DNA from: an uncultured Eubacteriales bacterium
GTDB lineage: Bacteria > Bacillota > Clostridia > UBA1381 > UBA9506
Length of the DNA stretch: 49,837 nt
Assembly (NCBI GenBank): GCA_949299615.1
Contig: CASGBM010000017.1
Span: forward strand, 1 to 49,837
Reading direction: 5' to 3'
In this document: piece after piece, positions 1 through 49,837 of the stretch
Position numbering within the stretch: position 1 is the stretch's first letter
How the letters are laid out: the number at the start of each line of letters is the position of its first letter
Position numbers and translations under genes: made by a program
Notes under the pieces: generated by a model
Database searches by the model: none
The model's input: only the letters and a program-made list of their open reading frames with translations
What the model was told of the DNA's origin: nothing

Positions 1-24
1 TATTAACAAACGGGAGGGATTATT

Positions 25-567
25 ATGAAAAAAAATATTGTATTTATGCTTGTTTCTGTATTATTAACAGCAATACTCGTAGGATGTTCTAGCACTCCTG
101 CCGGAACTGATCCTGGGGATATTACAGGTGAAACATTTGACGGTGGAAATATCAGTGCGCTTGTTCCCGATGGGTGGATGGGTTTTCACGGTACAGATTA
201 CTTTGAAGAGTATGAAGAAGGCTATGACCCTAATGTTATTCAAATCGCTAAAGGTGCGAAAAGTGAGTGGGATTTGTTCTCAAAGCCTTACATTATGATA
301 GGTTATTATGGACCTGATAATCCTATGATTGAGCCTATGAAAGAGATATATGAGGAAACTGCCGACATTGATCCTATTACTATCGGGGAATATACCTGGA
401 ACGGATTCACAGGAAAAAGCCTAGATACCCCTATTGCAGTCCTTTGGACAGGAGAAGAAAAATCGGATCAGATACAGCTTACGATATGTCTTGAGAACGG
501 AGATAAGATAAGCCTTGAAGACGCAGATGTTCAGGCTATAATAGCTAGCATTAATATAACTAAATAA
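25..567 (+). CDS. Putative secreted lipoprotein
   Basis: A 180-residue protein with a lipoprotein signal: a Lys-Lys start, a hydrophobic stretch at residues 5-20 and a lipobox L-V-G-C with Cys21. It is probably lipidated and anchored to the outer face of the membrane. The mature part begins with a Ser/Thr/Pro/Gly spacer and then an acidic globular domain of about 140 residues with no motif I can name. A GGGAGGG ribosome binding site precedes the ATG at suitable distance. The gene lies alone in AT-rich accessory DNA, followed by an SLH fragment and IS debris, so it may be cargo of a mobile element. The lipoprotein call is seen in the sequence; the function is unknown. Confidence 0.75.
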   Translation: MKKNIVFMLVSVLLTAILVGCSSTPAGTDPGDITGETFDGGNISALVPDGWMGFHGTDYFEEYEEGYDPNVIQIAKGAKSEWDLFSKPYIMIGYYGPDNPMIEPMKEIYEETADIDPITIGEYTWNGFTGKSLDTPIAVLWTGEEKSDQIQLTICLENGDKISLEDADVQAIIASINITK

Positions 568-665
568 ATGAAATATGTTGTGCTTGCACACTACTTATGA
601 AAAATTGATTACGGGACTACTTTATATTCCGTTGATATTGCATAAGTGAGCGAGATTTTTTTAAA

Positions 666-956
666 ATGTTCAAATCCTCTATGCCGTCATCGGAGTTTCC
701 TGTTATCAATGAAGTTTCAGACAGTAAAATTCCAGACGTTGCAATGAATGCCGACGGCGCTGCACAAATTTATGATTTCTATCGTGCCGGCATTTTAGTC
801 GGCAGTGATACCTTAGGAACATTTGTAAGGAGCGAGGTTGCTGCAATTCTTACAAGAATATTTGATAATACTGCACGAAAAACAATAACCTTAAATAAGT
901 ATCAAGTAAAGGGCGGCATTTTCCGCCCTTTACTTGATATAACAAACATCTGTTAA
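666..956 (+). pseudogene. Fragment of an S-layer homology (SLH) protein
   Basis: The 96-codon frame contains one SLH-like repeat at about residues 20-75: I-P-D-V, a Y-D-F-Y-R-A-G-I-L-V-G core, then F-V-R-S-E-V-A-A-I-L-T-R. SLH repeats bind cell-wall polymers and usually come in threes at an end of a large secreted protein. Here there is no signal peptide, no convincing ribosome binding site and only one repeat. The last 20 codons read through a perfect palindrome that looks like a transcription terminator. This is best read as the 3' end of a deleted SLH-protein gene whose reading frame has drifted past its original stop. Confidence 0.6.
900..939 (+). terminator. Perfect 17-bp palindrome, probable terminator
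   Basis: The arms at 900-916 and 923-939 are fully complementary (core AAAGGGCGG/CCGCCCTTT) with a 6-nt loop CATTTT. No strong T-run follows, so it could work in either direction or be a degenerate terminator of the SLH fragment it overlaps. Confidence 0.55.
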
Positions 957-1132
957 AAAAGCAATGTCAAAGAATCAATGCTGGACAAACGACTTGTAGA
1001 GGGATTGTGTGAGTATATCTATTGCAACATAAAAGGAGGTTGGCGGGGTTACAAAACGCTGTCTCAGATGCGGGCATCTACAAAGATGATGTAAACTTTT
1101 ATCTGGGATAGAAAAAACATCTTGAACCATAG

Positions 1133-1422
1133 TCAAAATAGTAGACACGTTTTTTTAAAAGTTTTGAGAGCAGTTGATAAGACCCGGAATAAATACCATT
1201 TTTCTTTTTCGTTTGGAGTTGTCATGCCAATCGCTCCATGTGAACGTTTAGAGATGTAGAAGTCCTCAATATAAGAAAAAATGAATATCTGACGTTCTTA
1301 CAATCAGTAGTATTTTTTCGATTATTTCTTAAGATACTTAAATAAGGGTTCATAATACGCATAATCAAAGGGTTATCCAAATTGCACAACACAAAGAGAA
1401 TATGGTATCTATCGGAATACAA
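1133..1422 (-). pseudogene. IS3-family transposase OrfB C-terminal remnant
   Basis: The minus strand encodes, with a frame change, a tail like the end of the DDE integrase domain. It reads D-N-P-L-I-M-R-I-M, then Y-I-E-D-F-Y-I-S-K-R-S-H-G-A-I-G-M and T-T-P-N-E-K-E-K, ending at a TGA at 1133-1135. In intact OrfB the first part carries the last catalytic Glu (D-N-x-x-x-E), which reads M here. The similarity is by eye against the general family pattern, and the upstream two thirds of the gene are absent. Confidence 0.5.
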
Positions 1423-1597
1423 AAAGAAGTATATTGATATCCTTTATTTAGAACGAAACACATGCCATTCAGATTTATTTTCTTATTATAAGTCTTTTTA
1501 AAGGCAGTCATAACTAGATAACAATATGCAGTTTTGTTAATAGACTCTAGAAAATAACCTTATGAGAAAATAGATCTATAACGATGCAGAGACAGTA

Positions 1598-1901
1598 TTA
1601 TTTTTCAGAACCCTTGCTGTAAGTTAAGTCACTTGTCCAGTCAATGCTAGGAGATTCTTGATTAATCTTCTGTTGGAGATTATTGTTATGTTTGCCTGCT
1701 TTGTCCCACTTAACGGTAAGAACTTCACCATCATAGGTTTCAACGGTGGAGCACTTGTTTGATTCAGCGGGAAAGAACAGTCTGAAAAACTCCGTGTTCT
1801 TTACAGCGCACAGTCTGTGTTTTTTTGTCGGACTGATAAAGGTTGACTGGAGTTCGTTTGAACTCTTCATCATACCTGGTTACGAGTTTGTTTGTGGACA
1901 T
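1598..1901 (-). pseudogene. IS3-family transposase OrfA remnant
   Basis: Reading from the ATG at 1901 gives a start typical of IS3 OrfA (N-K-L-V-T-R-Y-D-E-E-F-K-R-T), then a degraded helix-turn-helix of the form K-T-Q-T-V-R-C-K-E-H-G-V-F-Q-T-V-L-S-R. A stop codon sits where W-I-K-Q is expected. After a frame change the region S-T-V-E-T-Y-D-G-E-V-L-T-V-K is recognisable, and the remainder is scrambled. The intact family member is a DNA-binding protein that acts with OrfB. At least two in-frame stops plus a frame change rule out function. Confidence 0.65.
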
Positions 1902-2020
1902 GTAGCTATCTCTTTTTTGCATCTACTTTATTGCAACGATTTGTATAGCGTATCTGCTTTGATATAGATCCAATTATAGCGAAAGAAGTTGATTATATGG
2001 CAATGATAAAATCAATAATT

Positions 2021-2066
2021 AAGAACCGTTTAAACCTTTATTTAAGGGTTTAAGCGGTTCTTTTTT
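2021..2066 (+). terminator. Strong rho-independent terminator
   Basis: A stem of about 16 bp (outer AAGAACCG/CGGTTCTT, inner TTTAAACC/GGTTTAAG with one wobble pair) is followed by six T residues. It separates the IS debris from the leader region of the integrative element, or is the first hairpin of that leader. Confidence 0.75.
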
Positions 2067-2126
2067 ATAGAAATATGTCAAAAAAAGTTTTTTATACTAA
2101 TCAAAAAGGAGATTTCAATTTTAATT

Positions 2127-2195
2127 ATGCAAAAAAATTGTGTTGTTATAAGAAAAGAAAATAACTTATGGCGGATTGCCGTGCAGAAGGAGTGA
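2127..2195 (+). CDS. Possible 22-residue leader peptide
   Basis: A short ORF begins at an ATG 14 nt after an AAAAAGGAGA ribosome binding site and encodes 22 residues rich in charged residues (starts M-Q-K-N-C-V-V-I). Its last codons contain an AGAAGGAG sequence that can serve as ribosome binding site for the next ATG at 2203, so short ORFs are stacked here. This arrangement resembles leaders that couple translation to antitermination ahead of resistance or transfer genes. Too short to be sure it is translated. Confidence 0.35.
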   Translation: MQKNCVVIRKENNLWRIAVQKE

Positions 2196-2248
2196 ACGAA
2201 AAATGCATTTTATTTTTATACATTTTTTTAGAAGGAAAAGATCACATC

Positions 2249-2326
2249 ATGGGACAAGCCATAAAAAGTCAAATGATGACTATGGAGGACGCTTATACCA
2301 CACAGCCAAAGAGAACTCTTATATAA
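2249..2326 (+). CDS. Possible 25-residue leader peptide overlapping a terminator
   Basis: The ORF starts after a GAAGGAAAAG ribosome binding site, encodes 25 residues (starts M-G-Q-A-I-K), and its stop codon falls in the loop of the hairpin at 2303-2342. A ribosome translating it would cover the left arm and stop the terminator from forming, the expected geometry for attenuation. An overlapping frame (2203-2406, 67 codons) crosses the whole hairpin and is an alternative reading. Function is inferred from geometry only. Confidence 0.35.
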   Translation: MGQAIKSQMMTMEDAYTTQPKRTLI

Positions 2327-2352
2327 GGGTTAGCTTTGGCTGTTTTATTATT
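2303..2352 (+). terminator. Attenuator-like terminator upstream of the sigma-like gene
   Basis: The outer arms CAGCCAAAG (2303-2311) and CTTTGGCTG (2334-2342) pair perfectly. The inner arms AACTCTT and AAGGGTT pair with one wobble around an ATAT loop, and a T-rich tract follows (TTTTATTATTT). The hairpin lies 83 bp before the sigma-like gene and inside overlapping short ORFs, which suggests conditional termination. Confidence 0.7.
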
Positions 2353-2435
2353 TATAAAAGATTACAACCATGCTGCCGTTCGCCACCCTTTCGATTAGAT
2401 TTTTAAATTTAATTTAATCGAAAGGATGAGCAGTA

Positions 2436-2867
2436 ATGAAAAAAATAATTTTAAAATCAGAATATCCTTGGTATACGGGAGATGAATACATAGAAATAAG
2501 TGATGAAATAGCCAATGAATTTGAGAAGTTTTCCAAAGAAGAACATAGATATAAAGAAAAAGTTAGGTATCATAAAGCCTTTTATTCATTGGACGAAGAT
2601 AACGGCATTTCAAAAAGCATCTTATTTGTATCAGAATCTCCTGATGAATTATATGAAAAAAAACTAACGAATCAGGAACTTTACAAAGCTATTAGTATGT
2701 TATCAGAATTACAATCAAAAAGAATATATGCTTATTATTTTCAAAATATGTGCATGACACAAATTGCAGAAATTGAAGGCGTTACAAAAATGGCTGTTAG
2801 TAAATCTATTAAAGCAGGATTAAAAAACATAGAAAAATTTTTAAAATTAGGGTTTACAAAAAGGTGA
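2436..2867 (+). CDS. Sigma-70-region-4-like protein of an integrative element
   Basis: A 143-residue protein of the small sigma-70-like family found in Tn916/Tn1549-type conjugative transposons (Tn916 orf7 position). The N-terminal half is charged (Y-P-W-Y near the start, then a K-A-F-Y-S-L-D motif). Residues about 85-135 form a region-4 helix-turn-helix: a helix ending L-Q-S-K-R-I-Y-A-Y-Y-F, then M-T-Q-I-A-E-I-E-G-V-T-K-M-A-V-S-K-S-I. In such elements this protein activates recombination or transfer genes. The start has a GAAAGGA ribosome binding site. It lies behind an attenuator and ahead of the excisionase and integrase genes. Family assignment is fairly secure; the exact target is inferred. 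Confidence 0.75.
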   Translation: MKKIILKSEYPWYTGDEYIEISDEIANEFEKFSKEEHRYKEKVRYHKAFYSLDEDNGISKSILFVSESPDELYEKKLTNQELYKAISMLSELQSKRIYAYYFQNMCMTQIAEIEGVTKMAVSKSIKAGLKNIEKFLKLGFTKR

Positions 2868-3308
2868 ATTTTCTGCTTACTATTAGAAGGGGTTTTTTAA
2901 TGCCTTATACGCAATGACAAAATATTTACCTCTTCTTAACTGATTGATACTTGACAAAGAAAGCATGCAAGATAACGGTATGCAGTATAACAGGCAAACG
3001 GATACATTACGATATAAAAGAGCCGTTAGGCAAATACGCCATGACGATAACCTTGCTTCTACTTCATCCTTATTTCAAAGATGAAAGGTTATCAGAGCGA
3101 TAAATATTTGCACCTTAAAACAAGGATTGCTACCTTGTGGGCAACGACTTTATATCGGGATAATGATACTTCTGCCAAGTCACAGTCCGAGCGTTAAAAG
3201 CGTCGCAGGCAATGATGGCAGTCCGGGCGGATGCCGGGAAGGTGAAATTCCTATGGAGCAATCTAGCAAGTTGCCATTCGTTTACTTTATTATTTTAATA
3301 TCATACAT
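2868..3308 (+). other. Gene-free spacer of the integrative element
   Basis: About 440 bp without a convincing gene; a 64-codon frame from 3127 has no ribosome binding site and no protein-like composition. The base composition is less AT-rich than the neighbouring genes. It contains short G/C blocks such as GTCCGGGCGG near 3224. From memory, Tn916-like elements have a similar conserved stretch after their orf7, so this may be functional element DNA rather than decay. Confidence 0.4.
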
Positions 3309-3355
3309 AAAAGGATTATAGATGATTTTTTGTCATATTGTAGTCCTTTTATTTG
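3309..3355 (+). terminator. Inverted repeat, probable terminator
   Basis: AAAAGGA at 3309-3315 pairs with TCCTTTT at 3344-3350. Further inner pairs, including wobbles, extend to ATGA/TCAT around a short T-rich loop. It separates the sigma-like transcript from the excisionase-integrase promoter. Confidence 0.5.
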
Positions 3356-3398
3356 TGATATTAAACAAAATTCATCTATTAAAACACTATTATTTTTT

Positions 3399-3427
3399 TT
3401 GCCAAAAGCATTTAATTGTGTTATAAT
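3399..3427 (+). promoter_or_regulatory. Promoter for the excisionase-integrase pair
   Basis: A -35 box TTGCCA (3399-3404), a 17-bp spacer and a perfect -10 box TATAAT (3422-3427) lie 50 bp before the excisionase ATG. Confidence 0.75.
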
Positions 3428-3476
3428 CTTTGTAAACACGAGAAAGTGCTTTTTGTCTGTTGAAAGGAGGAGCGTT

Positions 3477-3668
3477 ATGGATCAGCAAAGGGCACAAGAC
3501 ACAAAGAGAACATATACGGTAATGGAAGTTGCAAATATGTTAGGAATAGGCAGAACTTCTGCCTATAATTTTGTGAAAGAAAATCATTTTAAAGTTGTTA
3601 AAATAGGTACTTCTATAAGAATCTCAAAAAAATCTTTTGACGACTGGTTAGAAGATCATGATATTTAG
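3477..3668 (+). CDS. Excisionase-like MerR/HTH_17-type DNA-binding protein
   Basis: A 63-residue protein starting at the ATG after a GAAAGGAGG ribosome binding site; a longer open frame upstream runs through the promoter and is not coding. Residues about 12-60 form a winged helix-turn-helix of the excisionase type: Y-T-V-M-E-V-A-N-M-L-G-I-G-R-T-S-A-Y-N-F-V, then K-I-G-T-S-I-R-I-S and a C-terminal F-D-D-W-L. Such proteins bind next to the attachment site and bias the integrase toward excision. The gene is 18 bp before the integrase gene and shares its promoter. Confidence 0.8.
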   Translation: MDQQRAQDTKRTYTVMEVANMLGIGRTSAYNFVKENHFKVVKIGTSIRISKKSFDDWLEDHDI

Positions 3669-3686
3669 AGAAAAGGAGTAACTATT

Positions 3687-5063
3687 ATGGCATCTATTAT
3701 AAAAAGAAAAAAGTCTTATTCTGTTGTATATAACTACACAGACGAAAATGGTGAAATAAAACAAAAATGGGAAACATGGCATACTCATCAAGAAGCATTA
3801 AAAAGAAAAGCAGAGATTGAAAATCAGCAGTATAGCGGAGTGTTTATTCCACCCAATAATCAAACTGTTTCTGAATTTTTACACGACTTTGTTGTGTTAT
3901 ACGGTGAGAAAAAATGGAGTATGTCAACATATGATAGTAACACAGCGCTTATTGCCAACTATATTAACCCGTTAATCGGTGATGTACCTATACAACAAGT
4001 AAACGCTCGTTTTGTTGATGAGTTTGAAAAAAAACTGGAAAAGACACCTCCGGTAATGAGAAGAAATATAAAGCCAAAAAGCGAATTTCTTCCCGAACAA
4101 ACAAGAGATAAAATACATAAATTATTATCTTGTGCATTTAAACAGGCTGTAAAGTGGGAAATGGTTGCGAAAAATCCCTTTGAATTTTCTATGCACACTC
4201 GTCCAAAGTATAAAAAGAGGGATATATGGAATGCCGAAATGATTCGAAAAGCATTAGATGAGTGTGAAGATGGAAAACTCTATGTTGCTATCAACCTTTC
4301 ATTTGCTTGTTCAATGCGTGAAGGAGAAATTCTTGGTTTGACTTGGGAAAACGTACACATATCTGATGATGATATTGCACAAGATGATGCATATGTAGAA
4401 GTAAAGCAAGAACTTCAGAGAGCATCAAAACGTACTATTGAAACTTTGGATAAAAAAGATGTCTATTATATCTTTCCGCCTTTAATGCCGAATACAAGTA
4501 CAAGAGTTGTGCTGAAAAAGCCTAAAACAGACAGTAGTATAAGAAAGATATGGCTTCCAAAAACATTGGCATATATTCTTCGTGAATGGAAGAAGCATCA
4601 GGATGAATTAAAAAACTTACTTGGTGATGAATACACAGATTATAATTTAGTCGTTGCTCTTAATAATGGTAGACCGTGTGAAGGAAGAGTATTATTAAAG
4701 GCTTTTGAAGAACTTAGAGAAAAAGCAGAACTACCCAACGTAGTTTTTCATTCTCTCAGACATTCAAGTACTACATATAAGTTAAAACTTAATCATGGTG
4801 ACTTAAAAGCAACGCAGGGAGATACAGGGCATTCACAGATTGATATGATTACAGACATTTATGCACATATTCTTGACGAGGATAGAAAAGTCAACGCAAT
4901 GAAATTTGAAAACTCATTCTATAACATTACTGCGGATTTAAGAAATGTGCAAGCACCGCAAGAAGAAAAACCGACTATTGACATTGCAGAGCTTTTGGAA
5001 CAACTGCAAAAATCACCTGAATTGCTGCAAACCTTGTCTCAGATGATTGCTGCTAAAGCGTAA
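3687..5063 (+). CDS. Tyrosine recombinase (integrase) of an integrative element
   Basis: A 458-residue phage/ICE-type tyrosine integrase that joins element and host attachment sites by strand exchange. There is an arm-binding N-terminus (residues 1-55), a SAM-like core-binding domain (about 60-175) and a catalytic domain (about 180-400). Visible catalytic residues are Arg211 (S-M-R-E-G-E), His355 and Arg358 (H-S-L-R-H), His382 (G-H-S) and the nucleophile Tyr392 (I-Y-A-H). Spacing is normal and the gene looks intact. A Gln-rich tail of about 50 residues follows. The gene ends 188 bp from the 3' end of a tRNA-Arg gene, the usual layout for a tRNA-targeting integrase. It has a GAAAAGGAG ribosome binding site and is co-transcribed with the excisionase. 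Confidence 0.93.
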   Translation: MASIIKRKKSYSVVYNYTDENGEIKQKWETWHTHQEALKRKAEIENQQYSGVFIPPNNQTVSEFLHDFVVLYGEKKWSMSTYDSNTALIANYINPLIGDVPIQQVNARFVDEFEKKLEKTPPVMRRNIKPKSEFLPEQTRDKIHKLLSCAFKQAVKWEMVAKNPFEFSMHTRPKYKKRDIWNAEMIRKALDECEDGKLYVAINLSFACSMREGEILGLTWENVHISDDDIAQDDAYVEVKQELQRASKRTIETLDKKDVYYIFPPLMPNTSTRVVLKKPKTDSSIRKIWLPKTLAYILREWKKHQDELKNLLGDEYTDYNLVVALNNGRPCEGRVLLKAFEELREKAELPNVVFHSLRHSSTTYKLKLNHGDLKATQGDTGHSQIDMITDIYAHILDEDRKVNAMKFENSFYNITADLRNVQAPQEEKPTIDIAELLEQLQKSPELLQTLSQMIAAKA

Positions 5064-5101
5064 GGAATGAACCCTCATTCAAAAGACGAGCTAATTTCCA
5101 A

Positions 5102-5161
5102 TTAGCAAAAAACAAAAAATCTTAGCAAATAAAAAAAAACAGTTCGATTCTAATTAGCAAA
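5102..5161 (+). repeat. Iterated TTAGCAAA, candidate integrase arm sites
   Basis: TTAGCAAA occurs at 5102-5109, 5122-5129 and 5154-5161, with a related CTAATTT/AAATTAG just before and after. Short direct repeats between an integrase gene and its core site are typical arm-type binding sites for the integrase N-terminal domain. The repeats are seen; the role is inferred. Confidence 0.5.
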
Positions 5162-5224
5162 TATGACAGAAAGATGCAAATTAGAAAATTCATAATAATG
5201 ACATTAAGATTCCTTTCAATTTAA

Positions 5225-5248
5225 AGAAAAACACCGCAAAAGCGGTGT
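5225..5248 (-). terminator. Terminator of the tRNA-Arg gene
   Basis: The stem ACACCGC/GCGGTGT with a 4-nt loop is followed on the minus strand by TTTTCTTT, immediately after the tRNA 3' end. Confidence 0.75.
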
Positions 5249-5251
5249 AAA

Positions 5252-5328
5252 TGGCGTCCCCGGGCAGGTTCGAACTGCCGGCGTTCCGCTTAGGAGGCGG
5301 ACCCTCTATCCAGCTGAGGTACGGGGAC
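5252..5328 (-). tRNA. tRNA-Arg (anticodon CCT)
   Basis: On the minus strand the acceptor GTCCCCG (5322-5328) pairs with CGGGGAC, and a discriminator G and an encoded CCA (5252-5254) follow. The D-arm, an anticodon stem TCCGC/GCGGA around CTCCTAA (anticodon CCT) and the T-arm with GTTCGAA are all present. Its 3' end faces the integrase gene and is the likely attachment site. Confidence 0.93.
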
Positions 5329-5377
5329 ATATATGAAATTTTATGATTTTTGGCTCAATTTGGTGGCGGAACTGTTT

Positions 5378-5419
5378 CCCCTTAGGAGGGGTTTGTTATA
5401 TCCATTTAACTACGGGGGC
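5378..5419 (-). pseudogene. Truncated tRNA-Arg(CCT)-like 5' half
   Basis: On the minus strand the sequence starts GCCCCCGTAG. It continues through a D-arm (GTTA...TAAC) and an anticodon loop with CTCCTAA, then diverges within the anticodon stem. No variable loop, T-arm (GTTCRA) or matching CGGGGGC acceptor strand follows before the intact tRNA 50 bp away. It looks like a tRNA cut at the anticodon arm, perhaps by an old integration or deletion. Confidence 0.6.
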
Positions 5420-5514
5420 AAGCTGAAAAATCACTTATTGTTTCGTATCTTGCTTGCATTATTCTATCATGATTTTCAGCGTTTGTAAAGTGATTTCCCG
5501 TATTTTAGCGCAAA

Positions 5515-6888
5515 TCACGCAAAAAATTTGCTAATATATCCTTGAATGAATACAAAAAATATAATTAAGGGAAGAATATAGGTCACATACCCTCTGAGCC
5601 ATTTTGGAAATTTTTGCCCTTTGCCCGTGTTGGCTTCTAAAATGAAATTGTCCCAGCCCCACCCGGCTTTTGAAACACAGAAAAACAAATACACCAAAGC
5701 TCCAATTGGCAGCAAATTATTGCTGACAATAAAATCTTCTAAATCCATGATATTCGTACCTGCTCCCAAAGGCTGGAACCCGCTTAAAACATTGAACCCT
5801 AATACACAGGGCAGAGACAAAACCATAATTAAAACAATATTTACAAGCACCGCTTTTTTCCTGCTAAAGCCCCATAAATCCATCGCAAAAGATAAAATAT
5901 TTTCAAAAACAGCAACTACTGTGGATAACGCCGCAAAGGACATAAAGACAAAAAACAGGCTGCCCCACACCCTGCCTCCGGCCATGGAATTAAAAATGTT
6001 TGGCAGTGTTATAAAAACTAGCTTTGGACCGCTTCCCGGGTTTACGCCAAAGGAAAAACAAGCCGGAAAGATAATTAAACCGGACAGAATTGCCACAGCT
6101 GTATCTAAAAACATTATATTCAGTGATTCGCCCATAAGCGATCGGTCTTTTCCAATATAACTTCCAAAAATCGCCATCGACCCAATCCCAATACTTAATG
6201 TAAAAAATGCCTGGCCCATAGCTGCAAAAATAACATTGAAAATTCCCTGCTCCATCATCTTCCCAAAATCAGGCTTTAAATAAAACGCCAGACCCTTGTC
6301 TGCCTCCGGCAGCGTAACAGAGCGAACAACTAAAATGAGCATAATAACAAAAAGGCTGGACATCATAATTTTTGTAATTTTTTCCACACCATTTTGCAGA
6401 CCAAGCGAACAAATCCCAAAGCTGAGCAAAACAATAACAGCCAGCCAAAATACCATTACCAGCGGCTGCGATGTCATGGCTGCAAAAATTTGCTCCACCT
6501 GCTGCGTGGAAACCCCTGTAAACTCGCCGCCTGCCATTTTGAAAAAATATGCCAGCATCCATCCGCCAATTGTCGTATAAAACATCATCAGCAGATAATT
6601 TCCGGCAATTGCAAAATAGCTGAAAATATGCCACTTGCTTCCTTTGGGTTCCAAACAGCGAAAAGATGCCGCCGCACTTTTTTGGCTTGCCCGTCCCACG
6701 GAAAATTCCATTACCATAATTGGCAGCCCTAATATAATTAAGAAAAACAAATAAATCAGCACAAACGCAGCGCCGCCGTAAACTCCAGTAATATACGGAA
6801 ATCTCCACACATTTCCCAAACCAATCGCGCAGCCGGCTGAAATCAAAATAAATCCAAAACGCGAAGAAAATTTTTCTCTTTCCTGCAT
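5515..6888 (-). CDS. Sodium-dependent transporter, neurotransmitter:sodium symporter (NSS) family
   Basis: A 457-residue integral membrane protein with about 11-12 hydrophobic helices. Helix 1 carries the NSS signature G-C-A-I-G-L-G-N-V-W-R-F-P-Y, whose unwound centre forms the sodium and substrate sites in LeuT-type transporters. It is followed by Y-G-G-A-A-F and G-L-P-I-M-V-M-E-F. Bacterial members take up amino acids with sodium. I chose the ATG at 6888 because GGGAG lies 8 nt ahead; the frame extends 5 codons further without a ribosome binding site. It stands alone and converges on the tRNA/integrase segment. The substrate cannot be read from the sequence. Confidence 0.92.
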   Translation of the reverse strand: MQEREKFSSRFGFILISAGCAIGLGNVWRFPYITGVYGGAAFVLIYLFFLIILGLPIMVMEFSVGRASQKSAAASFRCLEPKGSKWHIFSYFAIAGNYLLMMFYTTIGGWMLAYFFKMAGGEFTGVSTQQVEQIFAAMTSQPLVMVFWLAVIVLLSFGICSLGLQNGVEKITKIMMSSLFVIMLILVVRSVTLPEADKGLAFYLKPDFGKMMEQGIFNVIFAAMGQAFFTLSIGIGSMAIFGSYIGKDRSLMGESLNIMFLDTAVAILSGLIIFPACFSFGVNPGSGPKLVFITLPNIFNSMAGGRVWGSLFFVFMSFAALSTVVAVFENILSFAMDLWGFSRKKAVLVNIVLIMVLSLPCVLGFNVLSGFQPLGAGTNIMDLEDFIVSNNLLPIGALVYLFFCVSKAGWGWDNFILEANTGKGQKFPKWLRGYVTYILPLIIFFVFIQGYISKFFA

Positions 6889-7034
6889 ATCATCAACTCC
6901 CATGTTGTCTTTTAACCTCAGTTATATCATATCCTAAAATTTAAGAATCATTTGTCCGTCTTATCATTTTATGCTTTGATTCTTCACTTTTTAAGCTGAA
7001 ACATAAATTATCAGCAAAACCGCTCCAAACCATT

Positions 7035-7913
7035 TTAAAACAAAATTTTCTTGTCGCACAAGCACTTGCCTTTAATTTCTTCTGTTATAAAAGCTTTTTC
7101 CCGCTGATACTGTTTGGGAGAAATCCCGACCAGTTTTTTAAACGTACGAATAAAATTGGAATAGTCACCAAAACCAGACAATTGTGCACATTCTGTGACA
7201 CCAATTCCTTGTGATAAAAGTTCTTTGGCAAATATGATACGTTTATTGATTATGTAACGGTAAACCGTCATAGAAGTATTTTCTTTAAATACATTGCACA
7301 CATAATTTTTATTTAAATGAACACTTTTAGCAATGTCCTCCAGTTTCAAATCCGCCTCCTTGTAGTGGGCGTTTAAAAACTGCAAAACATGGGTTACTGC
7401 CTGATTTGCGGCAGCTGGCACTCCGCCTGCTTTTTTTCGGAAAAGCTGCGCACAATATGAAAGCGTTTCCAGCACAACCCCTTTTTCTTTCGTCGCTTGC
7501 CTGCCGTGCTGCGCTTCATAAATTTCTTGAAAATAGCCCAGCAAAATTTCCCGTTCATGCTCCTCTAGTGACACCAAGCTTTTTCCTTCCCTTTTTGCCT
7601 GGATAAAGCTTTGAGTGATTTCTCCATTTTCTTCTTCAGAAAAAATAAAGCCGGGTGATATGACCAAAATATGCCGTTCGTAAAATTCTCCATCACGAAT
7701 CAGCCTATGAATCTGGTTCGGTTGAAATAGAATTAAATCATTTGGTTTCACCGGTATAATCTCTTGGTCAATTAAACAGGATTTGGCCCCGCTAACCAGA
7801 AAAAATAATTCATATTCGTCATGAAAATGTTGTACCATTACGCCCGGAGCGCTGTTTTGGCTATGTACGGCAAAATAAGTCGGTGTAATCCGGTCTTTTT
7901 GCGCAATTTCCAT
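7035..7913 (-). CDS. AraC-family transcriptional regulator with cupin sensor domain
   Basis: A 292-residue regulator. Residues about 15-100 form a cupin-like sensing domain (H-F-H-D-E-Y-E-L-F-F-L-V-S-G, later P-N-D-L-I-L-F-Q-P-N-Q-I-H). Residues about 175-275 hold the paired AraC helix-turn-helices: L-E-D-I-A-K-S-V-H-L-N-K-N-Y-V-C-N-V-F-K and V-T-E-C-A-Q-L-S-G-F-G-D-Y-S-N-F-I-R-T-F-K-K, then G-I-S-P-K-Q-Y. Such proteins usually sense a sugar or small metabolite. An AAGGTGAT ribosome binding site supports the start. It is divergent from the uroporphyrinogen-decarboxylase-like gene 123 bp away, its most likely target. Confidence 0.92.
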   Translation of the reverse strand: MEIAQKDRITPTYFAVHSQNSAPGVMVQHFHDEYELFFLVSGAKSCLIDQEIIPVKPNDLILFQPNQIHRLIRDGEFYERHILVISPGFIFSEEENGEITQSFIQAKREGKSLVSLEEHEREILLGYFQEIYEAQHGRQATKEKGVVLETLSYCAQLFRKKAGGVPAAANQAVTHVLQFLNAHYKEADLKLEDIAKSVHLNKNYVCNVFKENTSMTVYRYIINKRIIFAKELLSQGIGVTECAQLSGFGDYSNFIRTFKKLVGISPKQYQREKAFITEEIKGKCLCDKKILF

Positions 7914-8036
7914 ATTATCACCTTAATATTTGCATTATTTATCTTAAAATGTGCAAAGATATTCTATTCTTTATATGTTATAATAACATACAGCAACAAT
8001 TTATGTTTATCTTACCATGATTTGGAGGGTTTGTAA

Positions 8037-9137
8037 ATGGAAAAACTAAATAAAATCCTAACTTACTTAGAATCCATCATCGACACAGACCACCTTGACC
8101 ACGTGGAGCATGTATTGCAAAATGTAATTGATTATCAGCCACAGGACACCATACCGCTTCGGGTTTCATATCCCTGCCCGGAATGGGCGCCATATCCTTA
8201 TCCCGAAACAGTGAACGACATGGCAAAAATGATGTACAATGAGTTGGTTGCCGCACTTCCCTCAATAGAGGCAAAAGATTACGGCATTCCCATGATCCGC
8301 GCCAATTATGGTGTCGGAACGTTTGCCTCTTTGTTTGGGTTAAAGTCTCGCATTTTGAGCACAAACCTACCCTGGGTGGATCATTTAGAAAACGACGATG
8401 AGGTGCGACGCTTAATTGAAAAAGGGATTCCGAGCTTAGAAAACGGATTCGGGAAGCAAGTTGCTTTAACGCACGAGTTTTATCGGGAACAGCTTGCCAA
8501 ATACCCAAAATGCAGTAAATATATTCACATTTACCACCCGGATTTGCAGGGGCCGTTTGATGACGCCCATCTTATTTACGGGCCGGAAATCTATACCGCC
8601 TTATATGATGATGATGAACTAATCTCCGAACTTTTAACGTTAATTACAGATACGTACATTAAATTTATGGAATGGATCAAGCCGCAGATCACAGACGGCG
8701 CAAACGGAAACTGCTATCACTGGGGGACAATTTATGGCGGAAACATTGTTTTGCGTGACGATTCTCCCGTTAACCTATCTTCGGATATGTATCAGGAGTT
8801 TGCCAAAAAATATGATGACCGTCTGCTTGCGCATTTTAAAACAGGTTCCATGCATTTCTGTGGCCGTGCGGACCAATGGATATTTGATATGATTGAAAGC
8901 AAGAATTTAAGGGCTTTAAATTTCGGTCATATGGAAAAACTGGTATTTGGAATGGAATATCTCGAATTTTTAAAACCTGCACTTCAAAAGCACCATATGC
9001 CTATTGTTGGGTATACGCTTTTGCAGAAAGAAATGGATTCCTTTGATTTCCATAAATTTAACTGCGGAATCAATTATGCAGTCGCGTTTGCTTCAAAACA
9101 TGATGCGATGGAAGCGCTTCAAAAATATTGTAAATAA
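8037..9137 (+). CDS. Uroporphyrinogen-decarboxylase-like (URO-D fold) protein
   Basis: A 366-residue protein of the URO-D-like family, which includes corrinoid methyltransferases (MtaA/CmuA type) as well as true heme enzymes. It does not look like HemE: the N-terminal R-Q-A-G-R motif is absent. The C-terminal half has the family pattern, with H-W-G-T-I-Y-G-G-N-I-V-L-R-D-D, then S-M-H-F-C-G-R-A-D-Q-W-I, in which His and Cys could bind zinc as in corrinoid methyltransferases. Many such genes in gut Clostridia sit beside an AraC regulator, as here, and probably act in methyl-group or glycan-linked metabolism. A GGAGGG ribosome binding site precedes the ATG. The reaction is unknown. Confidence 0.75.
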   Translation: MEKLNKILTYLESIIDTDHLDHVEHVLQNVIDYQPQDTIPLRVSYPCPEWAPYPYPETVNDMAKMMYNELVAALPSIEAKDYGIPMIRANYGVGTFASLFGLKSRILSTNLPWVDHLENDDEVRRLIEKGIPSLENGFGKQVALTHEFYREQLAKYPKCSKYIHIYHPDLQGPFDDAHLIYGPEIYTALYDDDELISELLTLITDTYIKFMEWIKPQITDGANGNCYHWGTIYGGNIVLRDDSPVNLSSDMYQEFAKKYDDRLLAHFKTGSMHFCGRADQWIFDMIESKNLRALNFGHMEKLVFGMEYLEFLKPALQKHHMPIVGYTLLQKEMDSFDFHKFNCGINYAVAFASKHDAMEALQKYCK

Positions 9138-9148
9138 ACGGATATAAA

Positions 9149-9189
9149 ACAGTCTTTTCACACAATTCCTGTTTGAAAAGGCTGTTTTT
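9149..9189 (+). terminator. Terminator of the URO-D-like gene
   Basis: ACAGTCTTTTCA (9149-9160) pairs with TGAAAAGGCTGT (9174-9185), with one wobble pair, and is followed by T5. It lies 12 bp after the stop codon. Confidence 0.75.
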
Positions 9190-9261
9190 GTTTTATAGCA
9201 TACTTTCCCGTATTTTACAATGCGACCTCGTTAGTTTTTTTATCCTAAATTATCCTAACGA

Positions 9262-9329
9262 AATGTAAAAAACTCTTGACATTTATAAGTCCTTTTGTTA
9301 TTCTAATAATGTCAAAACTTTTTTACATT
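9262..9329 (+). promoter_or_regulatory. Promoter inside a 21-bp near-perfect inverted repeat (operator)
   Basis: The -35 box TTGACA (9276-9281), a 17-bp spacer and a -10 box TATTCT (9299-9304) drive the membrane-protein/HTH pair. The arms 9262-9282 and 9309-9329 match as inverted repeats at 18 of 21 positions (outer AATGTAAAAAA, inner TTGACAT). One arm covers the -35 box and the other the start region. Likely an operator for the HTH protein encoded downstream. Confidence 0.7.
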
Positions 9330-9346
9330 AAAAGGAGAGAGAAAAC

Positions 9347-9643
9347 ATGCATTATTTTGGGCTTATTTTCGGTGTTCTTTTATGGATCGTTTTTACCCTC
9401 AGCATCATTGGCATTGCAATTCTTCTTTATTCTTTAACAAAACAGGGGGATGAGCGCAGACAAATGATCGTATCCAAATCCTGTGTCAATACGTTTCTTG
9501 TCATGACAGGCTATTTAGTTGCATGCGCCGTCGCAAAGCTTTTCTTAGCGCTACAGGAAATTAACCCGTTTACTATGCTTACTGTTTTAACTCTGTTTTA
9601 TTTTATTCAACTGTTTTATTATACAAAAAAATATGGTGGATAA
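9347..9643 (+). CDS. Small membrane protein paired with an HTH regulator
   Basis: A 98-residue protein with about three hydrophobic segments (residues 5-28, 45-65 and 72-90), separated by a short charged loop T-K-Q-G-D-E-R-R-Q-M-I-V-S-K-S. Small membrane proteins with this loop are common partners of YozG/XRE-type regulators in Firmicutes; their biochemical role is unknown. The start follows AAAGGAGAG. The stop lies 1 bp before the ATG of the regulator, so the two are translated together, and both are controlled by the inverted-repeat promoter upstream. Confidence 0.75.
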   Translation: MHYFGLIFGVLLWIVFTLSIIGIAILLYSLTKQGDERRQMIVSKSCVNTFLVMTGYLVACAVAKLFLALQEINPFTMLTVLTLFYFIQLFYYTKKYGG

Positions 9644-9644
9644 T

Positions 9645-9863
9645 ATGGAAAATCAAATACGAGAAAAAAGAAAAACAAAAGGACTGTTGCAAGAAGATCT
9701 GGCAAAAAAATGCAAGGTATCCCGTCAAACTATCAATGCGATTGAAAATAATAAATATGATCCCAGTTTATTCCTAGCTTTTCGTCTGGCCGCCGCTCTG
9801 GATACAACGGTAGACGAACTTTTTAAGCCGGCAGACGCTTTAATCGAATCAATCATGAGGTAG
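9645..9863 (+). CDS. XRE-family helix-turn-helix regulator (YozG-like)
   Basis: A 72-residue DNA-binding protein, essentially one HTH: I-R-E-K-R-K-T-K-G-L-L-Q-E-D-L-A-K-K-C-K-V, then S-R-Q-T-I-N-A-I-E-N-N-K-Y-D-P-S, and a short tail T-V-D-E-L-F. The S-R-Q-T-I-N-A-I-E-N-N-K-Y motif is characteristic of this subfamily. I start it at the ATG that gives M-E-N-Q; an ATG four codons upstream inside the previous gene is possible. It probably represses its own operon through the 9262-9329 inverted repeat. Confidence 0.9.
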   Translation: MENQIREKRKTKGLLQEDLAKKCKVSRQTINAIENNKYDPSLFLAFRLAAALDTTVDELFKPADALIESIMR

Positions 9864-9899
9864 ACTTTGCAGCTTTTATGCGCCTTCCGCATTCTATAA

Positions 9900-9945
9900 C
9901 AAAAAAAGCATCTCACCGGGCTGTTCGCCAGTCTGGTGAGATGCT
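9900..9945 (-). terminator. Terminator of the TIM-barrel/acyl-CoA synthetase gene
   Basis: AGCATCTCACC pairs with GGTGAGATGCT (9907-9917 with 9935-9945) and is followed on the minus strand by seven T residues. It lies between convergent genes. Confidence 0.85.
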
Positions 9946-9970
9946 TCCTATTTTTCTGTCTTTTTTTAGG

Positions 9971-12502
9971 CTATGCGGTTTCAATGGAGTTCGCAGACTG
10001 TAAATTAAATTTCTCTACGGCCTGTTCTCTCATCTTATATTTTAAAATCTTTCCTGCTGCATTCATGGGGAAACTGTCCACAAAATCAACGTAACGCGGT
10101 GTTTTGTGTTTTGCCATATGAGAAGCTACAAATTCTTTCATTTCCTCTTCGGTCATAGTTTCGCCCTCTTTTAGAATGACACAAGCCATAATCTCTTCGC
10201 CATATTGTTTATCCGGAACACCGATTACCTGCACATCTGACACCTTTGGATGCGTATAAATAAAGTCTTCAATTTCCTTCGGATAGATATTTTCACCGCC
10301 GCGGATAATCATATCCTTAATCCGCCCGGTAATTTTATAATATCCATTTTCATCCCGGCGGGCAAGATCACCGGTGTGCAGCCATCCGTCTTCGTCGATT
10401 GCCGCAGCCGTTGCCTCAGGCATTTTATAATAACCTTTCATAATATTATATCCTTTGGCCACAAATTCACCATCAACATTATCCGGCAAATCTTCTCCGG
10501 TTTCCGGATCTACGATTTTGCAGGTGACCCCAAACATTGCTCCGCCGACAGTATTTACCCGCGCCTCAATAGAGTCTGTCGTTTTACTCATCGTGCAACC
10601 CGGAGAAGCCTCTGTTTGACCATAAGTGATACAAATTTCCGTCATATGCATTTTTTCAATAACTTCCTGCATAACTTTTATTGGACACGGACTACCCGCC
10701 ATAATTCCGGTACGCATATGGCTGAAATCTGTTTTTTCAAAATCTTCATGTCCCAGCATGGCGATAAACATCGTCGGCACACCGTGAAATGCCGTAATTT
10801 TTTCCTGATTGATGCAGGCAAGGCCTTTTTTCGGCGAAAAAGCAGGAATCGGTGACATGGTGACACCATGTGTCATGGACGCTGTCATTGCCAAAACCAT
10901 TCCAAAACAATGGAACATCGGAACTTGAATCATCATTCGGTCTGCTGTAGACAGATCCATACAGTCCCCAATTGCCTTTCCGTTGTTAACCACGTTGTAG
11001 TGCGTCAGCATAACGCCTTTCGGAAATCCGGTTGTACCGGAGGTATATTGCATATTACATACATCGTGCTTATTGATTGCAGCCGCGCGGCGGTAAACTT
11101 CTTCCACCGGCACCTTTTCAGCAAGCGCCAAACTTTCTTCCCAAGTATAGCAGCCCTTCTGCCTGGATTCTACCGTAATGATATTACGCAAAAACGGCAG
11201 ACGTTTAATGTGAAGCGGTTTTCCCTGCTCCGCTGTTTCCAGTTCTGGGCAAAGCTCTTTCATAATCCCGACATAATCAGAATCTTTATATCCGTCAACC
11301 ATTACAAGCGTATGCGTATCCGACTGGCGCAGCAGATATTCTGCTTCATGAATTTTGTATGCGGTATTTACCGTAACCAAAACAGCGCCAATTTTGGTGG
11401 TTGCCCAAAATGTAATATACCATTGCGGCACATTCGTCGCCCAAATTGCCACATGGTCTCCAGCTTTTACGCCCATAGCAATCAGCGAACGGGCAAAAGT
11501 ATCTACATCATCGCGAAACTGGGAATAGGTTCTGGTATAATCCAGTGTAGTATAGCGAAACGCATACTGATCCGGAAATTCCTCTACCATGCGGTCCAAA
11601 ACCTGAGGAAACGTCAAATCAATCAGACGCTCTTTTGGCCAGACATATTTCCCGGTTTTCGCTATATTGTCATACAAATGACGTACTTCATAATCTTGAT
11701 CCATGTATTGACTCATAAAATTGGTAAAATGCGGGAACACGATTCCGGCATCCTGAAGGTCTGGCGCATAGCGTTTAAGCCATTCCAGTGATACATAGCC
11801 TTCATAGTTGATCGAACGAAGAGCCAGCATAATCGCATCAATCGGAAGGTCTCCCTCGCCAATCATGCGGTAGCATGGTTTCCCGTCTTGCATAACCGAA
11901 TCTTTGATATGCGTATACTTGATATACGCGCCCAGATTTTGTACGGTTTTTTCCGGCGACTCTCCCATAAAACGGTACGGATGGTGCATGTCCCAAAGCG
12001 CGCCAACATAATCGCTTGCAAAACGGTTCAGCAGCGCGCTCAAACGGGCAGTATCAGAATATACACCGTTTGTTTCAACCAAAAGCGTTACTTTTTTCTC
12101 CTCCGCATATGTAACCAGAGGACGCAATGCCTCTTCAATAAAATCGTCGTCTACTTCCCCGTCCACATTTGCTTTTTCATCCGCCAGCACACGAATATAA
12201 GGCGTTCCCAGCTTATTCGCTAAATTAATGTAACTCTTAATTTCATTCTGTGCTTCTAAAAGCGTCTCTTTATGTTTCAAGCTGATACCGGAAGACAGGC
12301 AAGGAATCTCCAAATGCATTTTGTCCAGCTTTTCTATTGTTTTTTGCAAATGATCCCCGCAAAACGGTTTACAATTTACCGCCGATAGTTCAGCACCAAG
12401 CCCCCGAACTTCAATACCATGAAATCCGATGTCCTTTGCCATAGTATAAATTTCAGACCAGCTGAAATCGGGACAACCCAGGGTTGAAAATGCAAGCTTC
12501 AT
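9971..12502 (-). CDS. Fusion of a TIM-barrel sugar isomerase/epimerase-like domain with an acyl-CoA synthetase
   Basis: An 843-residue, two-domain enzyme. Residues 1 to about 260 form an AP-endonuclease-2/xylose-isomerase-like TIM barrel with an apparent metal site: Glu143 (V-E-T-N-G), Asp171 and His173/174 (W-D-M-H-H), His198 (T-H-I-K) and Glu240 (S-L-E-W). Residues about 290-843 form a complete AMP-dependent acyl-CoA synthetase: the P-loop Y-T-S-G-T-T-G-F-P-K-G at 486-496, Y-G-Q-T-E-A-S, the hinge G-R-I-K-D-M-I-I-R-G-G-E-N-I-Y-P-K-E and a C-terminal catalytic Lys in A-A-G-K-I-L-K. The synthetase half most resembles medium/long-chain fatty-acid ligases. The start at 12502 follows GGAAGGAG; a longer frame lacks a ribosome binding site. 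The gene is monocistronic. Domain calls are firm; what the barrel contributes is unknown. Confidence 0.88.
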   Translation of the reverse strand: MKLAFSTLGCPDFSWSEIYTMAKDIGFHGIEVRGLGAELSAVNCKPFCGDHLQKTIEKLDKMHLEIPCLSSGISLKHKETLLEAQNEIKSYINLANKLGTPYIRVLADEKANVDGEVDDDFIEEALRPLVTYAEEKKVTLLVETNGVYSDTARLSALLNRFASDYVGALWDMHHPYRFMGESPEKTVQNLGAYIKYTHIKDSVMQDGKPCYRMIGEGDLPIDAIMLALRSINYEGYVSLEWLKRYAPDLQDAGIVFPHFTNFMSQYMDQDYEVRHLYDNIAKTGKYVWPKERLIDLTFPQVLDRMVEEFPDQYAFRYTTLDYTRTYSQFRDDVDTFARSLIAMGVKAGDHVAIWATNVPQWYITFWATTKIGAVLVTVNTAYKIHEAEYLLRQSDTHTLVMVDGYKDSDYVGIMKELCPELETAEQGKPLHIKRLPFLRNIITVESRQKGCYTWEESLALAEKVPVEEVYRRAAAINKHDVCNMQYTSGTTGFPKGVMLTHYNVVNNGKAIGDCMDLSTADRMMIQVPMFHCFGMVLAMTASMTHGVTMSPIPAFSPKKGLACINQEKITAFHGVPTMFIAMLGHEDFEKTDFSHMRTGIMAGSPCPIKVMQEVIEKMHMTEICITYGQTEASPGCTMSKTTDSIEARVNTVGGAMFGVTCKIVDPETGEDLPDNVDGEFVAKGYNIMKGYYKMPEATAAAIDEDGWLHTGDLARRDENGYYKITGRIKDMIIRGGENIYPKEIEDFIYTHPKVSDVQVIGVPDKQYGEEIMACVILKEGETMTEEEMKEFVASHMAKHKTPRYVDFVDSFPMNAAGKILKYKMREQAVEKFNLQSANSIETA

Positions 12503-12661
12503 CTTTTTGTTTCTCCTTCCTGATAATATCAATCATTAGAATATTTGCCATTATATTATCACAATTTCAGTTTTTTGACAACCGTTTTACACACAAAAGC
12601 AGAAAAGATGAATGTTTTTGTGCTGTTATCACATGAATTAAGAGAATTAAAAAACAAACAT

Positions 12662-12689
12662 AAAAAAGCAGGAAACCTCCTGCTTTTTT
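12662..12689 (-). terminator. Terminator of the YdcF-like gene
   Basis: AAAAAAGCAGG (12662-12672) pairs with CCTGCTTTTTT (12679-12689), giving a T-run on either strand. It lies downstream of the minus-strand YdcF-like gene. Confidence 0.8.
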
Positions 12690-12732
12690 AACCTGCGGTT
12701 TCATCCGCATATTCACAAACCTAAAATAATCA

Positions 12733-13479
12733 TTATACGCCAAACACCCACATTTTTACAATAGCAAAAAACTCCCGGATGTAATTGACCGAAATTTCAT
12801 ACCATTCCATATCCGCATGGATATGGTTGGCATTCAGACCGGCATTTTGCGCCAAGCGGGAAGCCCGATACGCATGAAATCCATTGGTCACAAAGGCTGT
12901 GGTATAGCCATCCGGAAACCGCTCATCTAAAATTTCTTTGGAATATTTAAAATTTTCATATGTGCTGGTCGCCTGTTCTTCTTTGATAATCATATGCTCC
13001 GGAACGTTCCGCTTAAGCAAATATTGTTCCATGGCATAAGCTTCGGTCACATGTTCTTGGGGACCTTGTCCGCCGCTGACAACGATAACGGCGTAAGGAT
13101 TTTTTTCATAATACTCTACAGCCCGGTCTAGTCTGTGTGCAAGAGGAAGCGAAACAGTATCGCCATGAACCGCGGCACCCAAGACAATTAACGCATGTTC
13201 TTTATAGGTGGAATTGTCCATCTGTCCGTAGGCACCTGCAAAAAAGAGCGTTCCTGCCACAAATAAAAAACCGAGGTATACCAAGCGGCGGAGCCATTTT
13301 AAAATACCCTTTTCTGTCCATTGATTGACTTTATGATAAAAAATTCCATACAGCAACAAAAGAACACCCAAAAATACGGTTGCCAAAATACCAAAATGAA
13401 AATTAGTTATTATAGCCAAAATCAGCGCATTTCCAATAAAAAAAACACCGAAGCCAGACAAAAGGATTTGAAAAAACAT
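12733..13479 (-). CDS. YdcF/SanA-family (DUF218) membrane protein
   Basis: A 248-residue protein. Three or so hydrophobic helices fill residues 1-95, followed by an extracytoplasmic DUF218 domain with the family signature: A-L-I-V-L-G-A-A-V, L-A-H-R-L-D-R-A-V-E-Y-Y, V-V-S-G-G-Q-G, then E-A-Y-A-M, and a closing T-N-G-F-H-A-Y-R-A. SanA/YdcF proteins have a Rossmann-like fold and have been linked to envelope integrity; the reaction is not settled. The ATG at 13479 follows a G-rich ribosome binding site, while the longer frame starts inside that G-run. It lies downstream of the spoIVF-type pair, 77 bp away. Confidence 0.87.
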   Translation of the reverse strand: MFFQILLSGFGVFFIGNALILAIITNFHFGILATVFLGVLLLLYGIFYHKVNQWTEKGILKWLRRLVYLGFLFVAGTLFFAGAYGQMDNSTYKEHALIVLGAAVHGDTVSLPLAHRLDRAVEYYEKNPYAVIVVSGGQGPQEHVTEAYAMEQYLLKRNVPEHMIIKEEQATSTYENFKYSKEILDERFPDGYTTAFVTNGFHAYRASRLAQNAGLNANHIHADMEWYEISVNYIREFFAIVKMWVFGV

Positions 13480-13556
13480 TCCCGATCCCCCCCCTTTGCC
13501 ATTATATAACAATCGCCGCAAAAAGTCAAACCGAGAAGTGACGTATTTTTTTCCTT

Positions 13557-14414
13557 TTATACAATCTGTTTCAATTTTAATTGATAGCCCTTTTCAAGAA
13601 TGGCTCGAACCAGCTCGGATTCGGAAATAATGCGCCCTTTTCCATCGCTGTTTTCAATATAAACCAAACAATAATTATCATAGCTGATTCGTTTTAAAAT
13701 CTGTTTAGCAGCAGTATTTTCCGTCGCGGAAATTACTTTGGAAGCCATAAGGCTCTGTTTCAAAAGCTTTTCTTTTGCACCCATGAGTTCTTTCATTGCA
13801 AACAAATCCGATGTTTTTTTCTCCTCAATCATATTAAAAATGAGAAACGCCGCCACCATTACGAGCGATATGTTGCACCTGGTCAGGATTAAAAGCAGCG
13901 TTCCTGCTAGTGCCAAAATAAATATCATGATCTTTGTCAGTTTCCGCATCCATTTCATGCCGCGTAAATAACCAAAGCTGTGTGTTAGCACCGCGCGAAG
14001 GATTCGCCCCCCATCCAGCGGCAAAACCGGCAGAAGATTTAAAATCATGGTAATCCAGTTTAAATACTCATAGAGGAACATACTTTGTTCCGCCCAAATA
14101 TAGTACTGTTTTAACGCCAGACCTAACAGAAGCATGCAGGCGTTTGCTGCAGGTCCAGCCATAGCAATCAAGGCTTCATTCTTTGGACTTTTTAAGACAT
14201 GCGCCGAAAGACGAAGTGTCATACCGAACGGCATCACAACAATGCATCCGACACGAACCTTTAAAAGCAGCGCGGCAAACAAATGGAATAGCTCATGAAC
14301 CGTCACAATGCAATACGCCATAAGGAGCGTTTGCAGCGCGCCCACCCAATACGCCAGAAAAAAAAGAGGAAACGTGAGAATGTGAACATAAAAAAAGCGG
14401 GTAATTTTTATCAT
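13557..14414 (-). CDS. spoIVFB: SpoIVFB-like intramembrane metalloprotease (M50)
   Basis: A 285-residue site-2-protease family member. H40-E-L-F-H44 is the zinc-binding HExxH, and N-L-L-P-V-L-P-L-D-G-G-R supplies the third ligand Asp. Four to six hydrophobic segments span residues 10-195, then a CBS-like cytosolic tail with I-S-A-T-E-N-T and Y-C-L-V-Y-I. In Bacillus, SpoIVFB sits in the membrane around the forespore and cleaves pro-sigma-K, activating late mother-cell genes. The start has an AGGAG ribosome binding site. It lies 26 bp after the SpoIVFA-like gene on the same strand, the canonical pair, so the role in sporulation is well supported although sigma-K is outside the window. Confidence 0.88.
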   Translation of the reverse strand: MIKITRFFYVHILTFPLFFLAYWVGALQTLLMAYCIVTVHELFHLFAALLLKVRVGCIVVMPFGMTLRLSAHVLKSPKNEALIAMAGPAANACMLLLGLALKQYYIWAEQSMFLYEYLNWITMILNLLPVLPLDGGRILRAVLTHSFGYLRGMKWMRKLTKIMIFILALAGTLLLILTRCNISLVMVAAFLIFNMIEEKKTSDLFAMKELMGAKEKLLKQSLMASKVISATENTAAKQILKRISYDNYCLVYIENSDGKGRIISESELVRAILEKGYQLKLKQIV

Positions 14415-14439
14415 ATGTATTCTCCTGCCTTTGCCATCT

Positions 14440-15150
14440 TTACTCTGCTGATTTCAGAAAAACCGCTGGATCAAGCGACGTGTCGCCTTCCCGAATCTCG
14501 AAATGCAGACAGGGCTGCTTGACATTGCCCGATGTTCCCATGGTAGCAATTACCTGTCCGGCTTTAATCGAATCTCCTTCCACCGGCAAAATTTTATCAC
14601 AGTGCGCATAGAAACTGGCAATGGTTTCAGAATGTTTAACTAAAATATAATTTCCGTATTCTTCACTGAAACCGATTTCTTGCGCAAGTCCATCTGCCGC
14701 ACATTGAATTTTGTCCCCGCTGTTGCCTAAAAAATCTACCCCGTAATGAAATTTTTCTTCGCCGTCCATAGGATCTATCCGCATTCCAAACGGGGAATTA
14801 ATTTCTCCGGCAACCGGCGCCGTAAGGTTTGCCAGCGGATCCAGTTCTTCTTGCTCAGAAGGTTTTTGCAATACCTTTTGCATAAAAAAATCTTTTGTGT
14901 TTTCTAACATCATTGCCCAATCGGTCTGTTCCGTAAGAATAAATTGTATGCTGTTTTTGGCAAAATCCATAGATGACGCAGGGTACATTTTGATTACAAG
15001 CGCAGCAACAAAAAGCAAAATACAAAATGCTGATTGTTCTATGACCGTCCGTTTGTAATTTTGCAACCCATATTTTTCTCCGCCAAACCTTTTTCTTGCT
15101 GTTTTATGCCGTGACGGCTGCGTACTTTGTCTTCGATAAACCTGTTCCAT
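14440..15150 (-). CDS. spoIVFA: SpoIVFA-like membrane protein with degenerate M23 (LytM) domain
   Basis: A protein of about 236 residues: a basic cytosolic N-terminus, one membrane helix (about residues 38-55), a linker and a C-terminal M23/LytM domain from about 110 on. The first zinc motif is kept (H-Y-G-V-D-F) and F-Y-A-H-C-D is present. The closing H-x-H motif, however, reads C-L-H-F-E-I, so the second zinc site lacks its first His and peptidase activity is doubtful. SpoIVFA in Bacillus is likewise a non-enzymatic partner that holds SpoIVFB inactive. The ATG at 15150 lies 8 nt after GAAAGGG and is preferred over one two codons upstream. Confidence 0.78.
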   Translation of the reverse strand: MEQVYRRQSTQPSRHKTARKRFGGEKYGLQNYKRTVIEQSAFCILLFVAALVIKMYPASSMDFAKNSIQFILTEQTDWAMMLENTKDFFMQKVLQKPSEQEELDPLANLTAPVAGEINSPFGMRIDPMDGEEKFHYGVDFLGNSGDKIQCAADGLAQEIGFSEEYGNYILVKHSETIASFYAHCDKILPVEGDSIKAGQVIATMGTSGNVKQPCLHFEIREGDTSLDPAVFLKSAE

Positions 15151-15198
15151 GCTCATAACCCTTTCACCCTGCCGAAATATTGTATTGTCCAGCCTGAC

Positions 15199-15252
15199 AA
15201 AAAGAAAAAGTACAGGCCGTTTGTATATATATACGATCCAGCCTGTACTTTT
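15199..15252 (-). terminator. Terminator of the small uncharacterised gene
   Basis: AAAAGTACAGGC (15206-15217) pairs with GCCTGTACTTTT (15241-15252); the loop itself contains the palindrome GTATATATATAC. A T-rich tract (TTTTTCTTTTTG) follows on the minus strand. Confidence 0.8.
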
Positions 15253-15312
15253 ATTCCCACAATTTATAACTCAAACAAATTTTGTCCGCTAAACATATTC
15301 AGCTGCAAAATA

Positions 15313-15663
15313 TTAAACAGCGATAAAAGAAGTCTCTTCGTTAACCAAATCACCTGTTCCAATCAAACTTTCAAGCACATCAAGAAGACTGATCGGTGTA
15401 ACGGCGTTTCTTGCCAGTTTTTCCAATACTTCCTCCGCTTCCTTCTGTGTGCAGAAAACATCAAAAACTTTACGGTATTCCTTGTGTAAAACCTTGTTTT
15501 CATCTTTGCTGCACTTGCTGATTTCAACTCCATACGTGTTTACGCAAAAGCCATCGAGCTGAATTTCTTTCTCCAAAAGATAGTATTCTAAATCAAATTC
15601 AGAATTTCCTATCTCGCTCTCGCTGTTTACATGTACGGTTTGGAACAATTTTCTCATTGCCAT
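15313..15663 (-). CDS. Small uncharacterised protein (possibly DUF6514)
   Basis: A 116-residue soluble protein with no signal peptide. An N-terminal beta-rich part (S-E-F-D-L-E-Y-Y-L-L-E-K-E, then Y-G-V-E-I-S-K) leads into a helical C-terminal half (T-Q-K-E-A-E-E-V-L-E-K-L-A-R-N-A-V-T-P). It recalls the DUF6514 family of Clostridia, from memory and unverified. The start has a GGAGG ribosome binding site 11 nt ahead. It has its own terminator and a long upstream region that contains a -10 box and a possible Spo0A box, so it may be linked to sporulation or the transition state. Function unknown. Confidence 0.65.
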   Translation of the reverse strand: MAMRKLFQTVHVNSESEIGNSEFDLEYYLLEKEIQLDGFCVNTYGVEISKCSKDENKVLHKEYRKVFDVFCTQKEAEEVLEKLARNAVTPISLLDVLESLIGTGDLVNEETSFIAV

Positions 15664-15986
15664 TTGCTGTGTATCCTCCTATATCTTGTTTTTGCTTGAT
15701 CAACGAATACATTATATAGGATTCCGGCTGGAAAATCCAGTTACAATAATCGCAAAATTCGACACAGCCGCCGTTACAATTGTTTAGGGAATTGCCGTAT
15801 AAACGAATCCAGCGTCGAATTTCCGCTTTTTCCAAAATAATTGTGTTTTTTTGTCAAATAAATTACGAAAATAGCACAATATTTTACAATAAAATTACAA
15901 AGCCAAGACAAAGAAATTACATTTTTATCTCTTAGCAAGACAATATTGCAAAAAATGTTACAAAATGTGACGTTGTACGCACTCCA
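15664..15986 (-). promoter_or_regulatory. Gene-free upstream region with -10 box and candidate Spo0A box
   Basis: This 323-bp stretch holds the GGAGG ribosome binding site of the small gene. It also has a minus-strand -10 box TATAAT (15711-15716), with only a weak -35, and the 7-mer TGTCGAA on the minus strand (15758-15764), which matches the Spo0A-box core about 45 bp upstream of the -10. The rest is AT-rich with no clear gene; a 78-codon frame overlapping the start of the small gene looks spurious. Confidence 0.4.
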
Positions 15987-17585
15987 TTATACCATGCAAC
16001 CTCCATTTTTAGGATGGCAAACAGAGATAATTTGATTTGCCACACGGATTCCATCTGCCGCAGCGCTCATAATCCCCCCGGCATATCCTGCGCCTTCGCC
16101 GGCGGGATAAAGGCCTTTGACAGAAATGCTTTCCAACGATTCTCCTCGAAGAATCCTTAAAGGTGCGGATGTCCTTGTTTCCACCCCGGTTAAAATGGCG
16201 CCGTTTGCAGTAAATCCTTTTATTTTTTTGTCAAACATTCGCAGTCCATCCGTTAAAACATGCGACACACGAGCAGAAAAACAACGGCTCAAATCCGTCA
16301 TTGCAACGCCGAGCGGATAGCTCGGATATACTTTTTGCCAGTACGAAGTTGCCTTCCCATTCAAATAATCACAAACCTTCTGCGCAGGAGCATTGCCATT
16401 TTCACCGCCCAAAAGAAATGCCCTATGTTCTAGTTCTCTTTGATAATAAACGCCGGCCAGCGGATGGTCGCTTGCAAAATCCTGCCGAGAGACATTCACG
16501 CAAATCGCAGCGTTCGCATTTTTTCCATTTCTGGCATAATAACTCATCCCATTGGTCACCACAGTATCGGGTTCTGAAGCCGCCGCAACCACAACGCCGC
16601 CCGGACACATACAAAAAGAATAACACGCATCATTTCCGTTGCGATAAGACAATTGATAGTCTGCCGCACCAAGTTTCGGATGACCGGCAAAATCACCATA
16701 CATAGATTTGTCAATAAAGCTTTGCAAATGCTCGATTCTTGCACCGACCGAAAACGCTTTCTGTTCCATTGCGATTCCTTTGCGGCAAAGCATTTCGTAA
16801 GTATCCCGCGCGCTGTGTCCCAGCGCTAAAACTAAAATTTGACAGGGAATCTGCTCGCCACTAGATAATGTGACTCCGGCTATTTGTCCATTTCGAATCT
16901 CCAGATCACTTACCAGCGTCTCAAACCGCACATCGCCGCCCAGGTGAATTATTTCAGTGCGAACCGCTTTTACCACCTGTTTTAATATATCGGTTCCAAT
17001 ATGCGGTTTTGCACGGTATAAAATTTCTTCGGGAGCTCCGAAATAGACGAGATCTTTTAAAATATTCATAATCTTAGGATCGGAAATGCGTGTTGTCAAT
17101 TTGCCGTCTGAAAAAGTGCCCGCGCCCCCTTCCCCAAACTGTATGTTGGATTCCGGGTTTAATTCTCCCTTTTCCCAATAATTTTGCACCGCTTTGGTAC
17201 GCGAATCGACATCACAGCCACGTTCTAAAAGCAGCGGCCGGTATCCCATACGCGCAAGCGTCAGCGCGCAGAACAGGCCGCAGGGTCCGCTCCCAACAAT
17301 AACCGGTGGATCTGCAAGCGAAATTGTACCCGGCACCGGCGCGCTTTCTTCTTCGTCCTTTAGCACAATCACATTTTTCCCGTCCGCCGCAACTTCGCCA
17401 GTTATCTCTAAATCTACACTGTATACAAAACACACATGCTTCTTGCGGGCATCCACCGATTGTTTCACGATCCGAAAATCCGTACAAGCTGAGCGCGGAC
17501 AGCAGATTCTTTTTCGTACCATTTCCCTCAGTTCTTCCCATTCCGTTTCCAGCGGTGCTTTGATATTGTGCACGCGGACTTTCAT
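15987..17585 (-). CDS. FAD-dependent oxidoreductase (COG2509-type dehydrogenase)
   Basis: A 532-residue flavoprotein. Residues 1-90 form a small N-terminal domain typical of this family (V-R-V-H-N-I-K-A-P, later D-A-R-K-K). The Rossmann FAD-binding motif V-I-V-G-S-G-P-C-G-L follows at about 96-104, then E-R-G-C-D-V-D, F-G-E-G-G-A-G-T-F-S-D-G-K-L and a C-terminal Y-P-A-G-E-G-A-G-Y-A-G-G-I-M-S-A-A-A-D-G. The family is widespread in Clostridia but its substrate is unknown. The ATG at 17585 has a GAAAGGAG ribosome binding site; the frame is open 13 codons further up without one. It is the last gene of a minus-strand cluster after hemW. Confidence 0.88.
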   Translation of the reverse strand: MKVRVHNIKAPLETEWEELREMVRKRICCPRSACTDFRIVKQSVDARKKHVCFVYSVDLEITGEVAADGKNVIVLKDEEESAPVPGTISLADPPVIVGSGPCGLFCALTLARMGYRPLLLERGCDVDSRTKAVQNYWEKGELNPESNIQFGEGGAGTFSDGKLTTRISDPKIMNILKDLVYFGAPEEILYRAKPHIGTDILKQVVKAVRTEIIHLGGDVRFETLVSDLEIRNGQIAGVTLSSGEQIPCQILVLALGHSARDTYEMLCRKGIAMEQKAFSVGARIEHLQSFIDKSMYGDFAGHPKLGAADYQLSYRNGNDACYSFCMCPGGVVVAAASEPDTVVTNGMSYYARNGKNANAAICVNVSRQDFASDHPLAGVYYQRELEHRAFLLGGENGNAPAQKVCDYLNGKATSYWQKVYPSYPLGVAMTDLSRCFSARVSHVLTDGLRMFDKKIKGFTANGAILTGVETRTSAPLRILRGESLESISVKGLYPAGEGAGYAGGIMSAAADGIRVANQIISVCHPKNGGCMV

Positions 17586-17654
17586 GTCTATTCTCCTTTC
17601 GTAGCTAAAAAAACATCCGGGCATTTTGCTTCCTTCTAAGGGTTATCAAGCTTT

Positions 17655-18791
17655 TTATAAAAATTCGCAAAAAACGGAGTTAGATACATCCATGCCCGCT
17701 TTTGTAAGACGAATCCAGTCCCCGTCGATCTCTAACAGGTTCCATTCACAAAATTTTTTTAATTGCTTTGCGTACACCTTGCGAACGTCTAATCCAAATT
17801 CTTTGTTAAATTCTTTTTGGGAGACACCGCAGGTTTTGCGAAGTCCCAAAAACATAAATTCTGCCATTTGATCTTTCGGCGAAATAGTTTCTGTTTCTCT
17901 GCCTTCCAAAGGTGCAAGACTTGCTATTTTAACATATGCGTCTAAATCCGGCGGGTTTGCAAACCGGATGTTACCAATCTGCGAATGCGCCGCCGCTCCC
18001 AAGCCGATATATGGTTTTCTCTCCCAGTATTTATTGTTGTGCTTCGATTCAAAGCCTTTCATAGAAAAATTAGAAATTTCATACTGTGCGTAACCATGCT
18101 CCGCTAAATAAGAAACCAACTGATGATACATTGCCCGTTCTGCCTCTTCCTCCGGAAGGCGCAATTCTCCCGAATGAATCCTGAGCTCGAGCGGCGTCCC
18201 TGCTTCTAAAATCAGGCTGTAACAGGATAAATGCATAGGCGACAAATCAACTGCGCGCCGAACGCTTTCAAAAAATTTTTCTATGGTTTGCCCCGGCAAG
18301 CCAAACATCAGATCCAGATTGATATTTGCAAAACCAGCCCTCTTTGCATCTTTTACGCATTTTTCTGCCTCTTTGGCGCTATGGAGCCTGCCAAGCAGGG
18401 AAAGCTCCTCGTCATGAAACGACTGAATCCCTATGCTCAAACGGTTGGCGCCAGCTGCACGCAAACGTTTAAAATATGCTTCGTCCGCTGTTTTCGGATT
18501 ACATTCCACCGTGATTTCGCAGTCTTTTGTCAGCTGAAAACAACCGCGCAGTTTTTCCAAAAGCCCGGTCAGCTGTTCTACACGCAGGCAGGTCGGCGTT
18601 CCTCCGCCTAAATATACTGTATCCGCACACAACCCACGGTAATGCTCCATTTCCAGCACAATTTGCTCAAGATAGCAATCTGCCCGGGATAAAAGTCCCG
18701 GGTAGGAAATAAAATCACAATATGAACATTTTTTGAGACAAAACGGGATGTGAACATAGACCCCGTATGTGTCATTTTTCTCAATCTTCAT
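17655..18791 (-). CDS. hemW: Radical SAM protein HemW (heme chaperone)
   Basis: A 378-residue radical SAM enzyme with the 4Fe-4S motif C18-x3-C22-x2-C25 ([12 protein letters not shown]), the G-G-G-T-P-T motif, G-I-Q-S-F and the HemN-type C-terminal domain ([14 protein letters not shown]). HemW was long annotated as oxygen-independent coproporphyrinogen oxidase; in studied cases it binds and delivers heme. True HemN has a longer N-terminus and a different Cys spacing. Its start overlaps the end of lepA by 11 bp, and the lepA-hemW order is common in Firmicutes. Confidence 0.92.
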
Positions 18792-20589
18792 CTAATTTGA
18801 GTACGGACATAAACGCCTCCTGCGGCACTTCCACCGAGCCGACCTGGCGCATCCGTTTCTTCCCTTCCTTCTGCTTTTCCAGCAGTTTTTTCTTTCTGGT
18901 AATATCACCGCCGTAACATTTGGCTAAAACGTCTTTTCTCAGCGCCTTTACCGTTTCACGGGCAATAATTTTGTTCCCGACCGCCGCCTGAATCGGAATT
19001 TCAAAGAGCTGACGCGGAATCGAGGCCTTTAGCTTTTCTGCTATTCTGCGGCCTCTTGTATATGCTTTCGAAGAATGGACAATAAACGAGAGGGCATCTA
19101 CCATTTCACCGTTTAATAAAATGTCCAGCTTAACCAAATCGGACTGCTGGTATCCTTTCATTTCATAATCAAATGAAGCATACCCCTTGGTGCGCGATTT
19201 TAACGCATCAAAAAAGTCATAAATGATTTCATTGAGCGGCAGGTCATAATGCAGCTGCGCGCGTGTAGAATCAATGTAAGTGGTGTTGATATAAACGCCG
19301 CGCCTGTCCTGGCACAGTTCCATGATATTTCCAATAAACTCCGTCGGCACCATAATATCCGCTTTTACAATGGGTTCTTCCATGTACTGAATTTCACTTC
19401 CGTCCGGCAAATTCGTCGGATTCGAAATATCTAATAGTTCACCGTTTGTTTTCATCACCTTATAAATAACGCTTGGTGCTGTTGTAACGAGGTCTAAATT
19501 ATATTCCCGCTCTAATCTTTCCTGAATGATTTCCATATGCAAAAGCCCTAAAAAACCACAGCGAAAACCAAACCCCAAAGCAACGGATGTTTCCGGCTCA
19601 TACACCAGCGCCGCATCGTTTAGCTGAAGTTTCGCCAAAGCATCGCGCAGATCTTCATAGCGCGCGCCGTCCGCCGGATAAATCCCGCAGAAAACCATGG
19701 GGTTGACCTGCTTATAGCCGGCAAGCGGTTCTTTGGCAGGATTCTTTTTCAGTGTGATCGTATCACCGACGCGCGTATCAGAAACATTTTTAATGCTTGC
19801 CGTTAAATAACCGACATCGCCTGCCAAAAGTTCCTCACACTTTAAAAAGCCGGAAGGGTGCAAATATCCCACTTCAACAACTTCAAAATCCTTTCCGGTT
19901 GCCATCAAATGGATGACATCACCGGCTTTTACGCGTCCTTCTTTGACACGAAAATAAATGATAACCCCCTTGTAGGAGTCATAATAGCTGTCAAAAATCA
20001 ACGCCTTGAGCGGTGCGTTTTCATCGCCTTTTGGCGGCGGAATCACCTTAACAATCTGCTCTAGGACTTCGTCAATCCCAATCCCGTTTTTGGCAGAAAT
20101 CCGCGGCGCATCTTCCGCCGGAATCCCAATCACGTTTTCAATTTCTTCTGCCACAAGGTCGGGCTGCGCCGCCGGAAGATCAATTTTATTAATGACAGGC
20201 ATAATTTCAAGGTCGTGGTCAAGCGCCAGATAGGTATTCGCCAAAGTCTGCGCCTCGATCCCCTGCGCAGCGTCCACAATCAAAATTGCCCCTTCGCAGG
20301 CGGCCAAACTTCTTGAAACCTCATAATTAAAGTCCACATGTCCTGGCGTATCAATTAAGTTTAAGACATATTCTTCACCGTAAGACGCTTGGTAACGCAA
20401 ACGAACCGCACGCGCTTTGATCGTAATTCCGCGCTCACGCTCCAAGTCCATATTATCTAAAACCTGTGATTCCATTTCCCGCTCTGTCAGCACTCCTGTT
20501 TTTTCCAGCAAACGGTCCGCCAGCGTGGATTTCCCATGATCAATATGCGCAATGATCGAAAAATTTCTGATTTTATCCAGTCGGTTCAT
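18781..20589 (-). CDS. lepA: Elongation factor 4 (LepA)
   Basis: A 602-residue translational GTPase, the usual length. G-domain motifs are all present: A-H-I-D-H-G-K-S-T (P-loop, residues 14-22), [14 protein letters not shown] and N-K-I-D-L-P. The LepA-specific C-terminal domain ends [20 protein letters not shown]4 binds ribosomes and affects initiation and stalled complexes. GGAGG five bases before the ATG at 20589 fixes the start; the frame is open upstream. It lies 48 bp after the nucleoside phosphorylase gene and overlaps hemW. Confidence 0.97.
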
Positions 20590-20637
20590 TCTATCCTCCA
20601 AAAACAACAAAAATCCGTACTTTTGCAAAATATAACA

Positions 20638-21456
20638 TTAAAGAGCCGCAATCAGCTTTGTGATCAGGCGGTTAAAATTTTCTTTGCTGTCTTTTGTATA
20701 TTCCAGTTCTTTAATTTCATCCAGCAAACCGGCAGCCAGATTGGTCACAAAAGACAATGTAAAAATTTCCATTCCTGCATGCGCGGCGCAAATAACCTCC
20801 GGCACCGTAGACATTCCGACAACATCCGCGCCCAAAAGACGCAGCATCCGAATTTCTGCCGGTGTTTCAAAGCACGGTCCGGGCATATAGGCATAAATCC
20901 CTTCCCGAAGCGGGATTTTCTCCTCCTTTGCAATGTTTCCCGCTAAGGTGCGCAGCCTTTTAGAATACGCATGGCTCATATCATTAAACCGCGGTCCAAA
21001 TTCATCGATGTTTTGACCGCGCAAAGGAGTATCATTAAAAAACTTGATATGGTCAGAAATCATCACAAGGTCTCCCACCTGATAATCCAAATTAATCGAG
21101 CCGACCGCATTGGTTAAAAGCAGGTTCTGAACCCCCAGTAATTTCATCACGCGGATCGGATACACTACCTCATCCATGGAATACCCTTCGTAATAGTGTA
21201 TCCTCCCCTGCATAATCCATACATCTTTGCCGCATAAACTGCCCAGCACGAAACGCCCGGCATGATCCGGCGCGGTAGAAACCGGAAAGTGCGGGATATC
21301 GCCGTAAGGAATGATCTCTTTGTTTTCCAGTCTTTCGGCAAAATATCCCAAACCTGTCCCCAATACCAGCGCAGTTTCCGGTATTGAGCGGAAGCGCTCC
21401 CGCAGATATTGCGCCGATTCTTTTATTTGCTCTAAATTCTTATTTTCCATATACAT
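20638..21456 (-). CDS. punA: Purine nucleoside phosphorylase (trimeric, PunA type)
   Basis: A protein of about 272 residues of the class I (trimeric) PNP family, which cleaves inosine and guanosine with phosphate to base and ribose-1-phosphate. Visible motifs: L-G-T-G-L-G-Y near residue 33, Q-G-R-I-H-Y-Y-E-G-Y, T-N-A-V-G-S-I, Y-M-P-G-P-C-F-E-T-P-A-E-I-R and G-A-D-V-V-G-M-S-T-V-P-E, and F-V-T-N-L-A-A-G where N is expected for purine binding. The ATG overlaps the purL stop as TGATG with an AAGG ribosome binding site, so it is translationally coupled to purL. An ATG two codons on is an alternative start. Salvage and synthesis genes are thus joined. Confidence 0.92.
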   Translation of the reverse strand: MYMENKNLEQIKESAQYLRERFRSIPETALVLGTGLGYFAERLENKEIIPYGDIPHFPVSTAPDHAGRFVLGSLCGKDVWIMQGRIHYYEGYSMDEVVYPIRVMKLLGVQNLLLTNAVGSINLDYQVGDLVMISDHIKFFNDTPLRGQNIDEFGPRFNDMSHAYSKRLRTLAGNIAKEEKIPLREGIYAYMPGPCFETPAEIRMLRLLGADVVGMSTVPEVICAAHAGMEIFTLSFVTNLAAGLLDEIKELEYTKDSKENFNRLITKLIAAL

Positions 21457-24400
21457 CAATCCTTAAAATAACGGACGCCGGATTCAAATATTTTCTGATC
21501 TTGATTTCCAAATACATTCTGTGCAACATTTTTACCAATTCGTTCCGAATGTCCCATTTTGCCCAAAATTCTGCCGCAGGGGCTTGTAATTCCTTCAATT
21601 GCCGCAACGGAACCGTTCGGATTATACGCAGTTTCACACGTCGGATTGCCTGCAAGGTCTACATACTGCGTTGCAATCTGACCATTTTGTGCCAATTTTT
21701 TCACCCATTCTTCACTTGCCACAAATCTGCCCTCGCCATGAGATACCGGAATGGTATGAATATCGCCCACATTGACGCAAGAAAACCACGGCGACAGATT
21801 CGAACAGACACGGGTGTACACCATCTGGGACACGTGACGACCGATGGTGTTAAAGGTCAGCGTCGGGGAATCGCTCAAAATATCACAAATTTCGCCATGC
21901 GGAACCAAGCCAAGCTTAATAAGCGCCTGAAAACCGTTACAAATACCAAGCATTAAGCCGTCTCTATGGTTTAACAGCTCCATCACTGCTTCTTTCACGT
22001 CCGGATGACGGAACACCGTTGCAATAAATTTCCCCGATCCCTCTGGTTCATCACCGGCAGAAAAACCGCCCGGTATCATGATAATCTGGCTGTTTTGAAT
22101 CCGTTTTACCATCTCAGCGGCAGATTCTTCAATATCACTTGGTACCAGATTTTTAATGACAAATGTATCACACACGCCGCCTGCGCGGGTAAACGCACGC
22201 GCCGTGTCATATTCACAGTTTGTACCCGGGAAAACCGGAATGAAAATGCGCGGGCTTGCAAACGTTGTCCCTGCCACAATCGGATGCTCATTGACAAACG
22301 TGTAAGAAGGTACGCTGTCTTTCGGCTCCTCTGCACGAATCGGATAGACGCCGGAAAGCGGTTTTTGCCAAGCCTCAATGAGAACATCCAGTTCCAACTT
22401 GACCTCTGCGCAGATAATCGCTGGCTCCGCGCAGGTCTCCCCTATTTTTAGTGCATCCGGCACACAGCCTTTTTCCGTCTCAATTACGATTGCACCCAGC
22501 TCCGGTGCAAACAAGTAAGGCATCGCACGATCCGAAAGACGTACGCCGATTTTATTACCAAATGCCATTTTACTGATTGCTTCTGCCAGCCCACCTGCAC
22601 GCACCGTGTAGGCAGAACGGATTTTTCCTTCTTGCACCAAAGCAAAAATTTCACCATACATTTTTGTCAGCGCCGTAATATCCGGCAGTTCATCCGCTGT
22701 GCGCTTGATACGGAACAAATATAGATCGCTGTCTGCTTCTTTCAGTTCACCAGAAATGACTTTATCTGTTTGAACCGGATCAACGGCAAACGATACCAAA
22801 GTCGGCGGTACGTCCATATCGTTAAACGAACCTGACATAGAATCTTTGCCGCCAATAGCAGCAAGCTTAAGATTTGTCTGCGCCCAATAAGCACCCAAAA
22901 GCGCGGACATCGGTTTTCCCCAGCGTTTGGGGTCTTGTCCCAGGCGTTCAAAATACTCCTGAAATGTAAGATAAATTTTAGAATAATCTCCGCCGGCGGC
23001 CACAATTTTAGAAACCGATTCCACCACAGCGTATACCGCGCCATGGAACGGGCTCCACTCAGAAAGTTTTGGGTCATAGCCATAAGACATCAGTGTTCCG
23101 GTTGTTGTTTCGCCCGAAAGCACAGGAATTTTCGCAGCCATGCAAACGTTCGGCGTCAATTGATATTTTCCACCAAACGGCATTAACACCGTCCCGGCGC
23201 CAATGCTGGAGTCAAAACGTTCACAAAGCCCTTTTTGACTTGCTACGTTTAAATTGCCCATCAGCGCGAGCCACGCATCCTTCCAATTTTCCGTTGTCTG
23301 TTTTTCTGCAAAATAAGAATTATCTTTCGGCGCCGCAACCGTAACATCTGTATTTTTTACTGCTCCGTTTGTATTTAAAAAATCACGCGAAATATCACAA
23401 ATTGTTTTCCCGCGCCAAGACATCGTCAAGCGGTTTTTATCCGTTACATCCGCCACTTTCGTCGCTTCCAGGTTTTCAGCATGGGCAAACGAAATAAAGC
23501 GTTCCATATCCTCTTTGGAAACCACAACTGCCATGCGCTCCTGAGATTCGGAAATGGCAAGCTCCGTACCGTCGAGACCTTCATATTTTTTCGGCACTTT
23601 GTCAAGGTCAATTACCAAGCCGTCTGCCAGTTCGCCAATTGCAACAGAAACGCCGCCTGCACCAAAATCATTGCAGCGCTTGATCAGTTTCGTTACGTCA
23701 CCGTTTCGGAACAGTCTTTGCAGTTTACGCTCTACCGGCGGATTTCCCTTCTGCACCTCCGCGCCGCAGCTTTCCAGCGATTTTTCCGTATGCGCTTTCG
23801 ATGACCCCGTAGCACCGCCGCATCCATCGCGCCCGGTTCTGCCTCCTAACAGGATGACAACATCACCTGCTTGGGGACGCTCTCTCACTACATTTTGCTT
23901 CGGTGCGGCGGCAATAACAGCGCCGATTTCCATTCTTTTCGCGATATACCCTTCATCATATATCTCTGTTACCTGCCCGGTTGCAAGCCCGATTTGGTTG
24001 CCATACGAACTGTATCCGGCAGCCGCTCCGGTAGAGATTTTTCTCTGCATCAGTTTGCCCGGCGTTGTTTGCGCTAAGGTTTTGCGCGGATCGCCCGAAC
24101 CGGTAACGCGCATTGCCTGGTACACATAGGAACGGCCGGAAAGCGGATCGCGGATTGCGCCGCCGAGGCAGGTAGCCGCACCGCCGAACGGTTCAATTTC
24201 TGTTGGATGGTTGTGCGTTTCATTTTTAAACATCACCAGCCATTCCTCTATTTTCCCGTCAACATCTACGTCAACACAGATCGAGCATGCGTTAATTTCT
24301 TCTGATTCATCAATCTCTTTTAAATAGCCTTGTTTTTTCAGTTCTTTTGCCGCAATCGTTGCAATATCCATCAGGCATACATCTTTTTTCTTGTTTACAT

Positions 24401-25193
24401 ACAGCGTTTCTCTCGCTTTTTTATAATCAGAAAACGCCTGCCGGATCGGCTCTGCATATTTTCCCGGTTCAAACGAAACCTCGTTAATTTTAGTAGAAAA
24501 AGTCGTATGCCGGCAATGATCCGACCAATAAGTATCAATCATCCGCATTTCCGTAATCGTCGGGTCACGTTTTTCCGTTTCTGCAAAATAGTGCTGGCAA
24601 AAAAGAATGTCATCCAAATCCATGGCAAATCCATACTTTAAAAGCATTGCCTTTAACTCGTCTTCTGACAAAGAAATAAAGCCCTCCAGCACAGCAACGT
24701 CAGCGGGAACGTTCGTTTCCATCTCAAGCGTATCAAAATGACCCATAGGAGCTTCCCAGGCTTCTACGGGATTGATCAAATATTTTTTTATTCTTTCCAA
24801 ATCCTCTTCGGTAATATCCCCGATTAAAACCGTCAGCTTTGCCACGCGCACATTCGGCCGTTCTTTTTTTGTCAAAAGCTGGATACATTCTGCTGCCGAA
24901 TCCGCCCGTTGGTCATACTGCCCCGGAAGCAGCTCGCTGGCAAAAAATCTGGCACCTTCCGGAATGGGATATTCCTCATCATAAGCAAAGTCAACCGGCG
25001 GCTCGCTGAATATTAAATTCCGCGCCGCCGCATATTCTTCATCCGTAATTCCCTGCACATCGTACCGGTGCACTAAACGCACCTCTTTAAGGCCGTCCAT
25101 CGACAGGTTCTCTTTTAAGTCCTTTAATAAATGAGATGCTTCCACATCAAATCCTTTTTTCTTCTCCACATAAATTCTTCGTACGTTTGCCAT
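21456..25193 (-). CDS. purL: Phosphoribosylformylglycinamidine synthase, single-chain
   Basis: A 1245-residue enzyme that converts FGAR, glutamine and ATP to FGAM in purine synthesis. It is the long form that combines synthase and glutaminase. The synthase part has S-D-H-C-R-H-T-T-F, K-N-E-T-H-N-H-P-T-E-I-E-P-F-G-G-A-A-T, F-G-A-G-G and I-G-G-K-D-S-M-S-G-S-F. The C-terminal class-I amidotransferase domain (about 990-1245) has P-G-G-F-S-A-G-D-E, the nucleophile in L-G-I-C-N-G-F-Q and a late H-G-E-G-R. The start follows GGAGGGCGCAA; the frame is open 16 codons upstream. No purine riboswitch is evident in the short upstream region. Confidence 0.95.
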   Translation of the reverse strand: MANVRRIYVEKKKGFDVEASHLLKDLKENLSMDGLKEVRLVHRYDVQGITDEEYAAARNLIFSEPPVDFAYDEEYPIPEGARFFASELLPGQYDQRADSAAECIQLLTKKERPNVRVAKLTVLIGDITEEDLERIKKYLINPVEAWEAPMGHFDTLEMETNVPADVAVLEGFISLSEDELKAMLLKYGFAMDLDDILFCQHYFAETEKRDPTITEMRMIDTYWSDHCRHTTFSTKINEVSFEPGKYAEPIRQAFSDYKKARETLYVNKKKDVCLMDIATIAAKELKKQGYLKEIDESEEINACSICVDVDVDGKIEEWLVMFKNETHNHPTEIEPFGGAATCLGGAIRDPLSGRSYVYQAMRVTGSGDPRKTLAQTTPGKLMQRKISTGAAAGYSSYGNQIGLATGQVTEIYDEGYIAKRMEIGAVIAAAPKQNVVRERPQAGDVVILLGGRTGRDGCGGATGSSKAHTEKSLESCGAEVQKGNPPVERKLQRLFRNGDVTKLIKRCNDFGAGGVSVAIGELADGLVIDLDKVPKKYEGLDGTELAISESQERMAVVVSKEDMERFISFAHAENLEATKVADVTDKNRLTMSWRGKTICDISRDFLNTNGAVKNTDVTVAAPKDNSYFAEKQTTENWKDAWLALMGNLNVASQKGLCERFDSSIGAGTVLMPFGGKYQLTPNVCMAAKIPVLSGETTTGTLMSYGYDPKLSEWSPFHGAVYAVVESVSKIVAAGGDYSKIYLTFQEYFERLGQDPKRWGKPMSALLGAYWAQTNLKLAAIGGKDSMSGSFNDMDVPPTLVSFAVDPVQTDKVISGELKEADSDLYLFRIKRTADELPDITALTKMYGEIFALVQEGKIRSAYTVRAGGLAEAISKMAFGNKIGVRLSDRAMPYLFAPELGAIVIETEKGCVPDALKIGETCAEPAIICAEVKLELDVLIEAWQKPLSGVYPIRAEEPKDSVPSYTFVNEHPIVAGTTFASPRIFIPVFPGTNCEYDTARAFTRAGGVCDTFVIKNLVPSDIEESAAEMVKRIQNSQIIMIPGGFSAGDEPEGSGKFIATVFRHPDVKEAVMELLNHRDGLMLGICNGFQALIKLGLVPHGEICDILSDSPTLTFNTIGRHVSQMVYTRVCSNLSPWFSCVNVGDIHTIPVSHGEGRFVASEEWVKKLAQNGQIATQYVDLAGNPTCETAYNPNGSVAAIEGITSPCGRILGKMGHSERIGKNVAQNVFGNQDQKIFESGVRYFKD

Positions 25194-25239
25194 TTGCGCC
25201 CTCCAAATGTTTACTGAGTGATTTTTTGTTTTTCCTATC

Positions 25240-25267
25240 AAAACAAAAGAAACTGCACAGCAGTTTC
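25240..25267 (-). terminator. Terminator after the histidine phosphatase gene
   Basis: GAAACTGC (25249-25256) pairs with GCAGTTTC (25260-25267) around a 3-nt loop, followed on the minus strand by TTTTGTTTT. It ends only 47 bp before the purL ATG, so it could also act as an attenuator for purL. Confidence 0.7.
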
Positions 25268-25343
25268 ATATGATTTCTAAAAATCAGTTTGGGGATTTCT
25301 ATGCCGAATACAGCCGGAAAAAGGTAAGCCTCCTTCGCAATCG

Positions 25344-25940
25344 CTAAATTTCATTAAAGGACAGCATCGTTGCAAATCCATATTCATCCACACGCAAGCG
25401 GCAGATACCGGCATAATTTGCCTGAAAATGCCAGCCGCCTTCTAAATTCATGTCCAAAAGCATAGATAAAATATTACGGATGCAGGAAAGATGGGTAACA
25501 ATCAAAATCTTTCCTTTCTCATGTCTTGCAAGTATTTTTCGGATTGCATCCGCATTTCGTTCGCAAACCTGCAATTCACTTTCCCCTTTGGGGATTTCAT
25601 ATTCGAACCAATTGTGAAACCATTCATGGTGCTCATCCGGATATTTATCCTGAATCTCCTCCATCGTCATCTCTTCCCAAATTCCAAAATTCCTGTCACA
25701 AAGCTCCCCCATCGTTTCCGCAGAAATGAACAGGCTTTTTGCAATCGGCGCAGCCGTGTCATACGACCGCTTAAGCGGACTGGTGTAAATAGCATCCAGC
25801 TTTTCTCTCGCAAAAGTCCGTGCAAGAGAAAGCGCCTGCCTCTTTCCGCGCTCATTGAGCGGAATATCTGTAACGCCGATATGTTTGTTGGTAACAACAT
25901 TCGCCGTTTCCCCGTGGCGGACTAAAATCAGTTCAAGCAT
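25344..25940 (-). CDS. Histidine phosphatase family protein
   Basis: A 198-residue protein of the phosphoglycerate mutase/CobC superfamily. The phospho-acceptor motif L-V-R-H-G-E-T is at residues 6-12; then I-P-L-N-E-R-G-K-R-Q-A, the second Arg in T-S-P-L-K-R-S-Y-D-T-A, and the closing catalytic His in I-V-T-H-L-S-C-I-R. Members dephosphorylate small metabolites; which one cannot be told here. The ATG is preceded by GGAGGGG. It stands alone between purL and the repeat element, with its own terminator. Confidence 0.92.
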   Translation of the reverse strand: MLELILVRHGETANVVTNKHIGVTDIPLNERGKRQALSLARTFAREKLDAIYTSPLKRSYDTAAPIAKSLFISAETMGELCDRNFGIWEEMTMEEIQDKYPDEHHEWFHNWFEYEIPKGESELQVCERNADAIRKILARHEKGKILIVTHLSCIRNILSMLLDMNLEGGWHFQANYAGICRLRVDEYGFATMLSFNEI

Positions 25941-26092
25941 ATGATCCCCTCCTATATCATATGGAATATCATATCATATCTTGCTCCGTTTTGCAATTCA
26001 TTTTTCGCGAAAACTGTCAAATATCCTCAAAACCGGTAAACGCTTCCGTATTTTCATACCGTAAATTGCAATTAAGCTAAAAAATATACAAA

Positions 26093-26405
26093 AACCGCCG
26101 GCATTGCCGGCGGTTCAGCGTGTCGATAAAGTCGACACGCTTCAAGTCGAAACCTCTTTTCAAGAGTTTTCGCTTAAAAACAAGGGCTTTCGTTCGCACG
26201 GCGCTCTCCGCGCCAGCCCTTGATATGAGCGGTTTTCGTGGTACACGCCCACGAAAACCGCATATTTAAGTACAGGCGGTTTTCGTGGTACACGCCCACG
26301 AAAACCGCATATTTAAGTACAGAGGGGTTTCCCCTCTGGCAACTCCCCATAATTGCGAAAAGATAGGTTTATCTACAGTCTGAACCGCCGGCATTGCCGG
26401 CGGTT
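26093..26405. repeat. Hairpin-packed element bounded by identical palindromes
   Basis: This 313-bp gene-free block is almost entirely inverted repeats. The ends (26093-26115 and 26383-26405) are the same 23-bp palindrome with arms AACCGCCGGC/GCCGGCGGTT. Between them lie a 10-bp stem AGCGTGTCGA/TCGACACGCT (26117-26141); an 11-bp stem with one mismatch (26148-26172); a long hairpin CAAGGGCT/AGCCCTTG enclosing GGCGC/GCGCC (26181-26222); two copies of a 13-bp stem GCGGTTTTCGTGG/CCACGAAAACCGC (26229-26261 and 26276-26308); and AGAGGGG/CCCCTCT (26321-26337). No ORF of note on either strand. It looks like a mobile palindromic element or a structured RNA. Confidence 0.75.
26229..26322. repeat. Perfect 47-bp tandem duplication
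   Basis: Positions 26229-26275 and 26276-26322 are identical. Each unit is a 13-bp-stem hairpin with loop TACACGC plus the tail ATATTTAAGTACAG. Identity without drift suggests a recent duplication or selection. Confidence 0.9.
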
Positions 26406-26419
26406 TTACTCGTATTGAA

Positions 26420-26608
26420 TTAATTTGCTCTTGTAACTTTATTCGAACGAAGGCAACGGGAACAAACAGAAATTGTTTTCGGTGTACCAGCCACCATAGC
26501 TTTTACCTTTCTGATATTCGGTTTCCAAGTACGGTTGCTTCTTCTGTGAGAATGGCTGACCTTTATCCCAAATGTAACGCCTTTGCCGCAAATTTCACAC
26601 TTTGCCAT
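26420..26608 (-). CDS. rpmB: 50S ribosomal protein L28
   Basis: A 62-residue protein of normal size for Gram-positive L28, with A-K-C-E-I-C-G-K near the start, S-H-S-H-R-R-S-N-R, then S-V-C-S-R-C-L-R. The two C-x2-C pairs mark the zinc-binding (C+) type. An adjacent strong promoter and a GGAGGTGC ribosome binding site fit high expression. It is followed by the hairpin element rather than an ordinary terminator. Confidence 0.97.
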   Translation of the reverse strand: MAKCEICGKGVTFGIKVSHSHRRSNRTWKPNIRKVKAMVAGTPKTISVCSRCLRSNKVTRAN

Positions 26609-26664
26609 CTATATTGCACCTCCCATTGCATCATCAATTTACATATTCACAAAACAACAGAGAT

Positions 26665-26693
26665 ATTATATCAGATTTATAAGCAGAATGCAA
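26665..26693 (-). promoter_or_regulatory. rpmB promoter
   Basis: On the minus strand, -35 TTGCAT (26688-26693), a 17-bp spacer and -10 TATAAT (26665-26670) lie about 57 bp upstream of the rpmB ATG. Confidence 0.8.
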
Positions 26694-26761
26694 GTACTTT
26701 TTTTATAATTCCCTGTATTCCTTATTTGTACCGTAAAAATCACAATCAATATAAACGAAAA

Positions 26762-26787
26762 CCCTTGCCGGCACAAGCCGGCAAGGG
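26762..26787 (-). terminator. Terminator of the G5/3D gene
   Basis: CCCTTGCCGGC pairs with GCCGGCAAGGG around ACAA (26762-26772 with 26777-26787) and leads into GTTTTCGTTT on the minus strand, 9 bp after the stop codon at 26796. Confidence 0.85.
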
Positions 26788-26795
26788 GCACATTA

Positions 26796-27834
26796 CTATT
26801 CAAGAATATAGACAGTTGCGCTTTGTCTGCCAAAAGCATAACATTCTGCGCGCGTGTTATAACATAAATCTACTTTATTTCCTTTAATTGCTCCGCCCGT
26901 GTCGCCGGCAATTGCAAAACCATAAACCCATGATTTTCCGCCGTCAGAAGACTCTACATACACGCGCGACCCCAGCGGGATTACGTTTGGATCAACGGCA
27001 ATCACGCCATACTGCGCCGTCATACCTGTTGCGGTTCTGCCGCCGTATCCGCCATTGCTTGCCGGAGACGGATCATATGCCGTTGCAGTACACTCGAGCA
27101 CCTTTTTATAGCGGACGCCGCCGCGCGATGTCTGGACAAATTTTGCTTCGCTCGTTCCATACTCCACAATTTTTGCTACCGGTTCTACCAACACGTTCTG
27201 CGAAAGCATAACCTTATCCACTACCTCGCCATCGCGTGTAGTCACTTGAAAAGTTGCTTCGGCCCAGCCGGTGTCACCCTGCTGAACAACATGAACATAT
27301 CCCTTTTCTTTATCCTCTCTGGGCACGCTGACCTCATGAAAAGACATCAGTTGTTCTTCCATTACCGTTTTAATTTCAACGCGGACAATCGTTACTTCCA
27401 TTCCTTCCGACACGGGAGTATCTAACGCCGGAGTAACCTCATCATGTTCACCAAGCGTAACCCCTGCGTCTAACAAAGCCTCACCCAAGGTATTTTCACA
27501 ACTGTAAATATCTCGTGTTACACCATAAAACCATTTTCTGGGCGCGCTTGATGATGATTTCATCTTTGTTCTTCAGTTCTTCCTCTAACGCAACAGAAAC
27601 CCGGTCTCCAGTCCTCAAAACAATATTTTGTTCTGCCAAAGCTTCTTCTACGTATTTTTTTGTAGTCGTTACAGAAATTATTTGGTCTCCGTCATGAATT
27701 GTAATGTGTTTTGTGCTCGCAAAGCCAAAGAGAAAAACGGAAACAGCCATCACCGATACAACAATCACGCAAACCGCTAATATTCTGCGCAATGAGATGC
27801 TGTGCTTGTTTTCCCCTGTGTTCTTAAAAAGCAT
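26796..27834 (-). pseudogene. YabE-like G5/3D-domain cell-wall protein, split by a frameshift
   Basis: Two overlapping frames make one protein. The first (27834-27496) has a membrane anchor (residues about 17-42) and a DUF348 repeat (I-T-I-H-D-G-D, V-E-E-A-L, ending E-I-I-I-K-R-A). The second (from about 27563) continues with another DUF348 repeat (T-L-G-E-A-L-L-D-A-G-V-T), a G5 domain and a C-terminal 3D domain (A-T-A-Y-D-P, G-M-T-A-Q-Y-G-V-I-A-V-D-P, G-D-T-G-G-A-I-K-G-N). Such proteins resemble YabE/Rpf-like peptidoglycan hydrolases. The frame changes at CAGAAAATGG near 27535, where removing one A restores continuity. Either a real mutation, an assembly error or a slippage site. Everything else is intact. 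Confidence 0.8.
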
Positions 27835-28118
27835 AAATACCCTCCTTGTAAATTATAACACAGTTGTTACGAAAGTGTTACAAATTCATGGAACGATGAC
27901 TATTATAAAACATTTTCAGCGAAAAGTCAAACAAAAATCGTTGATTCAGCATAAAACATGAAAAAAATTTTTTCCATTTTATGGATAACGATTTTCTAAT
28001 TCCACGTATACCCTAGTATGAACAGAGGTTTGGATATTTATACCAATTTTATTAAAATTTTTGTTTTTTGCTTTTATAAATTCCATTTTTTTCAAAATAC
28101 TTACAAATGTTAGTCGAT

Positions 28119-28619
28119 TTATTCTCCTCCTACTGTAATTTGATCTTTTATTTTTTCAAATTTTTTATCTCCGATTCCACTCACCTTTTTAATGTCATAA
28201 ATCGTTTTAAATGGCGTTTGTGCCCGGTATTCAACAATTCGTTTTGATAGGACCGGACCAATTCCTTCCAAACGGTCCAATTCTTCTGCAGTCGCTGTAT
28301 TTATGTTAATTTTCTCCGTTAATTCTGAACCTGTCCCGGTTTCCATTGCCGCTGAGGTTGCAGCGTTCTCTTCCTTCGGCGGATCAGTATTTAATTTTGT
28401 CCCCGAACTTTGCGCTGTTTCCTCCACGTCATCTGCCTCTTTGGTGGCCTCTGCATAAACAGCGCCGGCCTCTTCAGAAAACAAGGGCTTTGACGAAGTT
28501 ATTATTTTGGGGTCAGGAAGTTTCTTTTTCTGCCAGTTTAGCAACAACGATCCAGCGACAGTAAAAACACAAATAAGACCAATCGTTATGCAAACTGTCC
28601 TTTTTTGTCTTGCGTCCAT
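28119..28619 (-). CDS. ComEA-like helix-hairpin-helix DNA-binding protein
   Basis: A 166-residue protein: one N-terminal membrane helix (residues about 8-27), an acidic/Thr-Ser linker (about 35-100), then a tandem helix-hairpin-helix (102-166): I-N-I-N-T-A-T-A-E-E-L-D-R-L-E-G-I-G-P-V-L-S-K-R-I-V-E-Y, then I-Y-D-I-K-K-V-S-G-I-G-D-K-K-F-E-K-I-K. ComEA binds incoming double-stranded DNA outside the membrane during transformation. It stands alone here; comEC and other uptake genes are not in the window, so natural competence is not shown. Its promoter region is shared with the divergent ftsK. Confidence 0.88.
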   Translation of the reverse strand: MDARQKRTVCITIGLICVFTVAGSLLLNWQKKKLPDPKIITSSKPLFSEEAGAVYAEATKEADDVEETAQSSGTKLNTDPPKEENAATSAAMETGTGSELTEKININTATAEELDRLEGIGPVLSKRIVEYRAQTPFKTIYDIKKVSGIGDKKFEKIKDQITVGGE

Positions 28620-28888
28620 GATGTCACTTCTTTTCCTTATTATTTTTCCATTTATGTCTGCAATCTGCTATTTTAGAGTCGTTTCGCAGATTTCCATATC
28701 AATTATACATAAAAATTTTATTCGTGACAATTGCCACATAGTGATTATTATAATATAAATGTAGCAAAATGCGAATGTTTCTTTCTCTTTTTTGTTAAAA
28801 TACTGGAAATTTTATGTGAATTGTGTTATGATAATATATTATATATGATACAAGTAAGGTATTTTAACAATAGATAAGGGGTATGGAA

Positions 28889-31519
28889 ATGGCTGCAACA
28901 AAGAAAAAAAAGGCGGCAACAACTCGATCAAAAACTTCTGCAAGATCCGGTGCAAAAAAAACCGGAAGCCGTACAGCGCAACCGCAGGCAAACGCCATGC
29001 GTTTGGAAATGACTGCTCTGTTTACTGTCGTTGCCGGAATTTTATTAGCTGTATTTTTATATGCTCCCGCCGGTGTTTTGGGCGGCTGGCTGAAATCATT
29101 TTTCCTTGGACTATTGGGGATTCCTGCATACCTACTCCCGCTTCTACTGATTGCCAACGGTGTGCACCATGGAATAAATAAAAAATATCAAGAAAACCGC
29201 TATAAATACATCCTAACCCTTGTGGGGATTTGCATTCTCAGCGGTATTTTTCACTTGTTCTCTCTTCTGCCAGTTATGAACCCTTTTGTTCTCTCCTGCC
29301 TGTCTGACTACTATTTAAACGGCGGCTACGGCTACGGCGGCGGATTGATCGGAGGAATCATAACGGATGTTCTGCGCAACATGGTAGGTCCGATCGCGGC
29401 AGGGGTTATTTTATTTACTGTACTCATTGTTTTAATTATGATCATTACCAAATGGTCTCCTGTCAAAGCGCTGCTGCGTGTCATAATCTGCGCTGCAAGA
29501 AATGCTAAAGAAGCAAAAGAACAAATTCAAGATGAAGTTTTCATTCGGTCTCAAGAAGTACCTCCACCTTCACAGCCTCATCGCAGTGCAAAAGCAATCC
29601 CAAACTTTAGCGATGACGAGGTGACACGCAGTGAGAAAACGCCATCCGATGAAATTCACGCTGAAGACATTTTAAAAAAGCCTTACGAAGACGAATCTTA
29701 TATTCCGGAATCTTTGCGTGATATTGATGTAAATATCAGTATGGACATAGATAATATTGATGAAATATTAGAACATGCCCTGCCGGATTCCGGCTTCTCT
29801 GCCGACGATGATTGGAATAACAATTTGAAAAAATCTGCTGCCGTTTTGACAGCATATAATAATATAGAAGAAACTCCGGCAGAATTTCATAAAATTGCTC
29901 AAAATACTGCACCGCAAATCGCTTGGCAGACACCAACTCCCGCAGAGGAAAATAGCATTGACGATGTAGATGAAAGTGCAGCTGAGGATGAAAAAATAAT
30001 TACTAAAATTGAAAAGGTCAAAGGCATGGAAGATGTCTCTTCTGAAATTGAGGAAGAAATTTACGAAAAAATCCCTTACACCTATCCGGACATTGATCTT
30101 TTGGATGATTTTTCCGCCGCGAGAGACAACAGCAATTCCCGCAATGAACTGAAAGAAACCGCTCAAAAACTGATTGCAACCTTAAAAAGCTTTAATGTGG
30201 AAGCAAAACTGTTAAATGTAAGTAAGGGACCTACCGTTACGCGCTACGAACTTAAGCCGGGAGACGGCGTGAAAGTCAGTAAATTTGTAGGCTTAGCGGA
30301 TGATATTGCCCTGCGTTTGGCCGCAAGCGGCATTCGGATAGAGGCTCCGATCCCTAACAAAGAAGCAATCGGCATAGAAATCCCAAATAAAACGGTTGAT
30401 ATGGTACATATCCGTGAAGTTTTGGATTCGGACGAATTCCGGAACTTTCCGTCCAAGCTTGCCTTTGCCCTCGGCAAAGATATCACCGGTCGAAATGTGG
30501 TGTTTGACATTGCGAAAATGCCTCACGTTTTGATTGCCGGAGCAACCGGTTCTGGAAAAAGTGTGTGTATTAACACTCTGATCACCAGCCTGATCTATAA
30601 AGCTGACCCGAACGAAGTCAAACTGCTGATGGTGGATCCAAAAGTGGTAGAACTCGGGATTTACAATGGCATTCCCCACCTTTTGATCCCGGTTGTCACC
30701 GACCCTAGGCGTGCTTCCGGCGCGCTGTATTGGGCAGTGCAGGAAATGGTGCGGCGTTACAGCATGTTTGCCGAAAGCAATGTACGCGACATCAAAGGCT
30801 ATAATAACATGATTTTGGAGAGCGGAAAAGAAAACACTCTGCCGCATATCGTTATCATTATTGACGAACTTGCCGATCTGATGATGGTGGCGCCGAACGA
30901 GGTGGAAGATTCTATCTGCCGTCTGGCACAAATGGCGCGCGCCGCAGGCATGCACCTTGTCATTGCAACGCAGCGGCCGTCCGTTGATGTTATCACAGGT
31001 CTGATTAAAGCAAATATCCCGTCGCGTATTGCGTTTTCTGTGTCCTCGCAGATCGACAGCCGAACGATTTTGGATTCCGGCGGCGCAGAAAAACTGCTGG
31101 GGCGCGGAGATATGCTGTTTGCTCCTATGGGCGCCTCAAAGCCGACCCGATTGCAGGGCGCATTTATTTCTGACAAAGAAGTAGAGCGCGTCGTGGAATT
31201 TATTAAAAACGGCTCAAAAGTGAAATATGATGAAGATATCATTGAAAAAATAGAAAACGGCAAACCAATTAACATTAACGAACCGAACGGAGACGCCGGC
31301 GACAATGATGAACTATTGCCGCGGGCGATTGAAATTGCCGTAGATTCGGGAAAAATTTCTGCCTCTTATCTTCAGCGCCGCTTAAAAGTTGGCTTTTCCC
31401 GTGCGGCACGCATGATTGACCAAATGGAGGAACGCGGCTGGATCGGTCCTCCGGAGGGAAGCAAGCCGCGTGAGGTCTTAATCAGTAAAGAAGATTATTT
31501 GGAAATGAGTCTGCAATAG
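28889..31519 (+). CDS. ftsK: DNA translocase FtsK/SpoIIIE
   Basis: An 876-residue ring ATPase that pumps chromosomal DNA through the closing septum, in cell division or forespore formation. A basic N-terminus precedes four membrane helices (about 40-195), a long acidic linker (about 200-400), the alpha/beta motor with Walker A G-A-T-G-S-G-K-S at 551-558 and Walker [11 protein letters not shown], and a C-terminal gamma winged helix ([23 protein letters not shown]) that reads chromosome polarity. The start is the second ATG, 7 nt after AAGGGG; the first is too close to it. SpoIIIE and FtsK cannot be told apart by sequence alone. Confidence 0.95.
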
Positions 31520-31550
31520 GCATAAAATAAAACGGTATCGAGAGGAAATT

Positions 31551-33479
31551 ATGAATGGAATTGAGGCGGGTTTTCTGCCCGTAAGCAAAGAGGATATGAA
31601 TTGCCTGGGATGGGATTGTCTGGATTTTTTATACATATCCGGAGATGCCTATGTGGACCACCCCAGTTTTGGTCATGCCATCATAACGCGTGTTCTCACT
31701 GCCGCGGGCTACCGGGTCGGGGTGATTGCCCAGCCGGATTGGAAAGACAAGGAGTCCTTTCTTAGGTTAGGCCGTCCGCGCCTGGGCGTGCTGGTCAGCG
31801 CCGGAAATATGGATTCCATGGTAAACCATTACACCGCCGCGAAAAAACCGCGGCACGATGATATGTATTCGCCCGGCGGCAAAGCCGGCTTTCGTCCTGA
31901 CCGCGCAACGATTGTTTACTGTAACCGCATTCGGGAAGCCTTCGGCAATATTGCGCTGATCATCGGCGGCATTGAAGCAAGCCTTCGGCGGTTTGCCCAC
32001 TACGATTACTGGTCAGACCAAGTGCGTCGGTCTATTTTAGTTGACAGCCGAGCCGATCTCTTGATTTATGGAATGGGCGAAAAACCGGTTGTGGAAATTG
32101 CTGACGCACTAGAGCACGGCACACCCATTAAGCAGATTACGCACATACGCGGAACATGTTTTTTAACAAAAGATGCGCCGGAAGCCGGAAACCATCTCCG
32201 CTATGTCCCGTCGTTTGAAGAGGTGCGTGACAATAAGCGCAAGTATGCCGAAGCGGTTCGAATTGAATCGGAAGAACAAGACAGCGTCCGAGGCGCTGCT
32301 CTAGTGCAAAAACATATTGACCGCTATCTGGTTCAAAATCCGCCTGCGCCGCCTTTGTCTCAAAACGAGATGGACCGGATCTACGCCCTGCCTTATGCGC
32401 GGACGTATCATCCGATGTATGAAAAGGCCGGCGGCATTCCGGCAATTCAGGAAGTAAAATTCAGCTTAACCAGCGTACGCGGCTGTTTTGGCGCGTGTAA
32501 TTTCTGCGCACTCGCTTTTCACCAAGGGCGCGTCATTCAGACACGAAGCCATAAATCTATTCTTGCGGAGGCGCAAAAATTTCTGCACGATCCTGATTTT
32601 AAAGGCTATATCCACGATGTTGGAGGGCCAACCGCCAATTTCCGCACGCCAGCCTGCGAAAAGCAGCTAAAATCTGGTGTGTGTAAAAACAGGCAATGCC
32701 TGTTTCCGAAAGCATGCCCCTCTTTAAAAGCGGATCACCGCGACTATCTGAAACTTTTGCAGCAGCTGCGCGATTTGCCGGGCGTCAAAAAAGTATTCAT
32801 TCGTTCCGGTATTCGTTTTGACTATTTGATGAAAGATTCCAGCGACAAATTTTTCCGCGAATTGTGCGAACACCACATCAGCGGCCAGCTCAAAGTCGCT
32901 CCGGAGCACATTTCACCGAATGTGCTCTACTATATGGGAAAACCCGAACGCAAAGTATATGACGCATTTGCGGAAAAATTTTACCGCATTAACGAACAGC
33001 TGGGAAAAAAGCAATATCTCGTTCCCTATTTAATGTCGAGCCACCCGGGCAGTACACTGGAGGATGCTGTCTCCCTGGCGTTATATTTAAAAGAACATCA
33101 CATTACCCCACAGCAGGTGCAGGATTTTTATCCGACTCCGGGAACCATTTCCACCTGCATGTTTTATACCGGGATTGACCCGCGGACTATGCAGCCGGTC
33201 TATGTACCCAAAAGTCCGGAGGACAAAGCTATGCAGCGGGCACTTTTGCAATATAAAAACCCTGATAACTACACTTTCGTTTACCGTGCCTTAACCAAGG
33301 CAGGAAGACAAGATTTAATCGGGTTCGGACCAGAGTGTCTGATCCGTCCCAAACAAAGGCAAACAACCGAAAAAGGAGGATATAAAAAGAATGAACGCAA
33401 AAATACTGGACGGAAAAAAGGTATCCGCAAGGATCAAGGAAGAATTAAAAGAAGAAGTGGCAAATCTAAAAAGAGATAA
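31551..33479 (+). CDS. YgiQ-family radical SAM protein
   Basis: A 642-residue member of the YgiQ family. It has an N-terminal B12-binding-like region ([19 protein letters not shown]), then the radical SAM cluster motif C312-x3-C316-x2-C319 ([11 protein letters not shown]), [10 protein letters not shown], and [12 protein letters not shown]. The substrate is unknown. The last 30 codons are Lys/Arg-rich and overlap the folD gene by 89 bp, including the folD ribosome binding site; this basic tail may be read-through after loss of an earlier stop. The start follows GAGAGGA. The two genes form an operon. Confidence 0.92.
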
Positions 33480-34242
33480 AGGCATCGTGCCGGGTTTAGC
33501 GGTAATTATCGTCGGCGACGACCCGGCGTCTAAAATTTATGTCCGCAATAAAAAACTAGCCTGCGAAACAATCGGGATTCATTCGGAGGAATATGCCCTG
33601 CCGCAGGATACTACGCAGGAACAGTTGCTTGCGCTGGTAGATGAATTAAATCGTAAAAAAGAAATACACGGGATTTTATGCCAGCTTCCTTTGCCAAAGC
33701 ATTTAGATGAAGAAGCCGTGATTCACGCCATCTCCCCGAAAAAGGATGTAGACGCGTTTCACCCGGTGAATGTAGGAAAAATTATGATTGGCAATTACGA
33801 TTTTCTGCCGTGTACGCCTGCCGGCGTGATGGAACTGATTCACGAAAGCGGAATTAACGTTGCCGGTAAAGAATGTGTCGTTGTCGGAAGAAGCAATATT
33901 GTCGGCAAGCCCATGGCAATGCTCCTGCTCCATGAACATGGAACCGTTACCATCTGCCATTCCAAAACCCGCGATTTAAAAGAAGTCTGCCGCCGCGCGG
34001 ATATTTTGGTTGCCGCGGTGGGTGTTCCGGAACTGATCACCGGCGATATGGTAAAAGAAGGCGCCGTGGTCATTGACGTTGGGATGAACCGCTTGGAAAA
34101 CAAAAAATTAGTAGGCGATGTTGCCTTCGACAGCGCCGCTGAAAAAGCCTGCGCGATCACGCCCGTTCCGGGCGGTGTAGGCCCCATGACAATTGCCATG
34201 CTGATGAAAAATACCGTAAAAGCGGCAACGATCCACGAATAA
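33391..34242 (+). CDS. folD: Bifunctional methylene-THF dehydrogenase / methenyl-THF cyclohydrolase
   Basis: A 283-residue FolD, normal length, which interconverts methylene-, methenyl- and formyl-tetrahydrofolate with NADP. Motifs: the catalytic Y-V-R-N-K-K-L-A (Tyr and Lys), [18 protein letters not shown], the NADP-binding [11 protein letters not shown] and the closing [16 protein letters not shown] sits 11 bases before the ATG, inside the end of ygiQ. It supplies one-carbon units for purine synthesis (purL is in the same window). Confidence 0.97.
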
Positions 34243-34291
34243 TATTGTGAAATATCTGCCAATGAATTTAAAGTTCGTTCATAATTGACCC

Positions 34292-34320
34292 TTGCGGTTT
34301 GCAATTTAAAATGCTATAAT
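34292..34320 (+). promoter_or_regulatory. kduI promoter
   Basis: -35 TTGCGG (34292-34297), a 17-bp spacer and a perfect -10 TATAAT (34315-34320), 92 bp before the kduI ATG. Confidence 0.65.
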
Positions 34321-34412
34321 AGGAAGAGTAAGGTTATACCAAAATCGGCTGATCCATTTTCTTTTGGCAAAGCCGGTAAGGGATGAGAATATTGTACAGG
34401 AGGAATTAAAAA

Positions 34413-35243
34413 ATGGAAGTTAGACATTCTTGGAATCCAGAAGATGCAAAACACTACACTACTGAGCAGCTCAGGAAAGAGTTTTTGATCCAGGATTTGT
34501 TCCCTGCCGATGATATTAAGCTGGTTTACTCTCATGTTGACCGGATCATTGTCGGCGGTATTTGCCCGGTAAACAAAACTTTAAAACTGGAAGCAAGCAA
34601 AGAACTCGGCGTGGATTATTTCTTAGAGCGCCGCGAACTTGGTATCATTAACATCGGCGGTGCAGGCCAGGTCATTTTAGACGGCGAAGTTTATGATCTT
34701 GCTCCGCGTGACGGTCTGTATGTCGGCATGGGCACAAAAGATGTTGAATTTAAAAGCAATGACCCAAAATGCCCGGCGAAATTTTATATGAATTCTGCTC
34801 CGGCACACAAGACCTATCCGACGGTTAAAATTGACATTACAAAAGCAAACAAAAGAAAGCTCGGTACACCGGAAGAATCTAATGTTCGTACCATTAACCA
34901 ATTCATCCATCCAGATGTTTGCGACACCTGCCAGCTTCTGATGGGAATGACGGTCTTAGATCCGACCAGCATGTGGAACACCATGCCGTGTCATACGCAT
35001 GAACGCCGGATGGAAGTTTATCTCTATTTTGATATTCCGGAGGACGGCGTTGTCTTCCATCTGATGGGCGAACCGAACGAAACCCGTCACATTGTTATGA
35101 GAAATGAAGAAGCCGTGATTTCACCAAGCTATTCCATCCATTCCGGTGTAGGTACCAAAAGCTACACCTTCATTTGGGGTATGGTTGGTGAAAATCAGAA
35201 CTTTGATGACATGGACCATGTTGCAATGAAAGATTTAAAATAA
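34413..35243 (+). CDS. kduI: 5-dehydro-4-deoxy-D-glucuronate isomerase
   Basis: A 276-residue KduI, a zinc cupin that isomerises 5-keto-4-deoxyuronate (from pectin, alginate-like or glycosaminoglycan breakdown) to 2,5-diketo-3-deoxygluconate. The zinc ligands are visible as H194-T-H196-E-R-R-M-E201 and a late His in H-S-G-V-G. The N-terminal R-H-S-W-N-P and V-D-R-I-I-V-G-G motifs are typical. A GGAGG ribosome binding site precedes the ATG. It is followed 76 bp later by kduD, the enzyme of the next step. Confidence 0.96.
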
Positions 35244-35319
35244 TTTTGCGAGTCTATGATGTAATTACATAAAGGTTGTGCACAATGTGCAAAAGAGAAT
35301 ATGGAAAGGATGAAATAAC

Positions 35320-36105
35320 ATGTTTGATTTGAAAGGAAAAATTGCTCTGGTGACAGGTGCATCCTATGGGATCGGTTACGCCATTGCAAAGGCATACGCC
35401 CAAGCCGGCGCGACCATTGTTTTTAATGACATTAAGCAGGAATTGGTTGACAAAGGCCTTGCAAGCTACAAGGCGGACGGCATTGACGCGCATGGCTATG
35501 TCTGTGACGTTACGGATGAAAATGCGGTCAATGAGTTAGTAGCAAAAATTGAGAAGGAAGTCGGCGTAATTGATATTTTGGTAAACAACGCCGGTATCAT
35601 TAAACGGATTCCGATGTGCGATATGAGCGCAGCTGAATTTAGACAAGTCATTGATGTGGACTTAAATGCGCCGTTTATCGTGTCAAAAGCAGTCATTCCG
35701 TCCATGATTAAAAAAGGTCACGGAAAAATCATTAATATCTGTTCTATGATGAGTGAGCTCGGCCGTGAAACGGTTTCGGCTTACGCTGCAGCAAAAGGCG
35801 GATTGAAAATGCTGACCAGAAATATTGCTTCTGAATACGGCGAATACAACATTCAATGTAACGGCATCGGTCCTGGTTATATTGCCACGCCGCAAACAGC
35901 GCCTCTGCGTGAAAAACAGCCGGACGGTTCCCGCCATCCGTTTGACAGCTTTATTATAGCAAAAACACCGGCAGCCCGTTGGGGAACACCGGAAGATCTG
36001 GCAGGCCCGGCCGTATTTTTGGCGAGCGATGCATCCAACTTTGTCAACGGCCATATCCTTTATGTTGACGGCGGTATTTTAGCTTATATCGGAAAACAGC
36101 CGTAA
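35320..36105 (+). CDS. kduD: 2-dehydro-3-deoxy-D-gluconate 5-dehydrogenase
   Basis: A 261-residue short-chain dehydrogenase that reduces the KduI product to 2-keto-3-deoxygluconate with NADH. It has the coenzyme motif T-G-A-S-Y-G-I-G, N-N-A-G, the catalytic Ser in S-M-M-S-E-L-G and Tyr/Lys in Y-A-A-A-K, and a C-terminal N-G-H-I-L-Y-V-D-G-G. The adjacent kduI fixes the family choice among many SDRs. The polysaccharide lyases and the KDG kinase of the route are not in the window. Confidence 0.92.
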   Translation: MFDLKGKIALVTGASYGIGYAIAKAYAQAGATIVFNDIKQELVDKGLASYKADGIDAHGYVCDVTDENAVNELVAKIEKEVGVIDILVNNAGIIKRIPMCDMSAAEFRQVIDVDLNAPFIVSKAVIPSMIKKGHGKIINICSMMSELGRETVSAYAAAKGGLKMLTRNIASEYGEYNIQCNGIGPGYIATPQTAPLREKQPDGSRHPFDSFIIAKTPAARWGTPEDLAGPAVFLASDASNFVNGHILYVDGGILAYIGKQP

Positions 36106-36129
36106 TAAAATTTTGATTAATTAAAATTA

Positions 36130-36165
36130 AAAAGCTGACCCTGCTAAAAAACAAGGTCAGCTTTT
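36130..36165 (+). terminator. Terminator of kduI-kduD
   Basis: AAAAGCTGACC (36130-36140) pairs with GGTCAGCTTTT (36155-36165); 24 bp after the kduD stop. Confidence 0.8.
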
Positions 36166-36199
36166 ATATTTTGAATCCTATTTTCAATATCCACTTTCT

Positions 36200-36285
36200 C
36201 CGTAGGGTGCGGCGCCACGGCGCACCGAAAATTTTATACCTCTCTGCGGATATGAACCGGGGCACCACAGCGCCGTCCCCTACGG
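36200..36285. repeat. GC-rich inverted intergenic repeat
   Basis: CCGTAGGG at 36200-36207 is mirrored by CCCTACGG at 36278-36285. Inside are two GC-rich blocks (GGTGCGGCGCC... and GGGGCACCACAGCGCCG...) that are partly complementary to each other. The block sits between convergent genes and looks like a dispersed palindromic repeat. Confidence 0.5.
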
Positions 36286-36311
36286 ATAATGCTTTGTTTT
36301 TTATCCTGCGG

Positions 36312-38060
36312 CTAATTTGCTTGCGCAAATGCATACTCTCCAATAAACAGCACCTGATCATTTTTATCATCACGGATAAAAAAGACAAACGGTTGATCTG
36401 CCCGGAAAACGACCAGCTCCGGCTGCTGTATTGCAGATGTGGCTCCTCCCATGCCTCCCATGGTAATCACCGCCGCTTCCGTGCCGTTTTCGTCCACTTC
36501 AATATATGTTTTTTGAAGTACCGTCATCAGATATGTATTATAATCCGGATTCGGTGTTGTCATTGCGCCAAATTCTGCTAACGCGCTGTCATACGCCAAA
36601 TTCATCCCCATGGATTTCAAGGCTTCGTCAAAGGAAGTCGCCGTCTCCACTTTGAATTTTGGCATCATCAGTTCTACTCTTTTGTTTTCCATGAAATCCA
36701 GGTATTTTTCCGGATTTTCACATTCTCCCAATACCAGATACATGGAAAAATTATAATCTTCATACGGCAGACGCACCATCTGCATCGTATCATCTGCATA
36801 ATAGAGCGCTTGCAAAGTCTGGTTTAAAAAACTAATCTCACTCTGCTTGCCGTTTTTATCCGTAAAAATATCTTTTTTGGTTTGCGATGCCGCAAACGGT
36901 TTTGCCCAGGCTGCTTTAAAATACACCGCATTGAGCAGGCAAGCTAAAAAATCCTCTCTATCAACCAAGTCCTCCGTCAAAATATCTGTTATTTTCCCAT
37001 GCGTTTTTTCTTTAACCCATCCGTTAACAGTGCTGAGAGCGTTTTGACGGTTAATTTCTCCCGCTTCTCCATCGTAAAACTCCTTCACCAAAGCTTTATA
37101 AGAATCCAAAAATTGCATTTTGCTGGGATGGTCCGTATTGAGCCAAATCGAATTGGCAATTTCAATCGCGACTTTATCCTTTTGTGCGTATTCTGCCATA
37201 AGGCCTTTCGCATACTCATTATACTGCGCAATCTCACTGGTTGATAGCAGCGAAAGAATTTCTTCCTGCGTCTTGCCTTCCGCCCCGTTAGCGATTAAGG
37301 CAAGTGCCATTTCAAGGCTCAGAGGTGAGTACATATAATTTTCATCCTGCGGCATCCATTCTCTTAGTTTCCAAGATAGCGGCTGCGTGTTTTCGTTTTT
37401 CGCCGCCAAAAGGCGGTCTGCATCTTCTTGGGTGCAAACCTGTTTTTCCACTAGTTGGTCTAACACAGTTGCACCGGAAGCGGTTTTTGCCAGAAGAGAA
37501 GCATAGCACAGGTATACAGCATCGCTTCGCAGCAGTTGATAATCTGCCGCCTCTACTGCAAGTCTTGCATACTCATTAGAAAAAAGCCCTGCCTCTATTG
37601 CTTTTTCATACACGTTATCTAATGTCAAATCGCGGTAACCCATAATTCCAAGCAGCATTTTAGCAAATTCCCGTCCTGTCACACCGCGCCCAGGCAGAAA
37701 CTCGGTTTCAGAAACGCCGTTTATGTACCCTCTCTCCACTCCAAAAGCAATGTGCGGCGCCATCCAGCTTGTTTCTTCTACATCGGAAAACCCTGTCATC
37801 TTGTTTCCCGAAAGTGCAGTTTTTTCCTCACCAGCCATTCGTACAGCCAAAGCCGCCGCCTCTGCCCGTGTTACGCCGCGCTCCAGCTCCATTCCATCTT
37901 CCGTGCCGTAAAACAAGTGAAGCTGTGCCAAAACTTCCGCCTCCTGTTTTGCCAAAGGAATCTCCGTCTGCGTATCTCCAATCCGATACCCTGCCGCTGG
38001 CAAAACCGCACTCACAGCTAAAATTACACTGAGAAAAACTGCCCACCTTGCCTTTTTCAT
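36312..38060 (-). CDS. Secreted serpin with N-terminal S-layer homology domains
   Basis: A 582-residue secreted protein. A signal peptide covers residues 1-24, and SLH-type repeats lie at about 35-195 (G-V-T-R-A-E-A-A-A-L-A-V-R-M, F-S-D-V-E-E-T-S-W-M, G-Y-I-N-G-V-S). The serpin domain runs from about 225 to the end (Y-S-P-L-S-L-E-M-A-L-A-L-I-A-N-G-A-E-G-K-T, L-L-N-A-V-Y-F-K-A-A-W, F-R-A-D-Q-P-F). The reactive-loop hinge E-N-G-T-E-A-A-V-I-T (524-533) is of the inhibitory type, and counting from Gly526 places P1-P1' near Ala540-Thr541, suggesting an elastase-like target. So a cell-surface-tethered suicide protease inhibitor. Upstream on the same strand are a sensor kinase and regulator. Confidence 0.9.
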   Translation of the reverse strand: MKKARWAVFLSVILAVSAVLPAAGYRIGDTQTEIPLAKQEAEVLAQLHLFYGTEDGMELERGVTRAEAAALAVRMAGEEKTALSGNKMTGFSDVEETSWMAPHIAFGVERGYINGVSETEFLPGRGVTGREFAKMLLGIMGYRDLTLDNVYEKAIEAGLFSNEYARLAVEAADYQLLRSDAVYLCYASLLAKTASGATVLDQLVEKQVCTQEDADRLLAAKNENTQPLSWKLREWMPQDENYMYSPLSLEMALALIANGAEGKTQEEILSLLSTSEIAQYNEYAKGLMAEYAQKDKVAIEIANSIWLNTDHPSKMQFLDSYKALVKEFYDGEAGEINRQNALSTVNGWVKEKTHGKITDILTEDLVDREDFLACLLNAVYFKAAWAKPFAASQTKKDIFTDKNGKQSEISFLNQTLQALYYADDTMQMVRLPYEDYNFSMYLVLGECENPEKYLDFMENKRVELMMPKFKVETATSFDEALKSMGMNLAYDSALAEFGAMTTPNPDYNTYLMTVLQKTYIEVDENGTEAAVITMGGMGGATSAIQQPELVVFRADQPFVFFIRDDKNDQVLFIGEYAFAQAN

Positions 38061-38139
38061 AACTTTTCCTCCTCACCAGTTTTTAACCATTTGCTGCAAA
38101 GCCAAAATAAGGATATATTTTCTAACATAATAGACTAAA

Positions 38140-39351
38140 TTAATCAGAAAAAAGTTCCAAAACGGTCTTTTCGTCCGGCTTATTTTTACTTCTCTCCGTT
38201 TCCTTTTCACATTCCGGTAAAGCGCAGCTAATATGTTCGCCCATTGGCAACACAATCGTAAATTGGGTGCAGCAGTCCGCACTTTCGGCTGTGATACTGC
38301 CGCCGTGGGCTGTTACAATTTCTTTTGCAATTGCAAGTCCAAGCCCCGCTCCGCCGCTGCGGCTGGAACGGGACTGGTCAAGCCGGTAAAACTTTTCAAA
38401 AATGGTTTCTAATTTTTCCGGAGGAATTGTCTCCCCTTTGTTTGAAATCGTAACAATAACAGTATCCTCCATCTTTGCATTTATTTTTATACTGCTCTTC
38501 TGATTGCTGTATGCCAAAGCGTTTTTCAGTATATTATTAAACACCCTTGCCAGTTTATCTGCATCCCCATAAAGATATAGCTCTTCCGGCGCCACAATTT
38601 CAATCTGTTTTTCTTCCGCTTTTGCAATTGGGTAAAATTCATCTGCCAACTGACGCAATAGCAAAGACAAGTTAAATTTCCTTTTTTCCAGCGGAATCCG
38701 CTGCAAATTAAACCGGGTAATTTCAAAAAATTCGTCTACAAGGTTTTCCAATCGATTTGCTTTTTCCAGCGCAATATGCGTATATTTTAATCTTTGCTGC
38801 TCCGGCATAGCATTTGCCTCTTCCAACAGACTCAGATAACCAATCACTGAAGTTAACGGTGTACGAATATCGTGCGCAAGATACATCACCAAATCGTTTT
38901 TTCTTTGTTCCGCCTCCTTTGCTTCATTTGTGCGGGTTTCCAATTCAATTTTCAGCTGGTTCAGCCGGTTTTCTACGGTTTCCAGTTCCGGCAGAAGTTC
39001 AATTTTTCTTGCCCCTGTATCCGTGATCAAATCTATTCCCCGGCTAATGTCATCAAAGTAACCGGTCATCCAGGAAACAAACAGGCGAATAAAGAAAAAA
39101 GATAATATGACAATTGACACCGCCATAATCCCGTTCATATTTTCCCGAATTAACGCGTCGTAAATGCCCAGTGCCGAATCATAAGATATTGACAGCATGG
39201 CGCAAATCAACTCTACAAGGATATTGCCCAGGTATCCCCGTACCATAGTACGCAAAAAAAAGACAGAAAAAAATGCCAACAGGACAAGCAGCACAATTCT
39301 CGTAAATAGTTTTCTTTTCAGTCGATGATAATCCCCTTTTCTACGTTTCAA
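38140..39351 (-). CDS. Sensor histidine kinase, VanS-like
   Basis: A 403-residue membrane sensor: two membrane helices (about 15-40 and 70-92) around a short loop, a coiled linker (about 110-145), the dimerisation/phospho-acceptor helix with His160 in A-H-D-I-R-T-P-L-T-S-V, and an ATPase domain with N-N-I-L-K-N-A-L (N box), F-E-K-F-Y-R-L-D (F box) and G-G-A-G-L-G-L-A-I-A-K (G box). It resembles VanS but no vancomycin ligase genes are near, so resistance should not be assumed. The start overlaps the regulator gene by 11 bp. The serpin gene follows 79 bp downstream and could belong to its operon. Confidence 0.92.
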   Translation of the reverse strand: MKRRKGDYHRLKRKLFTRIVLLVLLAFFSVFFLRTMVRGYLGNILVELICAMLSISYDSALGIYDALIRENMNGIMAVSIVILSFFFIRLFVSWMTGYFDDISRGIDLITDTGARKIELLPELETVENRLNQLKIELETRTNEAKEAEQRKNDLVMYLAHDIRTPLTSVIGYLSLLEEANAMPEQQRLKYTHIALEKANRLENLVDEFFEITRFNLQRIPLEKRKFNLSLLLRQLADEFYPIAKAEEKQIEIVAPEELYLYGDADKLARVFNNILKNALAYSNQKSSIKINAKMEDTVIVTISNKGETIPPEKLETIFEKFYRLDQSRSSRSGGAGLGLAIAKEIVTAHGGSITAESADCCTQFTIVLPMGEHISCALPECEKETERSKNKPDEKTVLELFSD

Positions 39352-40036
39352 TTTTATAGCCTACCCCCCATACCGTTTTTATATATTTCGGATGTTCGCC
39401 CGAATCGTTCATTTTTTCCCGTAAGTGCCGAATATGCACCATAATCGTATTGTTGCTGCTGGTATAATATTTCTCGCCCCACACCTCACGAAAAAGCTGT
39501 TCTGAACTCATCACTTTGCCTTTATTTTTGCAGAGTTGCCACAAAATAGAAAATTCTGTCGGCGTCAGCACAAGTGTTTTTTCATTTAACGTGCATTCAT
39601 GCGTTTCTTTGTTTAGCACAATGCCGGATACCGTCAGTACATTATCCTCTTCCTGCACCCCCGTATTATATCTGGTATAACGCCTGAGCTGTGCTTTGAC
39701 CCGGGCAACCAGCTCAAGCGGCAGAAACGGTTTTGTGATATAGTCATCTGCCCCCAGGGTTAGACCGTTAATCTTATCTGTTCCGCTGTCCTTTGCCGTC
39801 AGCATGATCACAGGATAACGGTAATGCCGGCGAATATATTTACACAGTGAAAAGCCGTCCCCGTCCGGCAGCATAACATCCAAAAGGGCAAGATCTATTT
39901 TCTGCTCTTCAATCAGTTTCTTTGCCTGCTCCACATTACCCGCCTTTAACACCAAAAAGTTTTCATTATTTAAATATACTTCCACCAAATCCGCAATCTC
40001 GTTTTCATCGTCAACAACCAAAATCTGATAACTCAT
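39341..40036 (-). CDS. OmpR/VanR-like response regulator
   Basis: A 231-residue response regulator. The receiver domain has the acidic pocket D9-D10, phospho-acceptor Asp53 (L-L-D-V-M-L-P-D-G-D-G-F), the Thr in M-L-T-A-K and the Lys in T-K-P-F. A winged-helix DNA-binding domain covers about 130-231 (L-T-P-T-E-F-S-I-L-W-Q-L, T-V-W-G-V-G-Y-K). The second of two adjacent ATGs is taken because it lies 7 nt after GGAGG. It is the first gene of a regulator-kinase pair. Confidence 0.93.
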   Translation of the reverse strand: MSYQILVVDDENEIADLVEVYLNNENFLVLKAGNVEQAKKLIEEQKIDLALLDVMLPDGDGFSLCKYIRRHYRYPVIMLTAKDSGTDKINGLTLGADDYITKPFLPLELVARVKAQLRRYTRYNTGVQEEDNVLTVSGIVLNKETHECTLNEKTLVLTPTEFSILWQLCKNKGKVMSSEQLFREVWGEKYYTSSNNTIMVHIRHLREKMNDSGEHPKYIKTVWGVGYKIET

Positions 40037-40170
40037 CATAATCCCTCCCTATAATTACTGCTCTATTCATATTCTATATCAAATTATACCGAAATTTGTC
40101 ATATAAAGTCTTAAAAATTTCTTAAATTTATGATTATTGTACTACAAAATAAAAAAAAATTCAAAACTGC

Positions 40171-40225
40171 TTGACAATTTATTAATGGAAGAATATAATA
40201 ACATATGAACAAATGATCATATGTT
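40171..40225 (+). promoter_or_regulatory. Promoter and ArsR operator of the metal-efflux operon
   Basis: A perfect sigma-A promoter: TTGACA (40171-40176), 17 bp, TATAAT (40194-40199). Directly after it lies an inverted repeat AACATATGA-8 bp-TCATATGTT (40200-40208 and 40217-40225), the type of site bound by CadC/CzrA-like ArsR repressors, covering the transcription start. Confidence 0.85.
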
Positions 40226-40241
40226 TATTGGAGGTGATTGT

Positions 40242-40607
40242 ATGATTGATCAAAACAATATGGAACGGTGTGACTTTATTCACGCCCACGATGATATAAT
40301 TCAAAAAGTAAAGGCACAGATGCCGGAAGATGAAATTCTTTATGATCTTGCAGAACTGTTCAAATTGTTTGGCGACTGCACCCGCATTAAAATCTTATAT
40401 GTTTTGTTTGAATCGGAAATGTGCGTCTGCGATCTCGCACAGCTTTTAAATATGACGCAGTCGGCAATTTCCCATCAGCTCCGTGCCTTAAAACAAAACA
40501 AATTGGTAAAAAGCCGGCGGGACGGCAAAACCGTTTTCTACTCTTTGGCTGATTCTCACGTGACAACCATCATAAATCAAGGGATGGAACACATATCGGA
40601 ACCATAA
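40242..40607 (+). CDS. ArsR/SmtB-family metal-sensing repressor
   Basis: A 121-residue winged-helix repressor. There is a Cys/His-bearing N-terminus (M-E-R-C-D-F-I-H-A-H-D), then L-F-K-L-F-G-D-C-T-R-I-K-I-L and the characteristic metal-box E-M-C-V-C-D-L-A-Q-L-L, followed by T-Q-S-A-I-S-H-Q-L-R-A-L-K recognition helix and G-K-T-V-F-Y-S-L-A-D-S-H-V. The C-V-C box plus N-terminal Cys suggests cadmium/lead sensing; the C-terminal D-x-H-V could form a zinc site. GGAGGTGAT before the ATG at 40242 fixes the start. It probably releases the operator when metal binds. Confidence 0.93.
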   Translation: MIDQNNMERCDFIHAHDDIIQKVKAQMPEDEILYDLAELFKLFGDCTRIKILYVLFESEMCVCDLAQLLNMTQSAISHQLRALKQNKLVKSRRDGKTVFYSLADSHVTTIINQGMEHISEP

Positions 40608-40659
40608 TAGCTGGATAGCCGGTTTTGGAATCGAATCCGCTAAATTAAAGGAGGATATT

Positions 40660-40878
40660 ATGAAAAAAACATATCAGCTTGAAAATTTGGATTGTGCAAA
40701 CTGCGCCGCTAAAATGGAACGGGCTATCCGTAAAATAGACGGCGTGCATTCCGCCAGCATCCATTTTCTAACTCAAAAATTAATACTTGAGGCGGACGAG
40801 ACAAACTTGGAAAATATATTAAAAGAATCCATTAAAGTTTGCAAAAAAGTGGACTCTGACTGTTCCATTATCATTTGA
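40660..40878 (+). CDS. Heavy-metal-associated (HMA) domain protein
   Basis: A 72-residue single HMA domain with the metal-binding loop D-C-A-N-C-A-A-K (C-x2-C) and a late Cys-rich tail (V-C-K-K-V-D-S-D-C). In most cadmium/zinc ATPases this domain is the N-terminus of the pump; here it is a separate gene 16 bp before a pump that lacks it. So it likely delivers metal to the ATPase. GGAGG ribosome binding site. Confidence 0.92.
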   Translation: MKKTYQLENLDCANCAAKMERAIRKIDGVHSASIHFLTQKLILEADETNLENILKESIKVCKKVDSDCSIII

Positions 40879-40894
40879 GAAAGGCGGCAGACAT

Positions 40895-42748
40895 ATGACT
40901 TTGAAACAAAAAAAAATGCTGGTTCGCATTCTTGTCAGCGCTGCTTTTTTAGTAATTGCTTTTGCTTTGCCGGTAACCGGCTGGCTTCGCCTCATTTGTT
41001 TTTTACTGCCCTATGCAATCATTGGCTGGGATGTGGTTTTAAAAGCGATTCGCAATATACTGCACGGTCAGTTATTTGATGAAAACTTTTTGATGGCTTT
41101 GGCTACCATCGGCGCCTTTTGTATCGGGGAATATCCGGAGGGCGCGGCGGTTATCCTGTTTTATCAAGTGGGAGAGCTGTTTGAAAGTTACGCTGTCGGC
41201 CGTTCGCGCCGCTCCATTTCTGAGCTGATGGACATTCGTCCTGACTATGCAAATATTGAAAAAGAAGGCGAATTAAAACAGGTGTCCCCAGAGGAAATTG
41301 CGGTTGGGGATGAGATTATTATCAAAGCGGGCGAACGCATCCCATTAGACGGAGTGGTAACAGAAGGTTTCTCTACCCTAAACACCTCTGCACTGACCGG
41401 CGAATCCCTGCCGCGCGAGGTTGCACCCGGCTCTTCGGTTATCAGCGGCTGCATTAATCAAACCGGACTTTTGCATGTAACGGTCACAAAACGGTTTGAA
41501 GAATCGACAGTATCTAAAATCTTGGACTTAGTGGAAAATTCCAGCTCTAAAAAAGCGCGCACAGAAAATTTCATTACACGCTTTGCGCGTTATTATACGC
41601 CGGTGGTAGTCTTATGCGCCGTGCTGTTAGCTTTGGTTCCTCCTTTGATTTTTCAAGGCGGCTGGAGCGACTGGATCCACCGTGCTTTTATCTTTTTGGT
41701 TGTATCTTGTCCCTGCGCCCTGGTCATATCCATTCCGCTCAGCTTTTTCGGCGGCATCGGCGGCGCCTCAAAATGCGGAATTCTGGTCAAAGGCGGAAAT
41801 TATCTGGAGGCGCTTGCCCGTACGGATACGGTCGTATTTGATAAAACCGGTACATTGACGGAAGGCGTTTTTGAAGTATCCTGCATTCATCCTGAACCGG
41901 GCTGGCAAGAGGAATCCTTGTTAGAATATGCCGTTTTAGCAGAAAGTTATTCTGACCACCCGATTTCTCTTTCCCTGCAGGCGGCTTATACAAAACCGCT
42001 GGAAAAAAACAGAGTTGCCGACACAGAAGAAATTGCCGGACACGGAGTAAAAGCAACCATTGACGGAAAAAGCGTCCACGTAGGCAATGGAAAACTGATG
42101 TCACAAATACGCATTTCCTGGCACGAATGTCACCTGGCAGGAACCGCCGTGCACATTGCTGTTGACGGGGCCTATGCCGGTCACATTATCATTTCTGACC
42201 GCATTCGTGCTGACGCAAAACAAACAATTCAAGAACTGAAGCGGCAGGGCATCCGCAAAACTGCCATGCTGACCGGTGATGTGAAGAGCATTGCGGAGTT
42301 GGTTGCCAAACAGCTGGAGATTGATGAATTTCATGCTAATCTTTTACCCGCAGATAAAGTGGTATGTTTGGAGCAAATGATGAACGAACCCTCAAAGAAA
42401 GGAAACCTTCTGTTTGTCGGCGACGGGATTAACGATGCCCCTGTGCTGGCGCGGGCGGACATTGGGGTCGCCATGGGCGGTCTGGGGTCCGACGCAGCGG
42501 TAGAAGCGGCTGATATCGTTTTGATGGATGATAAACCCTCTAAAATTCCGCTTGCGATCCAAATTGCCCGCCGAACATTAACCATTGTCAAACAAAATAT
42601 TGTGTTTGCCCTGTTGGTCAAATTTTTTGTACTCATTCTCGGGGCGTTTGGATTAGCAAATATGTGGGAAGCGGTTTTTGCCGATGTCGGAGTAGCTGTA
42701 ATCGCTATATTAAATGCCTCCCGAGCCCTTCGCATTCGCTTTCGGTAA
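40895..42748 (+). CDS. P1B-type heavy-metal ATPase (CadA/ZntA-like)
   Basis: A 617-residue metal-exporting ATPase, likely for Cd, Zn or Pb. It starts directly at the membrane helices without an N-terminal HMA domain. The metal-site motif C272-P-C274 (S-C-P-C-A-L-V) is in a membrane helix. The actuator motif T-G-E-S-L-P, the phosphorylated Asp316 in D-K-T-G-T, the nucleotide-binding H-P motif (S-D-H-P-I-S-L) and G-D-G-I-N-D-A-P are all intact. The last helix ends A-I-L-N-A-S-R-A-L-R, typical of the Zn/Cd subgroup. Third gene of the ArsR-controlled operon. Confidence 0.95.
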   Translation: MTLKQKKMLVRILVSAAFLVIAFALPVTGWLRLICFLLPYAIIGWDVVLKAIRNILHGQLFDENFLMALATIGAFCIGEYPEGAAVILFYQVGELFESYAVGRSRRSISELMDIRPDYANIEKEGELKQVSPEEIAVGDEIIIKAGERIPLDGVVTEGFSTLNTSALTGESLPREVAPGSSVISGCINQTGLLHVTVTKRFEESTVSKILDLVENSSSKKARTENFITRFARYYTPVVVLCAVLLALVPPLIFQGGWSDWIHRAFIFLVVSCPCALVISIPLSFFGGIGGASKCGILVKGGNYLEALARTDTVVFDKTGTLTEGVFEVSCIHPEPGWQEESLLEYAVLAESYSDHPISLSLQAAYTKPLEKNRVADTEEIAGHGVKATIDGKSVHVGNGKLMSQIRISWHECHLAGTAVHIAVDGAYAGHIIISDRIRADAKQTIQELKRQGIRKTAMLTGDVKSIAELVAKQLEIDEFHANLLPADKVVCLEQMMNEPSKKGNLLFVGDGINDAPVLARADIGVAMGGLGSDAAVEAADIVLMDDKPSKIPLAIQIARRTLTIVKQNIVFALLVKFFVLILGAFGLANMWEAVFADVGVAVIAILNASRALRIRFR

Positions 42749-42766
42749 TTTGTTTTTGGTGAACAG

Positions 42767-42811
42767 AATCAAGCCCGGATTTTCCACTGGTTTGAAAATC
42801 CGGGCTTGATT
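42767..42811. terminator. Bidirectional terminator
   Basis: An 18-bp perfect stem (42767-42784 with 42794-42811; core AAGCCCGGATTTT) with a 9-nt loop between the metal-efflux operon and the convergent ABC importer. The right arm touches the stop codon of the binding-protein gene. Confidence 0.85.
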
Positions 42812-43818
42812 TATTTTACAGTTTGTATGGCTTTTTCAGCAAAACGGTTATTCACAATGATTTCATACGGCGCTTTGGTTTTCAGTTCCCCCGCCGAGCT
42901 CATTACCGTCTGCAAAAGTTCAAACGGCTCTTTTTGCAGCACCGGGTCGCTGTTCCAAACATCAATGGATTTGTACCGTTCCACTACCTTAGTCAAAATA
43001 TCCAGGTCCGTATCCGGAAACGCATACTGCACCGCTTCTGCCACTTCTTTCGCCGAATGCTGCTGCACCCATTGCTGTCCGCGGTAAACGGCGTTGGTAA
43101 ATTTTTGAATTAATCCTTCATTTTTCTCAATAAAACTTTTCTTTGCGGTATATGCCGTATACGGAATTTCGCCGCTTTCCTGGCCGATAGAACACAAAAT
43201 ATAACCTTTTCCCTCTTGTTCAATCATAGACGCCGTTGGCTCAAACAAAGAAACATACTCTGCTTCTCCGCCGGCAAAGGCACCTGCCATTAGCGAAAAT
43301 TGGATGCTGTCATCTAATACCACATCATTTACCGGATCGATTCCGTTTTGCTTTATGATATATTCCAGTGTCATATACGGCACACCGCCTTTTCTGCCCG
43401 GAATGACGGTTTTCCCCCGGATGTCGTCCCATTCAAAGGATTCATTTGGCTCTTTTCCAACCAAAAAGGAGCCGTCGCGCTTGGTTAATTGGGAAAACAC
43501 TTCCACATAATCTTCCTTTCCTTCGTTATAAACATAAATTGCCGCTTCGGGTCCGGACAGCCCAATTTCTATTTGGTCGGATAAAATTCCCGACATTACC
43601 TTATCCGTTCCCTGCAAATTGGATAATTCCAATTCCAAACCTTCGTCAGCAAAAAATCCCTGGCTGATTGCCGCATACTGCGGCGCATAAAAGACCGAGT
43701 GCGTTACTTCTCCTACTTTAATCTTGCGCAAACCGTCTGATTGACCGCAGCCGCTAAAACACACGATTGCAGTCATGAACGATAATATTAACGCTAACAT
43801 CTTTTTTTTATGTACCAT
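42811..43818 (-). CDS. ABC transporter substrate-binding lipoprotein (SsuA/ThiY-like)
   Basis: A 335-residue lipoprotein (lipobox F-S-G-C, Cys24) of the NMT1/SsuA/TauA periplasmic-binding family. The mature part begins K-V-G-E-V-T-H-S-V-F-Y-A-P-Q-Y-A-A-I-S-Q-G-F-F-A-D-E-G-L-type sequence, then G-L-S-G-P-E-A-A-I and G-K-T-V-I-P-G-R-K-G-G. Family members bind sulfonates, nitrate, taurine or thiamine precursors, and the substrate here is undetermined. It is the last gene of an ATPase-permease-binding protein operon. The ribosome binding site AAAGGA is 11 nt from the ATG. Confidence 0.9.
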   Translation of the reverse strand: MVHKKKMLALILSFMTAIVCFSGCGQSDGLRKIKVGEVTHSVFYAPQYAAISQGFFADEGLELELSNLQGTDKVMSGILSDQIEIGLSGPEAAIYVYNEGKEDYVEVFSQLTKRDGSFLVGKEPNESFEWDDIRGKTVIPGRKGGVPYMTLEYIIKQNGIDPVNDVVLDDSIQFSLMAGAFAGGEAEYVSLFEPTASMIEQEGKGYILCSIGQESGEIPYTAYTAKKSFIEKNEGLIQKFTNAVYRGQQWVQQHSAKEVAEAVQYAFPDTDLDILTKVVERYKSIDVWNSDPVLQKEPFELLQTVMSSAGELKTKAPYEIIVNNRFAEKAIQTVK

Positions 43819-43871
43819 AATTCCATCAATCCTTTCTTTTTCGACGGCAATTATGCCGCCGGCATTTAATT

Positions 43872-44699
43872 TTATGAATGAAATCGTTTATGACATACGA
43901 TTTTTTCCAATATCAGCACGCCTTCATATAACAGCGCAGCAAGCACTGCAAGAATGATTACGCTTGCCATTACCAAATCCAGCTGAAACACCTGTCCTCC
44001 ATAAACAATTAAATAACCCAAACCTGCTTTGGAAACCAAAAATTCCCCCGCTATAACGCCCACCAAGGACAAACCAATGTTTATCTTTAAAGAATTAAAC
44101 AAGGTGGGAAGATTGGCAGGAAAAACAATTTTAGAAAATATTTGGGACTTGCTGGCTCCAAATGTTTTTGCCATTTTAACCATTTCCCGGTCTGTTTGCA
44201 AGTAGCCGTTTAAAAGCTCTAAAATGGTGACAATCAGCGATATAGCAAGCGCCATTACAATAATCGCCTGCATGCCGGCGCCGACCCAAATGATAATAAC
44301 CGGTCCCAGCGCAATTTTTGGCAGACTGTTTAAAATGACAAGGTACGGCTCGCTGATTTTTGATAATGTATCCGACCACCATAAAAGTGTAGCACAAACC
44401 ATTCCAAGTCCCACACCAAGCAGAAAACCGACCATAGTTTCAAAACAAGTTACGCCTAAATGCATTAACAAACCATTTGAAGATAAGTTTAAAAAGGTTT
44501 TTACAATTCTGGACGGCTGGCTGGTAATAAAGCTGTCAATGAATCCTGCATTGGCTCCGATTTCCCACAGCGCCAAAAGAACAATTAAAATAAGAATTCG
44601 CGCTGTTAGGATTCCATATTTTTTATATGTAGTGCGTTTTAAATATTGTTTTCGCTCATCCGACAGCGCCGCCAACGTCACCTTTTTTTCTTTAAACAT
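43872..44699 (-). CDS. ABC transporter permease (SsuC/TauC-like)
   Basis: A 275-residue inner-membrane permease with about six helices and the BPD_transp_1 EAA-loop region M-A-K-T-F-G-A-S-K-S-Q-I-F-S-K-I-V-F-P-A. The end has L-A-A-L-L-Y-E-G-V-L-I-L-E-K. The ATG at 44699 has GGAAGGAG ahead, inside the end of the ATPase gene, giving an 8-bp overlap; the frame is open 22 codons upstream but without a ribosome binding site. Confidence 0.92.
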   Translation of the reverse strand: MFKEKKVTLAALSDERKQYLKRTTYKKYGILTARILILIVLLALWEIGANAGFIDSFITSQPSRIVKTFLNLSSNGLLMHLGVTCFETMVGFLLGVGLGMVCATLLWWSDTLSKISEPYLVILNSLPKIALGPVIIIWVGAGMQAIIVMALAISLIVTILELLNGYLQTDREMVKMAKTFGASKSQIFSKIVFPANLPTLFNSLKINIGLSLVGVIAGEFLVSKAGLGYLIVYGGQVFQLDLVMASVIILAVLAALLYEGVLILEKIVCHKRFHS

Positions 44700-45459
44700 G
44701 GACGTCCAGCTCCTTCCATATGAGATTAAAATAACGGCTGAAGCTTTCTTCCTCTCGGCAGGCAAGCGGAGTTCTATTTTTCAGATTTTCAAATTGCACT
44801 GTATGAATTCCTTTTAATTGCGCCGGACGTTTAGTAAAAACAATAATACGGTCCGACATACTAATTGCCTCTGGAATGTCATGCGTAACCATAACCGTTG
44901 TTTTGTTCTCTTTTTTAATAATTTGGTACACATCGTCGCCAACCGAAAGACGTGTTTGATAATCCAAAGCGGAAAATGCTTCATCTAAAAGCAAAATATC
45001 CGGTTTTGCAACAAGCGTTCGTATCAGTGCAACACGCTGCCGCATCCCTCCGGACAACTGCGCGGGATAGTTATCTTTAAACTCATAAAGCCCATAGGTT
45101 TTCAGCAATTCATCTGCATAGGCCTTGGTTGCTTCGTTTACTTCTCCGCGAATTTCAAGCCCCAGCAGCACGTTTTTATAAATGGTTCTCCATTCCAGCA
45201 AATTATCATTTTGCAGCATATATCCGATTTTTGAAGAAATGCCTTTCATGGGTTCTCCTTCTACCAGCACCTCACCGGAACTGGGTGCAAGCAAGCCGCT
45301 GATAATGGAAAGCAGCGTAGATTTTCCGCAGCCGCTCGGACCTACCAGGCTCACAAACTCCCCCTTTTCTACCGAAAAGCTAACGTCTGTAATCGCATCA
45401 ATTTCTCCTGTTGTATCCTGATATTTCATGCAAATATGTTTTATATCAAGCGCACTCAA
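44692..45459 (-). CDS. ABC transporter ATP-binding protein (SsuB/TauB-like)
   Basis: A 255-residue ATPase with Walker A G-P-S-G-C-G-K-S-T, the signature L-S-G-G-M-R-Q-R-V, Walker B I-L-L-L-D-E-A-F-S-A-L-D and switch His in V-T-H-D-I-P-E-A. It energises the adjacent permease. I choose a TTG start at 45459, 8 nt after GAGAGG; the GTG three codons upstream overlaps that ribosome binding site. First gene of the operon. No TPP or other riboswitch is visible upstream, which argues weakly against a thiamine-precursor role. Confidence 0.92.
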   Translation of the reverse strand: MSALDIKHICMKYQDTTGEIDAITDVSFSVEKGEFVSLVGPSGCGKSTLLSIISGLLAPSSGEVLVEGEPMKGISSKIGYMLQNDNLLEWRTIYKNVLLGLEIRGEVNEATKAYADELLKTYGLYEFKDNYPAQLSGGMRQRVALIRTLVAKPDILLLDEAFSALDYQTRLSVGDDVYQIIKKENKTTVMVTHDIPEAISMSDRIIVFTKRPAQLKGIHTVQFENLKNRTPLACREEESFSRYFNLIWKELDVHV

Positions 45460-45585
45460 AGATACCACCTCTCTTTTCTAACTCTCATAGTATCATTATA
45501 TTGCGCACACTTTGTTTTGGTGATGAATTCTGTCAATAAGACTCGCAAAACAAGATTGCTTTTAGCGGATTGGCAACCTTAAAAA

Positions 45586-45635
45586 AGCAAATAGGCTGAC
45601 GGTTTTCCAACTTAAAAACCGTCAGCCTGTTTGCT
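45586..45635 (-). terminator. Terminator of the aldo/keto reductase operon
   Basis: A 21-bp stem with one wobble pair (45586-45606 with 45615-45635; core GGCTGACGGTTTT) followed on the minus strand by TTTTTT. It ends the ftsH-to-reductase gene chain. Confidence 0.88.
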
Positions 45636-45679
45636 GCATTAGATATTCACTTTTCAATTCCATTCACTTTCACTGCTGC

Positions 45680-46813
45680 CTAGCCTAATTTATCATAAAC
45701 CTCCTGGATGTTAGCAAGCCGTTCCGGGATATGGATAGACTGCGGACAATTTTGCTGGCATTTTCCGCATTTTACACAGTTTTCCATTTTTTTTGATTTT
45801 GGCAGTTTTTCTAATTTTTCTTTCCATTTCCCGCCATCTTTTTCTTCTACATACTTATTGTACAGCCGAAACATTTCTGGAATATCTACTCCCATCGGGC
45901 AATCCATACAATACCGGCAGCCGGTGCACGGCACAATATCTTTTTTCCGATATGCCTCTACCGCCTGTGCAATGATTTCATACTCTTTTGGGGAAAGCGG
46001 CTGAAAATCAGATAACGTCGCGACATTATCTTTCACCTGCTCCATCGTAGACATTCCGCTCAAAACTGTCATGACATTCGGAAGGCTGGCAGCATAGCGA
46101 ATTGCCCAAGAAGCAACGCTCTTATCCGGCCGGGCGGCGCGAAACAATTCATTTGCTTTTTCACAGGGATTTGCCAGTGTTCCGCCGCGAACAGGTTCCA
46201 TGACGATACATGGGATTCCATTTTCTTCTAAAACCTGATATTGCCCCTTGGCATCCTGCATTTCCCAATCCAGATAATTCAGCTGGATTTGCGCCACATC
46301 CCAAGGATATTTCTTCACAATTGCCTCCAGCACCTGCGGCGTATCATGAAACGAAAAACCAATTTTCCGGATTTTCCCTTGCTTTCTTAACTCCTGTAAA
46401 TATTCATATACGCCAAGTTTGATGCATTTTTGAAATTTTTCCGCATTAAGGGCGTGCATTAAATAAAAATCAAAATACTCCACCTGACATTTTTCAAACT
46501 GCTCCGTAATTACCCGGCGCATCGCCTCTGGGGTATCCGCCATCCACACAGGATACTTAGTCGTAAGACAATAGCTTTCCCTTGGATATTTTTTCAGTGC
46601 CGAACCAATAAAAGACTCGGATTCTCCATCATGATACATGTAAGCGGTATCAAAATAATTTACGCCATGATTATAAGCATAATCTACAATATTTTGCGCC
46701 GCCTCACTGTCTATAACCTCTTTTCCCCCATCCTTTCGTGTTGGAAAACGCATGCAGCCAAGCCCTAAAAGCGAAATCATCTGGCCGCTTCCTTTATATG
46801 CCTTTTTTAACAT
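45680..46813 (-). CDS. Aldo/keto reductase with C-terminal 4Fe-4S domain
   Basis: A 377-residue oxidoreductase. Residues 1 to about 280 form the AKR barrel (G-L-G-C-M-R-F-P, Y-F-D-T-A-Y-M-Y-H-D with catalytic Asp/Tyr, F-Y-L-M-H-A). The C-terminal segment has two ferredoxin-like clusters, C-T-G-C-R-Y-C-M-D-C-P and C-V-K-C-G-K-C-Q-Q-N-C-P, so electrons may come from ferredoxin. Such fused reductases are common in anaerobic Clostridia, substrate unknown. The ATG at 46813 follows GAGGAGAAG and overlaps the preceding gene by 20 bp. Confidence 0.92.
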   Translation of the reverse strand: MLKKAYKGSGQMISLLGLGCMRFPTRKDGGKEVIDSEAAQNIVDYAYNHGVNYFDTAYMYHDGESESFIGSALKKYPRESYCLTTKYPVWMADTPEAMRRVITEQFEKCQVEYFDFYLMHALNAEKFQKCIKLGVYEYLQELRKQGKIRKIGFSFHDTPQVLEAIVKKYPWDVAQIQLNYLDWEMQDAKGQYQVLEENGIPCIVMEPVRGGTLANPCEKANELFRAARPDKSVASWAIRYAASLPNVMTVLSGMSTMEQVKDNVATLSDFQPLSPKEYEIIAQAVEAYRKKDIVPCTGCRYCMDCPMGVDIPEMFRLYNKYVEEKDGGKWKEKLEKLPKSKKMENCVKCGKCQQNCPQSIHIPERLANIQEVYDKLG

Positions 46814-47306
46814 AAACCTCTTCTCCTCTCTCATTTACCAAGCAGTCAATTTCATCCATTGATGGTATTTCAAACATGAAATCAAACCGCTTCAGCATAT
46901 CCTCATCAATTATGTATTCCCGCCTTTGTGAATCCAAAAGCAAACGGTTCCTCTCGAGCAAACGTGCCCGCCGCAGTTTTTCAGGCACATCAAAATAACA
47001 AAGCAATGTCAAAATATTACGCGTTTGAAAATACTGCAATGCCCAATTCCTCTCATCTCTTCTCCAAAAACCGCTGTCAATCATCACATCCAAACCGAGC
47101 CCAACCAATTGCTCCGCCTGTCCAAATAAAAAGCGCAAGCACTTTTTCTTCACCTCATTATGCCGTTTGCCCAGACAGGAATCAAACAGTGTCAGCATTA
47201 AATCGTCACAGGACAGCAGCACAGCCTTCTTTTTCTTTCTCTGTTCTTTTGCAAAATGTGTTTTTCCGCTTGCTATTTTTCCGCACAAAAGCCATACTTT
47301 AGCCAA
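46794..47306 (-). CDS. P-loop kinase-like ATP-binding protein
   Basis: A protein of about 170 residues with a Walker A loop L-L-C-G-K-I-A-S-G-K-T-H-F at the N-terminus, then D-D-L-M-L-T-L-F, a D-S-G-F-W-R-R-D-E-R segment and an Arg-rich lid (K-L-R-R-A-R-L-L-E-R-N). This layout fits the AAA_33 / zeta-toxin-like or small-molecule kinase group, with unknown substrate. No ATG is available at the 5' end: a TTG at 47306, 8 nt after AAAGGTG, is preferred over a GTG at 47315 that overlaps that ribosome binding site. It overlaps both neighbours, so it is translated as part of the chain. Confidence 0.75.
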   Translation of the reverse strand: MAKVWLLCGKIASGKTHFAKEQRKKKKAVLLSCDDLMLTLFDSCLGKRHNEVKKKCLRFLFGQAEQLVGLGLDVMIDSGFWRRDERNWALQYFQTRNILTLLCYFDVPEKLRRARLLERNRLLLDSQRREYIIDEDMLKRFDFMFEIPSMDEIDCLVNERGEEVYVKKGI

Positions 47307-47832
47307 CGATTTCACACCTTTCGGAAAAAATACCCGCTTTTTTCAAGCCCACTACAACCAACGGGATCAAAATAAATTGGCTTGCCACTCCCGGCAAGCC
47401 ATAAACAACGGAACTCATGAAAAAAATTTGAATGGTATAGGTTCCTCCGCTAAAGCCGAGCAGGACCGCATTTGCGATTCCGTTTACCAATCTGCCTGAG
47501 ACCATCGCCAAAAATAACGACAGCGGCAAATTCCATTTTTTCACACACAACCCGCTTACTACACCGTATGCACCCAGTTCTAAACACATTGCCACAGCAG
47601 TCGGAAAAATCGGTGGCCGCCCAAACAGGAAGGTACAAATGAGAGGAACAATAATCCCGCAAAAACCGCCATAGTGCCAGCCGCATAAAATACCGCACAA
47701 CAGTACAGGAAGGTGCATAGGCAAAAAAATTGTCCCCAGCTGCTGATTGCGCATAAACACCTGCGGCAGCAGTATGCCAAGCGCAATACACACTGCCGCC
47801 ATAACTAAAGTTTTAATTTGATTTCTCTTCAC
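47299..47832 (-). CDS. ECF transporter S component
   Basis: A 177-residue hydrophobic protein with about five to six helices and the S-component start A-A-V-C-I-A-L-G-I-L-L-P, then H-L-P-V-L-L-C-G-I-L-C-G and later N-A-V-L-L-G-F. S components bind a vitamin or similar substrate and use the shared EcfAAT module, which is not in the window. A GTG at 47832 follows GGAGG by 9 nt, within the end of ftsH (20-bp overlap), and is preferred over an ATG ten codons upstream. The substrate is unknown; the neighbouring kinase may phosphorylate it. Confidence 0.8.
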   Translation of the reverse strand: MKRNQIKTLVMAAVCIALGILLPQVFMRNQQLGTIFLPMHLPVLLCGILCGWHYGGFCGIIVPLICTFLFGRPPIFPTAVAMCLELGAYGVVSGLCVKKWNLPLSLFLAMVSGRLVNGIANAVLLGFSGGTYTIQIFFMSSVVYGLPGVASQFILIPLVVVGLKKAGIFSERCEIVG

Positions 47833-49669
47833 CTTGGTGCTCCTCCACATGCTTCTCATGGTTTAATATTTGCATAAATTCTTCTCCTGTAATTGTTTCT
47901 TTTTCCAATAAATATTCTGCCAGTTCATGTAGTTTGGATATATTCTGCTGTAAAATATCCCGAGCCTTTTGGTGGGCAGATTTAATTAAAGACAAAACCT
48001 CAAGGTCTATTTTTTCCGCAGTGCCTGCCGAACAAGCCAAAGCAGATTCTCCGCTGAGGTATTGATTTGTCACTGTTTCTAACGCCATCATATCAAACGC
48101 TTCGCTCATTCCAAGCCTGGTAACCATAGAGCGCGCAATTTTTGTTGCCTGCTCAATATCATTTGAAGCGCCGGACGTAAATGTGCCGAATATAATCTCT
48201 TCCGCTGCACGACCGCCTGTCAGCGTTGCAATTTTATTAAATGCCTCCTCGCGGCTCATTAAAACACGTTCCCCCTCTTCCACTTGCATGGTATATCCCA
48301 ACGCGCCGGAAGTACGAGGTATAATCGTAATTTTATGCACAGGCGCAGACTCTGTCTGCATTGCCGCCACCAAGGCGTGACCAATCTCATGGTAAGCTAC
48401 AATTTGTTTTTCGCGGGAAGAAATGACTGCACTCTTTCGTTGATATCCGGCAATTACAACTTCTATGGATTCTTCCAAATCACTCTGGGATACTGCATCT
48501 CGTCCGCACTTTACTGCTCTTAGGGCCGCCTCGTTTATAATATTTGCCAGTTCTGCTCCCGAAGCGCCGGAGGTAGCTCTTGCCAATGCTTGATAATCAA
48601 TATTTTGCTCTGTAATAATATTTTTGGCATGTACTCTTAAAATAGCTTCTCTTCCCGCCAAGTCCGGCAATTCTACCGGGATTCTCCGGTCAAACCGTCC
48701 AGGCCGCAACAATGCTTTATCCAAAGTTTCCGGACGGTTGGTGGCAGCTAAAATCACAACCCCTTTTTTCCCGTCAAAACCATCCATTTCCGTTAATAGC
48801 TGGTTAAGCGTTTGCTCACGTTCATCATTGGTCCCTATTGTCCCGTTATCTCTGGATTTTCCTATGGTATCAATTTCATCAATAAAAACAATACATGGCG
48901 CCTTTTCCTGCGCCTGCTGGAACAAATCGCGCACCTTTGCCGCACCCATGCCGACAAACATTTCTACAAATTCTGAACCGGATATTGAAAAAAACGGAAC
49001 ATCCGCTTCTCCGGCAACTGCTCGCGCCAAAAGTGTTTTTCCTGTTCCCGGAGGACCCACTAAAAGAGCTCCCTTCGGCAAGGTTGCTCCAATTTTAGTA
49101 TATTTTTTCGGATCGTGCAAAAAATCCACAATCTCTTTGAGTGCTTCTTTTGCTTCATCTTCTCCGGCAACGTCTGCAAATGTCTTCCCCGTTTGTGCCT
49201 GCACATAAATTTTGGCATTGCTTTTACCAAACTGCATCGCATTCGGACCGCCCATCCGTTTTTGCAAAGAACGCATCATCAATTGTCCCAAAAGGAAAAA
49301 TACAACAATTGGCAACACCCAGCTCAAAATAAAACTGAGCAGCGGTGAATTTTCTTTTGGTATCACTTTTCCAAACTGCGCTCCGGCATCTTTTAATCGG
49401 TTCGTCAAGTCCGGATCATCCATGACTCCCGTTACAAATAGATTTTGTCCTTCTTCATCATTTGTTACAAAAGCTATCTGATTGTCCTGCACTTCAACAA
49501 TTTTAACATTTTTATTTTCAATCTGTGTCAGGAAAAAATCATATTCAACTTGTTGAAATTGATTTTTCGTCATCATTGGAAAAAGCAATGCATTCATAAC
49601 CATTAAAACAAGTAAGGCAATAATATAAAAATAAATAATCGGTTTTTTAGGTGATTTTATCTTATCCAT
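47813..49669 (-). CDS. ftsH: ATP-dependent zinc metalloprotease FtsH
   Basis: A 618-residue membrane AAA+ protease that degrades membrane and regulatory proteins. Two membrane helices flank an extracellular domain (about 10-30 and 105-130). The AAA module has G-P-P-G-T-G-K-T, F-I-D-E-I-D-T-I-G-K and the second-region R-P-G-R-F-D-R-R. The zinc site is H427-E428-I-G-H431, with a later conserved Asp. The pore loop reads F-V-G-M-G-A. The ATG follows GGAGG. Unusually, it heads a chain with an ECF transporter, kinase and reductase rather than tilS/hpt. Confidence 0.96.
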   Translation of the reverse strand: MDKIKSPKKPIIYFYIIALLVLMVMNALLFPMMTKNQFQQVEYDFFLTQIENKNVKIVEVQDNQIAFVTNDEEGQNLFVTGVMDDPDLTNRLKDAGAQFGKVIPKENSPLLSFILSWVLPIVVFFLLGQLMMRSLQKRMGGPNAMQFGKSNAKIYVQAQTGKTFADVAGEDEAKEALKEIVDFLHDPKKYTKIGATLPKGALLVGPPGTGKTLLARAVAGEADVPFFSISGSEFVEMFVGMGAAKVRDLFQQAQEKAPCIVFIDEIDTIGKSRDNGTIGTNDEREQTLNQLLTEMDGFDGKKGVVILAATNRPETLDKALLRPGRFDRRIPVELPDLAGREAILRVHAKNIITEQNIDYQALARATSGASGAELANIINEAALRAVKCGRDAVSQSDLEESIEVVIAGYQRKSAVISSREKQIVAYHEIGHALVAAMQTESAPVHKITIIPRTSGALGYTMQVEEGERVLMSREEAFNKIATLTGGRAAEEIIFGTFTSGASNDIEQATKIARSMVTRLGMSEAFDMMALETVTNQYLSGESALACSAGTAEKIDLEVLSLIKSAHQKARDILQQNISKLHELAEYLLEKETITGEEFMQILNHEKHVEEHQGEEKSN

Positions 49670-49756
49670 AAACTAAACCTCCACATCAAAATAATGTGAC
49701 CCATTTCATATTTTACCGCAGCATATGTTTTATACATTGTTATTTAATGACTGCTG

Positions 49757-49808
49757 AACAATTCTGAAACGCAGCCGCATAGCGGTTTGTAAGCGTTTCA
49801 GAATTGTT
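49757..49808. repeat. 16-bp perfect inverted repeat upstream of ftsH
   Basis: AACAATTCTGAAACGC (49757-49772) is mirrored by GCGTTTCAGAATTGTT (49793-49808), enclosing a small CCGC/GCGG stem (49775-49778 with 49782-49785). It lies about 90 bp upstream of ftsH. It may be a terminator of an unseen neighbour or a regulatory hairpin in the ftsH leader. Confidence 0.7.
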
Positions 49809-49837
49809 TAGGTGCAAGGTTTTTGTGCTTTTTTTGC

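Follow-up and report, generated by a model that had tools for sequence, protein, structure and literature searches.

A hairpin-rich MITE family in Clostridia with duplicated putative transcription terminators at its ends and a covarying core

The genome of an uncultured Eubacteriales bacterium carries about 25 dispersed copies of a non-coding element with conserved ends, and one of these copies forms the inside of the densely folded block at positions 26093-26405 of the window (i.e., the whole stretch of DNA analysed here, 49,837 nucleotides). The element has the properties of a MITE: it is short, contains no transposase ORF, has terminal inverted repeats, occurs in dispersed copies and is accompanied by a target duplication. 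We consider it highly probable that it is moved by an IS1182-type transposase targeting terminator hairpins, and that the hairpin is duplicated by gap repair.

The block stands between a histidine phosphatase gene (25344-25940, minus strand) and the gene rpmB for the ribosomal protein L28 (26420-26608, minus strand; PF00830, 75 bits), whose terminator appears to be the target. An earlier reading, made from the sequence only, had described the block as bounded by the same 23-bp palindrome on both sides, filled with many stem-loops and devoid of ORFs. The repeat, ORF and folding analyses confirm this: the palindrome AACCGCCGGCATTGCCGGCGGTT is found identically at 26093-26115 and 26383-26405; no ORF of at least 60 aa lies inside the block or the 267-bp element; and the folding energy of the plus strand is -172.3 kcal/mol vs. 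-90.2 +/- 4.8 for 100 dinucleotide shuffles (z = -17.2; for the minus strand, z = -13.9). The stem-loops of the block are the two terminator copies, the end hairpin and the hairpins H1, B, C, a second C and D, which are described below. The sequence-only reading had also seen no likeness to known riboswitches and similar elements, and the Rfam searches agree with it. No family reached its own gathering score at the block, and no match to the core did so at five homologous loci searched with E up to 5; thus, the match to a known family that had been named as an argument against the reading was not obtained. Elsewhere in the window there is a pemK RNA (Rfam RF02913; 3160-3256, plus strand) with 63.7 bits at a gathering score of 34.8.

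In the own genome (2.39 Mb in 208 contigs), the block has 46 matches, most of which begin and end just inside the palindromes; the other copies match the window block only inside about 26114-26383. Since 25 left ends (CAGCGTGTCGATAAAG...) and 19 right ends (CAGACTGTAGATAAACC) were mapped in this genome, the element proper is the non-coding insert at 26116-26382 (plus strand, 267 bp in the window copy), and the palindromes are flanking target DNA and not the element ends. The earlier suggestion that the palindromes could be the termini of a small non-autonomous mobile element is therefore only partly retained. The mobility is supported by the search for copies in the own and related genomes, proposed at that time, which found them dispersed and with conserved ends; the palindromes as termini are ruled out, because the flanking hairpin differs from copy to copy and the congener G001 has a single rpmB terminator. 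Many, if not most, copies in the own genome are located at contig ends, as expected because a repeat breaks the assembly.

The left terminal inverted repeat CAGCGTGTCGATAAA (26116-26130, plus strand), present at the 25 left ends of the own genome, is contained in the end hairpin (26117-26141); the right one, CAGACTGTAGATAAA (26368-26382, minus strand), has 18 exact copies in this genome, located at element ends, and the two repeats are alike at 12 of 15 positions. The following parts lie between them on the plus strand. Hairpin H1 (CGAAACCTCTT TTC AAGAGTTTTCG, 26148-26172) is seen in the sequence, and its place in other genomes is occupied by a hairpin of different sequence. The core consists of part B (26182-26222), in which the outer stem AAGGGCT/AGCCCTT encloses two small hairpins, and part C (26229-26261), a 13-bp stem with the loop TACACGC and with pair changes across genomes. 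The repeat search revealed a second, tandem hairpin C (26276-26308), which results from a 47-bp direct repeat with the units 26229-26275 and 26276-26322; among the other copies in which this part was seen, hairpin C is single, and the window copy has two. Hairpin D (CAGAGGGG TTT CCCCTCTG, 26320-26338) is followed by CCCC and, together with this CCCC, is also found in G004, G134, G257, G377, G393 and G444.

Two deviating forms were observed in the own genome. The left-end hairpin at C76:9773-9798 has an inverted loop (GACTTTATC in place of GATAAAGTC), and the copies at the contig ends of C73 and C79 (L033, L034) continue into a second hairpin-rich element, which at C79 ends in CAGTAGACATTAA and possibly represents another family or a chimeric copy.

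An inverted repeat stands directly against 41 of the 44 ends in the own genome (gap of 0-1 nt), while the proportion reaching the same inverted-repeat score is 2.9% among random window positions and 1.3% among shuffled flanks. The sequence of the flanking hairpin is unrelated from site to site for nearly every copy. The first 8 nt outward of the hairpin contain 58% T as compared to 29% in the window, and, of 43 flanking genes, 33 are oriented toward the element. Based on the abutting hairpins, the outward T-richness and the converging genes, we regard the flanking hairpins as putative intrinsic terminators, the marks of which they carry. If the ends are counted separately, the flanking gene faces the element in 21 of 24 cases on the left and in 12 of 19 on the right, and this orientation bias is too weak to draw a conclusion. 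The exceptions are the copies in C31, lacking hairpins at both ends, and in C75, lacking one at the right end; the former (C31:3717-3939) possibly has another type of target or a decayed one.

The same whole hairpin is present on both sides, as a direct repeat of 20-28 bp, in 11 pairs of left and right ends, and the flanking hairpins are near-identical (one or two bases apart) in three further pairs. Copies with the duplicated hairpin that are whole within contigs include the window copy (C17) and those in C62, C113 and C145.

The gene order purL - phosphatase - rpmB is conserved in the congener G001, where the gap between the phosphatase gene and rpmB contains no insert but a single hairpin AACCGTCGGC-TTT-GCCGACGGTT with a T-tract behind it on the rpmB strand. 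This hairpin differs from the window palindrome by one compensated stem pair and one loop base. Since G001 has one homologous terminator and no insert, the window palindromes are to be read as the rpmB transcription terminator and its duplicate around the insert. The right copy (26383-26405) would be the first one met by the rpmB transcript, and its T-tract is replaced by CAGACTG of the element; the left copy (26093-26115), i.e., the target site duplication, keeps the T-tract when read on the minus strand (TTTTTGTATATTTTTT).

These data also bear on the proposal of an IS1272-like replacement of the target hairpin, with the palindromes belonging to the element. The same transposase family and the same kind of target speak for it (PMC5678879, PMC4923244); however, it requires identical flanks at different sites, and instead the flanking hairpins vary between copies yet repeat on both sides of one copy, and the terminator of G001 is homologous to the flanking palindrome. 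We reject such replacement, the chance of which seems negligible.

The hairpin duplicates might also be thought to come from repeats mis-joined in a short-read draft, considering that most copies of the own genome are found at contig ends. Against this, two-sided copies occur inside the contigs C17, C62, C113 and C145, and the same pattern is found in the closed chromosome NZ_CP097810, where a hairpin repeat of 19-32 bp accompanies 10 of 16 copies of related elements about 210 bp long. The closed genome refutes an assembly artefact as the general source of the duplication, and we give this explanation almost no weight. At least 109 stretches of other Clostridia genomes contain the left end and its hairpin; 63 of 80 such left ends adjoin a hairpin, and a whole-hairpin repeat of 15-39 bp is present at about 28 ends. 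The bodies of these elements differ and are mostly 200-510 bp long, and the right end is usually CAGACTGTCGAAAA. Viral contigs, phages and plasmids yielded no copies of the element. A similar non-hairpin sequence (CTTCC..TTTT) precedes the left ends in L127, L129, L134, L140, L148, L192 and others, which suggests tandem or nested copies of other members.

The element itself encodes no IS1182-type transposase, but a related IS does. The MITE ends (CAGnnTGTnGATAAA) match the ends of IS1182-family elements (NCBIfam NF033551, Pfam PF05598 and PF13751) within a few bases. A PF13751 transposase gene is located on contig C126 of the own genome between the ends CAGACTGTCGAAAAA and CAGACTGTAGAAAAA, both beside hairpins; the gene is flanked by ends of the form CAGACTGT(C/A)GAAAAA, which agree with the MITE ends in 14 of 15 positions at the right and 12 of 15 at the left. 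The frame of this gene is broken, and the two hairpins flanking the IS differ. Ends of the C126 type beside hairpins flank PF13751 genes in G011 and G022, and similar ends beside hairpins are found in L114 and L115. An intact relative of 492 aa in G072 (L258) belongs to the NCBIfam family IS1182 (464.5 bits at a cut-off of 270), and its IS is also located between hairpins. Judging from the ends and targets, trans-mobilisation of the element by an IS1182-type transposase is likely.

A different mover (another enzyme or an RNA-mediated spread), with the ends and targets shared by chance, would agree with the conservation of the folded core, with the lack of a PF13751 gene in the closed genome NZ_CP097810, which has many element copies, and with the fact that the exact autonomous partner, i.e., a copy with exact MITE ends and whole-hairpin duplication, was not found. 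Nevertheless, the ends match those of IS1182-type ISs of the same genome and family, which abut hairpins as well, so we consider a different mover improbable.

Two further observations concern the related ISs. A 54-bp mini-element at C26:7670-7723 is built of two right ends of the C126-type IS that face each other and adjoins the same hairpin as the left flank of the C126 IS. The IS1182-type elements or MITEs in L258 (G072), L081 (G012) and C126 have a different hairpin at each end, perhaps due to recombination or adjacent deletions after replicative transposition.

For the preferred reading, i.e., mobilisation by an IS1182-type transposase, we presume the following course of events. An IS1182-family transposase acting in trans would bind the CAGnnTGTnGATAAA ends and recognise the terminator through its hairpin (a cruciform or a single-stranded fold) rather than through its sequence. 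It would cut at the 5' foot of each hairpin arm, and the 3' ends of the element would be joined there on each strand; the repair of the resulting gaps of 20-30 nt would duplicate the entire hairpin. An RNA polymerase arriving from either direction would then meet a hairpin without the T-tract, the element, and a hairpin with the T-tract. Since the latter is kept on the far side, termination would be preserved and the folded element would be added to the mRNA 3' end; accordingly, the duplicated hairpins are presumably used as terminators, with read-through into the element. Terminators would be safe harbours for such an element: the coding sequence is spared, and a working hairpin with its T-tract is kept.

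The targeting of palindromes and terminators by IS1182-family elements is already known. Palindromic targets are a trait of the family (Siguier et al. 2015, as cited in PMC5678879 and PMC4923244), and IS1272 and TnSha1, its representatives in staphylococci, use as the target a hairpin of any sequence, often a confirmed transcription terminator (PMC4923244). The element described here shares with the family the ends of the CAG...TGT...AAA type and the palindromic targets, and the related ISs in this genome and in the order abut hairpins; it differs in that it has no transposase gene, duplicates the complete hairpin and contains a conserved folded core not seen in the related ISs. IS1272 and TnSha1 delete or replace the target hairpin with no target duplication (PMC4923244, PMC5678879), whereas the element here keeps the hairpin twice. 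The duplication of the whole hairpin was drawn by Wan et al. 2017 as “pathway b”, a theoretical alternative only (PMC5678879); they did not observe this outcome, and our data provide natural and many-fold evidence that insertion by an IS1182-type system can duplicate an entire hairpin. ERIC, Correia/NEMIS and BOX/RUP/SPRITE are also short, non-coding, hairpin-rich and dispersed, partly in transcribed intergenic DNA, but they have other sequences and ends, and duplication of a whole terminator is not reported for them in the relevant part of PMC10969869.

We found no description of terminator duplication by a MITE in the openly accessible literature; the same applies to a non-autonomous family duplicating the entire terminator and to the covarying core. 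ISfinder gives variable direct repeats for the IS1182 family, and whole-hairpin repeats may sit there uncommented. Group IIC introns prefer terminator sites, and target duplication is not expected for them; the element differs from them in having no match to a reverse transcriptase or ribozyme. The 25 copies, the empty site and the closed genome make structure-guided target choice directly testable.

The inner core of the element is conserved in its structure. The covariance analysis on homologues proposed by the sequence-only reading was based on an alignment of 80 nt (parts B and C) in seven sequences, where 94% of cells are paired and 15 of 27 pairs have changes on both sides; the covariation score is 0.504 vs. 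0.164 for the shuffled alignment and at most 0.129 for the slid one. Changes on both sides affect 10 of 13 pairs of hairpin C across genomes; in part B, compensatory changes are found in the inner stems and, in more distant copies, in the outer stem too. RNAalifold applied to nine longer sequences agrees with this structure. The covariance model R1 matches the window at 26182-26261 (100.2 bits). Of 391 class genomes, 10 contain the core according to a covariance model, with up to 11 copies in each; a DNA search of the class detects the inner body in other families. In G134 and G257, a terminator hairpin recurs at both ends of many core copies, as it does for the window copy. Thus, the core has a structure with compensatory changes beyond the controls, which several clostridial families share and which is absent from Rfam.

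It had been suggested earlier that the block could be a structured RNA made from the rpmB transcript. The compensatory changes in the inner core across clostridial families, the extreme folding stability of the block and the copies in the genus g197 (G377, G393, G444), most of which immediately follow a stop codon in sense orientation, speak for such an RNA. However, an immobile RNA gene, or an immobile 3'-UTR element of the rpmB transcript, that stays at a fixed locus is contradicted by about 25 dispersed copies, each with different flanking hairpins, and by the absence of the element at the rpmB locus of G001. We regard this version as refuted and very improbable; the element could still be a mobile carrier of an RNA. 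The core may play a part in transposition as DNA, or its role may be that of an RNA in the mRNA 3' end. That it is a new class of structured RNA in terminator-seeking mini-transposons, with a fixed sense form after stop codons in g197, is a tentative idea which we hold to be rather doubtful. If it is true, each insertion extends a host mRNA by a folded RNA at its 3' end, because only the far side retains the T-tract after insertion, and this would be a way of distributing a 3'-UTR module across the genome.

Concerning the strand of such an RNA, the small loop is GNRA-like (TCNC on the plus strand, GNGA on the minus strand), which is only a hint at the minus strand. The core alignment has 48 A-C vs. 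10 G-U cells on the plus strand, from a handful of independent changes each, and most of these cells come from two lineages; since two lineages dominate, we do not rely on this asymmetry as proof of the RNA strand.

The copies of the core in g197 have neither the IS1182-type ends nor the hairpin repeats. Most of them lie in sense orientation with a stop codon immediately before them, often with the next gene close behind (e.g., L278, L281, L293-L295, L321-L326), and by their position look like a fixed 3'-UTR or intra-operon element. A sub-threshold match to the glycine-GGAnGA riboswitch was observed at L280:2296-2457 (minus strand), with 83.6 bits at a gathering score of 110.

What the first reader, a model, noticed from the sequence alone, without database searches (positions are those of the whole stretch)
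36312..38060. Cell-surface serpin: inhibitory serpin joined to SLH anchors
A hinge of inhibitory type (E-N-G-T-E-A-A) with small residues near P1 suggests inhibition of elastase-like proteases, tethered to the cell wall by SLH repeats. That fits defence against host or competitor proteases in a gut setting.
Basis: partly seen in the sequence, partly recalled or inferred. Interest (0 to 1): 0.55.

Follow-up and report, generated by a model that had tools for sequence, protein, structure and literature searches.

The report
Wall-anchored serpin in Clostridia
This gene encodes a secreted protease-trapping protein (a serpin) fused to a wall-binding module, so the bacterium probably holds a one-shot protease trap on its surface; both halves are known families, but I found no description of the joined form, which recurs across one order of Clostridia.

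Summary
ORF 36312-38060 (minus, 582 aa) is a signal peptide, an SLH region and a full serpin. Pfam scores one SLH repeat over cut-off; the predicted structure shows a whole SLH trimer like Paenibacillus SpaA. The serpin has the inhibitory hinge E-N-G-T-E-A-A, and miropin is its best Foldseek match. The genome encodes CsaB, which makes the SLH ligand; the residues proposed to form one ligand groove (Gly52, Trp99, Arg178) are invariant in all 10 aligned rows (window plus 9 relatives). A wall-tethered inhibitory serpin is well supported by sequence and predicted structure; neither binding nor inhibition is shown.

The target is open. Small residues at the scissile site are usual for bacterial serpins, and P10-P9 (Val-Ile) departs from the usual Ala-Val. 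Elastase specificity and host defence are guesses; protection of its own surface proteins is at least as likely.

New here: this is not one odd fusion. Serpins occur in 35 of 95 genomes of the order; of 30 loci examined, 21 carry SLH, 7 a copper-amine-oxidase-N domain, 2 neither. The anchor changed 5 to 7 times on the serpin tree. My searches of the held papers found no description of SLH-serpins.

The parts
36312..38060 (-). Gene for the SLH-serpin protein (582 aa)
   Evidence: ORF; Pfam Serpin + SLH
37989..38060 (-). Secretion signal, about residues 1-24 (no lipobox Cys); cleavage site judged by eye
   Evidence: sequence MKKARWAVFLSVILAVSAVLPAAG
37833..37964 (-). SLH repeat 1 (about residues 33-76), below the Pfam cut-off; HLFYG (Gly52) and TRAE (64-67)
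   Evidence: SLH-trimer fold of residues 21-228; alignments A4, A5
37662..37790 (-). SLH repeat 2 (residues 91-133), Trp99, GYING (111-115), TGRE (128-131)
   Evidence: Pfam E 5.5e-8; whole-genome search gives the same place
37494..37634 (-). SLH repeat 3 (about residues 143-189), diverged: GLFSN, LRSD with Arg178
   Evidence: SLH-trimer fold; Arg178 invariant in all 10 rows of A5
36315..37385 (-). Serpin domain (residues 226-582)
   Evidence: Pfam E 3.9e-76; Foldseek miropin 5ncs E 3.2e-28; VIA-align Z 36.3-41.1 in the 50 rows shown
36462..36491 (-). Hinge of the reactive loop, residues 524-533 (ENGTEAAVIT; P17-P8)
36417..36461 (-). Exposed reactive loop, residues 534-548 (MGGMGGATSAIQQPE); canonical P1-P1' would be A540-T541
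   Evidence: alignment; pLDDT under 50 for 530-544, as for a mobile loop
38068..38074 (-). Ribosome-binding-site-like GAGGAGG
   Evidence: sequence
36130..36165 (-). Terminator-like hairpin downstream of the gene
   Evidence: 16-pair stem then T-rich tail; the scan as a whole is at background rate (5 found, 4.2 expected)

Best explanation
A secreted inhibitory serpin held on the outside of the cell wall. The signal peptide exports it (inferred). The N-terminal SLH trimer binds the pyruvylated wall polymer made with CsaB (inferred from fold, residues and gene content). The C-terminal serpin presents a glycine-rich bait loop; a serine protease that cuts near A540-T541 is acylated to the loop, dragged across and inactivated (mechanism established for the serpin family, recalled; inferred here). 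[quoted passage not shown] Most likely role: a sacrificial shield for the bacterium's own surface proteins against proteases of small-residue specificity (subtilisin- or elastase-like), whether from neighbours, from the host or its own.
For: Serpin domain and fold: Pfam E 3.9e-76, AlphaFold2 mean pLDDT 88.7, miropin best Foldseek match, VIA-align Z 36.3-41.1 in the 50 rows shown. Inhibitory hinge: P17 Glu, P15 Gly, P14 Thr, P13 Glu, P12 Ala, P11 Ala, P8 Thr all as in relatives; S53, P54, S56 and N186 equivalents kept (position names recalled). SLH trimer. Ligand side: CsaB TIGR03609 279.8 bits against a cut-off of 213.1, over cut-off in 84 of 95 genomes of the order; 89 SLH matches in the genome. 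By the rule in PMC6081394 (passages; Gly29 of SLHn, Trp13 of SLHn+1, Arg43 of SLHn+2), groove 1 is complete (Gly52, Trp99, Arg178), and these three are invariant in all 10 rows, window included. An N-terminal module recurs: of 30 order-level loci, 21 SLH and 7 CuAO-N. Precedents: dockerin-serpins of cellulosomes (PMC5301203, PMC12484212, passages) and another inhibitor, BsuPI, fused to SLH (PMC3901451, passages).
Against: No binding or inhibition was measured. Hinge P10 is Val (Ala in 34 of 37 family rows) and P9 is Ile (2 of 37), which could slow loop insertion and favour substrate behaviour. Groove 3 is unlikely to bind and groove 2 lacks a clear Trp13. The nearest relative, of the same genus (G001; 58% identity over residues 215-580), has no SLH module, and 2 of 4 genomes of the genus have no serpin match, so neither anchor nor serpin is essential. 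Four relatives have lipobox-like signal peptides (L003, L008, L009, L012, by eye), so membrane anchoring can replace or add to wall binding.
Confidence: 0.6

Rival explanations
1. Host-directed version: the surface serpin chiefly neutralises host luminal or neutrophil elastase-like proteases, as siropins do in vitro.
For: Small residues at the counted P1; siropins of Eubacterium siraeum inhibit human neutrophil elastase and proteinase 3 and are cut after Val (PMC5127057 section 7); some relatives come from animal guts by record title.
Against: Small P1 is generic to bacterial serpins; Thr alone takes 27 of 42 other rows. Most titles of close relatives state no source. No host target was tested.
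Confidence: 0.25
2. Self-protection version: the serpin guards the cell's own SLH-displayed proteins, including against its own secreted subtilase.
For: 39 SLH-bearing ORFs were recovered from 32 stretches of the genome; of 20 scanned, four hold an enzyme domain (heparinase II/III-like, GHL10 plus amidase, M16 peptidase, phytase-like). The genome has one S8 subtilase, 1136 aa, with a signal-like N-terminus. Cellulosomal serpins are suggested to do this (PMC5301203, PMC12484212, passages).
Against: Serpin and S8 co-occur in 31 of 35 serpin genomes against 40 of 60 others (Fisher p 0.026), but permuting within genome-size tertiles gives p 0.14. G001, G021, G025 and G033 have a serpin and no S8 match. 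9 of the 20 scanned SLH ORFs have no Pfam domain beyond SLH.
Confidence: 0.35
3. Non-inhibitory serpin: the fold is kept for wall structure or binding and does not trap proteases.
For: P10 Val and P9 Ile in the hinge; Gln516 in place of the shutter His.
Against: The other hinge positions match; Gln at the shutter His is common (11 of 37 family, 14 of 42 others); the loop is more variable than average while the hinge is the most conserved 15-residue stretch (rank 326 of 326 from the lowest), as expected of inhibitory serpins.
Confidence: 0.12
4. The serpin is part of a VanR-VanS-like regulated operon and responds to cell-wall stress.
For: VanR-like 39341-40039 and VanS-like 38140-39351 lie just upstream on the same strand, 79 bases from the serpin; no minus-strand promoter-like or terminator-like match lies between (a consensus scan at background rate).
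Against: A VanS match at E 1e-60 or better occurs in 3 of 13 genomes, the window's own included, and in G004 it lies on another contig than the serpin; G001, L054 and L055 have other neighbours.
Confidence: 0.15

Closest known systems
Miropin (Tannerella forsythia serpin, PDB 5ncs)
   Same: Best Foldseek match, 27% identity; loop also begins GTEAA (alignment) and is longer than that of alpha-1-antitrypsin (length of the latter recalled)
   Different: No SLH module matched in the solved chain; P1 Lys of miropin (recalled) has no counterpart, as residues 534-551 here hold no Lys or Arg
Siropins 1 and 2 (Eubacterium siraeum)
   Same: Serpins from gut microbiota, one predicted extracellular, hinge of small residues (PMC5127057 sections 5 and 7)
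   Different: The main text of that paper holds no 'SLH' or 'S-layer' (term search); siropin letters were not on hand, so identity was not computed
Cellulosomal dockerin-serpins (PinA of Clostridium thermocellum; a group-6 dockerin-serpin of Ruminococcus flavefaciens)
   Same: Serpin joined to a module that places it on the cell-surface machinery (PMC5301203, PMC12484212, passages)
   Different: Dockerin into scaffoldin, not SLH into wall polymer; no dockerin found in this protein
BsuPI-SLH protein of Clostridium thermocellum (Chte0880)
   Same: Protease-inhibitor domain fused to SLH; that family also occurs with Cu_amine_oxidN1 (PMC3901451 passages)
   Different: Unrelated inhibitor fold (Ig-like), not a serpin
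Monoglobus pectinilyticus WP_320690919.1
   Same: SLH + serpin by Pfam, 616 aa, 35% identity over residues 220-576
   Different: Annotated only as 'serpin family protein'; its SLH part passes the cut-off for the whole protein, but no single stretch does at E 0.01

Membership tests
Serpin (Pfam PF00079, inhibitor family I4) | Serpin fold over the whole domain | tested here: met
   Pfam E 3.9e-76; Foldseek E 3.2e-28 to 5ncs; Z 36.3-41.1 in the 50 rows shown
Serpin, inhibitory type | Hinge P17 Glu, P15 Gly, P14 Thr/Ser, small residues P12-P9 (pattern recalled) | tested here: inconclusive
   P17, P15, P14, P12, P11 met; P10 Val and P9 Ile are not small (Ala in 34 of 37 at P10)
Serpin, inhibitory type | Shutter residues S53, P54, S56, N186, H334 (names recalled) | tested here: inconclusive
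   S245, P246, S248, N377 met; Gln516 for His, shared by 11 of 37 family rows (window included) and 14 of 42 other rows
Serpin, inhibitory type | Loss of protease activity through a covalent complex | not testable with these tools
   needs expression and assay
SLH wall-binding module (PF00395) | Three SLH repeats forming the trimer fold | tested here: met
   One repeat over Pfam cut-off; whole trimer by predicted structure and profile
SLH wall-binding module | At least one complete ligand groove (Gly29, Trp13, Arg43 from successive repeats) | tested here: met
   Gly52, Trp99, Arg178 by sequence alignment; invariant in all 10 rows; rule from PMC6081394. Placement in three dimensions not checked, coordinates not available
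SLH wall-binding module | Genome makes the pyruvylated wall polymer (CsaB) | tested here: met
   TIGR03609 279.8 > 213.1 bits
SLH wall-binding module | Binds cell wall | not testable with these tools
   needs a pelleting assay
Cellulosomal dockerin-serpin | Dockerin domain | tested here: not met
   Pfam lists Serpin and SLH only, at E up to 1

The most novel reading that the evidence does not exclude
These Clostridia share a lineage of surface-displayed serpins whose protease-trapping domain is kept while the anchor is swapped again and again (SLH of different types, a copper-amine-oxidase-N domain, lipid anchors, or none), and whose N-terminal placement of the anchor keeps each captured protease bolted to the cell surface: a wall-bound protease trap that bacteria fit to their own envelope.
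Probability: 0.4. Interest if true: 0.55.

Novelty: new variant of a known kind. Interest (0 to 1): 0.4.

Why it matters
In the passages that I saw, bacterial serpins are treated as free proteins or as cellulosome parts. A wall-anchored family, recurrent in one order of Clostridia and present in a named species (Monoglobus pectinilyticus; cultured and from the human gut, as I recall), gives a testable way for such bacteria to resist proteolysis at their surface and perhaps lower protease activity around them. The repeated change of anchor suggests that being held at the surface, rather than one particular anchor, is what selection keeps.

Tried and rejected
TCS linkage: the VanRS-like pair upstream looked like a regulator, but the linkage is not kept in the relatives examined.

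Own subtilase as target: raw co-occurrence with serpins was suggestive (p 0.026), but not after permuting within genome-size tertiles (p 0.14). In the largest-genome tertile all 36 genomes have S8, so the test has no power there.

Positive selection on the bait loop: residues 534-548 have mean pairwise identity 0.27 against 0.41 for all windows, but rank only 56th of 326 from the lowest; the loop near 446-460 is more variable. Seven hand-picked pairs give 32 of 105 identical loop columns against 1460 of 2420 for the domain (sums). I make no claim of selection.

Defective shutter (Gln516): rejected as special, since 25 of 79 rows share it.

Rows dropped or relabelled: 20 of 108 loci gave no ORF to my motif rule (17 of them among the 80; L078 is a cut copy with SLH-like sequence seen by eye). 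L027 and L076 were skipped. In one search the label rule put L004 in SLH_B because of its long N-terminus, and L074 in SLH_A on a weak hit; one search corrected the first and set the second aside. L066 was 'other', though Pfam gave it Cu_amine_oxidN1; L081 likewise. Recount: 7 changes on the best tree with L066 as CuAO, 6 without L015 (its gene shows a stop inside the match), 5 also without L019 (cut at a contig end); 1000 bootstrap trees without L015 give 5 to 7 (5% to 95%). The 37 'family' rows were chosen as close relatives, not by order membership.

VIA-align on the full model is read for residues 225-582 only, so its silence on SLH means nothing; the SLH part was folded and searched alone.

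Papers: no SLH-serpin description in the listings (20 of 255 papers listed); 'serpin' with 'copper amine oxidase N-terminal' gave one paper, on BsuPI. Only openly licensed papers are held. Where a paper is cited I saw passages or the named sections, not the whole text.

Full report
What is there. The ORF at 36312-38060 on the minus strand (582 aa) has an ATG start, a GAGGAGG site and a hydrophobic secretion signal. Pfam finds a serpin at residues 238-576 (E 3.9e-76) and one SLH repeat at 91-133 (E 5.5e-8). It is the only serpin match in its genome (G000, 2.39 Mb in 208 contigs, 97.66% complete), which has 89 SLH matches.

SLH part. Only the middle repeat passes Pfam. Two lines show that all three are present. 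A profile from 10 aligned rows (window plus 9 relatives) hits the Sap SLH structure at E 8.4e-24. Residues 21-228 folded alone (mean pLDDT 90.3, pTM 0.88), and the 15 best Foldseek matches (E 3.6e-6 to 1.7e-3) are all SLH structures of SpaA or Sap. PMC6081394 (passages) proposes that a ligand groove works if Gly29, Trp13 and Arg43 come from successive repeats. Here groove 1 has Gly52 (repeat 1), Trp99 (repeat 2) and Arg178 (repeat 3), all invariant in the 10 rows. Groove 2 has Gly115 and Arg65 but no Trp at the expected spacing; the nearly invariant Tyr151 may stand in, which I could not check. Groove 3 lacks the residues. The ligand-making enzyme CsaB is encoded in the genome (TIGR03609, 279.8 bits against 213.1) and passes its cut-off in 84 of 95 genomes of the order, and in 4 of 14 control genomes.

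Serpin part. The whole-protein model has mean pLDDT 88.7; below 50 are the signal, the linker 222-224 and the bait loop 530-544. The best Foldseek match is native miropin (5ncs, E 3.2e-28), and VIA-align gives Z 36.3-41.1 for the 50 rows shown, all serpins. The hinge reads E524 N G T E A A V I T533. Most positions fit the inhibitory pattern, but P10 is Val, shared with only 2 of the 36 other family rows, and P9 is Ile. Counted from the hinge, P1 is A540. In 35 of 37 family rows and 37 of 42 other bacterial serpins the counted P1 is Thr, Ser, Ala or Gly. So the 'elastase-like' hint is a general trait of these serpins, and the true cut site could shift: siropins are cut at P3-P2 and P6-P5 (PMC5127057 section 7).

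Relatives. A search of 61 genomes found a 53%-identical, nearly full-length relative in the same family (G004). In the order, 35 of 95 genomes have a serpin over cut-off, the window's own included (3 of 14 controls ring). That search listed 38 matches and holds 30 as loci; of these 30, 21 carry SLH, 7 a Cu_amine_oxidN1 domain and 2 neither (home-made models trained on Pfam-defined copies; 9 of these 30 genes were also scanned with Pfam and all 9 agree). One of the 7 (L187) is cut at a contig end. In the named-genome scan (80 loci kept of 523), I recovered ORFs for 63, of which 14 carry SLH with at least one repeat at E 0.001 or better. Their titles, or the origins shown with the tree, place 13 in Bacillota; L068 is titled only 'bacterium' and has the contig length of G026:C203. 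Of the 40 serpin rows from L079 on that entered the label step, 35 have a short N-terminus, 15 of them with a lipobox by a simple rule. Monoglobus pectinilyticus has an SLH-serpin recorded as 'serpin family protein'. Clostridium sp. MD294/ASF356 (L081) has a Cu_amine_oxidN1-serpin. No call names the window's order; that it is Monoglobales would be a guess.

Anchor swapping. On the best tree of 49 serpin domains the states SLH, CuAO-N and none need 7 changes over the labelled close relatives (35 rows; 36 rows, with L066 as CuAO-N); 6 without the doubtful L015 and 5 also without the contig-cut L019, and 5 to 7 over 1000 bootstrap trees without L015. An AU test rejects all SLH rows forming one side of a branch (p 4e-10), and all CuAO rows (p 3e-81). 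SLH being ancestral with repeated losses and swaps fits as well as repeated gains; many deep branches are unresolved. In the window's own genus, G001 has the sister serpin (support 100/99) without SLH, and two genomes have no serpin match, one of them only 77% complete. The serpin is thus optional, and its N-terminal module changes.

Context. A VanR-like (NF033117, 370.8 over a cut-off of 350) and a VanS-like gene (382.5, under 400) lie upstream on the same strand, with 79 bases between VanS and the serpin and no minus-strand promoter-like site between. The arrangement is not kept in the relatives examined, so I do not build on it.

Function. Shown: domain content, predicted folds, hinge, ligand-gene content, distribution. 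Inferred: export, wall binding, inhibition, target. Established for serpins in general (recalled): the protease ends up esterified to P1. With an N-terminal anchor, the trapped protease would stay on the wall. Whether the role is defence against host proteases, against neighbours, or care of the cell's own surface proteins is undecided. Of 20 SLH-bearing ORFs scanned (of 39 recovered), 9 had no Pfam domain beyond SLH, four had an enzyme domain, and one (L154:2732-4729) a dockerin. The one own subtilase is a candidate target, but co-occurrence across genomes is not significant once genome size is considered.

Novelty. Both families are well known, and two precedents join an inhibitor to a surface module: dockerin-serpins (PMC5301203, PMC12484212, PMC4582956; passages) and BsuPI-SLH (PMC3901451; passages). 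A large serpin phylogeny (PMC8233489) does not hold the terms SLH, S-layer or dockerin in its main text. The listings gave no description of an SLH-serpin. I call it a new variant of a known kind: solid, moderately interesting and testable.

Noticed in passing
38140-40039 (-): VanR-like response regulator (over the NCBIfam cut-off NF033117) and VanS-like kinase (just under cut-off), directly upstream of the serpin; no van ligase operon was looked for.
   Followed up: partly
40221-42748 (+): ArsR-family regulator followed by a P-type ATPase (Pfam), probably a metal-efflux pair, with a 12-of-12 TTGACA-17-TATAAT just upstream (40171-40199).
   Followed up: no
L135:1776-3932 (G000 contig 57): The CsaB ORF is fused to a GT4-like glycosyltransferase, and its residues 2-42 match the RadA start (TIGR00416). 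CsaB ORFs of about 750 aa are common in the order, so the GT fusion looks normal; the RadA start may be an assembly or start-site oddity.
   Followed up: partly
L154:2732-4729 (G000 contig 77): SLH protein with fn3 and a dockerin type I domain over cut-off: a dockerin in a genome where I did not look for cohesins.
   Followed up: no
L003, L008, L009, L012: SLH-serpins with lipobox-like signal peptides (by eye): a lipid anchor and a wall module in one protein.
   Followed up: no
L055:4897-7053: SLH-serpin (718 aa) with about 150 extra residues of unknown type between the signal and the SLH region.
   Followed up: no
L077:4792-6651: Serpin whose bait loop holds a run of six glycines (TVGGGGGGTAM), seen in no other loop printed.
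   Followed up: no
L203 (NZ_OY725739.1): A 368 kb Monoglobus record named 'plasmid 15' carries glgB beside the SLH-serpin; it may be a chromosomal piece.
   Followed up: no
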